A stretch of 64,000 nucleotides of DNA from Roseinatronobacter thiooxidans. Its GTDB lineage: Bacteria > Pseudomonadota > Alphaproteobacteria > Rhodobacterales > Rhodobacteraceae. Position 1 is the first letter of the stretch. Every line of letters starts with the position of its first letter. The notes under the pieces were generated by a model that searched no databases, was not told the DNA's origin, and saw only the letters and a list, made by a program, of their open reading frames with translations. Location: positions 62,001 to 126,000 of the forward strand of contig NZ_MEHT01000044.1 of the NCBI RefSeq assembly GCF_001870675.1, in the 5' to 3' direction. Both the position numbers and the translations under genes were made by a program. Below, in pieces: positions 1-64,000 of the stretch.

Positions 1-1
1 G

Positions 2-121
2 GTCATGGACCCGTCAGGCCTGGGCGAGACGCGCGAGGCCAAGCTTGCCGCCTATCGTCAGGTTCGTGACCAGATCAAGGAACGGCTGCTGGCCCGCTTC
101 GGGCCACCCACAGAAAGGTAG
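2..121 (+). CDS. Low-molecular-weight phosphatase family protein (C-terminal fragment)
   Basis: Only the last 39 codons are present; the gene begins before the window. The readable tail has an Asp-Pro followed about 15 residues later by a Tyr-Arg-x-Val-Arg-Asp-x-Ile motif. This resembles the C-terminal helix of low-molecular-weight tyrosine phosphatases and ArsC-type arsenate reductases, where the Asp-Pro carries the general acid. In Rhodobacteraceae a gene of this family often sits just before infA, which fits the neighbourhood, although three extra genes lie between here. The N-terminal CX5R catalytic loop is outside the window, so activity cannot be judged. The next gene starts 3 bases after the stop. 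Confidence 0.6.
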   Translation, partial: VMDPSGLGETREAKLAAYRQVRDQIKERLLARFGPPTER

Positions 122-124
122 AGC

Positions 125-523
125 ATGAGCCGCGAAAGTATCGAGCGTTATTTCACCGCTTTCAATGCAGGCGACACCGAGACAATGCTGGCACTGGTCA
201 GCGAAGATGTGCAGCATTTCGTCAATCAGGGCGAGATGCGCGCGGGCCGCGCGAAATTCGCAGAGTTTTGCAGCCATATGGGCGTCAGCTACCGCGAAAC
301 CCTGCGCGACATGGTGATTTTCGTAAGCGAGGATGGCACACGGGCTGCGGCTGAATTCACTGTGCATGGGCAATATCTGCAAACCGACCCCGGCCTGCCA
401 GAGGCGCGCGGGCAAACCTATGTGCTGCCTGCGGGGTCTTTCTTTACCCTGTCGGGCGGCCAGATCACGCGGATCACCACCTTTTACAATCTTCAAGACT
501 GGATCACACAGGTCAGCGCGTGA
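125..523 (+). CDS. NTF2-like/SnoaL ketosteroid-isomerase-related protein
   Basis: This 132-residue protein has the size and pattern of a single-domain NTF2-like (SnoaL) fold. An N-terminal helix reads RYFTAFNAGD, then comes a segment with Leu, Val and Asp spaced as in the family, and the C-terminal strands end in ITTFYNLQDW. Members are small cone-shaped proteins that act as isomerases, hydratases or ligand-binding partners; the substrate here is unknown. It starts 3 bases after the phosphatase gene, and its stop overlaps the GTG start of the following acetyltransferase (GTGA). It is therefore probably translated as part of a coupled trio with that gene and the nitrilase-like gene. The fold call is fairly safe; no catalytic role is claimed. 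Confidence 0.8.
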   Translation: MSRESIERYFTAFNAGDTETMLALVSEDVQHFVNQGEMRAGRAKFAEFCSHMGVSYRETLRDMVIFVSEDGTRAAAEFTVHGQYLQTDPGLPEARGQTYVLPAGSFFTLSGGQITRITTFYNLQDWITQVSA

Positions 524-1107
524 GTTTGCGGTTTGAAGGTCTGACCGGCGCGGCCATTTCGCCCGTCATAGACGGGCTGGCGCAGCTGCGGATCGCTGTG
601 TTTCGTGACTGGCCGTATCTGTATGATGGCGATCTGGCCTATGAACGCAGCTATCTGCAAGCCTACCGCAACAACCCGCGCGCAATTGTCGTCGCCGCGT
701 TTGACGGGCCAAGGCTGGTCGGCGCCTCGACCGGCCTGCCCCTGCAAGATGCAGATGCGGAATTTGCGCAGGCTTTCGCAAACAGCGCCTATGCGCCTGG
801 GCAGATATTTTACTGCGCCGAATCGGTTTTGTTGGCCGAATATCGCGGCCAAGGCGCAGGCCATCATTTTTTTGATCTGCGCGAAGGCCATGCCCGCAGC
901 CTTGGCTACCGGCAATCTGCATTTTGCAGCGTTATGCGCGCGCCCGACCACCCTGCCCGGCCCGACGGGTATCGCCCGCTTGATGCGTTCTGGCGCGCCC
1001 GCGGCTATGCGCCGCTGGACGGCGTTGTGGCACAGTTCCACTGGCGCGATACCGGCGACGCAAAGGACAGCACAAAACCCCTGCAATTCTGGATGAGAGA
1101 GCTATGA
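520..1107 (+). CDS. GNAT family N-acetyltransferase
   Basis: The 195-residue protein carries the acetyl-CoA binding loop R-G-Q-G-A-G at residues 109-114, preceded by a strand ending in ESVLLAEY, as in GNAT acetyltransferases. The acceptor substrate cannot be read from sequence. The start is GTG at 520, overlapping the previous stop as GTGA, and the stop overlaps the next ATG as ATGA. Both junctions point to translational coupling. Its position between an NTF2-like gene and an amidohydrolase of the nitrilase superfamily suggests that all three handle one small amide or amine metabolite; this is inference. Confidence 0.85.
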   Translation: MSLRFEGLTGAAISPVIDGLAQLRIAVFRDWPYLYDGDLAYERSYLQAYRNNPRAIVVAAFDGPRLVGASTGLPLQDADAEFAQAFANSAYAPGQIFYCAESVLLAEYRGQGAGHHFFDLREGHARSLGYRQSAFCSVMRAPDHPARPDGYRPLDAFWRARGYAPLDGVVAQFHWRDTGDAKDSTKPLQFWMREL

Positions 1108-1991
1108 AACTTGCCGCAGCCGCCTATCCGCTCGATTTTCTGTCGGATTGGGCAGAGTATCGGGCGAAACTGTCAGACTGGGTCGCCAAAGCGGCGATGG
1201 ACGGGGCCGATCTGCTGGTCTTTCCCGAATATGGCGCAATGGAACTGGCCAGCCTTGGTGGCGCGGCGATCGCGGCTGATCTGGAAGCAGCCCTGCATGA
1301 GGTGATGCGCCACCAAAGCGCGGTCATGGATTTGCATTGCCAGCTTGCCCATAAACATGGCGTTCATATCCTTGGCGCAAGCGGCCCTGCGATGGGCGCA
1401 GCCGCGCGCCCCGTCAACCGTGCCGTCCTGTATGGGCCAAACGGGGTGATCGGGCATCAGGACAAACAAATCATGACACGGTTCGAGCATGAAGACTGGG
1501 ATATCGCACCCGGTCAGGGATTGCGCCTGTTCGAGACTGCGCTTGGAAAGCTGGGCATACTCATCTGTTATGACAGCGAATTTCCGCTGCTTGCGCGCGC
1601 GCTGGTCGATGCGGGCGCGGAAATCCTGTTGGTCCCGTCCGCGACCGAAGCCTTGGCCGGTTATACCCGTGTCAAGGTTGGCGCGATGGCGCGCGCCTTG
1701 GAAAACCAATGCATTGCAGTGCATGCGCCAACTGTCGGGCCTGCCGCATGGTGCCCTGCGATAGACCTGAACACCGGCGCGGCTGCGATCTATGGCCCGC
1801 CCGATCTGGGCTTTCCAGAGACCGGCATCTTGGCGCAAAGGCCGCTCAACTCGGCCGGCTGGGCCATGGCCGACATCACGTTGGACGCCGTCGCGCGCGT
1901 GCGCGCGGATGGGGCCGTGTTGAACCATACAGATTGGGCCAAGCAGGATGCACGCATTTCATTGCCCGTAGAGCACAGCAAACCCCTATAA
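1104..1991 (+). CDS. Carbon-nitrogen hydrolase (nitrilase superfamily)
   Basis: The 295-residue protein has the complete Glu-Lys-Cys triad of the nitrilase superfamily: Glu42 in FPEYGAME, Lys121 in HQDKQIM and Cys155 in LICYDSEFP. It should therefore hydrolyse a C-N bond, most likely an amide, in the cytoplasm. It has no signal peptide and no fused domain. The length is typical of single-domain aliphatic amidase or omega-amidase-like enzymes, but the specificity cannot be assigned. It is the third gene of the coupled NTF2/GNAT/hydrolase trio, overlapping the acetyltransferase by four bases. A 77-base gap separates it from infA, so the trio probably ends here. Confidence 0.9.
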   Translation: MKLAAAAYPLDFLSDWAEYRAKLSDWVAKAAMDGADLLVFPEYGAMELASLGGAAIAADLEAALHEVMRHQSAVMDLHCQLAHKHGVHILGASGPAMGAAARPVNRAVLYGPNGVIGHQDKQIMTRFEHEDWDIAPGQGLRLFETALGKLGILICYDSEFPLLARALVDAGAEILLVPSATEALAGYTRVKVGAMARALENQCIAVHAPTVGPAAWCPAIDLNTGAAAIYGPPDLGFPETGILAQRPLNSAGWAMADITLDAVARVRADGAVLNHTDWAKQDARISLPVEHSKPL

Positions 1992-1996
1992 AAGGC

Positions 1997-2026
1997 TTGA
2001 AAACCCCGCGTATTGCGCGCATTTAA
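1997..2026 (+). promoter_or_regulatory. Possible sigma-70 type promoter for infA
   Basis: TTGAAA at 1997-2002 and ATTTAA at 2021-2026 are separated by 18 bases and lie 43 bases upstream of the infA start. The -35 box is close to consensus and the -10 box is weaker. A small GCACGG/CCGTGC hairpin (2032-2046) lies in the predicted leader. This is pattern matching only. Confidence 0.3.
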
Positions 2027-2068
2027 GCGGCGCACGGTTCCCGTGCATAGTGCAAAGATGGAGTTACC

Positions 2069-2287
2069 ATGGCCAAGGAAGAACTGCTCGAATTCCCAGG
2101 TGTCGTGAAAGAACTTCTGCCAAATGCGACATTTCGGGTCGAGCTGGAAAACGGCCATGAGATCAACGCACATATGGCAGGAAAGATGCGTAAGAACCGC
2201 ATCCGGGTTCTGGTCGGCGACAAGGTTCAGGTCGAAATGACCCCCTATGACCTGACAAAGGGTCGTATCAATTACCGTTTCAAATAA
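2069..2287 (+). CDS. infA: Translation initiation factor IF-1
   Basis: The 72-residue protein is a full-length IF-1 made of one S1-like OB fold (for example [19 protein letters not shown] and [15 protein letters not shown]). It binds the 30S A site and helps IF-2 and IF-3 select the initiator tRNA. The start is preceded by a GGAG-type ribosome binding site (gatggagttacc). maf follows after 3 bases, opening the infA-maf-RNase-yacG block that is common in this family of bacteria. Confidence 0.98.
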
Positions 2288-2290
2288 GCC

Positions 2291-2860
2291 ATGCGCCTGA
2301 TTCTAGGCTCTGGCAGCCCGCGCCGAAAGGAAATTTTGGCGGGGATGGGCATTATTCCTGACGCGATCGTTGCGGCGGATATAGACGAGACGCCAAAAAA
2401 GGGCGAATTGCCCCGCCCCTATTGCGAACGCGTGACCCGCTCAAAGCTGGACGCCCTCCCGTCAGACCCCGACGATATTGTGCTGGTGGCCGATACCACA
2501 GTGGCGTTGGGGCGGCGCATTTTGGGCAAACCCAAAGATGCGGCACAAGCAGCAGAGTTTCTGCTGATGCTGTCTGGGCGGCGGCACACTGTTATTACAA
2601 GTGTCGCGCTTCGGCGCGGGGCACAGCACTGGGCCCGCACGCAGGTAACCGCAGTCAAGATGAAGCGCGTATCGGATGTTGAATTGAATGAATACCTTGC
2701 ATCCGAAGAATGGCAGGGCAAGGCAGGCGGCTATGCGATTCAGGGGCGCGGTGGCGCATTCATTCCATGGATTCAGGGGTCGTATACAGGCGTGATGGGC
2801 CTGCCTGCAATGGAGACAGCACAGCTGTTGCGCGCAGCAGGGTTAAGGTGGAACACATGA
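2291..2860 (+). CDS. maf: Maf family nucleotide pyrophosphatase
   Basis: This 189-residue protein begins with the Maf signature [12 protein letters not shown], whose Ser and Arg residues bind the nucleotide phosphates, and has DTTVALG and [10 protein letters not shown] further on. Maf proteins hydrolyse non-canonical or modified nucleoside triphosphates such as dTTP, UTP or methylated forms, and some affect septum formation. The length is standard. The TGA stop overlaps the ATG of the RNase gene (ATGA), so the two are coupled. Which Maf subgroup (YhdE- or YceF-like) it belongs to was not resolved. Confidence 0.95.
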
Positions 2861-3894
2861 AGGGCAGCGTCATCGCATTGGACCATTTTCGCGGCCGCGA
2901 AGCCGCCGCGCGCATGGTTGACGGACGGCTGGAAGAGCTGTTGATCGCGCTGGAAGATGACAGGCTGCCCCCCGAAACCCTGTGCCGAGGCAAGCTGGGC
3001 CGCCCTGTCAAAGGGCTTGGCGGCGCATTTGTCGACCTGCCGAGCGGGCAAAGCGGCTTCTTGCGCCAGACCAATGGCTTGCGCCCCGGCACGGCGCTGT
3101 TGGTCCAGGTGACAGGGCTGCCAGAGGCTGGCAAGGCCGTGCCGCTGACGACACGGCTGATGTTCAAAAGCCGCTATGCGATCATTACGCCAGATGCACC
3201 GGGGCTGAATGTCTCGCGCCAGATCAGTGATGCCGCGCGTGGCGCCGAATTGGCAGACATCGCACAGCGCGCAATGGAAGGCGCGGACGCGGCCCTTGGG
3301 CTGATCCTGCGCTCGGCTTGTGAAAACGCCGATGATGATGTGATTTTAGCAGATATCGACCAGATGCGCCGCTTGGCAGAAGCGGTCCTTGCCGACCAAG
3401 AGGGCACGCCGGAAATCCTTGTAGACGCCCCTACCCCGCATCTGGCCGCATGGCGTGACTGGCCGGACCCGGATGATCTGGACGATGCAGCGGGCAGTTT
3501 TGACCGCCATGAGGTGCGCGATGCGATCGAGCATTTGCTGCACCCCGAAGTGTCCCTACCCAATGGCGCCTCTATGGTGATCGAACCAACCCGCGCGCTG
3601 ATCGCCGTTGATGTCAATACCGGCCCCGATACCAGCCCAGCCGCAGGCCTGAAGGCCAATATCGCCTGCGTGCGCGATCTGCCCAGACAATTGCGGTTGC
3701 GCGGAATAGGTGGCCAGATCGTGATTGATTTCGCCCCTTTTGCGAAAAAAGATCGTCAGGTGCTGGAACAATCCCTGCGCGCTGCGTTCCGCCAGGACGG
3801 GCGCGATGTGTCCCTCGCCGGATGGACGCCATTGGGAAATTTTGAACTGACCCGCAAACGCGATCGTATGTCGTTGCAACTGGTGCTGAAATGA
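2857..3894 (+). CDS. Ribonuclease E/G family protein (short form)
   Basis: This 345-residue protein has the RNase E/G catalytic core. The two metal-binding aspartates of the DNase I-like subdomain are visible in LIAVDVNTG and QIVIDFAPF. The S1-like segment near residues 30-100 is degenerate. The protein is much shorter than E. coli RNase G (489) or RNase E, and I do not see the CPxCxGxG zinc link that joins subunits, nor a degradosome scaffold. The start is the ATG at 2857, overlapping the maf stop. The yacG start overlaps this stop in turn. It probably acts in rRNA or mRNA processing, but the missing zinc link makes the oligomeric state uncertain. Confidence 0.88.
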
Positions 3895-4067
3895 CGTGCC
3901 CGATTTGCCAAAAAGCGACCGTGCCAGACTACCGCCCCTTTTGTTCGCGCCGCTGCGCTGATGTGGATCTGGCACGGTGGTTTCGCGCGGATTATGTGAT
4001 TCCGGTGCCACTGACACAAGAAGATGACGACCCGTCCGACCCTTTGGAAAATGATGATAAGCCTTAG
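3891..4067 (+). CDS. yacG: DNA gyrase inhibitor YacG (zinc-binding)
   Basis: This small gene encodes 58 residues starting at an ATG that overlaps the RNase stop (ATGA). The N-terminus has the YacG zinc motif, Cys3-x2-Cys6 and Cys18-x3-Cys22, followed by a helix (DLARWF) and a typical acidic tail. YacG binds the GyrB C-terminal region and inhibits gyrase in E. coli. The position at the end of the infA-maf-RNase block is characteristic. A run of six T residues lies just after the stop, but the hairpin before it is too small to call a terminator with confidence. Confidence 0.92.
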   Translation: MTCPICQKATVPDYRPFCSRRCADVDLARWFRADYVIPVPLTQEDDDPSDPLENDDKP

Positions 4068-4169
4068 GCATAGTTTTTTGTCAAAGCCTCTGGACAGTCC
4101 CAAATACCTGCAATAAGACACTCACACCCAGCGCAAAACGTAGCGCTTCGCATCGAAAGATGCACCCGT

Positions 4170-4244
4170 GCCCGGGTAGCTCAGGGGTAGAGCAGTGGAT
4201 TGAAAATCCTCGTGTCGGTGGTTCGATTCCGCCCCCGGGCACCA
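4170..4244 (+). tRNA. tRNA-Phe (GAA)
   Basis: A complete cloverleaf can be drawn: acceptor stem GCCCGGG/CCCGGGC, D arm GCTC/GAGC, anticodon loop TTGAAAA with anticodon GAA at 4202-4204, T arm GGTGG/CCGCC with loop TTCGATT, discriminator A and an encoded CCA. The anticodon stem GTGGA/TCCTC has a T-T mismatch at pair 28-42. The gene stands alone, about 100 bases after yacG. Confidence 0.97.
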
Positions 4245-4732
4245 TTTACTTTCTGATTTAAGCTAACGCGCCTCTGCAAGATGCAGAGCGGGCAGGCTTG
4301 GCAGGACTGCGTGCTGAACCTGATTTATCGCAGCAAAATTTACCGCAGGTTGAAGGCGACACGCTTCAACATCGTTCAAACGATGCTGGCCGATGTCTTG
4401 CCGACAAGCACGCTTCGGCTGGTTTACTGGAAGCGTTTGTTTACGGCACCAAGCCCGCTCGGGTCAAATTTTTCTAACCGGAACGGCAGCATAGTGGCCT
4501 TTCCATGTTCAGGCGTTTTTCAGAGGCGTTAACCAGAAAGTCAGTGCATTACGAACTTGCCGTTCTGTCCGAAGGCGAAGCGCCAATAGCCTTCTGCGCT
4601 TGGCCTGTACGGGCGCGTGGTGTCGTGCAAGACCGACTGTTCGCGCCTATTGTCCGTTCAACCATAGCGGCAAGCACAGCGGCCCAATGCCAGCCGGTAA
4701 GGCACTGGAATACAAACAGACGATACATAATG
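4245..4732. other. Gene-poor, AT-richer stretch downstream of tRNA-Phe
   Basis: About 490 bases between the tRNA and the ftsZ terminator contain no ORF that I can recognise. The only plus-strand ORF here (4281-4532) gives a Cys/Arg-rich peptide without family features or a clear ribosome binding site. The sequence is visibly richer in A and T than its surroundings. There are small hairpins (CTCTGCA/TGCAGAG near 4271-4288 and CATCGTT/ACGATG near 4370), but no transposase fragment and no duplicated tRNA 3' end that would mark an attachment site. Confidence 0.5.
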
Positions 4733-4764
4733 CAAAAAGAGCCAGCAGTGATCTGCTGGCTCTT
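4733..4764 (-). terminator. Rho-independent terminator of ftsZ
   Basis: A perfect 12-base stem (4737-4748 with 4753-4764) closes a TGAT loop. On the minus strand it is followed by TTTTT. It lies 28 bases after the ftsZ stop and probably ends the murB-ftsZ transcript. Confidence 0.9.
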
Positions 4765-4792
4765 GGTGTTTGGCTTATCGTCCAAATGCCGT

Positions 4793-6526
4793 TCAGTTGG
4801 CCTGTCTGCGCAGGAAGGCAGGAATTTCGATACGGTCATCAGAGGGCGATGGTGTCGGGTCTTCTTCATATTGGGTCACTGGGGGGGACATGCGGCGCTG
4901 CGCAGCACCCTGCCCCTCAGACGCGTGACCCGCCATGCGACTGATCAACGAACCGATGCCAAATCTGGACCCTTTATCCGCTGCGACATCCTCGCGCTCG
5001 ACAGGGGCGCGCCCATAGCCAGACTCGGGTGCTTTCTGAACTGCGCGCTGAAGCTTCGCCAAAGTCTCTGGCGATGGTGTCCCTGGCATCTGGCGGCGCG
5101 GCGCGGTGAAATCCGCGCCCGGAACAGCGCGTGCGTCATGGCTGCGCTGCTTTTCTGCCAGAACCGAGTCTATATCGAACTGGTCCTCGTAATTCTCGGC
5201 AGGGGCCTGCGCTCTGGCGGCAAAACGGGGGGCCTGTTGCTTATACTGCTCGGGTTGTGGTGCCGGCTGATAGGATTGCCCGCTATAGGACTGGTCGTCA
5301 TATGCAGGGGCTTGCGCTGCTGCAACTTGCGCAGGCGCCTGCCTGACAGGCTCGGGGGTGGGCAGACGTTCGAACAGGTTGCGCTGCTCGGCACGCTCTT
5401 CGGCATCGCGTGCTGCAGGTGTTTGCGCGTAGTCCGCCGCAGCAGGCTGGGCTGCCTGTTGCGGGGCGGGTTGTGCTGCCGCGGGCCGCTCTACCAGTTC
5501 GGGGCGCACAGGTGTTGACATGCTGCGCCGTGGCGTTGCTTCAAACTGCGTGTTTGGGGCGACATCGATCCCGGTTGCAACAACGGATACCCGCAGCGCG
5601 CCTTCCATCGAGGGATCAAGGGTAGAGCCGACGATGATATTGGCTTCGGGGTCAACCTTTTCGCGGATACGGTTTGCAGCCTCGTCCAGTTCAAACAAGG
5701 TCAGGTCATAACCGCCTGTGATATTGATCAGAACACCACGCGCGCCATGCAGGCTGATTTCATCCAGCAGCGGGTTGGCAATGGCTTTTTCTGCGGCCTG
5801 AATGGCGCGGTCTTCGCCTGTCGCCTCGCCCGTGCCCATCATCGCTTTGCCCATCTCGTCCATAACAGCGCGGACATCGGCAAAATCGAGATTGATCAGA
5901 CCGGGACGTACCATCAGGTCGGTCACGCCCTTGACGCCCTGATACAGCACATCATCGGCCATGGCGAAAGCTTCGGTGAAAGTGGTTTTTTCATTCGCCA
6001 GCCGGAACAGGTTCTGGTTGGGAATGATGATCAGCGTATCGACCACCTTTTGCAGCGCCTCGACCCCTTCTTCGGCCTGACGCATCCGCTTGGAGCCTTC
6101 AAACTGGAAAGGTTTGGTCACCACACCCACTGTCAGCACGCCCAATTCGCGCGCCGCCTGTGCGATGATCGGGGCCGCACCTGTGCCAGTGCCGCCGCCC
6201 ATGCCCGCAGTGATAAAGCACATATGCGAGCCAGCAAGGTGATCGATGATTTCCTCGATCGTTTCTTCCGCGGCGGCAGAACCAACCGATGGCCGTGCCC
6301 CTGCACCCAAACCTTCGGTGATCTTGACACCCATCTGAATCCGGCCCGGTGCGCGGCTTTGCTGAAGTGCTTGCGCATCGGTATTGGCAACCACAAACTC
6401 GACACCTTCCAGCGCCTGTTCGATCATGTTGTTTACCGCATTGCCGCCCGCACCACCGACACCAAACACCGTGATCCGGGGGGACAGGTCATCATGATGT
6501 CTGTTTTCTGTGAAGTTCAGTGCCAT
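4793..6526 (-). CDS. ftsZ: Cell division protein FtsZ
   Basis: This 577-residue tubulin-like GTPase polymerises into the Z ring at midcell. The GTPase core occupies roughly residues 15-320 and includes [13 protein letters not shown] (22-34) and the tubulin signature GGGTGTG (110-116). A long Ala/Pro/Gln-rich linker follows, which explains why it is longer than E. coli FtsZ (383), as is usual in alphaproteobacteria. The last residues, [10 protein letters not shown], are the conserved peptide that binds FtsA and other partners. It is separated from ftsA by 186 bases, room for its own promoter, and ends at a strong terminator. lpxC, which often follows ftsZ, is not here. Confidence 0.99.
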
Positions 6527-6712
6527 TTGCTCACTCCGCCTCTCTTTTTAGCCGACGCGCCCTGCCACAAGCTGACGCCGAATTACCGCTTTTTACAGAA
6601 TCCTACAGGTCTTGCAGGTCAAGGTCATCAAAAAAGTCACGAATCACCACCAGATGTGGCAAATTTTTTCCTGTTTTCCGCATCGTCTCGACAGAACGAC
6701 CAGATTTTGCTG

Positions 6713-8050
6713 TCACCAGTGATCTTTAAACCATTTCACCGCCCGTTTGAGAGAGCGCGCGGGGTAGGTATCCACAGGCAAATCGAAATCCCACCATTCA
6801 TCCTGCGGGTGGGTTGCCAGCAAGCTTAGCCCCACAGCGCTGGAAAATGCAGGGCCAGAGGCCGCTTGCGGCAGGCCGCGCACGCGCACGGGCCGGCCAA
6901 GGCGCACTTGCTGCCCGAAAATGCGCGCGGCCAGACTGTCAATGCCGGGAACCTGCGCGCCCCCCCCTGTCAGCACGACTTGCTGACTGGGCAAGTGGTT
7001 GAACCCTGCCGCATCCAGACGGGCGCGCACCTCTTCGAGAATTTCCTCGATGCGCGGGCGCATGATGCCGATCAGTTCCGCGCGGCTGACACTGCGGCGG
7101 TCTTTCTCCCAATCGCCGCTATCGCCTGTCAGCGCGATCATCTCGCGGTCATCCATCGACGTGGCCTGCACCCCGCCATGCACGGTCTTGATCCGCTCTG
7201 CGGTCGAGAAATCGATTTGCAGACCTTTCGAGATGTCCGAGGTCACATGCGCGCCGCCCATACGGACACTGTCCGCATAGATCATGTGTTTCTTGATAAA
7301 CACCGAAACACTGGCCGTTCCTGCCCCCAGATCGACACAGGCCGCACCCAGTTCCTGTTCATCTTCAACCAAAGACGACATGCCCGTGGAATAGGCGCTG
7401 GAGGCGATACCGGCCAATTCGACATCGCAGCGTTTCAGGCAGTTGCATACATTCTGGATCAGGCTGGCATCGACAGTCAGCAAATGCATGTCACAGGCCA
7501 GCATCCGCCCGCTTTGCCCGCGCGGGTCTGACAGCCCAGTGCGGTGGTCCAGCGCGAAGTTTATGGGCTGGGCATGCAGCACATCGCGCCCTGCCCCGAA
7601 ATCGGGCATCTCACACGCTGCCATCACGCAGGCAATATCGTTTTCGGCAACGGTTCCTGTCTCGACCTCAACCTCGCCTGCCAATCCGTAAGACCGGACA
7701 TTACCGCCCGACAGGCAAACCATAACATGGTCCACCCGCGTCTGTGCCATTTTCTGGGCGGCCTGCAAGGCAGTGCGAATGGCGCTTTCCGTCTCGGCCA
7801 TGGCAGAGACTTCGCCAAACCGCACCCCACGAGAGCGCGTCGTCCCTGCGCCGATAACCCGAAACGCCGCCTGCCCTGCCATATTGCCAATGCCGGGATG
7901 GTCCTGGCCTGCGCTGTCGGGGTCAAGCTTCAGAACAAGTGCCGCAATCTTGTAGGTGCCAATATCCAGCGCCGCAATCACGCCGCGTTGCATCGCTGCG
8001 CGCCGCATCTGGCGCATCGCGCGTTGCGAGGCATAAGGGTCATTTATCAC
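6713..8050 (-). CDS. ftsA: Cell division protein FtsA
   Basis: This 445-residue actin-fold ATPase tethers FtsZ to the membrane and recruits late division proteins. The phosphate-1 loop ALDIGTYKIAALV lies near residue 26, and the C-terminal ATPase motif VVLTGGGAQVPG is present. The C-terminus (RAVKWFKDHW) fits a membrane-targeting amphipathic helix. Translation starts at GTG (8050), which overlaps the ftsQ stop as GTGA, with GGAGG 7 bases upstream, so it is coupled to ftsQ. The N-terminal extension of about 20 basic residues before the ATPase core is common in this group. Confidence 0.98.
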   Translation of the reverse strand: MINDPYASQRAMRQMRRAAMQRGVIAALDIGTYKIAALVLKLDPDSAGQDHPGIGNMAGQAAFRVIGAGTTRSRGVRFGEVSAMAETESAIRTALQAAQKMAQTRVDHVMVCLSGGNVRSYGLAGEVEVETGTVAENDIACVMAACEMPDFGAGRDVLHAQPINFALDHRTGLSDPRGQSGRMLACDMHLLTVDASLIQNVCNCLKRCDVELAGIASSAYSTGMSSLVEDEQELGAACVDLGAGTASVSVFIKKHMIYADSVRMGGAHVTSDISKGLQIDFSTAERIKTVHGGVQATSMDDREMIALTGDSGDWEKDRRSVSRAELIGIMRPRIEEILEEVRARLDAAGFNHLPSQQVVLTGGGAQVPGIDSLAARIFGQQVRLGRPVRVRGLPQAASGPAFSSAVGLSLLATHPQDEWWDFDLPVDTYPARSLKRAVKWFKDHW

Positions 8051-9372
8051 TGTAAAGCCTCCATCGTCTGTGAACGAATATCGCGCAGGGTATCCATAGC
8101 GCCTGCGCTAATTTGAAGAATGGGTCGGGACGGGTTGCGCATGTCGGCCACCAGCAGATCGCGCGACAGCAAATCCTGTGCCTGCTCCAGCGCGATCACG
8201 CGTTCCAGCGCGGCAACGGCGCCTGTTTCGGGCAGGCGAATGCGCTGGTCACGGTCCAGCACCACGTCCCAGCGCCGCTCGCCCATGCGCATCAACCCGC
8301 GCAGCCTGTGCCCAAGCGGGGCGGCCGCGTCGATCAGCTGCAACGCTTCGGGAATTTGCAAATCGGCCCCTTTACCCGCGATCAAGGGCAGGTCGGCGCG
8401 CAGATTGCGATGCGCCACAAAGGCCACGCGCACACCTTCACCATCCAGCAATTCCAAACCATCTTCAGAACGCCACAAAATCGCAGGGGTGCGCTCTGTC
8501 ACAGACAGCGCAATCACTCCACCAGACAACAACCGCACATCCACCGAGCGGACCCAATCCAAAGTCTCGACCTCTTGGCGCACGGCATCCAGATCGATCC
8601 GGAAAGAGGATTGCGGCAGATCAATATCCAGCTTCTGTCGCAAGGCGTTGTCCAGTTCGGGCGACATCTCGGGCAGTTGCAGGCTGGTCACCATGAATTC
8701 GGGGCGGTCCACGAAAGCGTCATAAACCGCGTCCAAATGCCCCGCGACCGCAGCGCGCCGCGCTTCATCTGCAAAAAACACAGTCACCACGGCCAGCACC
8801 GCAAGAACGGGTGCGCCATATTTGATGAAAGCCCGATAGCCCGGCGTCAGCCACATCCGCTGCAACCTGTAGGCCAAGCGGCTGTCACGGACAGGGCTGA
8901 TGCGCTTGCGCTTTGGATGGGGGCGATGCTCCAATCCGGCGAAAAAGGGCGTTTCGGGGGCAACGGGCGCATCTTGCGGGTCTTGCCATGCGGCTGTGCC
9001 AAAGGGGGCAACGGGCGCATCTGCCAGAAAGGCAGCGCGCCCTGACAGTGCGTCTGTGTCCAAAGCGCCCTGAACTGACGGGGCACCAAGCGTATCAACC
9101 AGACTCGCGGTCTGGATTTCGGACATATCCAACGCCTGATAGGGCGCTGTTTCAAGGTGATGTGCCGCATGCGGGTCAGGCACCATATCGGGCAGCAGCA
9201 CATGCGGGAAAATATCTTCCTGGGCATATTCCTCGGCGCGGGTCGCGCTGAGGTGATCCCAGAAGCTTTCTCTGCGCGACAGCGCAGAAAGCGGCGCATC
9301 AAGGTCTTGCGGCATCGTCTCTGCCGGGGCGTGGCGCATATCGCGCGCAAACTCTGGCGCTACCGGTCGCAT
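8047..9372 (-). CDS. ftsQ: Cell division protein FtsQ
   Basis: The protein is about 441 residues, with a long cytoplasmic N-terminus, one transmembrane helix (YGAPVLAVLAVVTVFFA), then a POTRA domain and a FtsQ/DivIB beta domain in the periplasm. It links the early and late division proteins (the FtsQ-FtsL-FtsB complex). I chose the ATG at 9372 because it has GGAGG at the right distance; a further in-frame start at 9399 lacks one. With this start the gene overlaps the end of ddl by 13 bases. The length is greater than in E. coli (276) because of the N-terminal region, as in other Rhodobacteraceae. Confidence 0.95.
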   Translation of the reverse strand: MRPVAPEFARDMRHAPAETMPQDLDAPLSALSRRESFWDHLSATRAEEYAQEDIFPHVLLPDMVPDPHAAHHLETAPYQALDMSEIQTASLVDTLGAPSVQGALDTDALSGRAAFLADAPVAPFGTAAWQDPQDAPVAPETPFFAGLEHRPHPKRKRISPVRDSRLAYRLQRMWLTPGYRAFIKYGAPVLAVLAVVTVFFADEARRAAVAGHLDAVYDAFVDRPEFMVTSLQLPEMSPELDNALRQKLDIDLPQSSFRIDLDAVRQEVETLDWVRSVDVRLLSGGVIALSVTERTPAILWRSEDGLELLDGEGVRVAFVAHRNLRADLPLIAGKGADLQIPEALQLIDAAAPLGHRLRGLMRMGERRWDVVLDRDQRIRLPETGAVAALERVIALEQAQDLLSRDLLVADMRNPSRPILQISAGAMDTLRDIRSQTMEALQ

Positions 9373-10280
9373 GAGGCATCCTCCACGATCCAGTGACACA
9401 GGTCAGCGAAGCTGATGCCGCAATGTGCGGCCTGTTCGGGCACAAGCGAAGTCGGTGTCATGCCGGGTTGTGTGTTGGTTTCCAACAGGATCAACCCGTC
9501 CAGCCCGCGCCCCTCGTCCCATCTGAAATCAGTGCGGCTGACACCGCGGCACCCCAACGCATGATGCGCGCGCAGCGCATACTCCATGCAGGCTGCAAAA
9601 ATATCTGCCGGAATTTCTGCGGGCACCACATGGCGCGAGCCGCCGGGCTTGTATTTGGCGTCATAGTCATACCAGCCATCTGTCAGAATATCGGTGACTG
9701 TCAGCGCACGGTCGCCCATGACCGTTGTCGTCAGCTCGCGCCCCGGCGCAAAAGCCTCTACCATCACCTGCTCGGGCATCTCTGGCCCCAGTTGCGGCGG
9801 GGTATTGGCACGGTCGGAAACTAAATAGACACCAACCGAGCTGCCCTCGTTGTTGGGCTTGACGACATAGGGTGGCGCCATCAGGTGGCGCGCCATCACA
9901 TCGGCTTTGGGGGCGATCAGGCTGGGCACCACCGGCAGGCCCGCCCAAGTAAACGCCGCCTTGGAGCGTTCCTTGTCCATCGCCAGCGCGGAAGACAGGA
10001 CACCCGAATGCGTATAGGGAATGCGCAGCCATTCAAGAATGCCCTGAATGCAGCCATCCTCGCCATACCGGCCATGCAAGGCGTTGAAAACAACATCGGG
10101 CGCAATCTCAACCAGATGCTGCACGACATCGCCGCGCGCATCCAGTTCGATCACTTCATAACCCGCCACCCGCAACGCTTTCGCGCACTCATGCCCTGAC
10201 GACAGCGACACCTCGCGCTCAGCCGAGAGTCCGCCTTTCAGAACACATATCCGGGGGGCTGCCCTGCTCGACATGCCCAT
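9360..10280 (-). CDS. ddl: D-alanine--D-alanine ligase
   Basis: This ATP-grasp enzyme of about 306 residues joins two D-alanines for the peptidoglycan stem peptide. The signature LKGGLSAEREVSLSSG lies at the N-terminus, HGRYGEDGCIQG follows, and the C-terminal LLETNTQPGMTPTSL contains the Asn and Pro-Gly residues of the active site. ATG at 10280 has GAGG 8 bases upstream; GTG at 10286 is the longer alternative. It lies between murB and ftsQ in the same orientation, as in the usual division and wall cluster. Confidence 0.97.
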   Translation of the reverse strand: MGMSSRAAPRICVLKGGLSAEREVSLSSGHECAKALRVAGYEVIELDARGDVVQHLVEIAPDVVFNALHGRYGEDGCIQGILEWLRIPYTHSGVLSSALAMDKERSKAAFTWAGLPVVPSLIAPKADVMARHLMAPPYVVKPNNEGSSVGVYLVSDRANTPPQLGPEMPEQVMVEAFAPGRELTTTVMGDRALTVTDILTDGWYDYDAKYKPGGSRHVVPAEIPADIFAACMEYALRAHHALGCRGVSRTDFRWDEGRGLDGLILLETNTQPGMTPTSLVPEQAAHCGISFADLCHWIVEDASCDR

Positions 10281-10332
10281 TCCCACTGCCTCATGGCCTT
10301 TGCGGCCTTTTTTGCCCCAGTTTCAGGGCGTT

Positions 10333-11307
10333 TTATTCTGTCTTTTCCGCGCCAGAGTTCAATACCAGCTGCGGCAACGCGGCGTCAGGCCCTGCTTCGC
10401 CCACCCGCCGTATTTCCCACTGTAGCGAAATACCGCGCGCTTGCAAAACCCTTTTTCGCACTTCCTCGCCCAGCGCCTCTAATTCGCGCGCTGTCGCCCC
10501 GCCTGCATTGATCAGAAAATTGGGGTGCATGGGCGACATTTGCGCGCCCCCAAGCCGCGCGCCGCGCAGCCCCGCATCCTCGATCACCTTCCACGCTTTC
10601 AAATCATGGCGGTCATCCGCCTGCCCGGTTGAACTGAAACCGGCGGGGTTGCGAAAGGTCGAACCGGCGCTGCGCTCTTTGGTGGGCTGGGTCGCATCGC
10701 GCTTGGCAAGCTGGTCTTCCATGCGGGCATGCAAGCGCTCGGCCTCCGCTTGTGCGGCCGTGAAACGGGCCTGAATGATGACCATCCCCTCGGGCAGTTC
10801 AGACTGGCGATAGGCCAGATTCAGATCGGCAGCGGGGATCACATGGCGCTGCCCCTGCCGGTCAATCGCCACTATGTCGATCAGGTGATCGGCAATATAA
10901 GACCCGTAGCAGCCCGCATTCATCCGCACCGCGCCCCCGATACTGCCGGGAATGGTGCGCAAAAAGGTCAGGTCGCGCCCAGCATCTGCGGCCTTGCGTG
11001 CCACATGCGCATCAAGTGCTGCCGCCCCTGCGGTGATGGTCTCGCCAATCTCGATACTGTTGAACCCCCGCCCAAGCCGGATCACAACAGCGCGCAACCC
11101 GCCATCGCGCACGATCAGGTTGGACCCGACGCCCATCGGGAAAACCGCAATATCAGGGTCTAGGGCTGCCAGAAAATCGCTTAAATCCGCCTCATCTGCG
11201 GGCTGGAACAGCCAATCGGCAGGCCCGCCCACGCGCAACCATGTCAGGCTGTCGAGGGGTTTTTGGGCACTCAGCGTGCCGCGCACAGGGATCATGTCAG
11301 GTGTCAT
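10333..11307 (-). CDS. murB: UDP-N-acetylenolpyruvoylglucosamine reductase
   Basis: MurB is an FAD enzyme that reduces UDP-GlcNAc-enolpyruvate to UDP-MurNAc with NADPH. The 324-residue protein shows the FAD-binding features [24 protein letters not shown] and [21 protein letters not shown], and the catalytic-serine segment [11 protein letters not shown], typical of type I/IIa MurB. The start at 11307 is preferred because the protein homology begins near there; the reading frame is open further upstream. It heads the minus-strand division cluster; murC, which usually precedes it, is not present. Confidence 0.97.
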
Positions 11308-11481
11308 GGCCCTGTGATTAGCGCGGCAACAGGGGGCTTGTCGAGAGGGGCAGCGGCCCCGCCCCAGCAATTACTGCCACGCCAAAGGGCAGAAGCGCCA
11401 CGCCTGCGCATAGGCTTATGGAACCTAATCCGCGCGGGCGGCTTTATATAGTGTCATATCAAAAACAGTTTGAGGGATATT

Positions 11482-11664
11482 ATGAACGCAAATTTCACCG
11501 GCGTGCTGGGCATTCTCCACCTTGCGGTTGTCATCTGGGCGGCTGTGTCCATTCTGGGATCACCTGCGACACAGGGGCAAAAAGTTCTGTGGATATTGCT
11601 GGTTCTGGTCTTTCCCGTGGTCGGGCTGATCATCTGGTTTCTGGCAGGGCCGAAGAAGGTGTAA
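11482..11664 (+). CDS. Small two-helix membrane protein, PLDc_N family
   Basis: This 60-residue protein has two hydrophobic helices (HLAVVIWAAVSIL and VLWILLVLVFPVVGLIIWFL) and ends in Gly-Pro-Lys-Lys. This matches the PLDc_N (phospholipase D-nuclease N-terminal) family of small membrane anchors, here without the enzyme. The ATG at 11482 has GAGGG five bases upstream. The gene is alone between murB (divergent) and the AsmA-like gene (convergent). Its function is unknown; in other proteins this domain is a membrane or envelope-stress module. Confidence 0.85.
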   Translation: MNANFTGVLGILHLAVVIWAAVSILGSPATQGQKVLWILLVLVFPVVGLIIWFLAGPKKV

Positions 11665-11742
11665 CGGTTCAGTATACTGACTGCGACCTTGCGGTGGACC
11701 TGTCCAACCGCAGGGCGCAGCTTGAAAGCACCGCCGCCGCGA

Positions 11743-13746
11743 TCAATTCCCCCCTAACAATCCGCGCAAACGGTTGCCGATTTCCGCCTCCAACCCGCGG
11801 CGCAAGGTGTCCTCGATACGCTCGCCTTCTTGCCGCTCTACTCCCAATTCCTGCTGCAAGCGCCGCTCGGCCTGTTCGCGCGCACGGCTTTCAAGACGCT
11901 GCGCTTCCTCGCGTGCGATCTCTTCCAGCCGCTCTTGCTCCATGCGCAACTGCTCGCGCGCCAGCGCTTCCAGATCCAGCCGGAAGCGCGGGGCATCCCA
12001 TGGCCCGGTGATCATCAGCGGTACACGCAGTGTCTCATCGCCGCGCACCGCCGCAGGGACGATGCGGTAATCCAGATTGCGCGCCCCAAGCCCCACTTGC
12101 CCGCGCCCGGTGACAGAAAAACGTGACGCTTCCAGCCGCAGATCGTCATTGCGCAGCACCCCTTCTGCAATGGTGAAGGTGCCGTTGATCGACTGATAAA
12201 CCGTGCGGTTGCCCTCTCCCATATAGGACATGTCCAGATTGCGCAGCATGCCTGCCAGATCAAAGCCGATAATCTCGCCTTGCGAGAAGGCCAGTGCCCC
12301 CTCGCCGCGCAAGGACGTCATGATGTCATGCAGCGTATTGCCCACCCCCAGAAATTGCAGATCGGCATTGGCCAGACCTTGAAGGCGGCGATAGTCCGCC
12401 AGTTCCGTCAGCAGCGGCAGAAGATCAACGCTGCGCGCACGCAGGTTGCCGCCCACCGAAAGGCCCGCGCGGTTGTTCATCACAAACTCGCCTGTGAGCT
12501 GCCCGCCGAAAGCCGCGACTTCGCGCAGGTCAAACACCGCGCGCGCGCGGTCGATCGTCACCCCCAGCCGCGTTCGGCCCAAAGTGGTCACATCTGTGCG
12601 CAAACCCGCCAGCGCCAACGAAATATCGGCATCCGCCAGCGCCAGCGCGCTGGCATCTATCGGCGCGCGCGACCAGCCGGAACCGCCCGTCTGCGCGCCC
12701 TGCGCGCTTTGCCCCGCCGCGCCCGTGCTGCGCAAATCCAGCACATCGCCCGACAGCTGGCCTGTCAGACGGGGCCGATCCGCCCCCGGTGCAAGGTCCA
12801 GCGCGCCAGTCAGTCGCAGCCCGCCTGCGCGAAACTGCGCCTCTCGGGCGAAAATCTGGCCATCTGCGGTGCGTGTAACCTGCCCTGTCATGGCGAGCGG
12901 CAGATAACCGGCATGAAGGTTCCCACCGCTTTGGCCTGCGAACTGCACCAGCGGGGCCAGCGCAGGGATCGTGGCATTCACCTGCCCTTCCAGCGCGAGG
13001 CTGTCCAGACCGGCCCGCCCTGAAAATGTCATCGTCGCACCCGCGACAGTCGCATCCAGCGTGACCGGCGTGACCGCGCCCGAGACAAAGCGCTCTGCAT
13101 TCTCGGTGCTGGCAGTCATCTGGAAAGGCTGGCCATTCATTATGCCCGACGCTTGCAGATCGGCGGCCCCGCCAAAGCTGGGCAAGCGAAGACTGGCCTC
13201 CAACCCTTGCAGGGTCAGATCGGTGTCGGTTTGGCGGTCTTCAAACCGCAAGGTGCCCCCGATGATGCGCGCCTCGGACAACGAAAAGCCACGCGATTGC
13301 CGGTCAGGGCGTGCATCGCTGGCAGTATCGGCGCTGCCCTCGGTTGCAGGGCTGCGCGCGTTTCGGGGAAAGTCCCAATTCGCGCGGCCCTGCGCATCGC
13401 GGATCAGATGCAGGTGCGGGTCGCGCAGAACCACGCGCTCGACCACAATATCGCCGCGGATCAGCGCCATGACATCCAAGCCGAAATCCATTTCTTCGGC
13501 AGACAACATCGACTCTGTCCCTGCCCAGTCGGGATTGCCAATTCTGACAGATTGCGCAGTGGCCCCGATGAGGGGGTAAAAACTGGCAGCCACATTGCCA
13601 TCGAAATGCAGGCTGCGCCCCGTCGCGCTTTGAAACTGTTGCGCCGCGATTTGTGCAATACGTTCGGAAGGCATCAGCAATGCAGCCCCCCCGAGCAAGA
13701 CCGCAAGACCAATAATCATCCCGATAAAAGCTTTGAGCAGACGCAT
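11743..13746 (-). CDS. AsmA family protein
   Basis: This 667-residue envelope protein begins with a signal anchor (KAFIGMIIGLAVLLGGAALL) followed by the AsmA N-terminal domain (SERIAQIAAQQFQSATGR) and a C-terminal AsmA-like domain with repeated beta strands. AsmA-like proteins form hydrophobic grooves thought to move phospholipids between the membranes. The last 70 residues are a charged coiled coil rich in Glu and Arg, less usual for the family. ATG at 13746 is preceded by GGAGGG, which settles the start. It is divergent from gltX and convergent with the small membrane protein gene. Confidence 0.9.
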   Translation of the reverse strand: MRLLKAFIGMIIGLAVLLGGAALLMPSERIAQIAAQQFQSATGRSLHFDGNVAASFYPLIGATAQSVRIGNPDWAGTESMLSAEEMDFGLDVMALIRGDIVVERVVLRDPHLHLIRDAQGRANWDFPRNARSPATEGSADTASDARPDRQSRGFSLSEARIIGGTLRFEDRQTDTDLTLQGLEASLRLPSFGGAADLQASGIMNGQPFQMTASTENAERFVSGAVTPVTLDATVAGATMTFSGRAGLDSLALEGQVNATIPALAPLVQFAGQSGGNLHAGYLPLAMTGQVTRTADGQIFAREAQFRAGGLRLTGALDLAPGADRPRLTGQLSGDVLDLRSTGAAGQSAQGAQTGGSGWSRAPIDASALALADADISLALAGLRTDVTTLGRTRLGVTIDRARAVFDLREVAAFGGQLTGEFVMNNRAGLSVGGNLRARSVDLLPLLTELADYRRLQGLANADLQFLGVGNTLHDIMTSLRGEGALAFSQGEIIGFDLAGMLRNLDMSYMGEGNRTVYQSINGTFTIAEGVLRNDDLRLEASRFSVTGRGQVGLGARNLDYRIVPAAVRGDETLRVPLMITGPWDAPRFRLDLEALAREQLRMEQERLEEIAREEAQRLESRAREQAERRLQQELGVERQEGERIEDTLRRGLEAEIGNRLRGLLGGN

Positions 13747-13939
13747 AATTCCCTCCGACGCGCAGTGAAACAAACCCGGCAGGCCGAGTCTAGCCTTGCC
13801 CCAATCGCATGTCTTGGCCAAAATCCGGGCAGGGCGATTTCTGCGCGAGATTGTGACTTGCACATAGGCCGGATATGCGCGCCCCTTGCACTGCGCCATG
13901 CCTTGTGAAAGAGGAAGGCTGGTCTCAGGAGGTCCGCCC

Positions 13940-15274
13940 ATGTCCCGTATCGTCACGCGCTTTGCACCATCACCCACAGGATATCTGCATATCGGCAATC
14001 TGCGCACAGCGCTGTTCAATTACCTGATTGCGCGCAAATCGGGTGGCGAATTCGTGCTGCGGCTGGATGACACGGATGCAGAACGGTCCAAACAGGAATA
14101 TATCGACGGCATACAGCATGATCTGGAATGGCTGGGCCTGACTTGGGACAGGGTCGAGCAGCAGTCAAAGCGGCTGGAACGCTATAATGACGCGGCAGAG
14201 CGGTTGCGCGCGGATGGCCGTTTCTATGAATGTTTCGAGACGCCGGGCGAATTGGACCTCAAGCGCAAGAAACAGCTGAACATGGGCCGCCCGCCAGTCT
14301 ATGATCGCGCGGCTTTGACGTTGGAAGATGCCGACAGGGTGCGTTTGCGGGCAGAACGGGCGGGATACTGGCGCTTCCTGCTGAACCAGAACCGGATTGA
14401 ATGGGAAGATGGCATTCTTGGCCCCCTCTCGATCGACGCGGCCAGCGTGTCAGACCCTGTGCTGATCCGCGCCGATGGGCAGGTGTTGTATACGCTGGCC
14501 TCGGTGGTCGATGACATGGATATGGGCATCACCCATATCGTGCGCGGCTCGGACCATGTGACCAATACTGCCACGCAAATCCAGATCATCGAGGCATTGG
14601 GCGGCACAGCCCCCAGTTTCGCGCATCATTCGCTTCTGACCGGCGCGCAGGGCGAGGCGCTGTCAAAACGCCTTGGCACATTGTCCTTGCGCGATCTGCG
14701 CGCGCAGGGTGTGACGCCTGCCGCGCTGTTGTCGCTGATGGCGCGGCTTGGCTCTAGCCAGCCCGTGGAATTGCGCCTGACACTGGACGAGATTGCCGAT
14801 GGGTTCGACCTTGGCCAGTTCGGTGCGGCCCCCACCAAATTCGATGCGCAAGACCTGTGGCCGCTAACGCGCGCAGACCTGCAATCGCGCCCGTTCGCAG
14901 CCGTCGCAGACCAGATCGCAGCGCTTGGCGTGCCGGATGACCTGGCCGAGCAGTTCTGGCAAGTCGCGCGCGAGAATATCACGCGGCTGGAAGACCTGGG
15001 CGCATGGTGGGCCTTGTGCCGCGATGGCGCCGCCCCCGAAATTGCGCCCGAGGATGCAGAGTTTGTGACAGAGGCGCTGAAACTGCTGCCGCCCCCACCC
15101 TACGGGCCGGATGCATGGTCCAACTGGACCAGCGCAGTCAAGGAGGCAACAGGGCGCAAGGGCAAGGGCCTGTTCATGCCGCTGCGCAAAGCCCTGACAG
15201 GGCAGGCACATGGGCCGGATATGTCATCCCTTATGCCACTGTTGCAGCGCATCCCCGCGCGCGACACGCAATAG
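13940..15274 (+). CDS. gltX: Glutamyl-tRNA synthetase (short GltX/GluRS2 type)
   Basis: The 444-residue class I synthetase has the HIGN motif in PSPTGYLHIGN (residues 9-19) and a KMSKS-like loop, EALSKRLG, near residue 240. It should charge tRNA with glutamate. Alphaproteobacteria often carry two GluRS genes, and the short length with the ALSKR form fits the shorter paralogue, which in some species charges only tRNA-Gln or tRNA-Glu; specificity cannot be settled here. ATG at 13940 has AGGAGG seven bases upstream. Confidence 0.95.
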   Translation: MSRIVTRFAPSPTGYLHIGNLRTALFNYLIARKSGGEFVLRLDDTDAERSKQEYIDGIQHDLEWLGLTWDRVEQQSKRLERYNDAAERLRADGRFYECFETPGELDLKRKKQLNMGRPPVYDRAALTLEDADRVRLRAERAGYWRFLLNQNRIEWEDGILGPLSIDAASVSDPVLIRADGQVLYTLASVVDDMDMGITHIVRGSDHVTNTATQIQIIEALGGTAPSFAHHSLLTGAQGEALSKRLGTLSLRDLRAQGVTPAALLSLMARLGSSQPVELRLTLDEIADGFDLGQFGAAPTKFDAQDLWPLTRADLQSRPFAAVADQIAALGVPDDLAEQFWQVARENITRLEDLGAWWALCRDGAAPEIAPEDAEFVTEALKLLPPPPYGPDAWSNWTSAVKEATGRKGKGLFMPLRKALTGQAHGPDMSSLMPLLQRIPARDTQ

Positions 15275-15348
15275 GCAGGGCTGGCTTCAGGCTTGCCCCA
15301 AGGGTTATGCTGGCCTAGACAGGCAAGAATATTGATATGGGAGGCGTC

Positions 15349-16578
15349 ATGCGTCGTGTTGTCATCACCGGGCTGGGGATCATCTCGCCCATCGGGAATT
15401 CTGCTACCGAAGTTTCAGAAAGTTTGCGCGCCGGGCGTTCGGGCATTGTATTCGCGCCAGAATATGCCGAACACGGGTTTCGCAGTCAGGTTCATGGCCA
15501 GCCACAGATCGTGCTGGAAGACCATATCGACAAGCGCAACCTGCGCTTCATGGGGGCGGGTGCGGCCTATAACTTTCTGTCGATGGAACAGGCCATTGCC
15601 GATGCAGGGCTGGAAGACACTGATGTGTCGAACCCGCGCACAGGGCTGATCACCGGCTCTGGTGGGCCATCGACCGCGAACCTGTTTCAGGCGCACAAGA
15701 TCGTTCTGGAAAAAGGCAGCCCCAAGCGCATGGGGCCGTTCATGGTCACGCGTTGCATGTCATCGACCAATTCGGCCTGTCTGGCCACGCCGTTCAAGAT
15801 AAAGGGTGTGAATTATTCGATCACCTCTGCCTGCTCCACCTCTGCGCATTGCATCGGCAACGCGGCGGAGTTGATCCAGATGGGCAAACAGGACATCATC
15901 TTTGCCGGCGGCGGCGAGGAATTGGACTGGACCCTGTCCTGCCTGTTCGACGCGATGGGCGCGATGTCGTCCAAATATAACGACGCGCCCGAAACGGCAG
16001 CCCGCGCCTTTGACGCAACCCGCGACGGGTTTGTGATCGGCGGCGGCGGTGGTATGCTGGTGCTGGAAGAACTGGAGCACGCGAAAGCGCGCGGGGCCAA
16101 GATTTACGCCGAAATTACCGGCTATGGTGCCACATCTGACGGGCATGACATGGTCGCCCCCTCGGGCGAGGGCGGCGAGCGGTCGATGCGGCTGGCGCTG
16201 GACACGCTGCCAGAGGGGCGCAAGATCAGCTATATCAACGCACATGGCACCTCGACCCCCGCTGGCGATGTGACCGAAGTGGAAGCAATCCGCCGCATCT
16301 GGGGCAAAGGCAATGTGCCGCCCATCTCATCGACCAAATCGCTGACCGGCCACAGCCTTGGCGCGACCGGTGTGCAGGAAGCTATCTATTCACTGCTGAT
16401 GATGCAGGGCAAATTCATCACTGCATCGGCAAATGTGACCCAGCTTGACCCCGCAATTTTTGAGGGCGAAATCGCCACCAAACTGGTCGAGAATGTCGAG
16501 CTGGACTCGGTCCTGTCCAACAGCTTCGGCTTTGGCGGCACCAATGCCACGCTTGTCATGAGCGCGTTTCAAGACTGA
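15349..16578 (+). CDS. fabB: Beta-ketoacyl-ACP synthase I
   Basis: This 409-residue condensing enzyme elongates acyl-ACP with malonyl-ACP and is needed for unsaturated fatty acids. The catalytic Cys lies in [11 protein letters not shown] and the two histidines in [11 protein letters not shown] and GHSLGATG. The start at 15349 follows GGGAGG by four bases; an upstream ATG (15337) lacks a binding site. fabI follows 11 bases downstream. In relatives the order is usually irr-fabA-fabB-fabI; here gltX is directly upstream and no fabA is present in the window. Confidence 0.97.
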
Positions 16579-16589
16579 AGGGACAGATC

Positions 16590-17378
16590 ATGTCAGGCTT
16601 GATGGCAGGCAAACGCGGGCTGATCATGGGCGTTGCCAATGAACGCTCGATCGCATGGGGCATTGCGAAAGCACTGGCCGAACAAGGGGCAGAGCTGGCC
16701 TTCAGCTATCAGGGAGAGGCGTTTGGCAAGCGGGTTGAACCGCTTGCGGCCTCACTCGGGTCTGATGTGCTGCTGGATGTGGATGTAACAGACGAAGCCT
16801 CGCTTGATGCGGCGTTTGACACATTGAAATCGCGCTGGGGCAGCATGGATTTTCTGGTCCATGCCATCGCCTTTTCCGACAAGTCGGAACTGACTGGGCG
16901 CTTCCGCGACACCAGCCGCGCGAATTTCAAAACCTCTCTGGAAATCAGCTGTTACAGCTTCATCGACCTTGGCCGCCGCGCATCGGAAATGATGCCGAAT
17001 GGCGGCACGCTGCTGACGCTGACCTTTCAGGGGTCGAACACCATCACCCCGTTCTACAATGTCATGGGTGTTGCGAAAGCAGCACTTGAAAGTGCGGTGC
17101 GCTATATGGCCAATGACCTTGGCCCCGAGGGTATTCGTGTAAACGCCATCAGCCCCGGCCCGATGAAAACACTGGCCGGTGCCGCCATTGGCGGGGCGCG
17201 CAAAACCTTTCGCCACGCCGAAGCCAACGCGCCCCTGCGCACCAATGCCACACTGGACAGCGTGGGTGGCACAGCGGTCTATCTGGCATCGGATTACGGC
17301 GCGCATACAACAGGCGAGATTATCCATGTCGATGGCGGCTATCACGTCATGGGCATGCCACAGGTTGACAATATCTAG
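16590..17378 (+). CDS. fabI: Enoyl-ACP reductase (NADH)
   Basis: The 262-residue short-chain dehydrogenase reduces trans-2-enoyl-ACP in the last step of each elongation cycle. The FabI form of the nucleotide loop, IMGVANERSIAWGIA, is at the N-terminus, and the catalytic Tyr-x6-Lys is in FYNVMGVAKAAL. The C-terminal VDGGYHVMGM is typical. It shares a transcript with fabB (11-base gap). This is the target family of triclosan and isoniazid-like drugs. Its stop overlaps the convergent crcB stop by a few bases. Confidence 0.97.
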   Translation: MSGLMAGKRGLIMGVANERSIAWGIAKALAEQGAELAFSYQGEAFGKRVEPLAASLGSDVLLDVDVTDEASLDAAFDTLKSRWGSMDFLVHAIAFSDKSELTGRFRDTSRANFKTSLEISCYSFIDLGRRASEMMPNGGTLLTLTFQGSNTITPFYNVMGVAKAALESAVRYMANDLGPEGIRVNAISPGPMKTLAGAAIGGARKTFRHAEANAPLRTNATLDSVGGTAVYLASDYGAHTTGEIIHVDGGYHVMGMPQVDNI

Positions 17379-17752
17379 GCACTGGCGGCGGGCTGGCCCA
17401 AACGCCACCCGCCCCAGACAGCCAGCATCCACAGCACCAGCGATGCGGCCCCATAGGCCAGCATCAGCAGCACGCCCCTTTCGGACAGCAGCAGAATTTC
17501 GAGGGAAAACAGTGAAAACGTGGTGAAGCCACCGCAAAACCCTGTCATCCACATGGCCTGCATGCGCAAACTCATCTCACGCGTTGCCAGATACCCGATA
17601 ATCCCTGCCCCCAAAACATTCGCGGCCAGAGTGGCCACAAAGGCGTGTTGGTCCAGCAGCGCAAATGCGGCAAGGCTAAGGACCAGCCGAAGCCCTGTGC
17701 CCAAGGCCCCGCCCAAACCGACGGCAAGAAGGTTTATCGAAGCGCCGCGCAT
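17375..17752 (-). CDS. crcB: Fluoride channel subunit CrcB/FluC (second copy)
   Basis: This 125-residue, four-helix membrane protein has the fluoride channel signature GGFTTFSLF and the pore Asn in ANVLGAG. FluC proteins form antiparallel dimers that let fluoride leave the cell. The start codon overlaps the stop of the upstream crcB (TGATG, one base), so the two subunits are made together and probably form a heterodimer, as in paired crcB systems. Its sequence differs clearly from the upstream copy, so it is not a recent duplication. Confidence 0.93.
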   Translation of the reverse strand: MRGASINLLAVGLGGALGTGLRLVLSLAAFALLDQHAFVATLAANVLGAGIIGYLATREMSLRMQAMWMTGFCGGFTTFSLFSLEILLLSERGVLLMLAYGAASLVLWMLAVWGGWRLGQPAASA

Positions 17753-18159
17753 CAGCCGCCCCCCTGCACAGCACCCACGCCAACAAGACCCAGCCATGCC
17801 AGCAGCGGACACATCAGCACTGAACCAAATGCGGCAAAAAGTGCGCCGCGCACGCGCCCCTGCTGCCACAACACATGCACTTGCAGCGCAAAGGTCGAAA
17901 CTGTGGTAAAACCACCAAGCAGCCCTATTGCGAAATAGGTAAAACCGGCAGGCGCTTGCGCCGCGTTAAATGGGGCCAATGTTGCAAGAAACACCCCCAA
18001 AGCGCTGCCAATCAGGAAACTGCCCACCCCGTTGATGACAAACACTGCACCAGCCGGGTGCATCGCCCGCGTCAACACAGCACCCATGCCCGCGCGCGCC
18101 ATGCTGCCAAGGCCACCGGCGATGCAGATCACAACAAAATCTGTCAGCGTTATATTCAT
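17752..18159 (-). CDS. crcB: Fluoride channel subunit CrcB/FluC (first copy)
   Basis: The 135-residue protein has four hydrophobic helices, the signature GGFTTVSTF and the Asn-containing helix VFVINGVGSFLIG. It is the first gene of a two-gene fluoride export unit. ATG at 18159 is chosen because the helix predicted from the family begins immediately after; the longer frame to 18201 adds a non-conserved charged stretch. I looked at the leader on the minus strand and did not see the fluoride riboswitch consensus. Confidence 0.93.
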   Translation of the reverse strand: MNITLTDFVVICIAGGLGSMARAGMGAVLTRAMHPAGAVFVINGVGSFLIGSALGVFLATLAPFNAAQAPAGFTYFAIGLLGGFTTVSTFALQVHVLWQQGRVRGALFAAFGSVLMCPLLAWLGLVGVGAVQGGG

Positions 18160-18264
18160 ATGCTCTCTATAAACCCGACCCCGCACGGACGCATCGTGCA
18201 ATCATGACAAAATTGCACAGCGCCACTTGATTGACACGCCCCAACTTGTCGGTATGTCAGCGGG

Positions 18265-19017
18265 ATGCAAGATACCAACCTGCCCCCCCCTTCCGCGCGC
18301 CGCCTTCTGGATGTGGCACATGCGAAAGCAAACCATCGACTGTATGGTTTTGAACTTGATGGCAAAAAGTATTTTGTGAAACGGCTGGAACAGCACCGGA
18401 CACGGCGCGCGCGCCTGATGAAAGGTGACCCGGCGCGCGCATTGGCGCGCGAAATCGCACTTTTGGAAGCCTTTTCACAGCGGGGCGCGCCGGTTCCACA
18501 GATTGTTGCGCAAGATGACACCTGTTTCATCATGACTGATTGTGGCCCCCCCATTCACCGCACCGCTGTCACAAGTAACGCGCCAGAGGTGATATGGCGC
18601 GCAGTGGGAACGGCGCTTGCCAATCTTCACGCGCTCGGGCTTGTCCATGGGCGGCCTGCGATGCGCGATATATGCTGGGACGGGCAAAAGATCACGTTTC
18701 TTGATCTGGAAGCAGGGGCGAAACTGAAGGCAAGCCAACAAGACATGACCCGCGATGTGATTGTGCTGTTGCATTCGATCCTGCGCGAAGGAAACCAGCA
18801 CCCGCAAGCGGCCACGTTTTTTCAAGACGCCTATCGGCAAAACGACACCCTTGGGGTGTGGGATGCATGCCTGATACGGGCGCGGCGGTTGTGGTGGGTG
18901 GAATGGGTGATCGCGCCTGTTGTCCTGTGGCACCGCTGGAATGGTGTGGCACGCAGCGAGTTTGCAGCCGTTCGCCCCACACGGCAATTCCTGCTGTCAC
19001 AAAATCAACAGGAATAA
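18265..19017 (+). CDS. Kinase-fold protein, LPS kinase/BUD32-like
   Basis: The 250-residue protein has the layout of a small kinase of the lipopolysaccharide-kinase (InaA/WaaP) group: a Lys-containing strand (GKKYFVKRLE), a Glu helix (AREIALLEAF), a hinge (CFIMTDCG) and a catalytic loop. However, the loop reads VHGRPAMRDI instead of HGDxxxxN, and the metal motif reads FLDLE instead of DFG. The key Asp is replaced by Arg. The C-terminus (about 60 residues, Trp-rich) could bind membranes. It may be a diverged kinase or an inactive one. It lies divergent from crcB and convergent with katG. Confidence 0.7.
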   Translation: MQDTNLPPPSARRLLDVAHAKANHRLYGFELDGKKYFVKRLEQHRTRRARLMKGDPARALAREIALLEAFSQRGAPVPQIVAQDDTCFIMTDCGPPIHRTAVTSNAPEVIWRAVGTALANLHALGLVHGRPAMRDICWDGQKITFLDLEAGAKLKASQQDMTRDVIVLLHSILREGNQHPQAATFFQDAYRQNDTLGVWDACLIRARRLWWVEWVIAPVVLWHRWNGVARSEFAAVRPTRQFLLSQNQQE

Positions 19018-19044
19018 AAAAACGGCGCGCCACAGGCGCGCCGT
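19012..19044 (-). terminator. Rho-independent terminator of katG
   Basis: A 10-base GC-rich stem (ACGGCGCGCC/GGCGCGCCGT) with an ACA loop is followed on the minus strand by eight T residues. It lies 25 bases beyond the katG stop. On the plus strand there is no T run, so it mainly serves katG. Confidence 0.92.
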
Positions 19045-19068
19045 CATATTCATGCCAGGTCTGGCGAC

Positions 19069-21267
<2,199 letters not shown>

Positions 21268-21342
21268 CTAACAGGGTTACGCCATCAGGTTAAGTTGCTT
21301 TTCCTGATTATTGCAATAAGTTTTTGTTATACGCCTTAAGCG

Positions 21343-22143
21343 CTATTCCCCTTGGCGCATCCCGCGCCGCATCAGCCACCCCGCAATCACCACGGCAACC
21401 AGCACAAAGCCGATGATAATCGTCGCCAGTGCGTTTATATCGGGGCTGACGCCAAGGCGCACTTTCGAGAAGATCACCATCGGCAAGGTCGAGGCACCGG
21501 GGCCGGACACGAAACTTGCAATCACCAGATCATCCAGCGACAGGGTAAAGGCCAACAACCAACCCGCCACCAAGGCAGGTGCGATCACGGGCAGGGTGAT
21601 GTCGAAGAACACCCGCACCGGCCCTGCCCCCAGATCGCGCGCGGCTTCTTCCAGTGACTCGTCCATGCTGCGCAGCCGCGATTGCGCGATGACGGCCACG
21701 AAAGCCGCGCAAAATGTCGTATGCGCGATAATGATCGTGGGAAGCCCGCGCCCTGCGGGCCAGCCCAATGTCATTTCCATCGAGACGAACAGCAAAAGCA
21801 GGGACAGGCCGGTAATTACCTCGGGCATGACCAGCGGCGCAGTGATCATGCCTGTCAGCAACAACCGCCCCGTGAAACTGGAAAACCGCGTCAGCACGAA
21901 GGCCCCCAGCGTGCCAATAATCGTAGCAAGCGTGGCGCTGGCAAACGCCACCTGAAGGCTGACCCACGCCGCCCCGAGGATCTGGCGATCGCGCAGCAAT
22001 TCGCCATACCACCGCGTTGAAAACCCGCCCCAAACCGTGACAAGGCGGCTTTCATTGAACGAAAACACCACCAGCGAGATGATGGGCGCATACAAAAAGA
22101 TGAACCCGAAAGCGACAGCCAAGGGCAGGAACCAGCCGCGCAT
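21343..22143 (-). CDS. potI: Polyamine ABC transporter permease (PotI type)
   Basis: The 266-residue inner-membrane protein has about six transmembrane helices and the ABC coupling-loop motif EEAARDLGAGPVRVFFDITLP. It is the second permease of a spermidine/putrescine importer. The ATG overlaps the potH stop by one base (TGATG), which rules out the longer frame reaching 22182. The gene order (binding protein, ATPase, permease, permease) equals E. coli potFGHI, supporting putrescine as a likely substrate. There is no clear terminator after the stop. Confidence 0.93.
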   Translation of the reverse strand: MRGWFLPLAVAFGFIFLYAPIISLVVFSFNESRLVTVWGGFSTRWYGELLRDRQILGAAWVSLQVAFASATLATIIGTLGAFVLTRFSSFTGRLLLTGMITAPLVMPEVITGLSLLLLFVSMEMTLGWPAGRGLPTIIIAHTTFCAAFVAVIAQSRLRSMDESLEEAARDLGAGPVRVFFDITLPVIAPALVAGWLLAFTLSLDDLVIASFVSGPGASTLPMVIFSKVRLGVSPDINALATIIIGFVLVAVVIAGWLMRRGMRQGE

Positions 22144-23090
22144 CAGCCCTCCTCCCGCCGGTTCTGGACGGATTGCAGCCACATGATGGGTGCAACCACC
22201 AGCACCAGCATGACAATCGCCACGGCAGAGGCCACGGGCCAGTCACGGCTGGAAAAGAACTCATCCCACAAAACCCGCCCGATCATCAGCGTATCCGGCC
22301 CGCCCAGCAGCGCGGGAATCACATATTCCCCAATCGCGGGGATGAACACCAGCATGGACCCCGCCACGATTCCCGGCAGCGACAGCGGCAGCGTGACAGT
22401 AAAGAATGTCACCATAGGTGAAGCGCCAAGGTCAGATGCCGCCTCCAGCAATGCGCCATCCAGCTTGGTCAGGTTGGCATAAAGCGGCAGAATCATGAAT
22501 GGCAGGTAAGTATAGACAATGCCGATATAAACCGCGAAATCCGTCTGCATCATCTGGATCGGGCTGTCGATCAGCCCCAGCGACATCAGCGTGTTATTGA
22601 TCACCCCGTTCGAGCGTAGAAACCCCATCCACGCATAGACCCGCAGCAGGAAACTGGTCCAGAAGGGCAGGATCACCATCAGCAACAGGACCGAGCGTTT
22701 CGGCTCTGGCGCGCGGGCGATGTAATAGGCAATCGGGTAGCCGATCAGCAGCGCAAAGATGGTCGAGACAAGCGCCACCCGGATCGAGGACAGATAGGCG
22801 TTGCGATACAGCGCATCCGTCATCAGAAAGCGGTAATTCTCCAGGCTGGCAATGATCTGCAAAGACCCGTCAGGCGCGCGGTCAAACAACGGCGTGTAGG
22901 GTGGGCGGGCAATCAGCGCCTCGGCCAATGAGATGCGGCCCAGCACGAAAAACGGGGCCAGAAAGAACACCCCCAGCCACAGCATGGGAATGGCAATCAC
23001 CAAGCTGCGCCCGCTGAATCCCAGCTTGCCCATCACCCACGCCGTACCGCGCCAAGGTGCCGAGCGGGTCAGCGCATTGCCCGCACTCAT
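22143..23090 (-). CDS. potH: Polyamine ABC transporter permease (PotH type)
   Basis: This 315-residue permease has six helices, a long periplasmic loop after helix 1 and the coupling motif LEAASDLGASPMVTFFTVTLP. It pairs with PotI to form the membrane channel. Its ATG overlaps the potG stop by four bases (ATGA). The family assignment to the PotB/PotH group is clear, but substrate preference between putrescine and spermidine is inferred from the operon only. Confidence 0.93.
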   Translation of the reverse strand: MSAGNALTRSAPWRGTAWVMGKLGFSGRSLVIAIPMLWLGVFFLAPFFVLGRISLAEALIARPPYTPLFDRAPDGSLQIIASLENYRFLMTDALYRNAYLSSIRVALVSTIFALLIGYPIAYYIARAPEPKRSVLLLMVILPFWTSFLLRVYAWMGFLRSNGVINNTLMSLGLIDSPIQMMQTDFAVYIGIVYTYLPFMILPLYANLTKLDGALLEAASDLGASPMVTFFTVTLPLSLPGIVAGSMLVFIPAIGEYVIPALLGGPDTLMIGRVLWDEFFSSRDWPVASAVAIVMLVLVVAPIMWLQSVQNRREEG

Positions 23091-24220
23091 TGTGTCAGAA
23101 CCCGAAATGCCGAAGGCTGCACCGAGATCCAGACCTGTTCATCCCATGAAATCGGGTCTTCATCGCGCAAGCGGTTGGACTGGCTGGCGCGGATTAGCAC
23201 GCCATTGGCCAGCCGGATACGATATTGCGACATATGCCCGATATAGCCCATCTCCTCGACCACGCCCTGCCACGCATTCGGCGTGTTTTCAGGTTTGCTG
23301 CGTGACAGCGCAAAGCGTTCGGGCCGCACAGCGCCCCAAACCTGTTGGCCCCGTGTCAGCCCCCCTTGCGGTGGCAATAGCACAGGCCCAAGCCCCTGTG
23401 TTTCAATGCGCATCATGTCAGGCGCGACAGCCTCGACCGTGCCTTCAAACAGGTTGACCGAGCCAATGAAATCCGCGACGAAGCGCGAATTGGGCGTCTC
23501 GTAAATCTCGCGCGGCTCTCCGATCTGTTCGATCTTGCCGTCTTTCATCACCCCGATGCGGGTGGCCAGCGTCATCGCCTCGTCCTGATCATGGGTCACG
23601 ACAATGAAAGTCACGCCAAGCGTTTCCTGAATCTTGATCAACTCGAACTGCGTCTCTTCGCGCAGTTTCTTGTCCAGCGCGCCAAGCGGTTCGTCCAGCA
23701 GCAACAGCTTGGGCCGCTTGACCAGCGCGCGCGCAAGCGCCACGCGCTGGCGCTGACCGCCTGACAATTGGTCTGGTTTGCGCCGCGCCAGCTTTTCCAG
23801 CTTGACCATGCGCAGCATCTCGCCCGCCCTGTGATAGGCCTCGGATTTCGCCAACCCCTCGCGCAGCAATCCGTAAGCCACGTTTTTCTCTACGCTCATA
23901 TGCGGAAACAACGCGTAGGACTGAAACATCATATTGGTGGGGCGGCGGTCGGGCGGGACACGGGCCATATCCTCGCCATCAATGGTGATCGCGCCGGTTG
24001 TCGGCTGCTCGAAGCCTGCCAACATGCGCAACAATGTGGATTTCCCGCAGCCGGATTCGCCCAACAGGCAGAACAACTCGCCCTTGTAGATGTCCAGATC
24101 GACATCCGACACGGCCGTAAAATCGTCAAAGCGCTTGGTGACCCCGCGCACAGAAATGAAAGCGCGCGCACCCTCGCGGCGCCAAGGTTTTGTATCCGCG
24201 GCAATTGCTGGCTGTGACAT
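23087..24220 (-). CDS. potG: Polyamine ABC transporter ATP-binding protein
   Basis: The 377-residue ATPase powers the importer. Walker A is GESGCGKST, the Q loop follows in MMFQSYALFPH, the signature is LSGGQRQRVALARA, Walker B is LLLLDEPLGALD, and the switch His is in VTHDQDEA. A TOBE domain occupies the last 100 residues. ATG at 24220 is preferred over GTG at 24229 because a G-rich binding site sits just upstream. A transcription terminator lies between potF and this gene. Confidence 0.95.
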   Translation of the reverse strand: MSQPAIAADTKPWRREGARAFISVRGVTKRFDDFTAVSDVDLDIYKGELFCLLGESGCGKSTLLRMLAGFEQPTTGAITIDGEDMARVPPDRRPTNMMFQSYALFPHMSVEKNVAYGLLREGLAKSEAYHRAGEMLRMVKLEKLARRKPDQLSGGQRQRVALARALVKRPKLLLLDEPLGALDKKLREETQFELIKIQETLGVTFIVVTHDQDEAMTLATRIGVMKDGKIEQIGEPREIYETPNSRFVADFIGSVNLFEGTVEAVAPDMMRIETQGLGPVLLPPQGGLTRGQQVWGAVRPERFALSRSKPENTPNAWQGVVEEMGYIGHMSQYRIRLANGVLIRASQSNRLRDEDPISWDEQVWISVQPSAFRVLTQ

Positions 24221-24240
24221 CGCCCCCACCCTGGCAGAGA

Positions 24241-24276
24241 ATTAAAAATGCCCCCGCCCGCGAATCGGGCAAGGGC
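24241..24276 (-). terminator. Intercistronic terminator between potF and potG
   Basis: On the minus strand GCCCTTGCCCG pairs with CGGGCGGGGGC (two U-G pairs) around an ATTCG loop, followed by ATTTTTAATT. It lies 9 bases beyond the potF stop. A partial stop here would make the binding protein more abundant than the other subunits, a common arrangement for ABC importers. Confidence 0.75.
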
Positions 24277-24285
24277 AAAATGCTC

Positions 24286-25395
24286 TTACTGCCCGGTGCG
24301 CACCCGTGTCCACAGGCGCGTTGCGGTGCGGTCTGTGCGGCTGTCATAGGTCACCCCAGTGAACAGCGTTTCTGTGACTTCCGCGGTCGGGAAAATTGCC
24401 GGATCAGTGAAGATTTCTTCATCCACCATCTCCCATGACGCGGCATTGGCGTTGGGGTACCAGACATAATTCGTGATCGCTGCACTCATCTCGGGGCGCA
24501 TGATGAAATTGATGAAGGCATGCGCATTCTCTGGGTTGGGGGCATCTGCGGGGATGGCCATCATGTCAAACCATTGCATCGCCCCCTCGCGCGGGATGGC
24601 ATACCAGACATTCACGCCCTGCCCCGCCGCCTCGGCGCGGTCTGCGGCCTGCAACACATCGCCCGACCAGCCCACGGCCACACATGTCTCGCCATTGGCC
24701 AGATCCGAGATATATTGGGACGAATGGAAATACCGCACATATTCACGCGCGGCGACCATCATTTCGGTCGCTGCCTCGAAATCTGCGGCATCGGTCGATT
24801 GCGGGTCCAGCCCCATCCAGGCAAACGCCGCCGGATACATATCTGCGGGCGCATCCAGCCATGAAATACCGCAATCGGCCAGTTGCGACGCGATCTCCGG
24901 GTCAAAGATCATGGCCCAGGTGTCCACCTCGAAATCCTCGCCCAGACGCTCGGCCACCATGTCGATGTTATAGCCGATTCCGGTAGTGCCCCACATATAG
25001 ATTGTGGCGTGTTCATTCTCGGGGTCATGGCTGGCAGCTGCCGCCATCAGGGCGGGGTCCATATTCGCCAGATTGGGCAGCAAGTCACGGTTCAGTGGCT
25101 GATACACCCCGGCGGCAATCTGGCGTTGTAGGAAGGTGGCCGTGGGCACCACCACATCAAACCCCGAAGACCCTGCCAGCAAGCGCGCCTCCAGCGTGTC
25201 ATTGCTGTCATAGACATCGTAATTGACGGCAATGCCGGTCTCTTCGGTAAATTGCTGCAACACCTCATCCGTTATATAATCGGACCAGTTGAACACATTG
25301 ACAGTCTCTGCCCCTGCCATCCCGCTCTGCAGCACAACAGCCGCACTTGCCGCAACGACCACCCGATTGACATGTGATCTTTTTCTCTCTGTCAT
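24286..25395 (-). CDS. potF: Polyamine ABC transporter substrate-binding protein
   Basis: This 369-residue periplasmic protein starts with a signal peptide (basic start, VVVAASAAVVLQSG, cleavage near AGA-ET). The mature part begins with the family motif VNVFNWSDYI and later has YMWGTTGIGYN and CVAVGWSGD, as in PotF/PotD, where Trp, Asp and Glu residues hold the polyamine. ATG at 25395 is chosen because AGGGAG lies 6 bases upstream; two more in-frame starts precede it. It heads the potFGHI operon. Confidence 0.94.
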   Translation of the reverse strand: MTERKRSHVNRVVVAASAAVVLQSGMAGAETVNVFNWSDYITDEVLQQFTEETGIAVNYDVYDSNDTLEARLLAGSSGFDVVVPTATFLQRQIAAGVYQPLNRDLLPNLANMDPALMAAAASHDPENEHATIYMWGTTGIGYNIDMVAERLGEDFEVDTWAMIFDPEIASQLADCGISWLDAPADMYPAAFAWMGLDPQSTDAADFEAATEMMVAAREYVRYFHSSQYISDLANGETCVAVGWSGDVLQAADRAEAAGQGVNVWYAIPREGAMQWFDMMAIPADAPNPENAHAFINFIMRPEMSAAITNYVWYPNANAASWEMVDEEIFTDPAIFPTAEVTETLFTGVTYDSRTDRTATRLWTRVRTGQ

Positions 25396-25586
25396 CTTCA
25401 TCTCCCTGTTGGTCAGCCTGTTTTCCACGACACATCGTGCCGCCAGTGACTAAGCGAATTTATTGGGACCATTCCACAAGAAAACAGTGGGGCTTGGCAA
25501 GCCCGTTTCACGACAACCTGCATCGCGGCGATCAAATAACCGCAAAGCGCTTGGAAAGTGATGCAGTTTCGGCCAGTTGTCGGGCG

Positions 25587-26579
25587 TTATGCATCCACCC
25601 GCAACACGATCTTGCCGATATGCGCCGAAGTTTCCATCCGCTCATGCGCAAGGGCTGCATCTTCCAGCGCAAATTCGCTATCCATCACAGGGGCCAGCCG
25701 GCCTGCCGCCAGCAAAGGCCAGACCTCTCGCTCCAGCTGCGTGGCAATCGCGGCCTTGGCCGCATCCGACTGGGGCCGCAGGGTCGAGCCGGTGATCGTC
25801 AATCGCCGCATCATCAAGGGCGCGAAATTCACAGCGACTTTTGGCCCTTGCAAAAAGGCGATCTGCACCAGCCGCCCCTCCTCGGCCAGCGCCTTCAGGT
25901 TGCGGGGCAGATATTCGCCCCCCACCATGTCCAGAATCAGGTTCGCCCCGCCCTGATCTTGCAAGACCTTGACGAAATCGGCATCACGGTAATTGATCGC
26001 CTGCTCGGCCCCCAGCTGCATACAGGCCGCGCATTTCTCGTCCGTCCCCGCCGTTGCAAAAACCCGCGCGCCGAAAACATGCGCCAGCTGGATTGCAGTC
26101 GTCCCAATACCGGAAGATCCGCCATGCACCAAAAACCGCTCGCCCGCCTGCAAACCGCCGCGCATGAATACATTGGACCAGACCGTGAAATATGTCTCGG
26201 GCAGGCAGGCCGCTTCGCGCAGGCCCATCCCCTCGGGCACCGGCAACACCTGCCCTGCATCGGTCAGCGCATGTTCGGCATAGGCCCCGCCGGGAAATAA
26301 CGCACAGACCCTGTCGCCCACCTTCCAGCGCGTCACGCCCGCACCCACCGCCGCAATTGTGCCTGCCCCCTCCAGCCCCGGCAGATCGCTTGCACCTGGT
26401 GGCGGGTTATAGGCGCCTGCGCGCTGCAATGCATCGGGGCGGTTGACCCCGGCATAGGCCAGCCGGATCACCACTTGCCCAAGCCCGGGCACCGGCACTG
26501 GGCGCGTCACTTCGCGCAACACCTCTGGCCCACCCGGCGCGGATATCTCGATGGCACGCATTGTATCTGGCAGGTCCAT
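25587..26579 (-). CDS. NAD(P)H quinone oxidoreductase (zeta-crystallin/PIG3 type)
   Basis: This 330-residue medium-chain reductase lacks the zinc-binding cysteines of alcohol dehydrogenases. The NADPH-binding motif is VHGGSSGIGTTAIQLA. The N-terminus (MRAIEISAPGGPEVL) and the NRPDALQRAG segment place it with the PIG3-like quinone oxidoreductases, which reduce quinones by one or two electrons. ATG at 26579 has AAGGA seven bases upstream. It follows the aminotransferase gene with an intervening double hairpin repeat, so the two may be cotranscribed. Confidence 0.9.
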   Translation of the reverse strand: MDLPDTMRAIEISAPGGPEVLREVTRPVPVPGLGQVVIRLAYAGVNRPDALQRAGAYNPPPGASDLPGLEGAGTIAAVGAGVTRWKVGDRVCALFPGGAYAEHALTDAGQVLPVPEGMGLREAACLPETYFTVWSNVFMRGGLQAGERFLVHGGSSGIGTTAIQLAHVFGARVFATAGTDEKCAACMQLGAEQAINYRDADFVKVLQDQGGANLILDMVGGEYLPRNLKALAEEGRLVQIAFLQGPKVAVNFAPLMMRRLTITGSTLRPQSDAAKAAIATQLEREVWPLLAAGRLAPVMDSEFALEDAALAHERMETSAHIGKIVLRVDA

Positions 26580-26600
26580 GGCGTTTTCCTTCAATGTCAT

Positions 26601-26666
26601 TTTCTTGCCCGAAATACTCCGGGGGTGAATGGCGCGGTTTACCGCGCCAGAGGGGGCAGCGCCCCC
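26601..26666. repeat. Double-hairpin intergenic repeat, copy 1
   Basis: The stretch holds TTTCTTGC, AAATACTC, GGGGGTGAAT, then a GGCGCGGT/ACCGCGCC hairpin and a GGGGGC/GCCCCC hairpin. A second copy with the same order of blocks lies at 59071-59136. Both copies follow the stop of a minus-strand gene and precede the start of the next. The T run needed for a standard terminator is absent. Confidence 0.8.
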
Positions 26667-27530
26667 TTATGCCCGTGCAGACAGGGCGTAATCCCAATAC
26701 ATCTCGCGCGCTTGCAGACCAAGACGGGGCGCGCCCAGCTCGCGGTCCTGATAGCGGGTGACGGGCATGACCTTGGCAATATTGCCGGTGACGAAAATCT
26801 CGTCCGCCTGCGCGAAATCTTCCAGCGTCAGGCTGGTCTCGATCACCTCTACCCCTGCGCCGCGCAACAGGGCGATCACCCGCTGACGGGTAATCCCGTT
26901 CAGGAACATGCCATTGGGCACGGGCGTTAACACAACACCGTCCCGCACCATGAACACATTGGTCGAGGCGGTTTCGGCCACATGCCCGTCAACATCCAGT
27001 GACAAGGCATTGGAATAGCCGCGTTTTCGCGCATCGGCCATGATGCGGGCATTGTTGGCATAAAGCGATCCCGCCTTGGCCTCGGTCAGGGCCATGTCAG
27101 GGCGCGGGCGGCAGAAGGGCGAGACGGTTAGCGAGAATGCGCCCGGCGCGGGCATGTCCAGCGCCTCGATACAGATGGCGAATCCGGTGCTGTCGGGAAT
27201 GGCGTCAATAATGCCGGGGCTGGATTCGCGCGACCACATCATCGGGCGCAGATACAGCGCGGCATCGGGCGCGAACATCGCGCAGCCCTCTTCCATCAGC
27301 CCTTGCACTATGTCTGCATCCACAGGCGGCAGCATCCCCATTGCATGGGCAGAGCGGATGATACGGGCGGAATGGAGGTCAAGATCAGGGCGCACACCTT
27401 CAAACTGCCGCGCCCCGTCAAACACCTGAGAGCCAAGCCATGCCGCATGGTCTGCCGCGCCGATGATTGGCGCGTTGCCCTTGTGCCACTGGCCATCCAC
27501 CCATGTCACGATGTCCTTGCCGACTGCCAT
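26667..27530 (-). CDS. Branched-chain amino acid aminotransferase-like (PLP class IV)
   Basis: This 287-residue enzyme belongs to fold-type IV PLP enzymes. The PLP lysine is in ALTEAKAGSLYANN and the cofactor-binding Glu is in HVAETASTNVF; MFLNGITRQRVI is the typical phosphate-binding region. It transfers amino groups between branched-chain amino acids and 2-oxoglutarate, or acts on a related substrate. It is shorter than E. coli IlvE (309), and D-amino acid transaminase or aminodeoxychorismate lyase activity cannot be excluded. ATG at 27530 has AGGGG upstream. Confidence 0.88.
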   Translation of the reverse strand: MAVGKDIVTWVDGQWHKGNAPIIGAADHAAWLGSQVFDGARQFEGVRPDLDLHSARIIRSAHAMGMLPPVDADIVQGLMEEGCAMFAPDAALYLRPMMWSRESSPGIIDAIPDSTGFAICIEALDMPAPGAFSLTVSPFCRPRPDMALTEAKAGSLYANNARIMADARKRGYSNALSLDVDGHVAETASTNVFMVRDGVVLTPVPNGMFLNGITRQRVIALLRGAGVEVIETSLTLEDFAQADEIFVTGNIAKVMPVTRYQDRELGAPRLGLQAREMYWDYALSARA

Positions 27531-27590
27531 GCCTTGCCCCTTCCAGCCTGTCTTGTTCGGGCGGCAACCTGCGTTGCATTCGCGCGGGCG

Positions 27591-28286
27591 TCAACCCTGT
27601 TGCGTGGGCGGGGGGCTGACATATCCGGGCAGGTCGGTTCGGGGCGCGCGCGCAGGCGCCTTGAGGCAGGACATAACCGCGCGCGGGCCTGCCAAAGCTG
27701 CGCGCAGCAACGGGTTTTTCTCGACCGCGCCTTTCACACGCTCGAATTGCATGACCCCGTCAATACGCCGGTCCAGAAAATTCCATGTCGCCTGCGCATT
27801 CGGGCTGTCATCGCCCAACCAATACAGCACGGTTGAGGAATAGACCGCCGCCAGCGTGGCGCGTTTGGTGTACCAGTTATAATCGGTCGATGTGTCGCCC
27901 AGCGTGGTCCAGATCAGATCGGCAGTCCCCCAGATTGCGCGCGCCCCGTCCGGCGCATAGGGCGGCAGCGCGAATAAAGTGGTGCCACGGCGCACCAGTT
28001 CCCGATCTTCTGCCGCCTCGATCCGGGTGCGCACCGCCAGGGCGATACGGTCGCGGAATCGCAGATGGCTCAGGTCTTGTGCGGCCAGCTGTGCCGCCAT
28101 CAGCGCATCGCCCCGCCGGTGATAGGCCAGCGCCAGATCGACCCCGCCGCGCGGAAATGACGCCCGCGCGGTGGCAAGGACAATGCCCGCATCGCTGGCG
28201 GCGGCCTTCAATGTGTCATCACTCCAGCCGTCAAAAGGGACATGAAGAAGGGCAGCATCAAGCAGTGTCTGGGTCTGGTCACTCAT
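27591..28286 (-). CDS. COQ9 family protein, ubiquinone biosynthesis
   Basis: This 231-residue protein matches the COQ9 family, which was once named 'rpsU-divergently transcribed protein' after this arrangement. COQ9 binds lipid and helps the hydroxylase COQ7 in ubiquinone synthesis. The N-terminal third resembles a TetR-like helical fold ([19 protein letters not shown]) and the C-terminal domain has [22 protein letters not shown], a signature of the family. ATG at 28286 is supported by GGAG upstream. It is divergent from rpsU with a 108-base gap. Confidence 0.93.
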
Positions 28287-28394
28287 GGCATTTCTCCGTT
28301 TCAGCTTGCGGGTGGACATAGCGCGCAGCTTTTGCTAGACGAGCCACTCCTGCACTTGAACGCAACTCTAACTTGGAAAGGTGGTGAAAACCAC

Positions 28395-28601
28395 ATGCAG
28401 GTATCCGTTCGTGACAACAATGTCGATCAGGCTCTTCGTGCGCTGAAGAAGAAACTCCAGCGTGAAGGTGTATTTCGTGAAATGAAGCTCAAGCAGCATT
28501 TCGAGAAGCCCTCCGAGAAGAAAGCCCGTGAGAAAGCCGAAGCGATCCGCCGTGCACGCAAACTCGCGCGCAAGAAAGCGCAGCGCGAAAACGGCCTCTG
28601 A
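28395..28601 (+). CDS. rpsU: 30S ribosomal protein bS21
   Basis: The 68-residue basic protein is full-length bS21 ([20 protein letters not shown] at the start and a Lys/Arg-rich helix at the end). It sits near the anti-Shine-Dalgarno region of 16S rRNA and helps initiation. The start at 28395 is fixed by the family; upstream in-frame codons are not conserved. Two hairpins follow the stop, the second a strong terminator. Confidence 0.98.
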
Positions 28602-28617
28602 TCTGGCATAGGCCCTG

Positions 28618-28638
28618 AGGTGGGGTTCTGCCCCACCT
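28618..28638 (+). other. Hairpin after rpsU
   Basis: AGGTGGGG (28618-28625) pairs with CCCCACCT (28631-28638) around TTCTG. It has no T run, and lies between the rpsU stop and the terminator, so it may protect the mRNA 3' end. Confidence 0.6.
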
Positions 28639-28649
28639 GAGAAAGAGCG

Positions 28650-28682
28650 ACCCCCGAAGGCCTGGCCTGCGGGGGTTTTTCT
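28650..28682 (+). terminator. Rho-independent terminator of rpsU
   Basis: ACCCCCG...GGGGGT forms a stem with an inner GGCC pairing, followed by TTTTTCTTT. It is about 50 bases past the rpsU stop. Confidence 0.88.
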
Positions 28683-28730
28683 TTGGTCTGTTCGCGCGCC
28701 CTGACGGGCTAAGCGCTGCCTGCCAAGCCC

Positions 28731-29423
28731 TTAATTCTTCGCGCGCCGCCAACCTGCGGCCTGCGCCTGTGCTTCGGTGCAAAACCACTGCGTTTCAGTG
28801 CTGCGCATTGTCACCTGATCATAATGGCGCTGCCCCGGAAGGTGATAGATCCGCCCATTGGCCGAGACATTGCCCTTTATGGCGCAATCCTGCGCGGGTG
28901 GCACGATATCTGCCACCCGCGCTGCCGGTGGCCTTTCTACCTCGCAAAACCCTGCAACAGGGTTCAGTGGCCCGCCGTAAACCCCTAAACGGGCGCGTTT
29001 GGCCCGTTGCTCTGCGCGCAGATAGGCCTGTTCCTGCCCCTGTTCGCGGGCATGGCGCAAGCAGGGCCGCGCCGCGCCCGCTTCTATCAGGGCCACAGCA
29101 ATATCGCGCCCGTCCAGATAGCACCGCCCCACAAGGCGGTCATAACTCCGCCGTCCCAGATCGACACAGCGCAGTTGGCGCCCCGCAAGCATCTGCTGCG
29201 CGGCCTCTTTCGACCAGACGCCGCAGCGCCACGCCTTGCCCGAGGCGCTCCGACACGACTCGCGCATCTCGGGCGCGTCAATCCCGCCCAGCCGGATACG
29301 CTGGCCCGCAACCTCCAGCGTGTCCCCGTCAATGACACGCGGCACGCCCGAAATTTCCGGCTGCGCCGCCCCAAGCGGTGCCGCAAGGAAAATAAGGGCA
29401 AAAAGTGAACAAATCCTTAACAT
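28731..29423 (-). CDS. Exported thermonuclease-family protein with C-terminal sunset-type domain
   Basis: The 230-residue protein has a signal peptide (LFALIFLAAPLGAAQ), then a staphylococcal nuclease fold: VIDGDTLEVAGQRIRLGGIDAPE holds the Asp and Arg pattern of the active site, and later YDRLVGRCYLDG and ARPCLR. Cysteines may form disulfides outside the cytoplasm. The last 55 residues (CAIKGNVSANGRIYHLPG, then WFCTEAQAQAAGWRRA) look like the small 'sunset' domain found on such nucleases. It should cut DNA or RNA with calcium in the periplasm or outside. A perfect CtrA box lies 44-58 bases upstream of its start. Confidence 0.88.
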   Translation of the reverse strand: MLRICSLFALIFLAAPLGAAQPEISGVPRVIDGDTLEVAGQRIRLGGIDAPEMRESCRSASGKAWRCGVWSKEAAQQMLAGRQLRCVDLGRRSYDRLVGRCYLDGRDIAVALIEAGAARPCLRHAREQGQEQAYLRAEQRAKRARLGVYGGPLNPVAGFCEVERPPAARVADIVPPAQDCAIKGNVSANGRIYHLPGQRHYDQVTMRSTETQWFCTEAQAQAAGWRRAKN

Positions 29424-29766
29424 GGGCCAGAGGTGCCTTGCGCGCCGCGTGTGGTCAAGGGTTTTGTTAACTTTTCGTTAAGGTTAATTAACGCGGTCTC
29501 GGGGACGAATGCCGGGCCAGCACTGCCCCCGAGGGTCACGCCGCAACATGGCCCGCAATCGCCCCCAAAAGAAGTGTTTGGCCCCCTGCCATTCCACCCG
29601 AATCGCTTGCTGCTTCTAGTGCCTTGGGGCAGCGATTAAATTATCGGCGCGCTGTGCAGATGTGGGGACCAAATGTAGACATCGGAAATCTGCCTGTGTA
29701 GCGTGTTCCAGACAAGCTTGGGCGTCGACCGTCGGACAAGCGTTCGGCGGCAAGGGACACCACAGA
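29424..29766. other. Gene-free divergent intergenic region
   Basis: These 343 bases separate the nuclease gene (minus) from the FAD oxidoreductase gene (plus). No coding signal is seen. The nuclease-proximal part is AT-rich and holds the CtrA box and a TTAATTAA palindrome (29484-29491). The remainder is the long leader of the oxidoreductase gene, with no recognised riboswitch. Confidence 0.6.
29467..29481. promoter_or_regulatory. Perfect CtrA-type binding site
   Basis: TTAA-N7-TTAA (TTAACTTTTCGTTAA) matches the full CtrA consensus. It is followed two bases later by TTAATTAA. It lies 44 bases upstream of the nuclease start and 285 upstream of the FAD oxidoreductase start, so the nuclease is the likelier target. 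Confidence 0.6.
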
Positions 29767-30984
29767 ATGAACGACAGGATTCTCAGTTGCGATGTGCTGA
29801 TTGTCGGGGGTGGACCGGCTGGCCTGTCTGTGGCAGCAGCCCTGCCCGACGATGTCCGCACCATACTCGTGCATCAGGATCATGAAATCGGCCTGCCAAT
29901 CCGGACATCGGGGGGATGCTGGATGCAAGATGTCAAGCGGCTTGGCATTCCGGATGGGATGTATAACCGTCTGAACACCAACGAAGCGTTTGCCGATGAC
30001 GCGCATGCGCCCCTTCCCATGGGCAATGCAGTGCCGGTCATCCTCGATACGCCGAAGCTGTATAAATGGCTTGCGCAGCAATCTGACCACAAGGACCGGA
30101 CCTTGCTTCTGGGGACCAAGTTTCTGTCCACCCGCCTGCGCGAAGACGGGCTGTATGAAAGTAGCATTCGCGCCCGCGACAGCGCGTATGATCGCATTGT
30201 CTCGAAATATATCGTCGATGGATCGGGCTGGCATTTCGCGGTTCTGGCAGCCCTTGGCCTAGCCCGGAAACCGGAGCGCCTTGCCGTGGGAAGCGAGTAC
30301 GAATACCCCTTGGGCAAGAATGCGCCGGATCGTGGGGTCATCTTTTTCGGAAGCAAGGTGCCAGCAGGATATGGATGGTCCTTTGGCACAGCGCAAGGAA
30401 CCTTGCGCATCGGGGTCGGGGTGATCCAGCCCGATACCGAAAAATCCCCCCGCGACCTGCTGGATGCTGTGGTACAGGACAAGGCCTATCTTGACAGGCT
30501 TGGACTGACGCTGGACGGCGAGCCGGTCATGCATAGCGGAATACTGCCCTCGGTCGCCTATGATGACCGTCTTGTGTTCGGCAATGTGATCCGCGTTGGC
30601 GATGCGGCCAATTTCGCAACCCCGACCATCGGAGAAGGAATCCGGATCTGTATCGAGTTGGGCAGGCTTCTTGGCAAACAGCTTGGCAAGGCCGTGAAAA
30701 CCGGGCGTCACGCGCCCCTGATGGCGTATGAACGCCAATGCAGGCGCAAGCTGAAGCGCGATTACAAATGGGGATTTCTGGTCAATACCCGCGCCGCAAG
30801 ATACACGCCAGAGGACTGGAACAGATCCGTTCGCAGGATGGGCAAGCTGGGACCAGAGGCGGTTGTCGCAACGCTGCGCGGTGAATTCCCGCCAGTCAAG
30901 ATCGCCAAAATCCTGCTGACCGTGATACGGCCTTATCTGCGCGCGCGTCTGCACCGCCTGAGATCAAGATTTGGGCGGGTGTGA
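29767..30984 (+). CDS. FAD-dependent oxidoreductase, geranylgeranyl-reductase-like
   Basis: This 405-residue flavoprotein has an N-terminal dinucleotide fold (VLIVGGGPAGLSVAAAL), a mid-protein GYGWSF motif and the second FAD motif RVGDAANFATPTIGEGI. This layout is that of the geranylgeranyl reductase/PHBH superfamily. Members reduce isoprenoid double bonds or hydroxylate rings. The specific substrate is not identifiable. The C-terminal 90 residues are rich in Arg and Lys. ATG at 29767 has AAGGGA upstream. It stands alone after a long leader; bchP, lycopene cyclase or halogenase-like roles are alternatives that I cannot separate. Confidence 0.75.
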   Translation: MNDRILSCDVLIVGGGPAGLSVAAALPDDVRTILVHQDHEIGLPIRTSGGCWMQDVKRLGIPDGMYNRLNTNEAFADDAHAPLPMGNAVPVILDTPKLYKWLAQQSDHKDRTLLLGTKFLSTRLREDGLYESSIRARDSAYDRIVSKYIVDGSGWHFAVLAALGLARKPERLAVGSEYEYPLGKNAPDRGVIFFGSKVPAGYGWSFGTAQGTLRIGVGVIQPDTEKSPRDLLDAVVQDKAYLDRLGLTLDGEPVMHSGILPSVAYDDRLVFGNVIRVGDAANFATPTIGEGIRICIELGRLLGKQLGKAVKTGRHAPLMAYERQCRRKLKRDYKWGFLVNTRAARYTPEDWNRSVRRMGKLGPEAVVATLRGEFPPVKIAKILLTVIRPYLRARLHRLRSRFGRV

Positions 30985-31220
30985 AGGCGGCATGCCTGAA
31001 AGGGGGCCGCGCAGCTACAACACAGCATTTCCCGCCTGACAGAGGGGGCGCGCGTCGGTGGCCCTTATGGGCAGGGGGCTGCGTTGCGGCAGAATTCCGC
31101 CATGCGCCTGCGCGGAATCGGGGGCCATAGTCCCGGCGCTGCGCGGCACGGGTCAGGTTTCCAATGTCCATCAAAAGCCCTCAAGCCCGCCACTACCCCG
31201 CTGATGCGCCAACGCCAGCA

Positions 31221-32864
31221 CTACCGTTGCGCTACCGTCCAGTCGGGATGCACCCAAGGTTCCAGATTGGCGCTTGGCAGGCTGCGGCCCAGCATATGAT
31301 CCGCGATTTTCTCGCCCACCATGATCGAGGGTGCATTCAGATTGCCATTTGGGATGCGCGGAAAGATCGAGCTGTCTGCCACACGCAACCCCTCAACGCC
31401 AATCACACGGCCCTGCGGGTCTACCACAGCGCGCGCATCCTCGCGCCGCCCCATCTTTGCTGTCCCACAGGGGTGGTAGGCACTTTCGACATGGGCGCGG
31501 ATAAACGCATCAAGGGCCGCATCCTCCTGCACCTCGGCCCCGGGCTGGATCTCCGCCCGAAAGTAAGGCTCAAACGCGGCCTGCCCCATGATCTCGCGCG
31601 TCAGGCGGATGCAGTTGCGGAAATCTTCCCAATCCTGCGGATCGCTCATGTAATTGAAACAGATGCGCGGCGCGTCTTGCGGGCGGGCAGAGCGCAGCTT
31701 CACCCAGCCACGGCTGGCCGATCGCATCGGCCCGACATGCGTCTGAAACCCGTGCCCCTCGGCCACAGCCGTGCCATCATACCGCACAGCGATTGGCAGG
31801 AAATGGTATTGGATGTCGGGGTAATCGATGCCCGCGCGCGACCGGATAAAGGCGCAGGCCTCAAACTGGTTCGATGCCCCCGGCCCTGTGCGCGCGAACA
31901 TCCACTGTGCGCCCACCCATGCCTTTCCCAGCAGGTTCCAGTATTTATAAAGCGTGATCGGCAGGCTTGCTGCATATTGCAGATAAAGTTCCAGATGATC
32001 TTGCAGGTTCTGGCCCACACCCGCGCGATCTGCCCGTACCGTGATCCCATGCTCTGCCAGATGCGTAGCAGGGCCAATGCCCGAGAGCATCAGCAGTTTC
32101 GGGGTATTGATGCTTGAGGCGGCCAACACCACCTCCGCCCTCGCGCGCAGCTCGCGCCCGTCTTGCAAGGCCACACCGATGGCGCGGTTCTGCGCGTCAA
32201 ACAGCACCCGTGCCACCTCACCGCGCACAAGTGTCGCGCGGCCCCCCGCCAGTGCAGGGCGCAGATAGGCCCGCGCCGCAGACCAGCGCTGGCCCTGCCA
32301 GATCGTGGCCTCCATCGCGCCAAAACCCTCTTGCTGCGCGCCGTTATAATCCTGGGTCGCGCGGTAGCCCGCCTGCTGCCCTGCCGCGATAAACGCATCG
32401 AATAACGGGTTGTCGCGCGCGCCACGGCTGACATGCACAGGCCCCCCCTGCCCGCGCCACGCGGAGCTATCACCCCCGTGCCAATCTTCCATGCGCTGGA
32501 AATAGGGCAGCACATCGGCATAGCGCCAGCCATCGGCACCCGCTTCGGCCCAATGGTCAAAATCGCGCGCATGGCCGCGCACATAGACCATGCCATTGAT
32601 GCTGGACGACCCGCCAATCACCCGCCCGCGCGGACAGGCCAGCACGCGCCCGCCCAGATGCGGCTCCGGCTCGGTCTGGAAGCCCCAATCATAGCGGCGC
32701 ATATTCATCGGATAAGACAGCGCACCGGGCATCTGGATGAAGGGGCCGGCATCGGTGCCGCCTGCCTCGATCACGATGACAGTATGTCCGGCCTCGGCCA
32801 GCCTATAGGCCACCGCACACCCGCCAGAGCCTGCGCCCACGACAATATACTCCGCCTCTGTCAT
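31221..32864 (-). CDS. betA: Choline dehydrogenase
   Basis: This 547-residue GMC flavoprotein oxidises choline to betaine aldehyde at the inner membrane, passing electrons to the respiratory chain. It has the FAD motif [19 protein letters not shown], the GMC signature [18 protein letters not shown] and the C-terminal catalytic His region ([12 protein letters not shown] and [11 protein letters not shown]). ATG at 32864 has AGGGGAT upstream. It is the third gene of betI-betB-betA, 157 bases after betB. The neighbouring choline importer supports the substrate. Confidence 0.95.
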
Positions 32865-33021
32865 GCTGATCCCCTGACACTCATCAAATTCATCGCCCCA
32901 AGCATGTTGCAAACCACCATGAAAAGCCGGGCGCCCGGGCCGACAGGCCCGCCAAACACTCTCTTCGCGCCCCTCTTGGGGCGCGGCAATCAGGTCAAAC
33001 CCGTGCGGCTTGGTGCCTCAT

Positions 33022-34473
33022 TCAATAGGGGGCATCGACATCGCCCAAGCCCAGATAGACCGACTTGATCCGCGTGTAATGCTCCAGCGCCGCATGCCCG
33101 TTTTCGCGGCCCACACCACTGGCTTTCACCCCGCCAAAGGGCATTTCCACAGGCGTCAGGTTATAGGCATTGATCCAGCAGGTGCCCGCCTCCAGCCGTC
33201 CGACAACGCGGTGCGCGCGCGAGATGTCGCGCGTGAACACCCCCGCTGCCAGCCCGTATTCGGTGGCATTGGCGCGTGCGATAACCTCATCCTCGTCGTC
33301 GAAATCCAGCACCGCCATGACAGGGCCGAATATCTCTTCGCGCGCAATCACCATATCATCGCGCACATCGGCAAAAACTGTGGGCTGCACAAAACAGCCC
33401 AACTCCCCCACACGCGCGCCGCCACAAACCAGCCGCGCGCCCTCGGCCTTGCCCTGCGCGATATAGTCCAGCACCTTGCGCATCTGCCCGTCCGACACCA
33501 GCGGCCCCATCTGTGTGCCCTCATCCAGCGGATCACCCAGCACAATCCGGCCCGCACGCGAAGCCAGCTTTTCCAGAAACGCATCTTTCACGGCACGGTG
33601 TACAAATACCCGCGTCCCGTTGGAACAGATCTGCCCTGCCGAGTAGAAATTCGCCAGCATCGCCGCACCCACGGCATTGTCCAGATCAGCATCCTCAAAC
33701 AGGATCAGCGGCGATTTGCCGCCCAGTTCCATCGTGGCTGCCTTGATCCCCTCGGCCGCGCTTGCATACACCTTGCGCCCTGTCGGAACCGAGCCTGTCA
33801 GCGACACTTTGGCCACGCGCGGATCGGTCACCAATGCGGCCCCTACATCGCCCATGCCCTGCACCACATTGAACAGCCCGTCAGGCAAGCCCGCCTCTTG
33901 CAGTATTTCGCCCAAAGCCAGCGCCGACAAAGGCGTCATCTCTGATGGTTTGAACACCATAGCATTGCCAAAGGCCAATGCAGGGGCCGCTTTCCAGCAG
34001 GCGATCTGCATCGGGTAGTTCCACGCACCAATGCCGACGCAGACCCCCAACGCCTCGCGCAGCGTATAGGCCATGTCACGGCCCAGCGGGATGGTCTGGC
34101 CAGTTACAGTTGCGGCGAAACCGGCGAAATATTCCAATGCATCCGCGCCCGAGGCTGCATCGGCCACCAGCGTTTCCTGCAAGGGCTTGCCAGTGTCCAG
34201 CGTCTCCAACACTGACAAATCCCGATTGCGCGCGCGCAAGATATCCGCCGCGCGGCGCAGGATGCGCCCGCGCTCGACCGGCGGGCGGGCCGCCCAATCC
34301 TTTTGCGCCTCTGCCGCTGCGGCAAGCGCCCTGTCGATCACCGCAGGCGTTGCGGCATGCAGTCGCGCGACAACCTCGCCGGTTGCGGGATAGATGCTGT
34401 CAAACCCTGCACCTGCAGGGTCTTCCACCCATTGGCCCCCGATGAAATGGCTGGCTTTTGGTTGTGCTCTCAT
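33022..34473 (-). CDS. betB: Betaine aldehyde dehydrogenase
   Basis: The 483-residue aldehyde dehydrogenase converts betaine aldehyde to glycine betaine with NAD(P). The general-base Glu is in TMELGGKSP and the nucleophile Cys in [31 protein letters not shown] is the BetB-type substrate and cofactor loop. Its ATG overlaps the betI stop by four bases. With betA it makes the osmoprotectant glycine betaine from choline. Confidence 0.96.
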
Positions 34474-35054
34474 CTGTTGCCCCCTTCTATCGCGGCCTCG
34501 ATCCAGTCCTGGACGTGTTGTGCGGCGCGGGTTCCATCCGGCTCTCCTGTGCCCAACGCTTCATGCAGGTAGACCCCGTCGATCATTGCGGCCGCGCCTT
34601 CGGCCAGTTCCGGCGCGCGCGAGAACGCCAGCGGGCGCAATGCAAAACGCAGGTTAGAGCGCAACCGCGCCTGATATATCCGTAACAGGCGCGCGGCCTC
34701 TTGGTTGCGCTGCGCCATGACGTAGAAGTTCAGCCACGCCGCCACCACTTCGCGCCGGAAATTGCTGCCCGTGAATGACACGCGCACCAGCGCACGCAGC
34801 CGCCCCTGCGGGCTTTCCGCGGCCACCAGCGCGCCGCGAATCTCTGCCCCGTAAACCGATAGGACATGGCGCATCGCGGCCAGAAACATCTGGTCCTTGG
34901 AGCCGAAATAATGATGTGCCAGCGCCGAGGACATGCCCGCACGCTTTGCAATCCGGCTAACCGTCACATCAAGCGAGCCGGTTTGCCCGATCTCGACAAT
35001 CGCGGCCTTGATCAATGCGTCGCGCCTGATAGGCTCCATCCCAAGCTTCGGCAT
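34470..35054 (-). CDS. betI: TetR-family repressor BetI
   Basis: BetI represses choline genes until choline is present. The 194-residue protein begins [18 protein letters not shown], almost exactly the E. coli BetI start, which together with an AGGA site fixes ATG 35054 over GTG 35069. The TetR helix-turn-helix is [20 protein letters not shown]. It overlaps betB and is divergent from choX. A palindrome between the two divergent genes is its probable operator. Confidence 0.96.
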
Positions 35055-35113
35055 TCCGATATCCTGCACCTAGAATTCAGTTTTTCGTTGCAGACTGACT
35101 AGCCGATTGTTTA

Positions 35114-35129
35114 TTGATTGGTCAATCAA
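35114..35129. promoter_or_regulatory. Probable BetI operator
   Basis: TTGATTG-GT-CAATCAA is a perfect inverted repeat with 7-base arms, in the 102-base gap between betI and choX. TetR-family repressors usually bind such palindromes in divergent promoters. One operator could control both betIBA and choXWV. Confidence 0.7.
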
Positions 35130-35156
35130 GAAAAGAAAACAACTGGGAGAGATGAC

Positions 35157-36083
35157 ATGACCCTGCGCCTGACAACCTTCGCCACAGCCGCCACTTTGGC
35201 CGCCGCCCCCGCATTCGCTGAATGCACATCGGTGACCTTCTCGGATGTGGGCTGGACCGACATCACCGCCACCACAGCCGTCGCCACCACGCTGCTGGAT
35301 GCCCTGGGCTATGAAACAAACACTTTGGTGCTGTCGGTGCCAGTGACCTACACCTCTATGGCCAATGGCGATATTGATGTGTTCCTTGGCAACTGGATGC
35401 CCACGATGGAAGCCGACATCGCCCCCTACCGCGAGGCGGGCACAGTCGAGACAGTGCGCCGCAACCTTGCAGGCGCGAAATATACGCTGGCCACCAACAC
35501 GCACGGTGCCGCACTGGGCATTGCCGATTTCGCCGATATTGCGGCGAATGCCGAGGCATTGGAAAACCGCATTTACGGGATCGAGCCGGGCAATGACGGC
35601 AACCGCCTGATCTTGGACATGATCGACGCCGATGCGTTCGGGCTTGGCGGGTTTGAAGTTGTCGAAAGCTCCGAGCAAGGCATGCTGGCACAGGTCGCAC
35701 GCGCGGACCGGCGCGGAGAACCTGTTGTCTTTCTGGGGTGGGAGCCGCACCCGATGAATGCCAATTTCGACATGACCTATCTGGCGGGCGGCGATGAGTG
35801 GTTCGGGCCTGATTTCGGCGGGGCAGAAGTCTATACCAACACCCGCGCAGGTCTGGTCGAGGAATGCCCCAATCTGGGCATCTTCCTGAACAATCTGGAA
35901 TTCACGCTGGAGATGGAAAACGAGATCATGGGCGCGATCCTGAATGATGGAACCGTCCCCGAGGCGGCGGCCCTGGCATGGCTTTCGGCCAATCAGGATG
36001 CGATCAGCCCGTGGCTGGAAGGCGTAACAACCCGCGATGGCGGGGACGCGCTGGCCGCAGTTCTGGCTGTGCTGGAGGAATGA
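35157..36083 (+). CDS. choX: Choline ABC transporter substrate-binding protein
   Basis: This 308-residue periplasmic protein has a signal peptide (LRLTTFATAATLAAAPAFA-EC). The mature part contains VTFSDVGWTDITATTA, DVFLGNWMPTME and FLGWEPHPMN. The Trp and Asp residues in these segments correspond to the aromatic box that holds the choline quaternary amine in ChoX. ATG at 35157 has GGGAGAG five bases upstream. It heads choXWV, divergent from betIBA. Glycine betaine or carnitine binding is less likely given the context. Confidence 0.94.
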   Translation: MTLRLTTFATAATLAAAPAFAECTSVTFSDVGWTDITATTAVATTLLDALGYETNTLVLSVPVTYTSMANGDIDVFLGNWMPTMEADIAPYREAGTVETVRRNLAGAKYTLATNTHGAALGIADFADIAANAEALENRIYGIEPGNDGNRLILDMIDADAFGLGGFEVVESSEQGMLAQVARADRRGEPVVFLGWEPHPMNANFDMTYLAGGDEWFGPDFGGAEVYTNTRAGLVEECPNLGIFLNNLEFTLEMENEIMGAILNDGTVPEAAALAWLSANQDAISPWLEGVTTRDGGDALAAVLAVLEE

Positions 36084-36098
36084 GCCACCAAACCCAGA

Positions 36099-36156
36099 GG
36101 CCCCGGATCAAGTCCGGGGCCATGTTGCGCGACCGCCTCGGACTTGATCCGGGGCC
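36099..36156. repeat. Large inverted repeat between choX and choW
   Basis: GGCCCCGGATCAAGTCCG (36099-36116) and its exact reverse complement (36139-36156) can pair as an 18-base stem; the left arm is also self-complementary (GGCCCCGGA/TCCGGGGCC). It lies between the binding protein and permease genes. Such a stem may protect the choX message or cause partial termination. Confidence 0.85.
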
Positions 36157-36179
36157 CCTTGGTCAGGACTAGCAAGACG

Positions 36180-37031
36180 ATGTCAGATTTCCTGACCAAA
36201 CCCATTCTGGATGCAAAAATTCCTGTTGGCCGCACTGTCGCCAGTGCCTTCGACTGGCTGCAAGACACGTTCATCACGGCCTTTGACGGGTTGGAAGCGG
36301 GGCTTCGCACCATTATCGGCCTGCTGGCCTCTGCCTTGCAGACTCCGCACCCGTTTGCTGTCATCGCGGCGTTTTGTGCGATCACATGGGTCTTGCAGCG
36401 CAGATGGGTGCCTGTGCTGATCGTCGCGTTTTGTGCCTTATTCGCGCTGAACCAAGGCTATTGGATGCTGACCATGCAAACCCTGACTCTGGTCATCGCG
36501 TCCTGTGTGGTCTGCATGGGCGTGGGCGTGCCGCTTGGCATCTATGCCGCGCATCACCCCCGCTTTTACCGCGCCCTCACCCCGGTGCTGGATCTGATGC
36601 AGACCTTGCCGGTATTCGTCTATCTGATTCCAGTGCTGGTTCTGTTCGGCCTTGGCATGGTACCGGGGCTGGTGGCGACCGTCATCTTTGCCATGCCCGC
36701 CGCGATCCGGCTGACGGAACTGGGCATCCGCTCCACCCCTACGGCCTTATCTGAAGCGGCGACCGCATTCGGCGCAACCACTGCCCAGCGCATCTGGAAA
36801 GTGGAATTGCCCTTTGCCTTTCCCCAGATCATGGCAGGATTGAACCAGACCATCATGCTCTCGCTCTCGATGGTTGTGATCGCGGGTTTGGTCGGCGCGC
36901 CCGGGCTTGGTGTGTCCATCGTGCGCGCGCTCAACACTGTCAATGCCAGCCTTGGGTTCGAGGCAGGCGCGGTTATTGTAGCTGTCGCCATCATGCTCGA
37001 CCGGATGCTGCGCGTAGAGGTGAAGCGATGA
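36180..37031 (+). CDS. choW: Choline ABC transporter permease
   Basis: The 283-residue membrane protein belongs to the ProW/OpuAB permease family, with about six helices. The typical segment LDLMQTLPVFVYLIPVLVLFGLG and the coupling motif EAATAFGATTAQRIWKVELP are present. ATG 36180 has only a weak binding site. The stop overlaps the choV ATG (ATGA). It imports choline with ChoX and ChoV. Confidence 0.94.
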   Translation: MSDFLTKPILDAKIPVGRTVASAFDWLQDTFITAFDGLEAGLRTIIGLLASALQTPHPFAVIAAFCAITWVLQRRWVPVLIVAFCALFALNQGYWMLTMQTLTLVIASCVVCMGVGVPLGIYAAHHPRFYRALTPVLDLMQTLPVFVYLIPVLVLFGLGMVPGLVATVIFAMPAAIRLTELGIRSTPTALSEAATAFGATTAQRIWKVELPFAFPQIMAGLNQTIMLSLSMVVIAGLVGAPGLGVSIVRALNTVNASLGFEAGAVIVAVAIMLDRMLRVEVKR

Positions 37032-38065
37032 GCACCCCCGCCGTCCGCTTCCAGCATGTCTCGATCGTCTTTGGCCCCAACCCCGGCAAGGCCCTTGCGC
37101 TGATGGACGCAGGCAAAAGCCGCGACGACATCAAGCGCGCCACGGGTCAGGTTCTGGGCGTGCATGACTGCTCGCTTGATGTGGGCACAGGCGAAATCGT
37201 CGTGCTGATGGGCCTGTCGGGGTCGGGCAAATCAACCCTTTTGCGCGCTGTCAACGGGCTGAACCCCATCGTGCAGGGCGATGTGCTGGTCAATGACGGC
37301 AGCGGGCTTGTCTCTGTCCCCAAGGCCAGCCGCGCGAAGCTGCGCCAGTTGCGCATGAAAAGCGTGGCAATGGTGTTTCAGCAATTCGGCCTGTTGCCCT
37401 GGCGCTCTGTGCGCGAGAATGTGGGGCTGGGGCTGGAACTGGCGGGCATCGGCGCGCGCGACCGGCGCGCAAAGATCGATATGCAACTGGAACTCGTGGG
37501 CCTGACGCAATGGGCCGACCAGCCCGTCAGCGCGTTGTCAGGCGGCATGCAACAGCGTGTGGGCCTTGCCCGCGCCTTTGCCACAGATGCACCGATCCTG
37601 CTGATGGACGAGCCCTTTTCCGCGCTTGACCCCCTCATCCGCGCGCGGCTGCAAGATGAATTGCTGGAATTGCAGGACCGCTTGAAGCGCACCATCATCT
37701 TTGTCAGCCATGATCTGGACGAGGCGTTCAAACTGGGCAACCGCATCGCAATTCTCGAAGGCGGGCGCATGATCCAATGCGGCACACCGGCTGAGATCTT
37801 CTCGAACCCCGCCAATGCCTATGTGGCCGATTTCGTGGCCAATATGAACCCGCTGGGCGTGTTGCGCGCGCGCGATGCGCTGGTCTCTGGCCCCGCCCCC
37901 GCATCCACCCGCAGCGTCGATATCGACACCCCCATCCGCGCAGTGATGGAGCAGTTCGGCCCCGAAGATGACTGTCTTGGCGTGACCGAGGGCGCGCGGC
38001 CCGCAGGCCATATCTCGCGCGCCTCGGTGATGGATGCCCTAACCGTCAGACGCGGTGCGCGCTGA
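37028..38065 (+). CDS. choV: Choline ABC transporter ATP-binding protein
   Basis: The 345-residue ATPase has Walker A GLSGSGKST, Q loop MVFQQFGLLPW, signature LSGGMQQRVGLARA, Walker B ILLMDEPFSALD and the switch His in VSHDLDEAFKLG. The N-terminal extension with KALALMDAGKSRDDI is typical of the ProV/ChoV group. The C-terminal part is shorter than ProV and contains a partial CBS-like end (EDDCLGVTEGARPAGHISR). It ends the choXWV operon. Confidence 0.95.
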   Translation: MSTPAVRFQHVSIVFGPNPGKALALMDAGKSRDDIKRATGQVLGVHDCSLDVGTGEIVVLMGLSGSGKSTLLRAVNGLNPIVQGDVLVNDGSGLVSVPKASRAKLRQLRMKSVAMVFQQFGLLPWRSVRENVGLGLELAGIGARDRRAKIDMQLELVGLTQWADQPVSALSGGMQQRVGLARAFATDAPILLMDEPFSALDPLIRARLQDELLELQDRLKRTIIFVSHDLDEAFKLGNRIAILEGGRMIQCGTPAEIFSNPANAYVADFVANMNPLGVLRARDALVSGPAPASTRSVDIDTPIRAVMEQFGPEDDCLGVTEGARPAGHISRASVMDALTVRRGAR

Positions 38066-38127
38066 CTTGGGCTTTCACCCTTGTTCAAATATCCAAAAAA
38101 CGCCTGGCCCCCGCAAGACAGTTGGCC

Positions 38128-38919
38128 TCACTGCGCCCAATCAGGCTTGCGCTTGTCCAGAAAGGCCGAAATCCCCTCCTCTGTGTCACGCCACAGCATG
38201 TTTTCTACCATGACGCCCCCCGCATGGGCATAGGCATCGGCCACGCTCATCTGGGCTTGCTGGTAAAACGCCTGTTTGCCAACCCGCACCGCCGATGACA
38301 GTTTGGCCGCCACTGTTGCCGCGAGTTGATCAGTATGCGCGCGCAATTCAGAATGGGGCACAACATGATTGACCAAGCCCAGCGCCTGCGCGCGCTCTGC
38401 CTCGATGAAGGCCCCTGTTGTCAGCATCTCGAAGGCGGCCTTGCGTGGAATGTTGCGCGTCAATGCCACCATAGGCGTGGAACAGAACAGCCCGATATTC
38501 ACCCCGTTTACCCCAAACCGCGTGCCCTGTGCCGCCACCGCCATGTCACAAGACGCCACAAGCTGGCACCCCGCTGCCGTGGCAATTCCATGCACTTCGG
38601 CGATGACAGGTTGCGGCAGCGCAGGGATCATCAGCATCACCTCGGTGCAGCGCGCGAACAGATCGGCGAAATACGCAGCACCCTTATCCGCCTGCGCACG
38701 TCCGGCCTGCATCTCGCCCAAATCATGGCCTGCGCAAAATGCCTTGCCCGCCCCCGACAGAACAATCACCCGGACAGACCTGTCTTGCCCCAGCGCGCCC
38801 AGCTGTGCTTGTAATGCCGCCAACATCGCATCCGACAGCGCATTCAGCTTTGCAGGGCGGTTCATCTCCAGCCGTGCCACCCCGTCCGCGACGTCACAGC
38901 GCAGAATTTCATCTTCCAT
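38128..38919 (-). CDS. Enoyl-CoA hydratase/isomerase-like protein (ECHDC3-like)
   Basis: This 263-residue crotonase-fold protein has the oxyanion loops (SGAGKAFCAGHDLGE and VHGIATAAGCQLVASCD). However, the first catalytic Glu found in the F-x-x-PE-x-x-LG motif is replaced: the segment reads FGVNGVNIGLFCSTPMVAL. This matches the mitochondrial ECHDC3 subgroup, whose reaction is unclear. It probably binds an acyl-CoA but may not hydrate it. It is divergent from a thioesterase gene 85 bases away. Confidence 0.88.
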   Translation of the reverse strand: MEDEILRCDVADGVARLEMNRPAKLNALSDAMLAALQAQLGALGQDRSVRVIVLSGAGKAFCAGHDLGEMQAGRAQADKGAAYFADLFARCTEVMLMIPALPQPVIAEVHGIATAAGCQLVASCDMAVAAQGTRFGVNGVNIGLFCSTPMVALTRNIPRKAAFEMLTTGAFIEAERAQALGLVNHVVPHSELRAHTDQLAATVAAKLSSAVRVGKQAFYQQAQMSVADAYAHAGGVMVENMLWRDTEEGISAFLDKRKPDWAQ

Positions 38920-39004
38920 CTTGCATATCCTTCTGCTTTTGATGTGAGCTTAGACAGATAACATGTGCAGGAAAAGCCCAGTTCGGGCGTGGCAGGAGGA
39001 ACAG

Positions 39005-39436
39005 GTGACACCAACAACCCTGAAAATGGACCAAGAGGCCCTCAGCCAGTTCCTCATATCCGAATTTCCACAAGTGGCCCATATGTTCGCCATCGACGCG
39101 CTCGCCCCGATGGCCGCGACAGTGCGCCTGTTGAACGACGAACGCCACCTGCGCCCGGGCGGCACGGTTTCCGGCCCGGCCATGTTTGCCCTGGCCGATG
39201 TGGCGGTCTATCTGGCCATCATGGCCATGATCGGACCAAAAGCGCTGAGTGTGACCACGAATTGCTCTATCGATTTCATGCGCAAACCCGCCGCCGGTGT
39301 CGATCTGATCTGCCACACGCGCCTGCTGAAACTGGGCCGCGTGCTTGCTGTGGGCGAATGCCTGATCTACTCGGAGGGGCATGACACGCCCGTGGCGCGC
39401 GCAGCTCTCACCTATTCCATCCCGCCCGCGCCATAA
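39005..39436 (+). CDS. PaaI family hotdog thioesterase
   Basis: The 143-residue protein has the single hotdog fold of PaaI/YbgC thioesterases, with the family helix RPGGTVSGPAMFALADVAVYLA and the strand TTNCSIDFMRKP. It should hydrolyse an acyl-CoA thioester in the cytoplasm. The start is uncertain: GTG at 39005 has AGGAGG five bases upstream and is preferred to ATG at 39026; the frame also continues upstream. Its divergent partner is a crotonase-like gene, so both may act on one acyl-CoA. Confidence 0.88.
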   Translation: MTPTTLKMDQEALSQFLISEFPQVAHMFAIDALAPMAATVRLLNDERHLRPGGTVSGPAMFALADVAVYLAIMAMIGPKALSVTTNCSIDFMRKPAAGVDLICHTRLLKLGRVLAVGECLIYSEGHDTPVARAALTYSIPPAP

Positions 39437-39442
39437 CGCGCA

Positions 39443-39528
39443 GGGTCGCCGCACAGGCGCAAGGCGCATGGCCCCTCTTCGGGCCATGCGCCGATAGGGT
39501 GGGTGGGTGGGCGCCTGTGCGGCGACCC
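39443..39528 (+). repeat. Nested inverted repeats after the thioesterase gene
   Basis: The outer arms GGGTCGCCGCACAGGCGC (39443-39460) and its exact complement (39511-39528) pair perfectly over 18 bases. An inner perfect 12-base pair (39463-39474 with 39481-39492) has a CTCTTC loop. A G-quadruplex motif lies between the inner and outer right arms. There is no T run, so it is not a standard terminator. Confidence 0.9.
39497..39511 (+). other. G-quadruplex motif GGGT repeat
   Basis: GGGTGGGTGGGTGGG (four G3 tracts with single T loops) is among the most stable known G-quadruplex forming sequences. It is on the coding strand, 78 bases before the methyltransferase start. The last G overlaps the outer hairpin arm, so hairpin and quadruplex may compete. 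Confidence 0.75.
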
Positions 39529-39588
39529 GGCTTCCCCACAGCACACCGGCCTGATAAGACCGCGCCAAATCCGACCCAAGAGGCCCCC

Positions 39589-40746
39589 ATGACCCCTGCC
39601 GCCCGCCTTCAGGCCGCTGCCGAAATCCTTGACCAAACCCTCAATGGCATGCCCGCCGAACAGGCCCTGACACGCTGGGCGCGCAACAGCCGCTATGCAG
39701 GCTCCAAGGACAGGGCGGCCGTGCGCGACATTGTCTTCGACGCGCTGCGGTGCAAACGCTCTTTCGCGCATCTGGGCGGGGCGGAAACCGGACGCGGGCT
39801 GATTCTGGGGGCCTTGCGCGCGCAAGGCCAAGACCCTGCGGCGCAGTTCACTGGCACAGGCCATGCGCCCGCTCCCCTCACCCCCGCAGAGGCCGCCTAT
39901 ACCCCCCCGCCCATGCCACAGACTGTCGCGCTCGACTGCCCCGAATGGCTGGCCCCACAGCTTGACGCCAGCCTTGCTGCGCAATTCGCGCCTGCCCTTC
40001 AGGCCCTGCGCCAGCGTGCACCTGTGTTTTTGCGCGTCAACACTGCCCGCATTTCTCGGGATCAGGCCATCGCCCTGCTGGCACAGGACGGCATTGAGGC
40101 CACCCTGCACCCCCTCGCCCCGACCGCGCTGGAGGTCAAAACCAACCCGCGCGCAATCCAGCAATCCAAAGCCTATCTTGACGGGTTGGTAGAATTGCAA
40201 GATGCCGCCTCGCAGGCTGTGATCGCGGCGCTGCCGCCCGTACAGGGCAAAACCGTGCTTGATTACTGTGCAGGTGGCGGCGGCAAAGCCTTGGCGCTGG
40301 CAGCACTTGGCGCGCTTGTGACAGCACATGACGCAAACCCCGCCCGCATGCAGGATATACCGCCACGGGCGAAACGCGCGCAGGCCAGCATCACGCTGTC
40401 AAACCGGCCAGAGGGCCAGTTCGATCTTGTCCTGACCGATGTGCCCTGCTCCGGCTCTGGCAGCTGGCGGCGCAGCCCCGCTGGGAAATGGGCGCTTACT
40501 CCAGAAGGGCTGGAAAAGCTGCACCTTATACAGGCGCATATCCTCGACAAGGCGAAAACCCATATGCGCCATGACGGGTATCTCGCCTATGTCACCTGCT
40601 CCATGCTGGCCTCTGAGAACCACGACCAGATCACCGCATTTCTGGGCCGGAACCCTGATCTGGAGCTGGTGAAGGACCGCCAGTTCACACCGCAGGACGG
40701 CGGCGACGGCTTTTATCTCGCGCTGATCAATACGCGAAAAACGTGA
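39589..40746 (+). CDS. RsmB/NOP-type RNA m5C methyltransferase
   Basis: The 385-residue protein has an N-terminal NusB-like/RNA-binding region and a SAM-dependent domain. The catalytic Cys residues are in DVPCSGSGSWRR and YVTCSML; the SAM site is LDYCAGGGGKALALA. It methylates cytosine C5 in rRNA or tRNA. It is shorter than E. coli RsmB (429), and the exact target cannot be assigned. ATG at 39589 has AGAGG five bases upstream. Confidence 0.92.
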   Translation: MTPAARLQAAAEILDQTLNGMPAEQALTRWARNSRYAGSKDRAAVRDIVFDALRCKRSFAHLGGAETGRGLILGALRAQGQDPAAQFTGTGHAPAPLTPAEAAYTPPPMPQTVALDCPEWLAPQLDASLAAQFAPALQALRQRAPVFLRVNTARISRDQAIALLAQDGIEATLHPLAPTALEVKTNPRAIQQSKAYLDGLVELQDAASQAVIAALPPVQGKTVLDYCAGGGGKALALAALGALVTAHDANPARMQDIPPRAKRAQASITLSNRPEGQFDLVLTDVPCSGSGSWRRSPAGKWALTPEGLEKLHLIQAHILDKAKTHMRHDGYLAYVTCSMLASENHDQITAFLGRNPDLELVKDRQFTPQDGGDGFYLALINTRKT

Positions 40747-40781
40747 AATAACTATACTTTTGGTTGCATAGCGCGTGCGAT

Positions 40782-40854
40782 GACCCCAAAATCGCATTAA
40801 CCAGAAGTTAAGAATTTCTCGGTATATTTTATGTGAAAGTTATTTTTTGGGGTC
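40782..40854. repeat. Inverted repeat flanking the cckA promoter
   Basis: GACCCCAAAA (40782-40791) and TTTTGGGGTC (40845-40854) are exact complements 53 bases apart, enclosing an AT-rich stretch that holds the CtrA box. The right arm abuts the start of the kinase gene. It could form a cruciform or bind a regulator dimer. Confidence 0.6.
40797..40811. promoter_or_regulatory. Perfect CtrA-type binding site upstream of cckA
   Basis: TTAA-CCAGAAG-TTAA is an exact match to the full CtrA consensus TTAA-N7-TTAA. It is 48 bases upstream of the assumed cckA start. CckA is the kinase that feeds the phosphorelay to CtrA, so feedback control is plausible. Confidence 0.65.
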
Positions 40855-40858
40855 GCAT

Positions 40859-42991
40859 TTGCGCGTGTCACGTTTTGTATCTTTGGGCCGCGATTTACCG
40901 CTGATGGCAGAGGCGGTGCCAAATTCCGCCTTGGCCGCTTTGGCGAGCAGCGGGGTCGTACTGGGCCTTTTGGGGCTGCTATCGGCCTCGGCTGTGACAT
41001 CACTGGCTTATGTAAGCGCGGGCACCGCGCTACTGCTACTGGGCGGTGTTGCATGGGGTGCAAAGCACCTGATGGGCGCAATCAGAACCCGCGACAAGCG
41101 GCGCCTTATGCAGCTTTTGGGCGGGTCCGGGGCGGCATATATCCTTGCCGATGAAGATGGGCACATACTGTGGCAAAACAGTGCCGCAGCCACCCATTTC
41201 GGCAGTGACATACCCTGCGATCTCAGCGCCATCCTGTCGGATATGCACGCCAACCCCGACGGCTTTGTCACGCGTATGCATGATCTTGCCTGCGCGACCG
41301 ACAGCGCAGACCATCACCTTGCATTGCACAACACGCATAGGGCCTATCATGTTGCCAAGCTTGGCGACGCGCAATTCCTCTGGCGGATCGATCTTGAAAA
41401 CCTGTCTGCACCCAGCGCGCCGTTGCCCGATGAAAACCCAGCCCCCCCTGCGCCGCATATACAAAACACCGCGGCGCAACCGGATGACACACAGCATCTG
41501 CAAACACTGCCCGTCGGGCTGGCGCATATCAACATCGAGGGGCAGTTAACCTATGTTAACGACGAAGCCCGCCGCCTTTTGGGTATGCGCGACACCTGTC
41601 TTCCGCGTCTGAGCGACCTTCTCGAAGGGCTTGGGCGGCCTGTGGCGGAATGGATCGCCGACATCGCTGCGGGGCGCATCGCCCGTTCAACCGAAGTCCT
41701 GCGTTTGAAGCAGAATTTTTCAGAAACCTATCTGAAAGTCACCCTCACGGCCCCCCCGTTTGCAGAGGCAGGATTCATTGTTGTCGTGTTCAGTGATGTG
41801 ACCGAGTTGAAATCGCTCGAGGCGAAATTCTCTCAAAGCCAGAAAATGCAGGCCATCGGGCAGCTGGCGGGGGGGGTGGCGCATGATTTCAACAACCTTC
41901 TGACGGCTATTTCCGGGCATTGCGACCTGTTACTGCTGCGCCATGACCGCAGCGATCTGGATTTCCCTGATCTGATGCAGATACAACAAAATACCAACCG
42001 CGCCGCAGCCCTGGTGCGCCAGCTGCTGGCCTTGTCGCGCCAGCAAACCCTGAAATTCGAAACGCTCGATCTGCATGAAACGATAGAAGATGTGACGCAT
42101 CTGCTGAATCGTCTGGTGGGCGAAAAAGTGACACTGACTTTACGCCATGGCACCGATGTCGCCCCCATCAGATCCGACAAGCGCCAGTTCGAGCAGATCT
42201 TGATGAACCTTGTGGTAAATGCCCGCGACGCGCTGCCAATGGGCGGCGAAATTCGGATCGAGACGGAAACCCGCCCCCTGCCACAGGGACTAACGCGCGA
42301 GAATGTCCAGCTGCCGCCGGGAACCTATACATTGATCACGATCAGCGACGATGGTGTGGGAATCCCGCAAGCGCTAATCGGCAAGGTGTTCGAGCCGTTT
42401 TTCACCACAAAACGTCAGGGAGAGGGGACAGGACTTGGCCTGTCCACTGTCTACGGGATCGTCAAACAATCCGGCGGATATATTTTTGTTGATAGCGAGG
42501 AGGGTGTAGGCGCAAGCTTTACCCTCTATTTCGCCGCCCAAAAACCGGCACCCCCCGTGCCCGAAACGCCCACTCGGGACAGCTTGCACAACACGGCCCT
42601 GCACTTGCGGCATGCGCTCATTCTGCTGGTCGAGGATGAAACGCCTGTGCGCTCTTTCGCGGCCCGCGCGCTAGAACTGCAAGGCCACAAGGTGCTTGAG
42701 GCAGATTGCGGCGAAGCCGCATTGGATATTTTGACAGACCACACCATCCGCCCGGATTGTTTTGTCACAGATGTCATCATGCCCGGCCTTGATGGTCCCA
42801 GCTGGATCGCGGAAATCCGCGACAGATTTCCGGAAACACCTGTGATTTTCATGTCCGGCTATGCCGAAGACAGCCGTGTTGCCGCGCAGGCGCGAATCAG
42901 CAACGCAACATTCCTTGGCAAACCCTTTTCACTGGCCGAATTCACCCAAACCGTGAATGCGCAACTGCGCGAGCCAGTCAAGGCGGCCTGA
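40859..42991 (+). CDS. cckA: Hybrid sensor histidine kinase CckA
   Basis: The protein of about 710 residues has two N-terminal membrane helices, a PAS-like region near residues 205-315, a dimerisation and phosphoacceptor helix with His in AGGVAHDFNNLL, an ATPase domain (NLVVNARDAL, DDGVGIP, GTGLGLSTVYGI) and a C-terminal receiver with Asp in VTDVIMPG. This layout is that of CckA, which drives the ChpT-CtrA phosphorelay, controlling cell cycle, motility or gene-transfer functions in alphaproteobacteria. The start is unclear: TTG at 40859 is likely, with a GGGG six bases upstream, but GTG 40865 or ATG 40904 are possible. Confidence 0.9.
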   Translation: MRVSRFVSLGRDLPLMAEAVPNSALAALASSGVVLGLLGLLSASAVTSLAYVSAGTALLLLGGVAWGAKHLMGAIRTRDKRRLMQLLGGSGAAYILADEDGHILWQNSAAATHFGSDIPCDLSAILSDMHANPDGFVTRMHDLACATDSADHHLALHNTHRAYHVAKLGDAQFLWRIDLENLSAPSAPLPDENPAPPAPHIQNTAAQPDDTQHLQTLPVGLAHINIEGQLTYVNDEARRLLGMRDTCLPRLSDLLEGLGRPVAEWIADIAAGRIARSTEVLRLKQNFSETYLKVTLTAPPFAEAGFIVVVFSDVTELKSLEAKFSQSQKMQAIGQLAGGVAHDFNNLLTAISGHCDLLLLRHDRSDLDFPDLMQIQQNTNRAAALVRQLLALSRQQTLKFETLDLHETIEDVTHLLNRLVGEKVTLTLRHGTDVAPIRSDKRQFEQILMNLVVNARDALPMGGEIRIETETRPLPQGLTRENVQLPPGTYTLITISDDGVGIPQALIGKVFEPFFTTKRQGEGTGLGLSTVYGIVKQSGGYIFVDSEEGVGASFTLYFAAQKPAPPVPETPTRDSLHNTALHLRHALILLVEDETPVRSFAARALELQGHKVLEADCGEAALDILTDHTIRPDCFVTDVIMPGLDGPSWIAEIRDRFPETPVIFMSGYAEDSRVAAQARISNATFLGKPFSLAEFTQTVNAQLREPVKAA

Positions 42992-43036
42992 CCACCCTGC
43001 CCTTGGCGGGCCATTCAGCAGCCCTTGCCGAAAGAT

Positions 43037-43062
43037 CATGTTCATGCAAAATAGTGAACATG
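43037..43062. promoter_or_regulatory. Palindrome over the start of the DMT permease gene
   Basis: CATGTTCA-N10-TGAACATG is a perfect 8-base inverted repeat whose right arm contains the ATG start codon. It may be a repressor operator or an mRNA hairpin that hides the start. Confidence 0.5.
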
Positions 43063-43959
43063 ATAAATACATCAGCAGAGCCGCGCCCGCTCTTGGGCGT
43101 CTTTTGGATGTTCGTGACGGGCCTGTGCTTTGTCGCGGTGACTGCTTTGGTCAAGTATCTGGGCGATGACATGCCCGCTGCGCAATCCGCATTCCTGCGC
43201 TATCTTTTGGGGCTGGTTTTTTTGCTGCCCATGCTGTCCTCGCTGCGCGCTGTGCGCTTTACACGGGAGAACCTGACATTCTTTGGCCTGCGCGGGTTCC
43301 TTCATGCGCTGGGTGTTGTCCTGTGGTTTTACGCGATGACACAAATCTCTTTGGCAGAGGTGACGGCCATGAATTACCTGTCGCCGATCTATATCACCTT
43401 GGGCGCGGCGCTATTTCTGGGCGAAAAACTGGCGTTGCGGCGCATTATTGCGGTGATTATGGCGTTTATGGGCGCACTCATCATCCTGCGCCCGGGCCTG
43501 CGCGAAATCTCGCCGGGGCATATCGCCATGATCGGCACAGCGATCTTGTTTGCGGCATCCTATCTGATGGCCAAACGCATGTCAGGTCAGGTCAATGCGT
43601 CAGTCGTGGTCGGGATGCTGTCGATCACCGTGACAATCTGTCTGGCCCCTTTCGCCGCCGCAGTCTGGACACCCCCGACTGCCACCCAAATTTTCTGGCT
43701 GTTCTGGGTCGCGGCATTTGCAACGGCGGGCCATTTTGCCATGACACTTGCCTTTGCAGCCGCGCCTGTAACCATCACCCAGCCGGTAACTTTTTTGCAA
43801 CTTGTCTGGGCCGTAGCCCTTGGCGCATTGCTGTTTGGCGAAGCTGTCGATGCGTTCGTCGTTCTGGGGGGGCTGGTCATTATGGCGTCGGTTGTATTTA
43901 TCAGCTGGCGCGAGGCGGTCTTGCGCAAACAGGCACGACGAGAGGCCCCCACCCCCTAA
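43060..43959 (+). CDS. EamA/DMT family transporter
   Basis: This 299-residue membrane protein has ten helices in two EamA repeats (for example SAFLRYLLGLVFLLPML and ITQPVTFLQLVWAVALGALLFGE), the layout of the drug/metabolite exporter family. The substrate is unknown. The start is ATG at 43060 or GTG at 43054; no good ribosome binding site is present, and the start lies in a palindrome. It is 68 bases after cckA in the same direction, but the spacing and palindrome suggest its own control. Confidence 0.9.
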   Translation: MINTSAEPRPLLGVFWMFVTGLCFVAVTALVKYLGDDMPAAQSAFLRYLLGLVFLLPMLSSLRAVRFTRENLTFFGLRGFLHALGVVLWFYAMTQISLAEVTAMNYLSPIYITLGAALFLGEKLALRRIIAVIMAFMGALIILRPGLREISPGHIAMIGTAILFAASYLMAKRMSGQVNASVVVGMLSITVTICLAPFAAAVWTPPTATQIFWLFWVAAFATAGHFAMTLAFAAAPVTITQPVTFLQLVWAVALGALLFGEAVDAFVVLGGLVIMASVVFISWREAVLRKQARREAPTP

Positions 43960-43996
43960 AGCATTTCGGTTTTTCCTTGAAACACCGAAATGCTTT
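43958..43996. repeat. Inverted repeat at the end of the DMT permease gene
   Basis: AAAGCATTTCGGT (43958-43970) and its exact complement (43984-43996) form a 13-base stem whose left arm starts in the stop codon. The loop is 13 bases. A clear T run is missing on both strands, so terminator function is uncertain. Confidence 0.75.
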
Positions 43997-44076
43997 ACCT
44001 TTTCGTTTGCCGCAATTTCGAACCGAAAAAGTCTATCAGCTTTTTCTGAAATTGCTTCCAGCCGTGCCCGCCTGCA

Positions 44077-44817
44077 TCACAACTCGGCCATCACCTCATC
44101 CGACATCTCGAAATTGGCTGTTACTTTCTGCACATCATCATCATCTTCCAAAGCGTCGATCAGCTTCATCAATGCGCGCGCGCCATCAAGGTCCAGTTCG
44201 GTCGTGGTCTGCGGTTTCCAGACCAGTCTGGTGCTGGACGCCTCGCCCAACGCCTCTTCCAATGCAGAAGATACCGCAGCAAGATCAGTGTCCTCGCACC
44301 AGATCACATGCTCATCCTCGCCCGTCTCGACATCTTCCGCGCCCGCGTCGATTGCCGCAAGCATGATCGTTTCGGCATCGCCCACAGCCAGCGGGTAAAC
44401 CACCTGCCCCTTGCGGTCGAACATGAAGGCAACAGACCCAGTCTCGCCCAGATTTCCGCCATGTTTAGAGAAGGTCGAGCGCACATTGGACGCCGTGCGA
44501 TTGCGGTTATCGGTCATCGCCTCAACGATCACGGCAACCCCGCTTGGCCCATAACCCTCATACCGGATTTCGTCATAATTCTCGGCATCGCCGCCCTGCG
44601 ATTTCTTGATCGCGCGCTCGATATTGTCTTTGGGCATCGAGACGGCCTTGGCTTCTTTCACCGCCAGACGCAGACGCGGGTTTTTGTCAGGGTCCGGATC
44701 GCCCATCTTGGCCGCGACCGTAATCTCTTTGGAGAGCTTCGAGAAAAGCTTCGCACGCACCGCGTCCTGACGGCCTTTGCGATGCTGAATATTGGCCCAT
44801 TTGGAATGGCCTGCCAT
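44077..44817 (-). CDS. YebC/PmpR family protein
   Basis: The 246-residue protein begins [18 protein letters not shown] and has the full three-domain YebC pattern, including [13 protein letters not shown] and [12 protein letters not shown]. YebC proteins were described as DNA-binding regulators and more recently as translation factors that help proline-rich stretches. The start at 44817 has GGAGGA upstream. In many bacteria it lies near ruvC; here it follows carD with a terminator between. Confidence 0.95.
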
Positions 44818-44904
44818 GAAATCCTCCGACGTTCGTGCCACGCTATGGGCGCGTCTTAGACCAGTGCCATGGGCACTAGCAAGCCCCCTGCGCCACGGTC
44901 AAAC

Positions 44905-44933
44905 ATGAAAAACGCCCGCAAATGCGGGCGTTT
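44905..44933 (-). terminator. Rho-independent terminator of carD
   Basis: AAACGCCCGCA pairs with TGCGGGCGTTT around an AA loop, followed on the minus strand by further T residues (TTTTTCATG). It starts 22 bases beyond the carD stop. Confidence 0.88.
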
Positions 44934-44955
44934 CCTCATAAATTCGCAACTCGCA

Positions 44956-45465
44956 TCACGCGGCGCGCGACACCAGCATGTCATTGACCTGCTTTTGGGC
45001 AATCGCTTCATCCCCGCCAACAACAGCGGCAACTTCGCGGGTCAGGCGTTCCAGCGCGGCTTCATACAGCTGACGCTCGGAATAGGATTGCTCGCGCTGG
45101 TCATCGCTGCGGTGCAGGTCGCGCACCACTTCGGCAATTGCCAACAGGTCGCCAGAGTTGATTTTCTGTTCATATTCCTGTGCGCGGCGCGACCACATCG
45201 CCCGCTTCACGCGGGCTTTGCCTTTCAGCGTGGCAAGCGCCTTGTTCACCAATTCGGGCGAGGAGAGCGAACGCATGCCCACTGTGACTGCCTTATTCGT
45301 TGGCACGCGCAGGGTCATTTTTTCTTTCTCGAAGGAAATAACGAAAAGTTCCAGCTTCAGCCCGGCAATTTCCTGTTCCTCGATCGATACAATCTGCCCA
45401 ACACCATGTGCAGGATACACAACATATTCATTCGGACGAAACTCGGATTTTTTCATTTTCGACAT
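44956..45465 (-). CDS. carD: CarD family transcription regulator
   Basis: This 169-residue protein has an N-terminal CarD/TRCF RNA polymerase interaction domain (EYVVYPAHGVGQIVSIEEQ) and a C-terminal helical DNA-binding domain with the conserved Trp in KRAMWSRRAQEYEQK. CarD stabilises open promoter complexes, especially at rRNA promoters, and in Rhodobacter sphaeroides works at most promoters lacking a -7T. The conserved neighbourhood with fdxA and the S4 protein supports the call. Confidence 0.96.
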   Translation of the reverse strand: MSKMKKSEFRPNEYVVYPAHGVGQIVSIEEQEIAGLKLELFVISFEKEKMTLRVPTNKAVTVGMRSLSSPELVNKALATLKGKARVKRAMWSRRAQEYEQKINSGDLLAIAEVVRDLHRSDDQREQSYSERQLYEAALERLTREVAAVVGGDEAIAQKQVNDMLVSRAA

Positions 45466-45686
45466 TCAGTTCTTCCCCACAAGGCCCCGATTACGGCAAA
45501 ATAACGCAGTCAGGCCCCCCTAGGTTCCTGTCACACACGGTATTAAGGCGATAAAAAAACGGCAGTTGGCAGACCTGCCGATGCGAGACGGTTTCTATTC
45601 TGTATGATTCTATATCACAGAATTGCCGAAAAACAAAGCACCTTGGTAACAGTTATCTGACACCCTATCGAGAGCAGAGAGCGCGC

Positions 45687-46025
45687 TTATCCGCCCTCTC
45701 CGGGGTTTTCAGAGAAGTACTTGTCCAGCTTGCCAGTCTCTCCGTCGCGTTCGGTCGCTTCGGGCAGCGGGTCTTTCTTCGTAATGATAACAGGCCATTT
45801 TTCGGAATATTTCCGGTTGAACTCGACCCATTCTTCCATCGCAGGCTCGGTATCTGGGCGGATGGCATCGGCGGGGCATTCGGGTTCGCATACACCACAA
45901 TCGATGCATTCATCAGGGTGAATCACCAACATATTCTCGCCCTCGTAGAAGCAGTCTACCGGACAGACCTCTACGCAATCGGTGTATTTGCAGGCGATGC
46001 AGTTGTCGATCACCACATAGGTCAT
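45687..46025 (-). CDS. fdxA: 7Fe ferredoxin FdxA
   Basis: This 112-residue seven-iron ferredoxin has two clusters. Cysteines in [17 protein letters not shown] (3Fe-4S side plus one Cys of the other) and [12 protein letters not shown] (4Fe-4S) match FdxA of alphaproteobacteria and Azotobacter. It carries low-potential electrons. The start at 46025 has AGGA seven bases upstream; the longer frame adds unconserved residues. It is downstream of the S4 gene in the same direction. Confidence 0.96.
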
Positions 46026-46096
46026 GATGCCATCCTCAGTCTGGGTATCTGCGCAAGCGCATGGGGTTCGCAGGGGACATAATCCAGCCCCTGCAA

Positions 46097-46474
46097 TCAA
46101 TCAAGCGCATCTGGCAGCCCTGCGGCAAATCGGCGACGGTCGCGTTTGTCGGGGCGGCCGCCCGAAACGGGAACAGGGCGCGACAGGTCTTTGGGCGGTG
46201 GCGGTGGCGAGAGGTCTTCGTAGAGCGCGCGCGCCTCGGGTGCGGGGCCGCGGCGGGTGCCAAGTGCCAATATGCGCAGCACAACAACCCGTTCCCCCAC
46301 CGCGAATGTCAGAACATCGCCAGCGCCCACGGCATAGGCGGGCTTGGCGATGCGGTTGGCATTGACCCGCACCCCCGGCCCTTCGACCAGCTTGGATGCA
46401 AGCGCGCGTGATTTCACAAACCGCGCCTGCCAAAGCCATTTGTCCAGCCGCAGCGTCGGGCGCGGGCCTGTCAC
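46097..46474 (-). CDS. S4-domain RNA-binding protein (Hsp15-like)
   Basis: The 125-residue protein has an N-terminal S4 domain ([19 protein letters not shown], then [22 protein letters not shown]) and a basic C-terminus. Hsp15 in E. coli binds stalled 50S subunits that still hold peptidyl-tRNA. The GTG start follows the helicase stop by four bases, suggesting translational coupling with the helicase gene. Confidence 0.92.
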
Positions 46475-46478
46475 GCGC

Positions 46479-49226
46479 TTAGCCTTTGGTTTTCAACCCC
46501 ATCAACGCCGCCGCAAACGGGTTGTCAGGGTCGATCCGGTCAGACTTGCGCGGGGCGGCTTGCGCCGCATAATCGCGCTTGGGTTCCGGCTTTTTGCCCT
46601 TCGGCTTGGCGCCTTTGGGCTTGCCACCCTTGGGCCGCGCGTCCTGGGGCTTGTGTTGCGGGCGCGAGTCCTTGCGCGGGCGCGGTGCCCAAGTGAAGGT
46701 GAAGAACACCTCTGGCGGGTCTTCTGCAACCGGCTCGGGGGCAAGTTCGGGCGCGGGCGCTGCCAACTGTGTTTCAGCGGGTTCCGCGGCGGCCTGTGCA
46801 TCGGGAAGCACTGGTTCTGCCCCCTCTGCTGGCTGCTCTGGCTTGGCCTTCACACGCTCTGCCCGCTCGGCTTTATAGCCCAGCCCTTCCATCAGATCGG
46901 CGAATTGCTCCAATGTGGTGCCGGTGATCGACAGCATATCGGGGGTCGCTTCAAAGCCCGACCGGCTGTCGCAGGCGCGCAGCAGATCGGCCAGACGTTC
47001 CAACATGTCAATGCGGATCGCACGCGCGCCCGCAGGGCGATAGCCCGCCATCATATAATGGTCAGAGGGGACTTCGGGAATATGCGGTATCGTCACCAGC
47101 CCCGGTGGCGGGCTTTCGGGAAACTCGTCCAGCCCCTCGGCCAGCGAGCGCAAGACCAGACGCAGCCGTGTTGGCGCAGGCTTCAGCAGCAGCGGCAGGA
47201 AGATCGTATATTGCCCGAACCGCACCCCATGCTTGCGCAGCAATCCGCGCGCGTCCTGATCCAGCGCCTTGATGTCGGATGCAATGCGTTCGCGCGGGAT
47301 CACGCCCATCGCTTCGACCATCTGAAAGGCAATGCCGCGCGCCAGGCCATTCAGCGTTTCGTCGCGTGACATGTTCATCAACGGCTCGAACAAGGCGGCA
47401 ATCTTGCGATCGATGAAATGCTGCAAACGGCGGCGCACCTTTTCAGCGACATCATGGCCCGCTTCATCATCGACAAAGGCAGCAATCTGCGGACGCATCG
47501 CATCATCGCCGCGCACCAGCTTGCCCACGGCCGAATCGCCCCACATCAGCCCGCCCTGTTCGGTAAAGTCGAACTCGGTATCGGGCGCATTGTAGAATTT
47601 GTCAGCGCGCAGGTGGAACAATGGCGTCAGCGCCGCCAGAGAGGCCTGCCGCAGTGTTTTCGCTTCATCTGCGCTGGCGGTCTGGTCCTGCCGGAAGCGG
47701 AAACCTTCCAACCGCCCCATCAGTTCACCCTCGACCGTCACTTCGCCTTTGTCATTCACCTCAGCCACAAGGCTCTCCTTCTGTTTCAACCGGCGCAGCA
47801 ACACGCTGGTGCGCCGGTCAACAAATCTTTGCGTCAATCGCGCATGCAGCGCGTCTGACAAGCGGTCTTCTACAGCGCGCGTTGCCCCGCGCCAATGCTT
47901 TTCGTCATCCACCCACCCTTTGCGCTGCGCGATATAGGTCCATGTGCGGATATAGGCCAGCCGTTTCGACAACACGTCAATGTCGCCATCGGTTCGGTCG
48001 ATGCGCTGAATGTTGCGCGCCAGCCAGTCTGTGTCGATCCGCCCCGCGCCATGCAGGAACTCGAACACCTGCCCCAGAAGGGCGGCATGTTCGGCGGCTG
48101 AGATGCCGCGAAAATCGGGCACGCGGCAGACATCCCACAACAAGCGCAGGTCGCGGGCATCGCGCAGCCTGTCGCGCGTCTCGGGCATGTCGATCAGCGC
48201 CTTCAACGCCTGCACATCATCAGCATCGCGCGCGCGTGTCAGCCAGTCGTTATTCGTATGCGTCTCGAGCGAGGCGATCAGCCGCTCTGGCGTGCCGAAT
48301 TCCAGCCGCGCGTTGCGCCAATGCAGCTTGCGCACGGGCAGGAACTGGTGGTTCTCGATGGCCTCGATCACCTCATCGGGCAAGGGGCGCGCCTCGCCCG
48401 TCACACCGAAGCTGCCATCATTCTGGTACCGTCCGGCGCGGCCTGCAATCTGGGCCAGTTCATCAGGGCCAAGCGGACGCATCCGCCGCCCGTCGAATTT
48501 GCGGGTGGCAGAAAAGGCGACATGCTTGATATCAAGGTTCAGGCCCATGCCAATCGCATCGGTCGCCACCAGATAATCGACATCGCCATTCTGGTATAGT
48601 TCGACCTGCGCATTGCGCGTGCGCGGCGAGAGCGCGCCCATCACCACTGCGCAGCCGCCTTTCTGACGGCGGATCAATTCTGCAATGGCATATACATTCT
48701 CGACACTAAACCCCACAATCGCACTGCGCGCGGGCATGCGGCTTATCTTTTTTGAACCCGAATAGCTGAGTTGCGACATTCGTTCGCGGCGCTGAAAATG
48801 CACGCCCGGCACCAAGGCCGCGATGGCGGGCCGCATCGTGTCCGACCCCATGAAAAGCGTCTCATGCAAGCCGCGCGCATGCAGCAGGCGGTCGGTAAAA
48901 ACATGGCCCCTGTCGGGGTCATTGCACAACTGAATTTCGTCAATGGCCACGAAATCCGCGCCAATCTCAAGTGGCATCGCCTCGACTGTGCAAACCCAAT
49001 ATTGGGTGCGGTCGGGGACGATCCGCTCTTCCCCTGTGACAAGCGCCACACAATCGGGGCCACGCAGCGCGCGGATTTTGTCATACACCTCGCGCGCCAA
49101 CAGGCGCAGCGGCAGGCCGATTACGCCCGTGCGATAGGCCAGCATGCGTTCTATCGCGTAATGTGTCTTGCCGGTATTCGTGGGACCGAGCACCGCAACA
49201 GCCCGAGACTGCGCGCGCATATTCAT
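46479..49226 (-). CDS. SUV3-like superfamily 2 RNA helicase
   Basis: This 915-residue protein has helicase motif I GPTNTGKTHYA near residue 14, DEIQ as motif II (near 107) and QIAGRAGRY as motif VI (near 260), the pattern of the mitochondrial SUV3 helicase, which unwinds RNA for degradation. The last 150 residues are Pro/Ala/Glu-rich, then strongly basic with repeated Lys-Gly-Pro, suited to RNA binding. It is followed by an S4 RNA-binding gene, fdxA and carD, an order seen in relatives. A role in RNA turnover or ribosome rescue is likely but not shown. Confidence 0.9.
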   Translation of the reverse strand: MNMRAQSRAVAVLGPTNTGKTHYAIERMLAYRTGVIGLPLRLLAREVYDKIRALRGPDCVALVTGEERIVPDRTQYWVCTVEAMPLEIGADFVAIDEIQLCNDPDRGHVFTDRLLHARGLHETLFMGSDTMRPAIAALVPGVHFQRRERMSQLSYSGSKKISRMPARSAIVGFSVENVYAIAELIRRQKGGCAVVMGALSPRTRNAQVELYQNGDVDYLVATDAIGMGLNLDIKHVAFSATRKFDGRRMRPLGPDELAQIAGRAGRYQNDGSFGVTGEARPLPDEVIEAIENHQFLPVRKLHWRNARLEFGTPERLIASLETHTNNDWLTRARDADDVQALKALIDMPETRDRLRDARDLRLLWDVCRVPDFRGISAAEHAALLGQVFEFLHGAGRIDTDWLARNIQRIDRTDGDIDVLSKRLAYIRTWTYIAQRKGWVDDEKHWRGATRAVEDRLSDALHARLTQRFVDRRTSVLLRRLKQKESLVAEVNDKGEVTVEGELMGRLEGFRFRQDQTASADEAKTLRQASLAALTPLFHLRADKFYNAPDTEFDFTEQGGLMWGDSAVGKLVRGDDAMRPQIAAFVDDEAGHDVAEKVRRRLQHFIDRKIAALFEPLMNMSRDETLNGLARGIAFQMVEAMGVIPRERIASDIKALDQDARGLLRKHGVRFGQYTIFLPLLLKPAPTRLRLVLRSLAEGLDEFPESPPPGLVTIPHIPEVPSDHYMMAGYRPAGARAIRIDMLERLADLLRACDSRSGFEATPDMLSITGTTLEQFADLMEGLGYKAERAERVKAKPEQPAEGAEPVLPDAQAAAEPAETQLAAPAPELAPEPVAEDPPEVFFTFTWAPRPRKDSRPQHKPQDARPKGGKPKGAKPKGKKPEPKRDYAAQAAPRKSDRIDPDNPFAAALMGLKTKG

Positions 49227-49259
49227 CTGCCCTACCCCCTAAAGTCGTGCTTACGCCGT

Positions 49260-49829
49260 TTACAGCGTGATGCCGCCCAAACGCCGTTCCAACCGCTCTA
49301 GCGCGGCTTTTACGTCATTGCGATGCGGGTGTATAGCTTCGGCGGCAAGATAGGCTTTCTGGGCGCGGTCAAATTCGGAGAGATCCTCGAAAATGCGGCC
49401 CAAGCCTGTCAGGGCAGAGAAATGATGCGGATTGCGGCTAAGGGTTTCTTGCAGATCCGCGATCGAGCGCCCGACCTTGCCATCCATGAACCAAGCCGTC
49501 GCGCGCGCATGGTATCCTTCGGCAAAATCCGGCGCGTGGTCGATCAGGGCCGTAAAATGTTCAATCGCCGCCGCGCTGTCGCCACGGCGCAACGCATCGC
49601 GGCCACGTTGCAACAGCAGGTCAGCACTGGCAGAGCCAGAGCGCGACCACTGGCGGACAAGCTGGCGCTCGATCCTGTGCCACCCTTCCAGATCGGGGTC
49701 GCGCAACTGTTCCAGCAAACTCGCCACCTCGTCCGAGAGGCGCAGATCGCTGGCCTGCGCAGGCGCAAGCATGAAAAACCCGGCAAATGCCGCAACGACA
49801 GGATTGAGAAAAGCGGTTCGCGTGATCAT
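49260..49829 (-). CDS. Exported TPR-repeat protein
   Basis: The 189-residue protein has a signal peptide (AFLNPVVAAFAGFFMLAPAQA) and then three TPR-like repeats (ALRRGDSAAAIEHFTALIDHAPDF, and later ALTGLGRIFEDLSEFDRAQKAYLAAE). TPRs bind protein partners, so this is a periplasmic scaffold or assembly factor of unknown partner. The start at 49829 is favoured by the signal peptide; an upstream ATG at 49865 lacks a clear ribosome binding site. It sits upstream of the helicase in the same direction, 33 bases apart. Confidence 0.85.
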   Translation of the reverse strand: MITRTAFLNPVVAAFAGFFMLAPAQASDLRLSDEVASLLEQLRDPDLEGWHRIERQLVRQWSRSGSASADLLLQRGRDALRRGDSAAAIEHFTALIDHAPDFAEGYHARATAWFMDGKVGRSIADLQETLSRNPHHFSALTGLGRIFEDLSEFDRAQKAYLAAEAIHPHRNDVKAALERLERRLGGITL

Positions 49830-49894
49830 ATTGGGGAGTGTAGCGCATTTGATGCGCGAATCCATATGCGCATCATCACAAAACGGAGCAGATC

Positions 49895-50182
49895 ATGAGC
49901 GACATTCTTACCCATGCCATCGCCGCGCTAAGCAAACGCCTGTCAGACGGGTTTGACGGCACCGCCAAATTCGAGATCGAGGGCGAAGGGACAATCATGG
50001 TCGACGAAGCGGGCGTGCGCGCGGGCGACGAGGCCGCAGAGGTCACCATGATCGCCAATGCCGAGACGTTCCAAGGAATTATCGAGGGCGATGTGAACCC
50101 GACCATGGCCTTCATGTCCGGCAAGCTGAAGGTCGAAGGCGACATGGGCATGGCCATGAAGCTGGGTGCCGCGCTAAGTTGA
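49895..50182 (+). CDS. SCP2 sterol-binding domain protein
   Basis: This 95-residue protein is a minimal SCP-2 domain (GTAKFEIEGEGTIMVDEAG and NPTMAFMSGKLKVEGDMGMAMKL). SCP2 domains bind fatty acids, sterols or acyl-CoA in a hydrophobic tunnel. Its stop overlaps the start of the hydrolase gene by one base (TGATG), suggesting that the two work on related lipids. The start has GGAG seven bases upstream. Confidence 0.93.
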   Translation: MSDILTHAIAALSKRLSDGFDGTAKFEIEGEGTIMVDEAGVRAGDEAAEVTMIANAETFQGIIEGDVNPTMAFMSGKLKVEGDMGMAMKLGAALS

Positions 50183-51120
50183 TGCAAAGCACCGCCCCGT
50201 TTTTCGCCGGAATTGCAGATGCGCCACCACCACAGCGCGTGATCTGGACACAAGCGGCAGACGGGGCGCGGCTGCGCCTTGCGCTATGGCCCGAAGGGCC
50301 AAAGGGCATGGTTGCAATTTTTCCGGGCCGCACAGAAGTTATCGAAAAATATGGCCGCGTCATCAGTGATCTGACACAGGCAGGGTACGGCGCGGCGGCC
50401 ATCGACTGGCGCGGTCAGGGCTTGTCCGACCGCCTGCCCGCAACCCCGCTATTGGGCGATGTGGCCGATTTTGCGCTGTATCAACAAGATGTCGCAGCCT
50501 ATTGTGCAGCATTGGACGAACACGCACCCGATGCGGCCCGCTTCGTGCTGGCGCATTCAATGGGCGGCTGTATCGCGCTGCGTGCGCTGACACAGGGGTT
50601 TGGCGGGCGCGCTGTCAGTTTCAGCGCCCCCATGTGGGGCCTGCCGCTAACGGGCGCGACCAGACGCGCCATTGGCGTATTGCGCAGCGCGCTGCGGCTG
50701 ACACGGCTGGATATGCGCGAAATACCCGGCGCTGGGATTGAATTTCGTCTTTGGGAAAACCCGTTTGATACCAACGAACTGACCGCCGACTTTGACACCT
50801 ATCACTGGATGCAGGCGCAGGTGCAGGCGCAGCCAGAGCTGCGCCTTGGCGCGCCCAGTCTGCGCTGGGTCGCCGCCGCGCTGGCCGAAATCGCAGCGCT
50901 GAAACTGGCCCCCTCGCCCGATATTCCAGCATTTTGCGGGCTTGGAACGCGGGAAATGCTGGTTTCACCGCAAGCGATTGAAGCGCGCATGGCCGACTGG
51001 CCGCAGGGGCGGCTGGAAATTTTTGACGGGGCCTTGCATGAACTGCTGATGGAACGGCCAGCCACGCGCGACGCTTTCTTGCGCGCTACAATCGAGCTAT
51101 TCGACGCGCATCAACCCTGA
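50182..51120 (+). CDS. Alpha/beta hydrolase (lysophospholipase PldB-like)
   Basis: The 312-residue protein has an alpha/beta fold with the nucleophile Ser in LAHSMGGCIALRAL, the oxyanion region AIDWRGQGLSD and a candidate catalytic His in FDGALHELLME near the end. This fits the monoacylglycerol lipase/lysophospholipase L2 group. Together with the SCP2 gene it may handle membrane-derived lipids. Its end overlaps the end of the convergent tdk by 10 bases. Confidence 0.88.
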   Translation: MQSTAPFFAGIADAPPPQRVIWTQAADGARLRLALWPEGPKGMVAIFPGRTEVIEKYGRVISDLTQAGYGAAAIDWRGQGLSDRLPATPLLGDVADFALYQQDVAAYCAALDEHAPDAARFVLAHSMGGCIALRALTQGFGGRAVSFSAPMWGLPLTGATRRAIGVLRSALRLTRLDMREIPGAGIEFRLWENPFDTNELTADFDTYHWMQAQVQAQPELRLGAPSLRWVAAALAEIAALKLAPSPDIPAFCGLGTREMLVSPQAIEARMADWPQGRLEIFDGALHELLMERPATRDAFLRATIELFDAHQP

Positions 51121-51704
51121 TCGCGCCGCGCGCCCATCGCTTCGCGCCAATGCACCCGACACAGCGAGACATAGGTCTCATTGCCGCCGATCTGCACCTG
51201 TGCGCCGTCTTGCAGTGCCGCGCCATCTGCCCCCATGCGCACCACCATCGTGGCTTTTTTCCCGCAATGGCAGATTGTGCGCACTTCGCGCATCTCATCC
51301 GCCAAGGCCAGCAGCGCCGCCGATCCGGGGAAAAGCTGGCCGCGAAAATCCACCCGCAGCCCGTAGCACATGACCGGCACACCCAGATCATCTACCGCGC
51401 GCGCCAGTTGCCAGACCTGCGCTTCGGTCAGGAATTGCGCCTCGTCTATAAAGACACAATGCACCGGCCCGTCTTGCAGGTGGGTGGCGATACAGTCGAA
51501 CAGGTCACTGTCCGGGGTGAAGGTCTGCGCGGGCGCACCAATCCCGATGCGCGAGGCAATGCGCGACGGGCCAGCACGGTCGTCAAACGCGGCTGTCAGA
51601 AGCAAAGGCACCATGCCGCGTTCGCGGTAATTATGCGCAGCCTGCAACAGCACGGTCGATTTGCCCGCGTTCATGGTCGAATAATGGAAATACAGCTTGG
51701 CCAT
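51111..51704 (-). CDS. tdk: Thymidine kinase
   Basis: This 197-residue type II thymidine kinase phosphorylates thymidine with ATP. The P loop is YSTMNAGKSTVLLQ, the Mg-binding Asp and base Glu are in CVFIDEAQFLTEAQV, and the zinc-binding Cys pair is in TICHCGKKAT, with one more Cys at VSLCRVHW. ATG at 51704 begins MAKLYFHYS, typical for the family. Confidence 0.96.
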   Translation of the reverse strand: MAKLYFHYSTMNAGKSTVLLQAAHNYRERGMVPLLLTAAFDDRAGPSRIASRIGIGAPAQTFTPDSDLFDCIATHLQDGPVHCVFIDEAQFLTEAQVWQLARAVDDLGVPVMCYGLRVDFRGQLFPGSAALLALADEMREVRTICHCGKKATMVVRMGADGAALQDGAQVQIGGNETYVSLCRVHWREAMGARRDQG

Positions 51705-51825
51705 GGTCCAGCGCATTAACCGCTTTTCCCAAGGGCCGGAAGTGCAGATACGCGATGTGGCAGGAAAGCTGTGGCACTGTGTGGCAGGCTGGTTTATTCA
51801 CCCCTCAAACACAGGAGTGCTGCCC

Positions 51826-52149
51826 ATGACCGCCACAATCTACGGCATCAAGACATGCGACACATGCCGCAAGGCCATCAAGGCCATGCCACACGCCCAG
51901 TTCCGCGACATCCGCGCCGCGCCGCTGACGCAAGAGGAACGCACCGAGTTTCTGGCAGCTTTCGGCGACGCCCTGATCAACCGTGCCTCGACCACTTGGC
52001 GCGGGCTGGATGACGCCGCCAAAGAACAACCCCCGCAAGACTTGCTGGCACAGCACCCGGCATTGATGAAACGCCCTGTCATTCGCGCAAATGGCGCGCT
52101 TTATCTGGGCTGGAAAGCCGATGTGCAAAAGGCGCTTGGTATAGCATAA
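51826..52149 (+). CDS. ArsC/Spx-like reductase family protein
   Basis: The 107-residue protein has the thioredoxin-like fold of the ArsC/Spx/YffB family: YGIKTCDTCRKAIKAM with a CxxC at residues 10-13, and the RPVIRANG segment with the conserved cis-Pro region. Some members reduce arsenate, others are regulators (Spx), and the YffB group is glutathione-dependent of unknown role; the CxxC favours a YffB- or MgsR-like protein. AGGAG is eight bases before ATG 51826. No ars genes are nearby. Confidence 0.88.
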   Translation: MTATIYGIKTCDTCRKAIKAMPHAQFRDIRAAPLTQEERTEFLAAFGDALINRASTTWRGLDDAAKEQPPQDLLAQHPALMKRPVIRANGALYLGWKADVQKALGIA

Positions 52150-52169
52150 CGCCCCATCGCGCGCAGCCG

Positions 52170-52376
52170 TTACAGCAATTTCAAATCGCTGGCAGATTCG
52201 CGCCCGTCGCGGCCTGCGCGCAATTCATAGGCTATTTTCTGGTCATCTGCCAAACCTGTCAGGCCCGCGCGTTCAACTGCCGAAATATGCACGAACACGT
52301 CCTTGCCGCCATCTTCGGGCGCAATAAACCCGTAGCCTTTGGATGTATTAAACCACTTCACTGTGCCTGTCGGCAT
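52170..52376 (-). CDS. Cold shock protein (CspA family)
   Basis: The 68-residue single cold-shock domain has RNP1 KGYGFIAP and RNP2 VFVHIS, both intact. It binds single-stranded RNA and DNA and works as an RNA chaperone. ATG at 52376 is preceded by GAGGAGAAG. Whether it is cold-induced cannot be read; the leader between 52377 and 52585 is shared with a divergent membrane-protein gene. Confidence 0.96.
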   Translation of the reverse strand: MPTGTVKWFNTSKGYGFIAPEDGGKDVFVHISAVERAGLTGLADDQKIAYELRAGRDGRESASDLKLL

Positions 52377-52585
52377 AGGTCTTCTCCTCGTTCTCGGTCC
52401 CCGTGGCGTAATTGCCCTCGGGTCGTTCAGCCAGCTTCCTTGGCCGGCTGCGAAAACAGAGGCATCTTAGAAAGTCTGTCATCCCACACCAAATTTTGCC
52501 ATAGACAGGTTAAAACGCAAGGGTTTTGGACATATCTGCACAACATGACGCAGTTTTGCCCACCATACAGAAGGATGCTGAGAAG

Positions 52586-52942
52586 ATGCGCAACGCGGCC
52601 CTGACATTGGGACTTATCGGCGGGCTATGGGGCATGCTGGTGGGGTTTTTCAGCTTCGGATATACGGATTTGCTGATTCGCTACCCAGAATTGGCTGACA
52701 TTACCGGCGGGGTTGCGAATATGGCGCTGATCCGCACGATGAGCCTGCTTGCCCCTGTGCTGGCGATTGCGGGCGCGGCTATGGCGCGGTCGGTCAATCT
52801 GGTGGCGGGGGTGTTGCTGCTGGTCTCTGCCACGGGGATGTATTTCACCTTCGGGTTTGGGGTGTTCACCATGTTCCCCATTGCCATGTGCGCGCTTGCA
52901 GGTGTTCTGGCGCTGGCCGCGCGCCAGCCTGATCCGCATTAA
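52586..52942 (+). CDS. Four-helix membrane protein of unknown function
   Basis: I do not recognise the family. The 118-residue protein has four hydrophobic helices (LTLGLIGGLWGMLVGFFSFGY, LLAPVLAIAGAAMAR, LVAGVLLLVSATGMYF, PIAMCALAGVLALAA) with very short loops, and no charged motif that suggests catalysis. ATG at 52586 is chosen because the first helix follows it and GAAGGA lies 10 bases upstream; the frame begins earlier. It is probably a small inner-membrane protein. Confidence 0.75.
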   Translation: MRNAALTLGLIGGLWGMLVGFFSFGYTDLLIRYPELADITGGVANMALIRTMSLLAPVLAIAGAAMARSVNLVAGVLLLVSATGMYFTFGFGVFTMFPIAMCALAGVLALAARQPDPH

Positions 52943-53097
52943 AACCTTGACTTTTCGGGGCGCATCCCCCATCTGGCACACATCTGCAACTTGCCGCGTG
53001 AGCTAGATTAAGTGTTGCAGTCAGGGCATGAGGCCCGACCACAGCTTCCCGACATCACGCGTGGGGGGCGGCGCATAGACCATGTGCCCCCAAACCC

Positions 53098-53117
53098 GCC
53101 CCTGAGCCTTCAGGGGC
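53098..53117 (+). other. Hairpin in the leader of the DEAD-box gene
   Basis: GCCCCTGA pairs with TCAGGGGC around a GCCT loop, 39 bases before the assumed TTG start. It may regulate helicase translation at low temperature; this is only a suggestion. Confidence 0.55.
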
Positions 53118-53155
53118 ATTGCGCCTGTTTGAAGCAGGCCGTGAGAGGACAGATA

Positions 53156-54475
53156 TTGACTGATTTTACCATGTTCGGGCTGCGCCCGGTGCTGATGACA
53201 AGCCTTGAAGCCCAAGGTTTTGGCACCCCCACCCCGATCCAGGCCCGCGCGATCCCGATGATCATGCAGGGCCGCGACCTTCTGGGGCTGGCACAGACCG
53301 GCACGGGCAAGACGCTGGCTTTTGGCCTGCCTGTCATGCATGCATTGCTGGGCGCTGGCCGCCCTGAACCAAAGACCACTCAGGCGCTGATCCTTGCGCC
53401 AACGCGCGAACTGGTCAACCAGATTGCCGAAACGCTGAACAAGTTTGCCCTGAAAACACCGCTGAAAGTGCAGCGCGTTGTGGGTGGCGCAGGCATTGGC
53501 CCCCAGATTCAGAAACTGGCCAAAGGCTGCGACATTCTGGTGGCCACACCGGGCCGCCTGCTGGACCTGCTGGACCGCCGCGCGCTGTCGCTGGAAGCCA
53601 CGCAAATGCTGGTTCTGGACGAGGCCGACCAGATGCTGGACCTTGGCTTTATCCATGCGCTGCGCAAGATTGCGGCCTTGCTGCCCAAAGAACGCCAGAC
53701 GCTGATGTTCTCGGCCACGATGAACAAGCAGATGAACGAGATTGCCGATGCCTATCTGGACCGGCCAGAGCGTATTCAGGTCTCCTCCCCCGGAAAACCT
53801 GCGGACAAGATTGACCAATCCGTGCATTTCGTACCCCAAGGTGACAAGGCGCGCGTTCTGGAAGGCTATCTGAAAGAACACCCTGAAGACCTTGCACTGG
53901 TCTTCTCGCGCACCAAACATGGCGCTGAAAAGCTGATGAAACTGCTGAATGGCTGGGGAATCTCCGCAGGCTCTATTCATGGCAACAAGTCACAGGGCCA
54001 GCGCGAGCGCACCTTGCAGGGCTTCCGCGAAGGCAAGATCAAGGTGCTGGTCGCAACCGATGTGGCCGCGCGCGGGATCGACATTCCCGACATGCGCCAT
54101 GTCTATAACTACGACCTGCCCGAAGTGCCTGAAAACTACGTTCACCGCATCGGGCGCACCGCGCGCGCGGGCGCATCGGGGCGTGCAATGGCCTTGTGCG
54201 CGCCCGCCGAAATGGGCGATCTGCGCGCAATCGAGAAGCTGATGAAAATCACGCTGGCGATTGCGGGTGGTGCACCTTGGGCAGATGATCTGGCAGGCCC
54301 CGCACGCTCTGCCGCGCGCAAGCGCAATGGCGGTGGTGGTGGCGGCCAACGCCCCGCGCGCCATGGCGACAGCGACGGGCAAGCCCGCAAGCCACGCCAG
54401 AAAACCTTTGGCAAGCGCACGGGCGCGGGTGGCAAACCCAGCGGCGCGAATGACCGCCAACGCAGATCAGCTTGA
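53156..54475 (+). CDS. DEAD-box RNA helicase
   Basis: The 439-residue helicase has motif Q (GFGTPTPIQARAIP), motif I AQTGTGKT, Ib TPGR, DEAD, SAT, and HRIGRTARAGASG, all intact. It belongs to the RhlE/DbpA-like group that remodels RNA. The start is likely TTG at 53156 (giving MTDFTMFGL, the family's usual opening) with AGAGGA six bases upstream; ATG at 53171 is an alternative. The last 60 residues are Gly/Arg/Lys-rich and probably bind RNA. Confidence 0.94.
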   Translation: MTDFTMFGLRPVLMTSLEAQGFGTPTPIQARAIPMIMQGRDLLGLAQTGTGKTLAFGLPVMHALLGAGRPEPKTTQALILAPTRELVNQIAETLNKFALKTPLKVQRVVGGAGIGPQIQKLAKGCDILVATPGRLLDLLDRRALSLEATQMLVLDEADQMLDLGFIHALRKIAALLPKERQTLMFSATMNKQMNEIADAYLDRPERIQVSSPGKPADKIDQSVHFVPQGDKARVLEGYLKEHPEDLALVFSRTKHGAEKLMKLLNGWGISAGSIHGNKSQGQRERTLQGFREGKIKVLVATDVAARGIDIPDMRHVYNYDLPEVPENYVHRIGRTARAGASGRAMALCAPAEMGDLRAIEKLMKITLAIAGGAPWADDLAGPARSAARKRNGGGGGGQRPARHGDSDGQARKPRQKTFGKRTGAGGKPSGANDRQRRSA

Positions 54476-54477
54476 AC

Positions 54478-54512
54478 CGAAAAAGGGGCGCCACTGGCGC
54501 CCCTTGTTTTAT
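54478..54512. terminator. Bidirectional terminator between the helicase and fdsA
   Basis: AAGGGGCGCC (54483-54492) pairs with GGCGCCCCTT (54496-54505) around an ACT loop. On the plus strand it is followed by GTTTTATT and on the minus strand by TTTCGG after the paired Ts. It ends both convergent transcripts and overlaps the fdsA stop codon. Confidence 0.85.
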
Positions 54513-57277
54513 TCTGCCGCCACCGTGTCTGTGACAGCATCAACGCGGACAGCTGCGAATTTGAACTCTGGTATTTTGCCATAAGGGTCCAGCGCCGGAT
54601 TGGTCAGGATATTCGCCGCCGCTTCCACAAAGGCGAAGGGCAAAAACACCATGTCGGGGCTGACAGCCCGATCCGCCCGCGCCATGACGCTGATGCTGCC
54701 GCGCCGTGTGGACAGGCGCACCATGCCGCCCGCCTCCACCCCAAGGTGGCGTAGCGTGGACGGGTGAAGCGAGCAATTCGCCTCTGGCTCGACCGCGTCC
54801 AGCACCTTGGAGCGGCGCGTCATCGCGCCTGTGTGCCAATGTTCCAGCTGTCGCCCTGTGGTCAGTACCATCGGGTAGTCGGCATCTGGCAATTCATCGG
54901 GTGCAATCACACTGGCGGGTGTGAATTTTGCCCGCCCGCCTGCGCGCGGAAACGCATCTGCAAACACAATCGGCTGGCCGGGATCGTCCGGCGTAAGCGA
55001 TGGATAGGTCACTGCACCCTCGCGCTCCAACCGCTCCCAAGTGATATTCTCAAGGCTTGCCATCCCCTGCTTCATCTCGGCAAACACTTGCGACGGGTGG
55101 GTAAAGCCCCAATCCAGCCCCAAGCGGCGCGCAAGCTCTATCGTGATCGCCCAATCCTCGCGTGCCTGCCCGGGGGGTGGCACAGCGGGCCGGCCCATTT
55201 GCACTTGGCGGTTGGTATTGGTGACCGTGCCCGATTTCTCGTAAAACGCCGCCGCTGGCAGGATGACATCTGCGTAATTGGCGGTTTCCGTCAGGAAAAT
55301 GTCCTGCACCACCAGATGATCCAGCTTTGCCAAAGCCTCTCGTGCATGCACCACATCGGGGTCGGACATGGCCGGATTCTCGCCCGAGATATACATGCCC
55401 CTGATCTGGCCTTCATGCACGGCATCCAGAATTTCAGTAACCGTCAAACCCTTTTCGGCTGAAAACTCGGCCCCGCCCCACAGTGCGCTGAAATTTCCGC
55501 GCAAAGTATCATCCGCAACGCTCTGATAATCTGGCAGAAACATCGGGATCAGCCCCGCATCGGATGCGCCTTGCACATTGTTTTGCCCGCGCAACGGGTG
55601 CAGCCCGGTGCCCGGCCGCCCCACCTGCCCGCACATCAGCGCAAGGCTGATCAGACAGCGCGAATTGTCGGTGCCGTGAATATGCTGGCTGACGCCCATG
55701 CCCCAGAAGATCATACCCGCTTTCGCGCCCGCAAATTCGCGGGCGACGGCGCGCAGGGTATCCGCCGGAATGCCGCAAATCGCCTGCATCTTTTCGGGCG
55801 CAAAATCGGCCAGATGGGCGCGCATCGCGTCCCAATTCTCGGTCATGGCGTGAATATACTGGGTGTCGAACAGCCCCTCTTCCACGATCACATGCATGAT
55901 CGCATTCAGCATCGAGACATCCGCACCGGGCTTGAATTGCAGCATATGCGTGGCATGGCGCGCCAAAGACTGCCCGCGCGGGTCCATCACGATCAGCTTG
56001 CCGCCACGCTTGGTGAATTGCTTGAAATAGGTGGCAGCAACGGGGTGGTTTTCAATCGGGTTGGCCCCGATCACGATCGCCACATCCGCATTCTCGATCT
56101 CGTTGAACGTGGCCGTCACAGCGGCAGACCCCACATTCTCCATCAGTGCCGCCACAGAAGAGGCATGACACAGCCGCGTACAATGATCGACATTGTTATG
56201 CCCGAACCCTTCGCGGATCAGGCGCTGGAACAGATAGGCTTCTTCATTCGTGCATTTGGCGCTGCCAAAGCCCGCAACACTGCGCCCGCCATGGGTGTCG
56301 CGCAAGCCCCCCAGCCCCTTGGCGGCGGCCTCCAGTGCCGCGTCCCATGTGGCCTCTCGGAATACCTCTGCCCAGTTGCCGGGGTCCACATTCAAGCCCT
56401 TCTCTGCACCCTCGCGCCGGATCAATGGCACGCTCAGGCGGTGGGGGTGATGGATATAATCGAAGCCGAACCGCCCTTTGACGCAAAGCCGCCCCTCATT
56501 CGCAGGGCCGTCAATGCCTTCGACATAGATAACCTTGTCGTCTTTCACCTTCAGGCTGACCTGACAGCCCACCCCGCAAAACGGACAAACCGATTTCACC
56601 GCGCGGTCGAAATCCGTGCTGTCGCCCTGTTGCGCATCATCAAGAACAGTCGCAGGCATCAGCGCGCCAGTGGGGCAGGCCTGCACGCATTCGCCACAAG
56701 CCACACAGGAACTCTCGCCCATGGGATCGTCAAAGTCGAACACCGGATAGGCATCATGCCCGCGCCCCGCCATGCCGATCACATCATTGACCTGCACCTC
56801 ACGGCAGGCACGCACGCATAGCCCGCATTGGATGCAGGCATCCAGATTGACGCGCATCGCCACATGGCTGTCATCCAGCAGCGGAATGCGCTCTGCCTCC
56901 AGCGTGGGATAGCGGCTTTCGCGCAGCCCCGCAGCCTCGGCCATGTCCCACAGCTGGCTGCCACGGTCATGGGCGGCGGCACGCTCTGGCTGGTCGGCCA
57001 ATAAAAGCTCGATCACCGCCTTGCGCGCAGTTGTCGCGCGGGTGGTGTCAGTATGCACCACCATCCCATCCACGGGTTCGCGGATGCAGCTTGCGGCAAG
57101 CACACGCTCGCCCTCAATCTCGACCATGCAGGCGCGGCAATTGCCATCGGGGCGGTAGCCGGGTGCAGGCTTGTGGCACAGATGCGGAATGACCAGCCCG
57201 CGCCCATGGGCAACCTCCCAGATCGTCTGGCCCGCCTGTGCTGTGACCTCTTGGCCATCTAACGTGAATGTCACCAT
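54509..57277 (-). CDS. fdsA: NAD-linked formate dehydrogenase alpha subunit (FdsA type)
   Basis: This 922-residue molybdopterin enzyme oxidises formate to CO2. An N-terminal [2Fe-2S] domain has Cys34, Cys47, Cys50 and Cys64, then [4Fe-4S] motifs (for example ACIQCGLCVRAC, SCVACGECVQACP and CPFCGVGC). The molybdenum ligand is Cys370 in CTRLCHASSVAAL, followed by His, the Cys counterpart of selenocysteine in FdhF. The overall layout is that of the oxygen-tolerant FdsA of Rhodobacter and Cupriavidus. It starts 3 bases after fdsGB. No FdhD sulfurtransferase or FdsD gene is next to it. Confidence 0.95.
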   Translation of the reverse strand: MVTFTLDGQEVTAQAGQTIWEVAHGRGLVIPHLCHKPAPGYRPDGNCRACMVEIEGERVLAASCIREPVDGMVVHTDTTRATTARKAVIELLLADQPERAAAHDRGSQLWDMAEAAGLRESRYPTLEAERIPLLDDSHVAMRVNLDACIQCGLCVRACREVQVNDVIGMAGRGHDAYPVFDFDDPMGESSCVACGECVQACPTGALMPATVLDDAQQGDSTDFDRAVKSVCPFCGVGCQVSLKVKDDKVIYVEGIDGPANEGRLCVKGRFGFDYIHHPHRLSVPLIRREGAEKGLNVDPGNWAEVFREATWDAALEAAAKGLGGLRDTHGGRSVAGFGSAKCTNEEAYLFQRLIREGFGHNNVDHCTRLCHASSVAALMENVGSAAVTATFNEIENADVAIVIGANPIENHPVAATYFKQFTKRGGKLIVMDPRGQSLARHATHMLQFKPGADVSMLNAIMHVIVEEGLFDTQYIHAMTENWDAMRAHLADFAPEKMQAICGIPADTLRAVAREFAGAKAGMIFWGMGVSQHIHGTDNSRCLISLALMCGQVGRPGTGLHPLRGQNNVQGASDAGLIPMFLPDYQSVADDTLRGNFSALWGGAEFSAEKGLTVTEILDAVHEGQIRGMYISGENPAMSDPDVVHAREALAKLDHLVVQDIFLTETANYADVILPAAAFYEKSGTVTNTNRQVQMGRPAVPPPGQAREDWAITIELARRLGLDWGFTHPSQVFAEMKQGMASLENITWERLEREGAVTYPSLTPDDPGQPIVFADAFPRAGGRAKFTPASVIAPDELPDADYPMVLTTGRQLEHWHTGAMTRRSKVLDAVEPEANCSLHPSTLRHLGVEAGGMVRLSTRRGSISVMARADRAVSPDMVFLPFAFVEAAANILTNPALDPYGKIPEFKFAAVRVDAVTDTVAAE

Positions 57278-57280
57278 GGC

Positions 57281-58972
57281 TTAGACCTCACCTGCAAAAT
57301 GTTTCATCACCAGCCGGATCGGGTTGGGCGCGGCCTGCCCCAGCCCGCAGATGGATGCGTCCTGCATCACAGTGCACAATTCCTCCAGCAGCGGCTGGTC
57401 CCAGTGGTCGGCCTGCATCAGCTTCACCGCCTTTTCGCAGCCCGCGCGGCAGGGCGTGCATTGCCCGCAACTTTCACTCTCGAAGAATCGCAGCATGTTC
57501 AGCGCCGCATCGCGCGCGCGGTCTTGGTCAGACAGCACCACCACGGCGGCCGAACCGATAAAGGTGCCATGCGGCTGCAATGTGTCGAAATCCAGCGGGA
57601 TGTCGTCCATATGCGCAGGCAACAGGCCCGAGGACGGCCCCCCCGGCTGATAGGCTTTGAACACATGCCCCTGCGCCATGCCACCCGCCGCCGCGATCAC
57701 ATCGCGGATCGTCGATCCTGCGGGCAAAAGATACACCCCCGCTGCCGTCACCCGCCCCGAGACAGAGAAACTGCGCAGGCCGCAGCGGCCATTCTTCTGG
57801 ACCGCGTTCAGGATTTCCGGCCCCTCGCGGCAGATGCGCGCCACCCAATGCAGGGTTTCGACGTTATGCACCAGCGTCGGGCGGCCAAACAGGCCGACTT
57901 GCGCAACATATGGGGGGCGGTGGCGCGGCAAGCCGCGCTTGCCCTCGATCGATTCGATCATCGCGGATTCTTCACCGCAGATATAGGCCCCCGCACCGCG
58001 CCGCAGTTCGATATAGCCCGGCTCCACAAGCCCTGCGCCTTCCAGCGCGGCAATCTCGCGGCGCAGAATTTCCAGCACAGCCGGGTATTCGTCGCGCATA
58101 TAGATATAACATCGCGCGGCCTCCACCGCCCAAGCGGCAATCAGCATCCCCTCCAGCATCAGATGGGGGGTGCGTTCCAGATAGTAGCGGTCCTTGAAGG
58201 TGCCCGGCTCCCCCTCATCGCCATTCACTGCCAGATAGCGTGGGCCGGAATTGGCGCGCACAAAGCCCCATTTCTTGCCCGACGGAAAACCGGCCCCGCC
58301 AAGCCCCCGCAGGCCAGAGGAAAGCACCAAATCCTGCACCTTCTCCCAATCCCCAGAGCGTCGCAGCTCCAAAAGGGTCGTATACCCCCCTTCCGCCGCA
58401 TAGGCAGACAAGTCCTGATAGGGCGGCAGATGGGCGTGCGTATCACCTGCGGCAATCGCAGCCGCGACCTTCTCGGGCGTCGCATGGTCGATATGGTTGT
58501 GTCCCAGTTCCAGAACCGGCGCAGTGTCACACCGCCCCATACAGGGCGCGCGCAGAACCCGCACCTGCGACGGGTCCATGCCCGCCTCAAGCGCGCTTAC
58601 CAAAGCCTCCGCCCCCGCCAGTTCGCATGACAGCGAGTCGCACACTCGGATCGTCAGCGCGGGGGGGGGCACCTCGCCTTCCTTGACCAGATCGAAATGG
58701 GCATAGAAACTGGCCACCTCCCAGATTTCCGCCATGGACAGGCGCATTTCATGGGCCAGCGCGCGCAGATGGCGCGCAGACAAATGGCCATATGCGTCCT
58801 GCAACAGATGCAAAAACTCGATCAGCAAATCGCGCCGGCGCGGGCGCTCGGCCAGCAGCGCCTGAACCTCTGCCAGCGCCTCATCCTCATACTGGCGCCC
58901 TTTGGGCGTGTGCCGCCCCTTGCCCCGGCCAGATTTCCAGACCCCTTTGCCGCCTGCCTGATCCAATGCCAT
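57281..58972 (-). CDS. Formate dehydrogenase FdsG-FdsB fusion subunit
   Basis: The 563-residue protein fuses a NuoE/FdsG-like thioredoxin-fold [2Fe-2S] domain (about residues 40-170, with Cys in RVCDSLSCELAG and RAPCMGRCD) to a NuoF/FdsB domain with an FMN/NAD site (GLRGLGGAGFPSGKKW, AVNGDEGEPGT) and the [4Fe-4S] motif SESCGQCTPCRAGCEK. It moves electrons from FdsA to NAD. In Rhodobacter capsulatus and Cupriavidus these are separate genes (fdsG, fdsB), so the fusion is worth noting. ATG at 58972 has AGGA upstream. Confidence 0.93.
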   Translation of the reverse strand: MALDQAGGKGVWKSGRGKGRHTPKGRQYEDEALAEVQALLAERPRRRDLLIEFLHLLQDAYGHLSARHLRALAHEMRLSMAEIWEVASFYAHFDLVKEGEVPPPALTIRVCDSLSCELAGAEALVSALEAGMDPSQVRVLRAPCMGRCDTAPVLELGHNHIDHATPEKVAAAIAAGDTHAHLPPYQDLSAYAAEGGYTTLLELRRSGDWEKVQDLVLSSGLRGLGGAGFPSGKKWGFVRANSGPRYLAVNGDEGEPGTFKDRYYLERTPHLMLEGMLIAAWAVEAARCYIYMRDEYPAVLEILRREIAALEGAGLVEPGYIELRRGAGAYICGEESAMIESIEGKRGLPRHRPPYVAQVGLFGRPTLVHNVETLHWVARICREGPEILNAVQKNGRCGLRSFSVSGRVTAAGVYLLPAGSTIRDVIAAAGGMAQGHVFKAYQPGGPSSGLLPAHMDDIPLDFDTLQPHGTFIGSAAVVVLSDQDRARDAALNMLRFFESESCGQCTPCRAGCEKAVKLMQADHWDQPLLEELCTVMQDASICGLGQAAPNPIRLVMKHFAGEV

Positions 58973-59070
58973 CTGTCTTTCCTTTGCCAGCTTTGCCCCG
59001 TGCTGCCAAAGGATCAAACACATTTCAATATCATAAATCCGTTATTCAATAGGCAATGCCTATCGCCCAT

Positions 59071-59136
59071 TTTCTTGCTACAAATACTCACGGGGGTGAA
59101 TTGCGCCTTGGCGCAAGAGGGGGCAGTCGCCCCCTG
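59071..59136. repeat. Double-hairpin intergenic repeat, copy 2
   Basis: This copy has TTTCTTGC, AAATACTC, GGGGGTGAAT, a TTGCGCC/GGCGCAA hairpin and a GGGGGCAG...CGCCCCC hairpin in the same order as the copy at 26601-26666. It lies between the rluA-type gene and fdsGB, again beyond the stop of a minus-strand gene. The stem sequences differ but stay paired. Confidence 0.8.
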
Positions 59137-59146
59137 CCCGGCCAGA

Positions 59147-59797
59147 TCAGAACGGAACAGCCGCAGAAATTGTCATACCCCGCCCGCCATCAGGGTGGCG
59201 CAGGCGCAATTCCTTCGCGTGCAGCATCATGCGCGGATGCGCAAGCGCCGCGCCGCTGGCATAAAGCGGGTCGCCCAATATCGGATGCCCGAGTGCCAGC
59301 AGATGCACCCGCAACTGGTGGCTGCGGCCGGTGACCGGCATAAGCCGCAGCCGTGAAGTGTCCCCTTCATGGCGGATCAGTGCCCAATCGGTTTGTGCGG
59401 GGCGGCCTGTCTCGTGGCAGACCATCTGGCGCGGGCGGTTGGGCCAATCCACGCCCAAGGGCAGGTCAACCCGCCCCGCGCGCTCGGTCACCTGCCCTGC
59501 GACGCGCGCGATATAGGTCTTGCGGGTCTGGCGTTTCTCGAATTGCAGCCCCAGATGCCGCTGGGCATGGGGGGTGCGCGCGAAAACCATCACGCCCGAT
59601 GTGTCCAGATCCAGCCGATGCACAAGCAGGATTTCCGGAAACCCGACCCGCAGCCGCGCGATCATGCAATCGGCCATATGCGCGCCTTTTCCGGGAACTG
59701 ACAACAACCCTGCAGGCTTGTCGACAAGCACCAGTTCATGATCTTCATAAAGAACAACTGGCGCGCCCTCGGGGGGGGCATAGATGAATTCCGTCAT
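59147..59797 (-). CDS. RluA-family pseudouridine synthase
   Basis: The 216-residue protein has the RluA catalytic motif VHRLDLDTSG with the nucleophile Asp, and the later RSHQLRVHLLALGHPILGD. It converts uridine to pseudouridine in rRNA or tRNA. There is no N-terminal S4 domain, so it resembles the short RluA type, which modifies 23S rRNA U746 and some tRNAs. Its start at 59797 is 7 bases after the lipoprotein gene stop. Confidence 0.93.
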   Translation of the reverse strand: MTEFIYAPPEGAPVVLYEDHELVLVDKPAGLLSVPGKGAHMADCMIARLRVGFPEILLVHRLDLDTSGVMVFARTPHAQRHLGLQFEKRQTRKTYIARVAGQVTERAGRVDLPLGVDWPNRPRQMVCHETGRPAQTDWALIRHEGDTSRLRLMPVTGRSHQLRVHLLALGHPILGDPLYASGAALAHPRMMLHAKELRLRHPDGGRGMTISAAVPF

Positions 59798-59804
59798 CGC
59801 TGTG

Positions 59805-60437
59805 TCACAATGGCCGCTGCACCCGCAGCAGATCGGCCTGATAGTCCGGCGCGTCGTGATGCAACTCATAGGTTTGCACACCGGGCAGTTGTGCGAAACT
59901 CTCCATCAGGGCTTTCGGAAAGAACGTCGCGGTGACATTGCCAAAGCCCGGAAGCTGGCGCAGCAGCGCAGATGTGGCCGCAGCGCAGCGCGCAGGCGGC
60001 ACTGGCCCCGCCTGCAAGGCCAGCGCCATGGCCTGTTCGGCCATGTCCGGGGTCACGACCAGCCTTTGGACCACGGCGTAATGTGACGGGCGCACATGGC
60101 TGGCATAGAAAGATGCGCCCGCGGCATAGGTCATGCCAAAATGCACATCATTGCGTTCGGGGATCGTGGCGAGTGTCCAGCTGCCTGCGGGGTCGAAAAG
60201 CACCCGCTCTGACCCGTTGATGAACAGCGCCGCATGATCGCCCCGCTTTGAAGCGTAGTTCATGATCGTGACAAGCGTCAGCTCTGGCGCGCCGCCATGC
60301 TGGTGGCGGGCCGTCTGTACCGCCTCGTCCGAGGCCCAGATCTGCTCGGCGCAAGCCGAAAGCAGCATCAGCCCGAATAACGCAACCAGCAAGGTTGCTG
60401 TCTGGCGCAGATGCCAGACATTGCGTGAAACGATCAT
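59805..60437 (-). CDS. Lipoprotein, possible permuted papain-like fold
   Basis: The 210-residue protein has a lipoprotein signal ending LMLLSAC, so it is anchored to a membrane. The mature part has a His in GDHAALFINGSERVLFDPAG and, about 80 residues later, a Cys in PPARCAAATSALLRQLPG. A His strand followed by a helix Cys is the order seen in permuted NlpC/P60 and LRAT-like enzymes. That would suggest an amidase or acyltransferase, but I infer this only from the pattern. The gene precedes the RluA-type gene and follows the oxidase subunit gene. Confidence 0.7.
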   Translation of the reverse strand: MIVSRNVWHLRQTATLLVALFGLMLLSACAEQIWASDEAVQTARHQHGGAPELTLVTIMNYASKRGDHAALFINGSERVLFDPAGSWTLATIPERNDVHFGMTYAAGASFYASHVRPSHYAVVQRLVVTPDMAEQAMALALQAGPVPPARCAAATSALLRQLPGFGNVTATFFPKALMESFAQLPGVQTYELHHDAPDYQADLLRVQRPL

Positions 60438-60465
60438 GATATTGGCCTTGCTCCCGCCTGCGGGG

Positions 60466-60600
60466 TCAGGAATTGGCAAGCGCGAGGAAGATCAGAACGC
60501 CAATGCTGATTGCCGCACCCCAGACCGACCAGCGGACAAAACCGTTAAAGGTCTTTTCCTGTTCTGTGGTGTCCATCTTGCCATGCTCATGCTCTGCCAT
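60466..60600 (-). CDS. aa3-type cytochrome c oxidase subunit IV
   Basis: This 44-residue single-helix protein (FVRWSVWGAAISIGVLIFLALA) with an N-terminal MAEHEHGKMD matches the bacterial aa3 oxidase subunit IV family (PF07835), a small non-catalytic subunit known from Paracoccus and Rhodobacter. AGGAGG lies five bases before ATG 60600. The other oxidase genes are not in the window. Confidence 0.92.
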   Translation of the reverse strand: MAEHEHGKMDTTEQEKTFNGFVRWSVWGAAISIGVLIFLALANS

Positions 60601-60688
60601 AATGGCCTCCTGTAGAGTCAAGTTTTGTGAATCCGATAGCCGATCCATGCGCGCCTGTCACCCCCTTTGCGCAACCGCGCGCATGGGC

Positions 60689-61717
60689 TTAGCCGGTTGC
60701 CTGCCATTGCCAGACACCCTCTTCATCTGCAAAGCGCCGCGCCTGTCGGGTTGCAACCAGATGGTTCAGATGGGCCACGGCCTCGACCAGTGCCAGACCA
60801 TATACCCCTTCGGTGATCTGGCGTTTGAACAGGGGGGCGAAACAGTCTGACGCCTTGCGCGGCGTGGCCAGATGCGCGCGCAGGCGGCGCAGCGCGCCGT
60901 GGTGGTTCTCGATTTTCTGGCGCAGACGCAGCGGCAGCCCTGTAAAAGGCAGCTTGTGGCCGGGCAGAACCAGATGGTCTTCGCGGGCGATATCTTGCAG
61001 GGCTGTGCAGCTTTGCAGCCAGTCGGCCACGGGGTCTGCCTCTGGCTCGGTGGCGTAGACGCCCAGATTGGGCGAGATCGAGGGCAGCAATTGATCTGCC
61101 CCCAGCACAAGATTGCAATCGCGGCTCCACAGCGTCACTTGATCGGGGGCATGGCCCTGCCCCAGCCGTATATCCCACTCACGCCCCGCTGCGCGGAATA
61201 CGCCCCCGTCGCGCAACTGGTGAAAACCCAGCGGCAAGGGAGCCACCACATCGCAGAAATTGAAAGGGCGCTCGGACAGGCGGCGGGCCAGTATCTCGGG
61301 GTCCATGCCCGCCTTGCGCCAATATTCAGCTGTTTCCGGCGCGGGGCGGTCCTGTTCATCCAGCACCAGCATTCTTGCAAACAACCACGCCGTGCGGCTG
61401 GCCCAGAGTTCCGCGCCATCGGCCTGAAACCAGCCCGCAAGCCCGATATGGTCGGGGTGGTGGTGGCTGGCGATCACGCGTGTGACGGGCTTGCCCTGTA
61501 AGGGGCCGGATAGCAGTTTGGCCCAGATGCCCCGCGTGCGGCCTGTGTCAAACCCTGTGTCAAAGATCGTCCAGCCCGCGCCATCGTCCAGCGCATAGAC
61601 ATTGACATGGTCCAGCGCCATCGGCAGCGGCAGGCGCGCCCAAAGCACGCCTTCGGCAATTTCGGTGGCCGTGCCCTCTTCGGGCGCATCCTCGAACGGG
61701 TAGCGCAGACCTGTCAT
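60689..61717 (-). CDS. Metallo-beta-lactamase-fold hydrolase
   Basis: The 342-residue protein has the metal motif SHHHPDHIGLAG and later His residues in GQGHAPDQV and VLPGHKLPF, the usual ligands of the beta-lactamase fold. It hydrolyses an ester, thioester or phosphodiester of unknown identity. The C-terminal 100 residues form a helical domain seen in LACTB2-like hydrolases. It begins 14 bases after the acyl-CoA dehydrogenase stop, suggesting a role in acyl-CoA metabolism. The start is ATG 61717; GTG 61735 is possible. Confidence 0.9.
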   Translation of the reverse strand: MTGLRYPFEDAPEEGTATEIAEGVLWARLPLPMALDHVNVYALDDGAGWTIFDTGFDTGRTRGIWAKLLSGPLQGKPVTRVIASHHHPDHIGLAGWFQADGAELWASRTAWLFARMLVLDEQDRPAPETAEYWRKAGMDPEILARRLSERPFNFCDVVAPLPLGFHQLRDGGVFRAAGREWDIRLGQGHAPDQVTLWSRDCNLVLGADQLLPSISPNLGVYATEPEADPVADWLQSCTALQDIAREDHLVLPGHKLPFTGLPLRLRQKIENHHGALRRLRAHLATPRKASDCFAPLFKRQITEGVYGLALVEAVAHLNHLVATRQARRFADEEGVWQWQATG

Positions 61718-61731
61718 GTCACTTTCATCCC

Positions 61732-63438
61732 TCACGCGGCAAGATCCGCGTCGCTTAGGGCATAGAGGGCGGATGCGCCAGCGCGGGCCTGCACCAAAAG
61801 GCCGGTATGTTCGGGCAGCACCCGCATGATAAACACGCGCGCCAGCGCGCGGCGCGGCCCGTCCCCTGCCATTGCGGCGCGCAGATGGTAATGGGCCCCC
61901 AGCACACGGGCAAAGGCACGCAGATAGGCAGTTGCCCCTGCAAAGCGGTCCTGCATGTCTTGCGCAACCAGCCATTCTGTCGCCTCGCGCAGGGTTTCTG
62001 CGGCCTGCCAGACCGGCTCTGCCAGATCGGGCAGCGCGGCGCGCGCGGCCTCTGCGCCATCCTCGATCTCTTGCAACAGACGAAAGGCCGCCTCGCCCCC
62101 GTCCATCAGCTTGCGGCCAACAAGGTCCATGGCCTGAATGCCATTCGTACCTTCATAGATCGTGGTCACGCGCACATCGCGCAGATATTGCGCAGCGCCC
62201 GTCTCCTCGACAAAGCCCATGCCGCCATGGACCTGAATGCCCGCGCCCGCCACTTCGCAGCCGATATCGGTGCCATGCGCCTTGGTGATCGGGGTCAGAA
62301 ATGCGGCGCGCGCGGCCCAATCCGCCGCGCCACTTGCCCGCGCCATGTCAATGGCAACGCTATTGGCCAGTGCGATGGCGCGCGCGGCAAAAATTTCGGC
62401 CTTCATCATTGAAAGCGCGCGGCGCACATCTGCATGTTCGGCGATTGGCCCTGTGCCGGTCACAGGCGTTTTGCCCTGTTTTCTGTCCAGCGCAAAGCCA
62501 AGGGCGTGCTGATAGGCCGCTTCGGCCACGCCAATTCCCTGCACACCCACACCCACGCGGGCATTGTTCATCATGGTGAACATGGCCGCCATCCCCTGAT
62601 GGGGCTTGCCCACCAGCCAGCCGGTGGCGCGGTCATATTCCATCACGGCCGTGGGCGAGCCGTGAAGCCCCAGCTTGTGTTCCAGACTGACCACGCGCAG
62701 CCCATTGCGCGTACCTGCCGCGCCATCGGCATCGGGAATAAACTTGGGCACCATGAACAGGCTGATCCCGCGCGTGCCTGCCGCACCATCAGGCAGGCGC
62801 GCCAGCACAAGATGACAGACATTTTCAGTGAAATCATTGTCACCCCAAGAGATGTAAATCTTCTGGCCCGAAATCGCATAAGTGCCATCCTCATTCGGTT
62901 CAGCCTTGGTCCGCAGCGCGCCCACATCGCTGCCGGCTTGCGGCTCTGTCAGGTTCATGGTGCCGCACCATTGGCCTGAAATCAGCTTGGGCAGGAAGCG
63001 GGCTTTCAGCGTATCGTCGGCGTGGTGTTCCAAAGCCTCGATCTGGCCTTGGGTCATCAGCGGTGCAAGCTGCAAGGCCAGACAGGCCGAAGACATCATG
63101 TCATTGACAGCGGTGGCCAAAGTCTGCGGCAGACCAAGCCCGCCATATTCGGGGTCAGCCGCCATGCCCAGCCAGCCGCCCTCGGCGATTGCCCCAAAAG
63201 CCTGCGCAAAGCCCGGGCTGGTGCGCACCACCCCGTTTTCCAGCCGCGCCGGATGCTGGTCGCCCACGCGCTGCAAGGGGGCCAAAACCATCTCGCACAG
63301 CTTGCCCGCTTCGGTCAGAATCGCGGTCGTCGTCTCTGGCGTTGCGTCAGTAAAGCGGTCGGTCTGGCGCACCTGATCAAAGGCTACGACATGATCTAGC
63401 AGAAAGGCGAAATCGCGGGTCGGGGCGCGGTAGGGCAT
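61732..63438 (-). CDS. Acyl-CoA dehydrogenase, long (DmdC-like) type
   Basis: The 568-residue flavoenzyme has the acyl-CoA dehydrogenase core and an extra C-terminal domain. The catalytic Glu is in TTIYEGTNGIQAMDLVGRK. The opening MPYRAPTRDFAFLLDHVV is typical of the long bacterial group that includes DmdC (methylmercaptopropionyl-CoA dehydrogenase) and fatty acyl-CoA enzymes, so the substrate stays open. ATG 63438 has AAGGAG six bases upstream. It is divergent from the YrdC gene and leads the MBL hydrolase gene. Confidence 0.9.
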   Translation of the reverse strand: MPYRAPTRDFAFLLDHVVAFDQVRQTDRFTDATPETTTAILTEAGKLCEMVLAPLQRVGDQHPARLENGVVRTSPGFAQAFGAIAEGGWLGMAADPEYGGLGLPQTLATAVNDMMSSACLALQLAPLMTQGQIEALEHHADDTLKARFLPKLISGQWCGTMNLTEPQAGSDVGALRTKAEPNEDGTYAISGQKIYISWGDNDFTENVCHLVLARLPDGAAGTRGISLFMVPKFIPDADGAAGTRNGLRVVSLEHKLGLHGSPTAVMEYDRATGWLVGKPHQGMAAMFTMMNNARVGVGVQGIGVAEAAYQHALGFALDRKQGKTPVTGTGPIAEHADVRRALSMMKAEIFAARAIALANSVAIDMARASGAADWAARAAFLTPITKAHGTDIGCEVAGAGIQVHGGMGFVEETGAAQYLRDVRVTTIYEGTNGIQAMDLVGRKLMDGGEAAFRLLQEIEDGAEAARAALPDLAEPVWQAAETLREATEWLVAQDMQDRFAGATAYLRAFARVLGAHYHLRAAMAGDGPRRALARVFIMRVLPEHTGLLVQARAGASALYALSDADLAA

Positions 63439-63564
63439 ATGTGGCTCCTTCGGGCAGAGGGTCGGACCGGCTTGGCAAGCGCGTGCCAAGCGCATAAGAC
63501 GATGCGTCCCTTGTGTCTTAGCGGCGCGAGGCAGGATTCCAAACCAAAACGCGGCGTCACATAA

Positions 63565-64000
63565 ATGAATGAACCCGACCAGAAAACGGAAATGCTTGGC
63601 CAGGATGCCGCAGGCATTGCGCGTGCCGCGCATCTGCTTGCGGCGGGCCAGCTGGTCGCCATGCCCACGGAAACCGTCTATGGGCTGGCAGGTGATGCAC
63701 GCAGTGACGCCGCCGTGGCCGCGATCTTTGCCGCCAAGGGGCGCCCGTCTTTCAACCCGCTGATCGTGCATGTTGCATCTCTGGCCGAGGCTGCGCGCTA
63801 TGCCGTTTTGCCAGATGCCGCACTCGGGCTTGCGCGCGCATTCTGGCCGGGGCCGCTGACCTTGGTTGCCCCTTTGCGCGCGGGGCATGGGCTGGCACCG
63901 GCGGTGACTGCGGGGCTGGAGACTGTGGCCATCCGTGTGCCCGCGCACCCTGTTGCGCGCGCGCTGCTGGAACAGTTCGGCGGGCCGGTGGCTGCGCCAT
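63565..64000 (+). CDS. Threonylcarbamoyl-AMP synthase Sua5/YrdC (N-terminal part)
   Basis: Only the first 145 codons are in the window, with no stop before the end. The sequence holds VAMPTETVYGLAGDA, AAKGRPSFNPLIVHV and FWPGPLTL, the L-threonine and ATP binding features of YrdC/Sua5. The enzyme makes threonylcarbamoyl-AMP for the t6A37 modification of tRNAs. Whether the protein has the extra Sua5 domain cannot be seen. It is divergent from the acyl-CoA dehydrogenase gene. Confidence 0.93.
   Translation, partial: MNEPDQKTEMLGQDAAGIARAAHLLAAGQLVAMPTETVYGLAGDARSDAAVAAIFAAKGRPSFNPLIVHVASLAEAARYAVLPDAALGLARAFWPGPLTLVAPLRAGHGLAPAVTAGLETVAIRVPAHPVARALLEQFGGPVAAP

Follow-up and report, generated by a model that had tools for sequence, protein, structure and literature searches.

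CckA is the entry kinase of the CtrA phosphorelay, and control of cckA and divL by CtrA was predicted for the 'cluster B' Rhodobacterales, which lack DivK, by Brilli et al. 2010 (PMC2877005), who also noted the resulting feedback. For D. shibae a CtrA-cckA loop was predicted by Koppenhoefer et al. (PMC6473078), and in a ctrA mutant of that species cckA is lower in stationary phase only, with no effect in exponential phase (PMC6473078, PMC4046655). Ruegeria sp. KLH11 carries a full site 62 bp ahead of the predicted cckA start codon, and extra CtrA left a cckA-lacZ reporter unchanged (Zan et al., PMC3692519). For R. capsulatus the results are available as cited in later papers: loss of ctrA leaves cckA transcription unaffected and CckA protein falls (cited in PMC3692519), and LexA acts as a repressor of the cckA promoter (cited in PMC6473078). 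Caulobacter CtrA sites that activate are placed close to the -35 element, and half sites that repress overlap the -10 element (review PMC6180460). Here, the CtrA-to-cckA feedback is compared base by base across Rhodobacteraceae, starting from a 64,000-nucleotide stretch of the Roseinatronobacter thiooxidans genome (hereafter the window), a comparison that bears on the disagreement among the published reporter tests.

Results

The cckA open frame of the window runs from 40847 to 42991 on the + strand, with in-frame start candidates TTG 40847, TTG 40859 and GTG 40865; we prefer TTG 40859, which together with its Shine-Dalgarno spacing agrees with the relative L083. The product has PAS, HisKA, HATPase and receiver domains (Pfam), and its best NCBIfam matches are the CckA models (Brucella and Caulobacter types), all scoring below cut-offs; domain set and best family both bear out an earlier sequence-only reading of this DNA that had named the gene cckA. 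The upstream neighbour is rsmB, a 16S rRNA methyltransferase gene (39499..40746, + strand; Pfam RsmB/F) with its stop at 40746 and a listed open-frame start that may differ from the true one. This order is widespread: cckA lies downstream of a recognisable RsmB C-terminus in 84 of 92 loci, and a first motif-discovery run returned RsmB coding sequence alone, which confirmed the synteny. A scan of the locus gave no rho-independent terminator, and positions 40000-41500 gave no known RNA element beyond one chance match.

Between the two genes lies the CtrA box TTAACCAGAAGTTAA (40797..40811, + strand), of the form TTAA-N7-TTAA, with position and sequence exactly as the sequence-only reading had claimed. 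Its description there as the full consensus is right for TTAA-N7-TTAA but not for the Caulobacter form TTAA-N7-TTAAC, because the base after the second TTAA is G (40812). That C is found in just 57% of the aligned cckA loci and is thus not obligatory in the family. Full TTAA-N7-TTAA sites occur twice in the 64-kb window against 0.03 expected from shuffles. Genome-wide (3.5 Mb) there are 14, fewer than the 26 of the control pattern AATT-N7-AATT, which translates into an expectation of about 4e-4 per 100-bp promoter.

Of 106 usable Rhodobacteraceae cckA loci, a complete TTAA-N7-TTAA is present at the same place near the open-frame start in 95, and the control AATT-N7-AATT in 0. The sequence-only reading had named absence of the box from close relatives as the finding that would count against it, and that is not what these loci look like. 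Where the full box is missing it is usually one base short: 9 of 10 boxless loci that were checked retain 7 of the 8 TTAA bases, as do four more members of the genus, at least one of which duplicates a boxless locus already counted. In the closest relative, cckA is split over two contigs and the upstream piece has the box too, TTAACTTGAACTTAA. The 80 GTDB loci in the comparison were taken as the best matches to this CckA rather than drawn at random from the order, and a few of them duplicate genus genomes. The spacer bases vary freely, with 86 different 7-base spacers in 92 distinct loci, so the box is kept by selection rather than by simple relatedness. The alignments thus identify the box at cckA as a genuine family-wide conserved site, not a chance match.

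Eleven bp past the box is a -10-like hexamer, TATATT (40823..40828, + strand), at offset +26 from the box start. When the loci are aligned on the box, similarity to TATAAT across the offsets tested peaks at +26 (mean 2.53 of 6, compared with about 1-1.8 elsewhere), and the aligned columns there read C--AAT. A -10 element at this fixed offset means that the box covers the -35 region, which is the layout of a CtrA-activated promoter; we infer a transcription start near 40835. In the proposed mechanism CtrA~P would bind TTAACCAGAAGTTAA over the -35 region and help RNA polymerase use the -10 at 40823-40828 to initiate near 40835, and the extra CckA would lead, via ChpT, to more phosphorylated CtrA, giving positive feedback. 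CtrA (scoring above its cut-off), ChpT and CckA are all encoded in this genome, as such a promoter calls for. That CtrA feeds back on its own kinase, as suggested by the sequence-only reading and predicted earlier in the literature, is well supported by the conservation and by the box-to-(-10) geometry. We give a CtrA-activated cckA promoter, with positive feedback on the entry kinase of the relay, a probability of about 0.78. We infer CtrA binding here, and activation rather than repression. The lower cckA level of the D. shibae ctrA mutant in stationary phase and the other full boxes of this genome described below count in favour of this reading. Counted against it are the null results in KLH11 and R. 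capsulatus, the null result in exponential-phase D. shibae and the absent terminal C.

Conservation of the box by itself cannot separate activation from repression, and CtrA might instead bind here mainly to repress or time an upstream cckA promoter, as at P1/P2 of Caulobacter ctrA. We consider this unlikely: a -10 kept at +26 agrees with activation, and cckA falls, not rises, when D. shibae loses CtrA. Another way to accommodate the unchanged reporter in Ruegeria KLH11 and the unchanged transcription in R. capsulatus is that the box is bound with little effect on cckA in most conditions and is kept for a rare condition or a basal level of expression. The family-wide retention of the eight TTAA bases around free spacers points instead to a selected role, and the effect in D. 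shibae depends on growth phase, so that we regard a nearly silent box as quite improbable.

An inverted repeat with perfect 10-nt arms, GACCCCAAAA at 40782-40791 and TTTTGGGGTC at 40845-40854, flanks the box and is present as the sequence-only reading gave it. That reading also raised a second regulator binding the outer arms, and a perfect 10-bp dyad around the box is the observation in favour of such an operator. The arms are, however, separated by a 53-bp gap, and a perfect 10-bp repeat is not rare in itself, since it arises by chance in about 1.3% of shuffled 118-bp regions and the window has 53 such pairs. The left-arm GACCCC is found at this place upstream of the box in 0 of 91 other loci, and none of those 91 has both arms. 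The right arm is explained by the Shine-Dalgarno region of cckA: it contains a Shine-Dalgarno-like GGGG (40849..40852, + strand), and relatives have TTGGGGTCGC or TTGAGG at this place, 6-12 nt ahead of the start. Nor is the repeat found elsewhere in the genome. With no relative keeping both arms, the right arm accounted for by translation and the repeat not rare, the arms are refuted as a conserved operator, and a second regulator using them is very improbable. The sequence-only reading had proposed comparing box and arms across Rhodobacteraceae; the box is kept and the arms are not. The 10-bp arms play no role in the CtrA promoter mechanism.

In RNA, with G-U pairs allowed, the repeat is predicted to extend into a larger hairpin, with a left arm at 40771..40791 and a right arm at 40845..40868 that covers the Shine-Dalgarno sequence and the start codons (both + strand). 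The predicted hairpin (40771-40868) spans 98 nt with 21 pairs, five of them G-U, and one bulge, and the region, which was picked for folding since the repeat had been noticed beforehand, is predicted to fold at -42.4 kcal/mol (z -5.2). Of the 92 homologous regions this one has the lowest z (the next is at -3.5 and the median at -0.8), and it ranks in the top 1% of windows across the 64 kb, a group in which several other windows are at gene ends. The hairpin was not found in relatives, the closest of which have ordinary folds (z -0.4 to -0.5), and a search of the relatives for a conserved or covarying stem gave none. A mobile or repeated hairpin was rejected, as the genome holds a single copy. 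Elsewhere in the window, RNA folding is predicted to be strongest at 36085-36208 (z -9.6) and 28583-28706 (z -7.5); the former comes after the end of a gene and probably serves as a terminator.

In T4 gene e, a hairpin hides the start site in longer transcripts only. A gate at cckA would work alike and is proposed here from predicted folding only. The CtrA promoter lies inside the predicted hairpin loop, and its transcripts would start in the loop and so would not include the left arm. In transcripts from upstream the Shine-Dalgarno sequence is predicted to be unpaired with probability 0.00 and the start codons with 0.02; for a transcript that begins at 40835 these values are 0.26 and 0.34, so that even the short form would be only partly open. 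It is therefore conceivable, in this species, that rsmB read-through transcripts keep the cckA ribosome site shut and that CtrA-started ones are translated. We treat this gate as speculative and doubtful. If it were true, CckA synthesis would be strictly dependent on CtrA~P, and a graded feedback would become a switch.

Although the arms do not serve as a conserved site for the second regulator that the sequence-only reading had in mind, a second conserved site does exist at another place. Motif discovery in 83 loci gave ctCAACTtTAGGTTGcgt, located in the stretch from the rsmB stop to the box and present in about 68% of them (log-likelihood ratio 317; shuffles reach at most 58). Its copy in the window, CTATACTTTTGGTTGCAT (40752..40769, + strand), has a degenerate left half and a well-kept right half. 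A terminator stem does not explain CAAC-N5-GTTG in general, since the Roseobacter versions retain CAAC but lack a right half that could pair with it. In the search for its regulator, a palindromic pattern gave 7 sites and a stricter one had 0 matches in this genome. Published passages on the quorum-sensing LuxR homologs CerM/CerN and on the Xre repressor XrpA contained no matching motif. In this genus the motif also offers a concrete form of the upstream promoter considered above, with its right half as the -35 element and a TAnnCT-like -10 just before the box. Several genus relatives have TGnTAnnCT about 16 bp past the motif, just upstream of the box (alignment, judged by eye), but positions 40700-40900 contain no promoter-like + strand match.

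On the other side of the box, 39 of the 67 loci from other genera (for example L012, L025, L044 and L061) carry a GANTC site 39-49 bases past the box start (mostly 40-44), near the predicted cckA transcription start, whereas every other 18-base window has GANTC in 0-4 of those 67 loci. Both GATTC and GAATC occur at this site, which indicates that the palindrome is kept rather than one sequence. Within the genus of the window the positioned GANTC is found in 0 of 25 loci, although this genome encodes GcrA and a CcrM methylase candidate with a RAMA domain. Over the window as a whole (1-64000) GANTC occurs 64 times where base composition predicts 227, a depletion that fits an active CcrM. Published work gives methylation little role for the CckA-CtrA relay in Rhodobacterales, and the limited literature searched contained no earlier report of a positioned GANTC at cckA. 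Many family members thus have a CcrM site fixed beside the box, although the relay in this group had been regarded as uncoupled from CcrM and GcrA. We regard the hairpin gate, the CAAC-N5-GTTG motif and the positioned GANTC as leads.

Full boxes also precede other genes of this genome. One lies 68 bases before the start of a multi-PAS membrane protein gene (L134; G000:C41:121200-123900), a 589-aa open frame with no kinase domain that, by architecture only, is probably the short DivL of Rhodobacterales. This gene and an EAL protein gene have full boxes with box-to-(-10) spacing identical to that of cckA, and a third full box precedes a gene for a MopJ-like PAS_5 protein. The second box in the window, TTAACTTTTCGTTAA at 29467-29481 and followed by GGTTAATTAA, is 44 bases upstream of a reverse-strand open frame whose 230-aa product is probably secreted and nuclease-like (judged by eye).

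Discussion

The promoter proposed here resembles the CtrA-activated ones of Caulobacter and of Cereibacter sphaeroides (fla2, osp), in which a -10 element likewise comes after a TTAA-N7-TTAA-type site near -35. It differs from them in its target, a kinase gene, and in the last base of TTAA-N7-TTAAC, which is G. The LexA-repressed cckA promoter of R. capsulatus has the gene and the relay in common with this locus; a LexA site of that kind was rejected here, since neither GTTC-N7-GTTC nor GAAC-N7-GAAC is present in the window promoter, and 1 of 92 loci has one (Rhodobacter maris, L025). The cckA promoters of KLH11 and D. shibae share the CtrA site with this locus; in KLH11 site and predicted start codon are 62 bp apart, as they are here from 40797 to TTG 40859. 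Expression data exist for KLH11 (negative) and for D. shibae (growth-phase dependent).

As a kind, the box at cckA is not new; published predictions anticipated it and its effect is contested. The Rhodobacterales prediction of Brilli et al. shares with this locus the box upstream of cckA, and the short DivL-like gene is boxed here too. That work described the relay as isolated from CcrM and GcrA, whereas many relatives here carry GANTC beside the box. Brilli et al. applied a weight matrix to representative genomes, and here about 100 loci are aligned base by base together with the -10 element.
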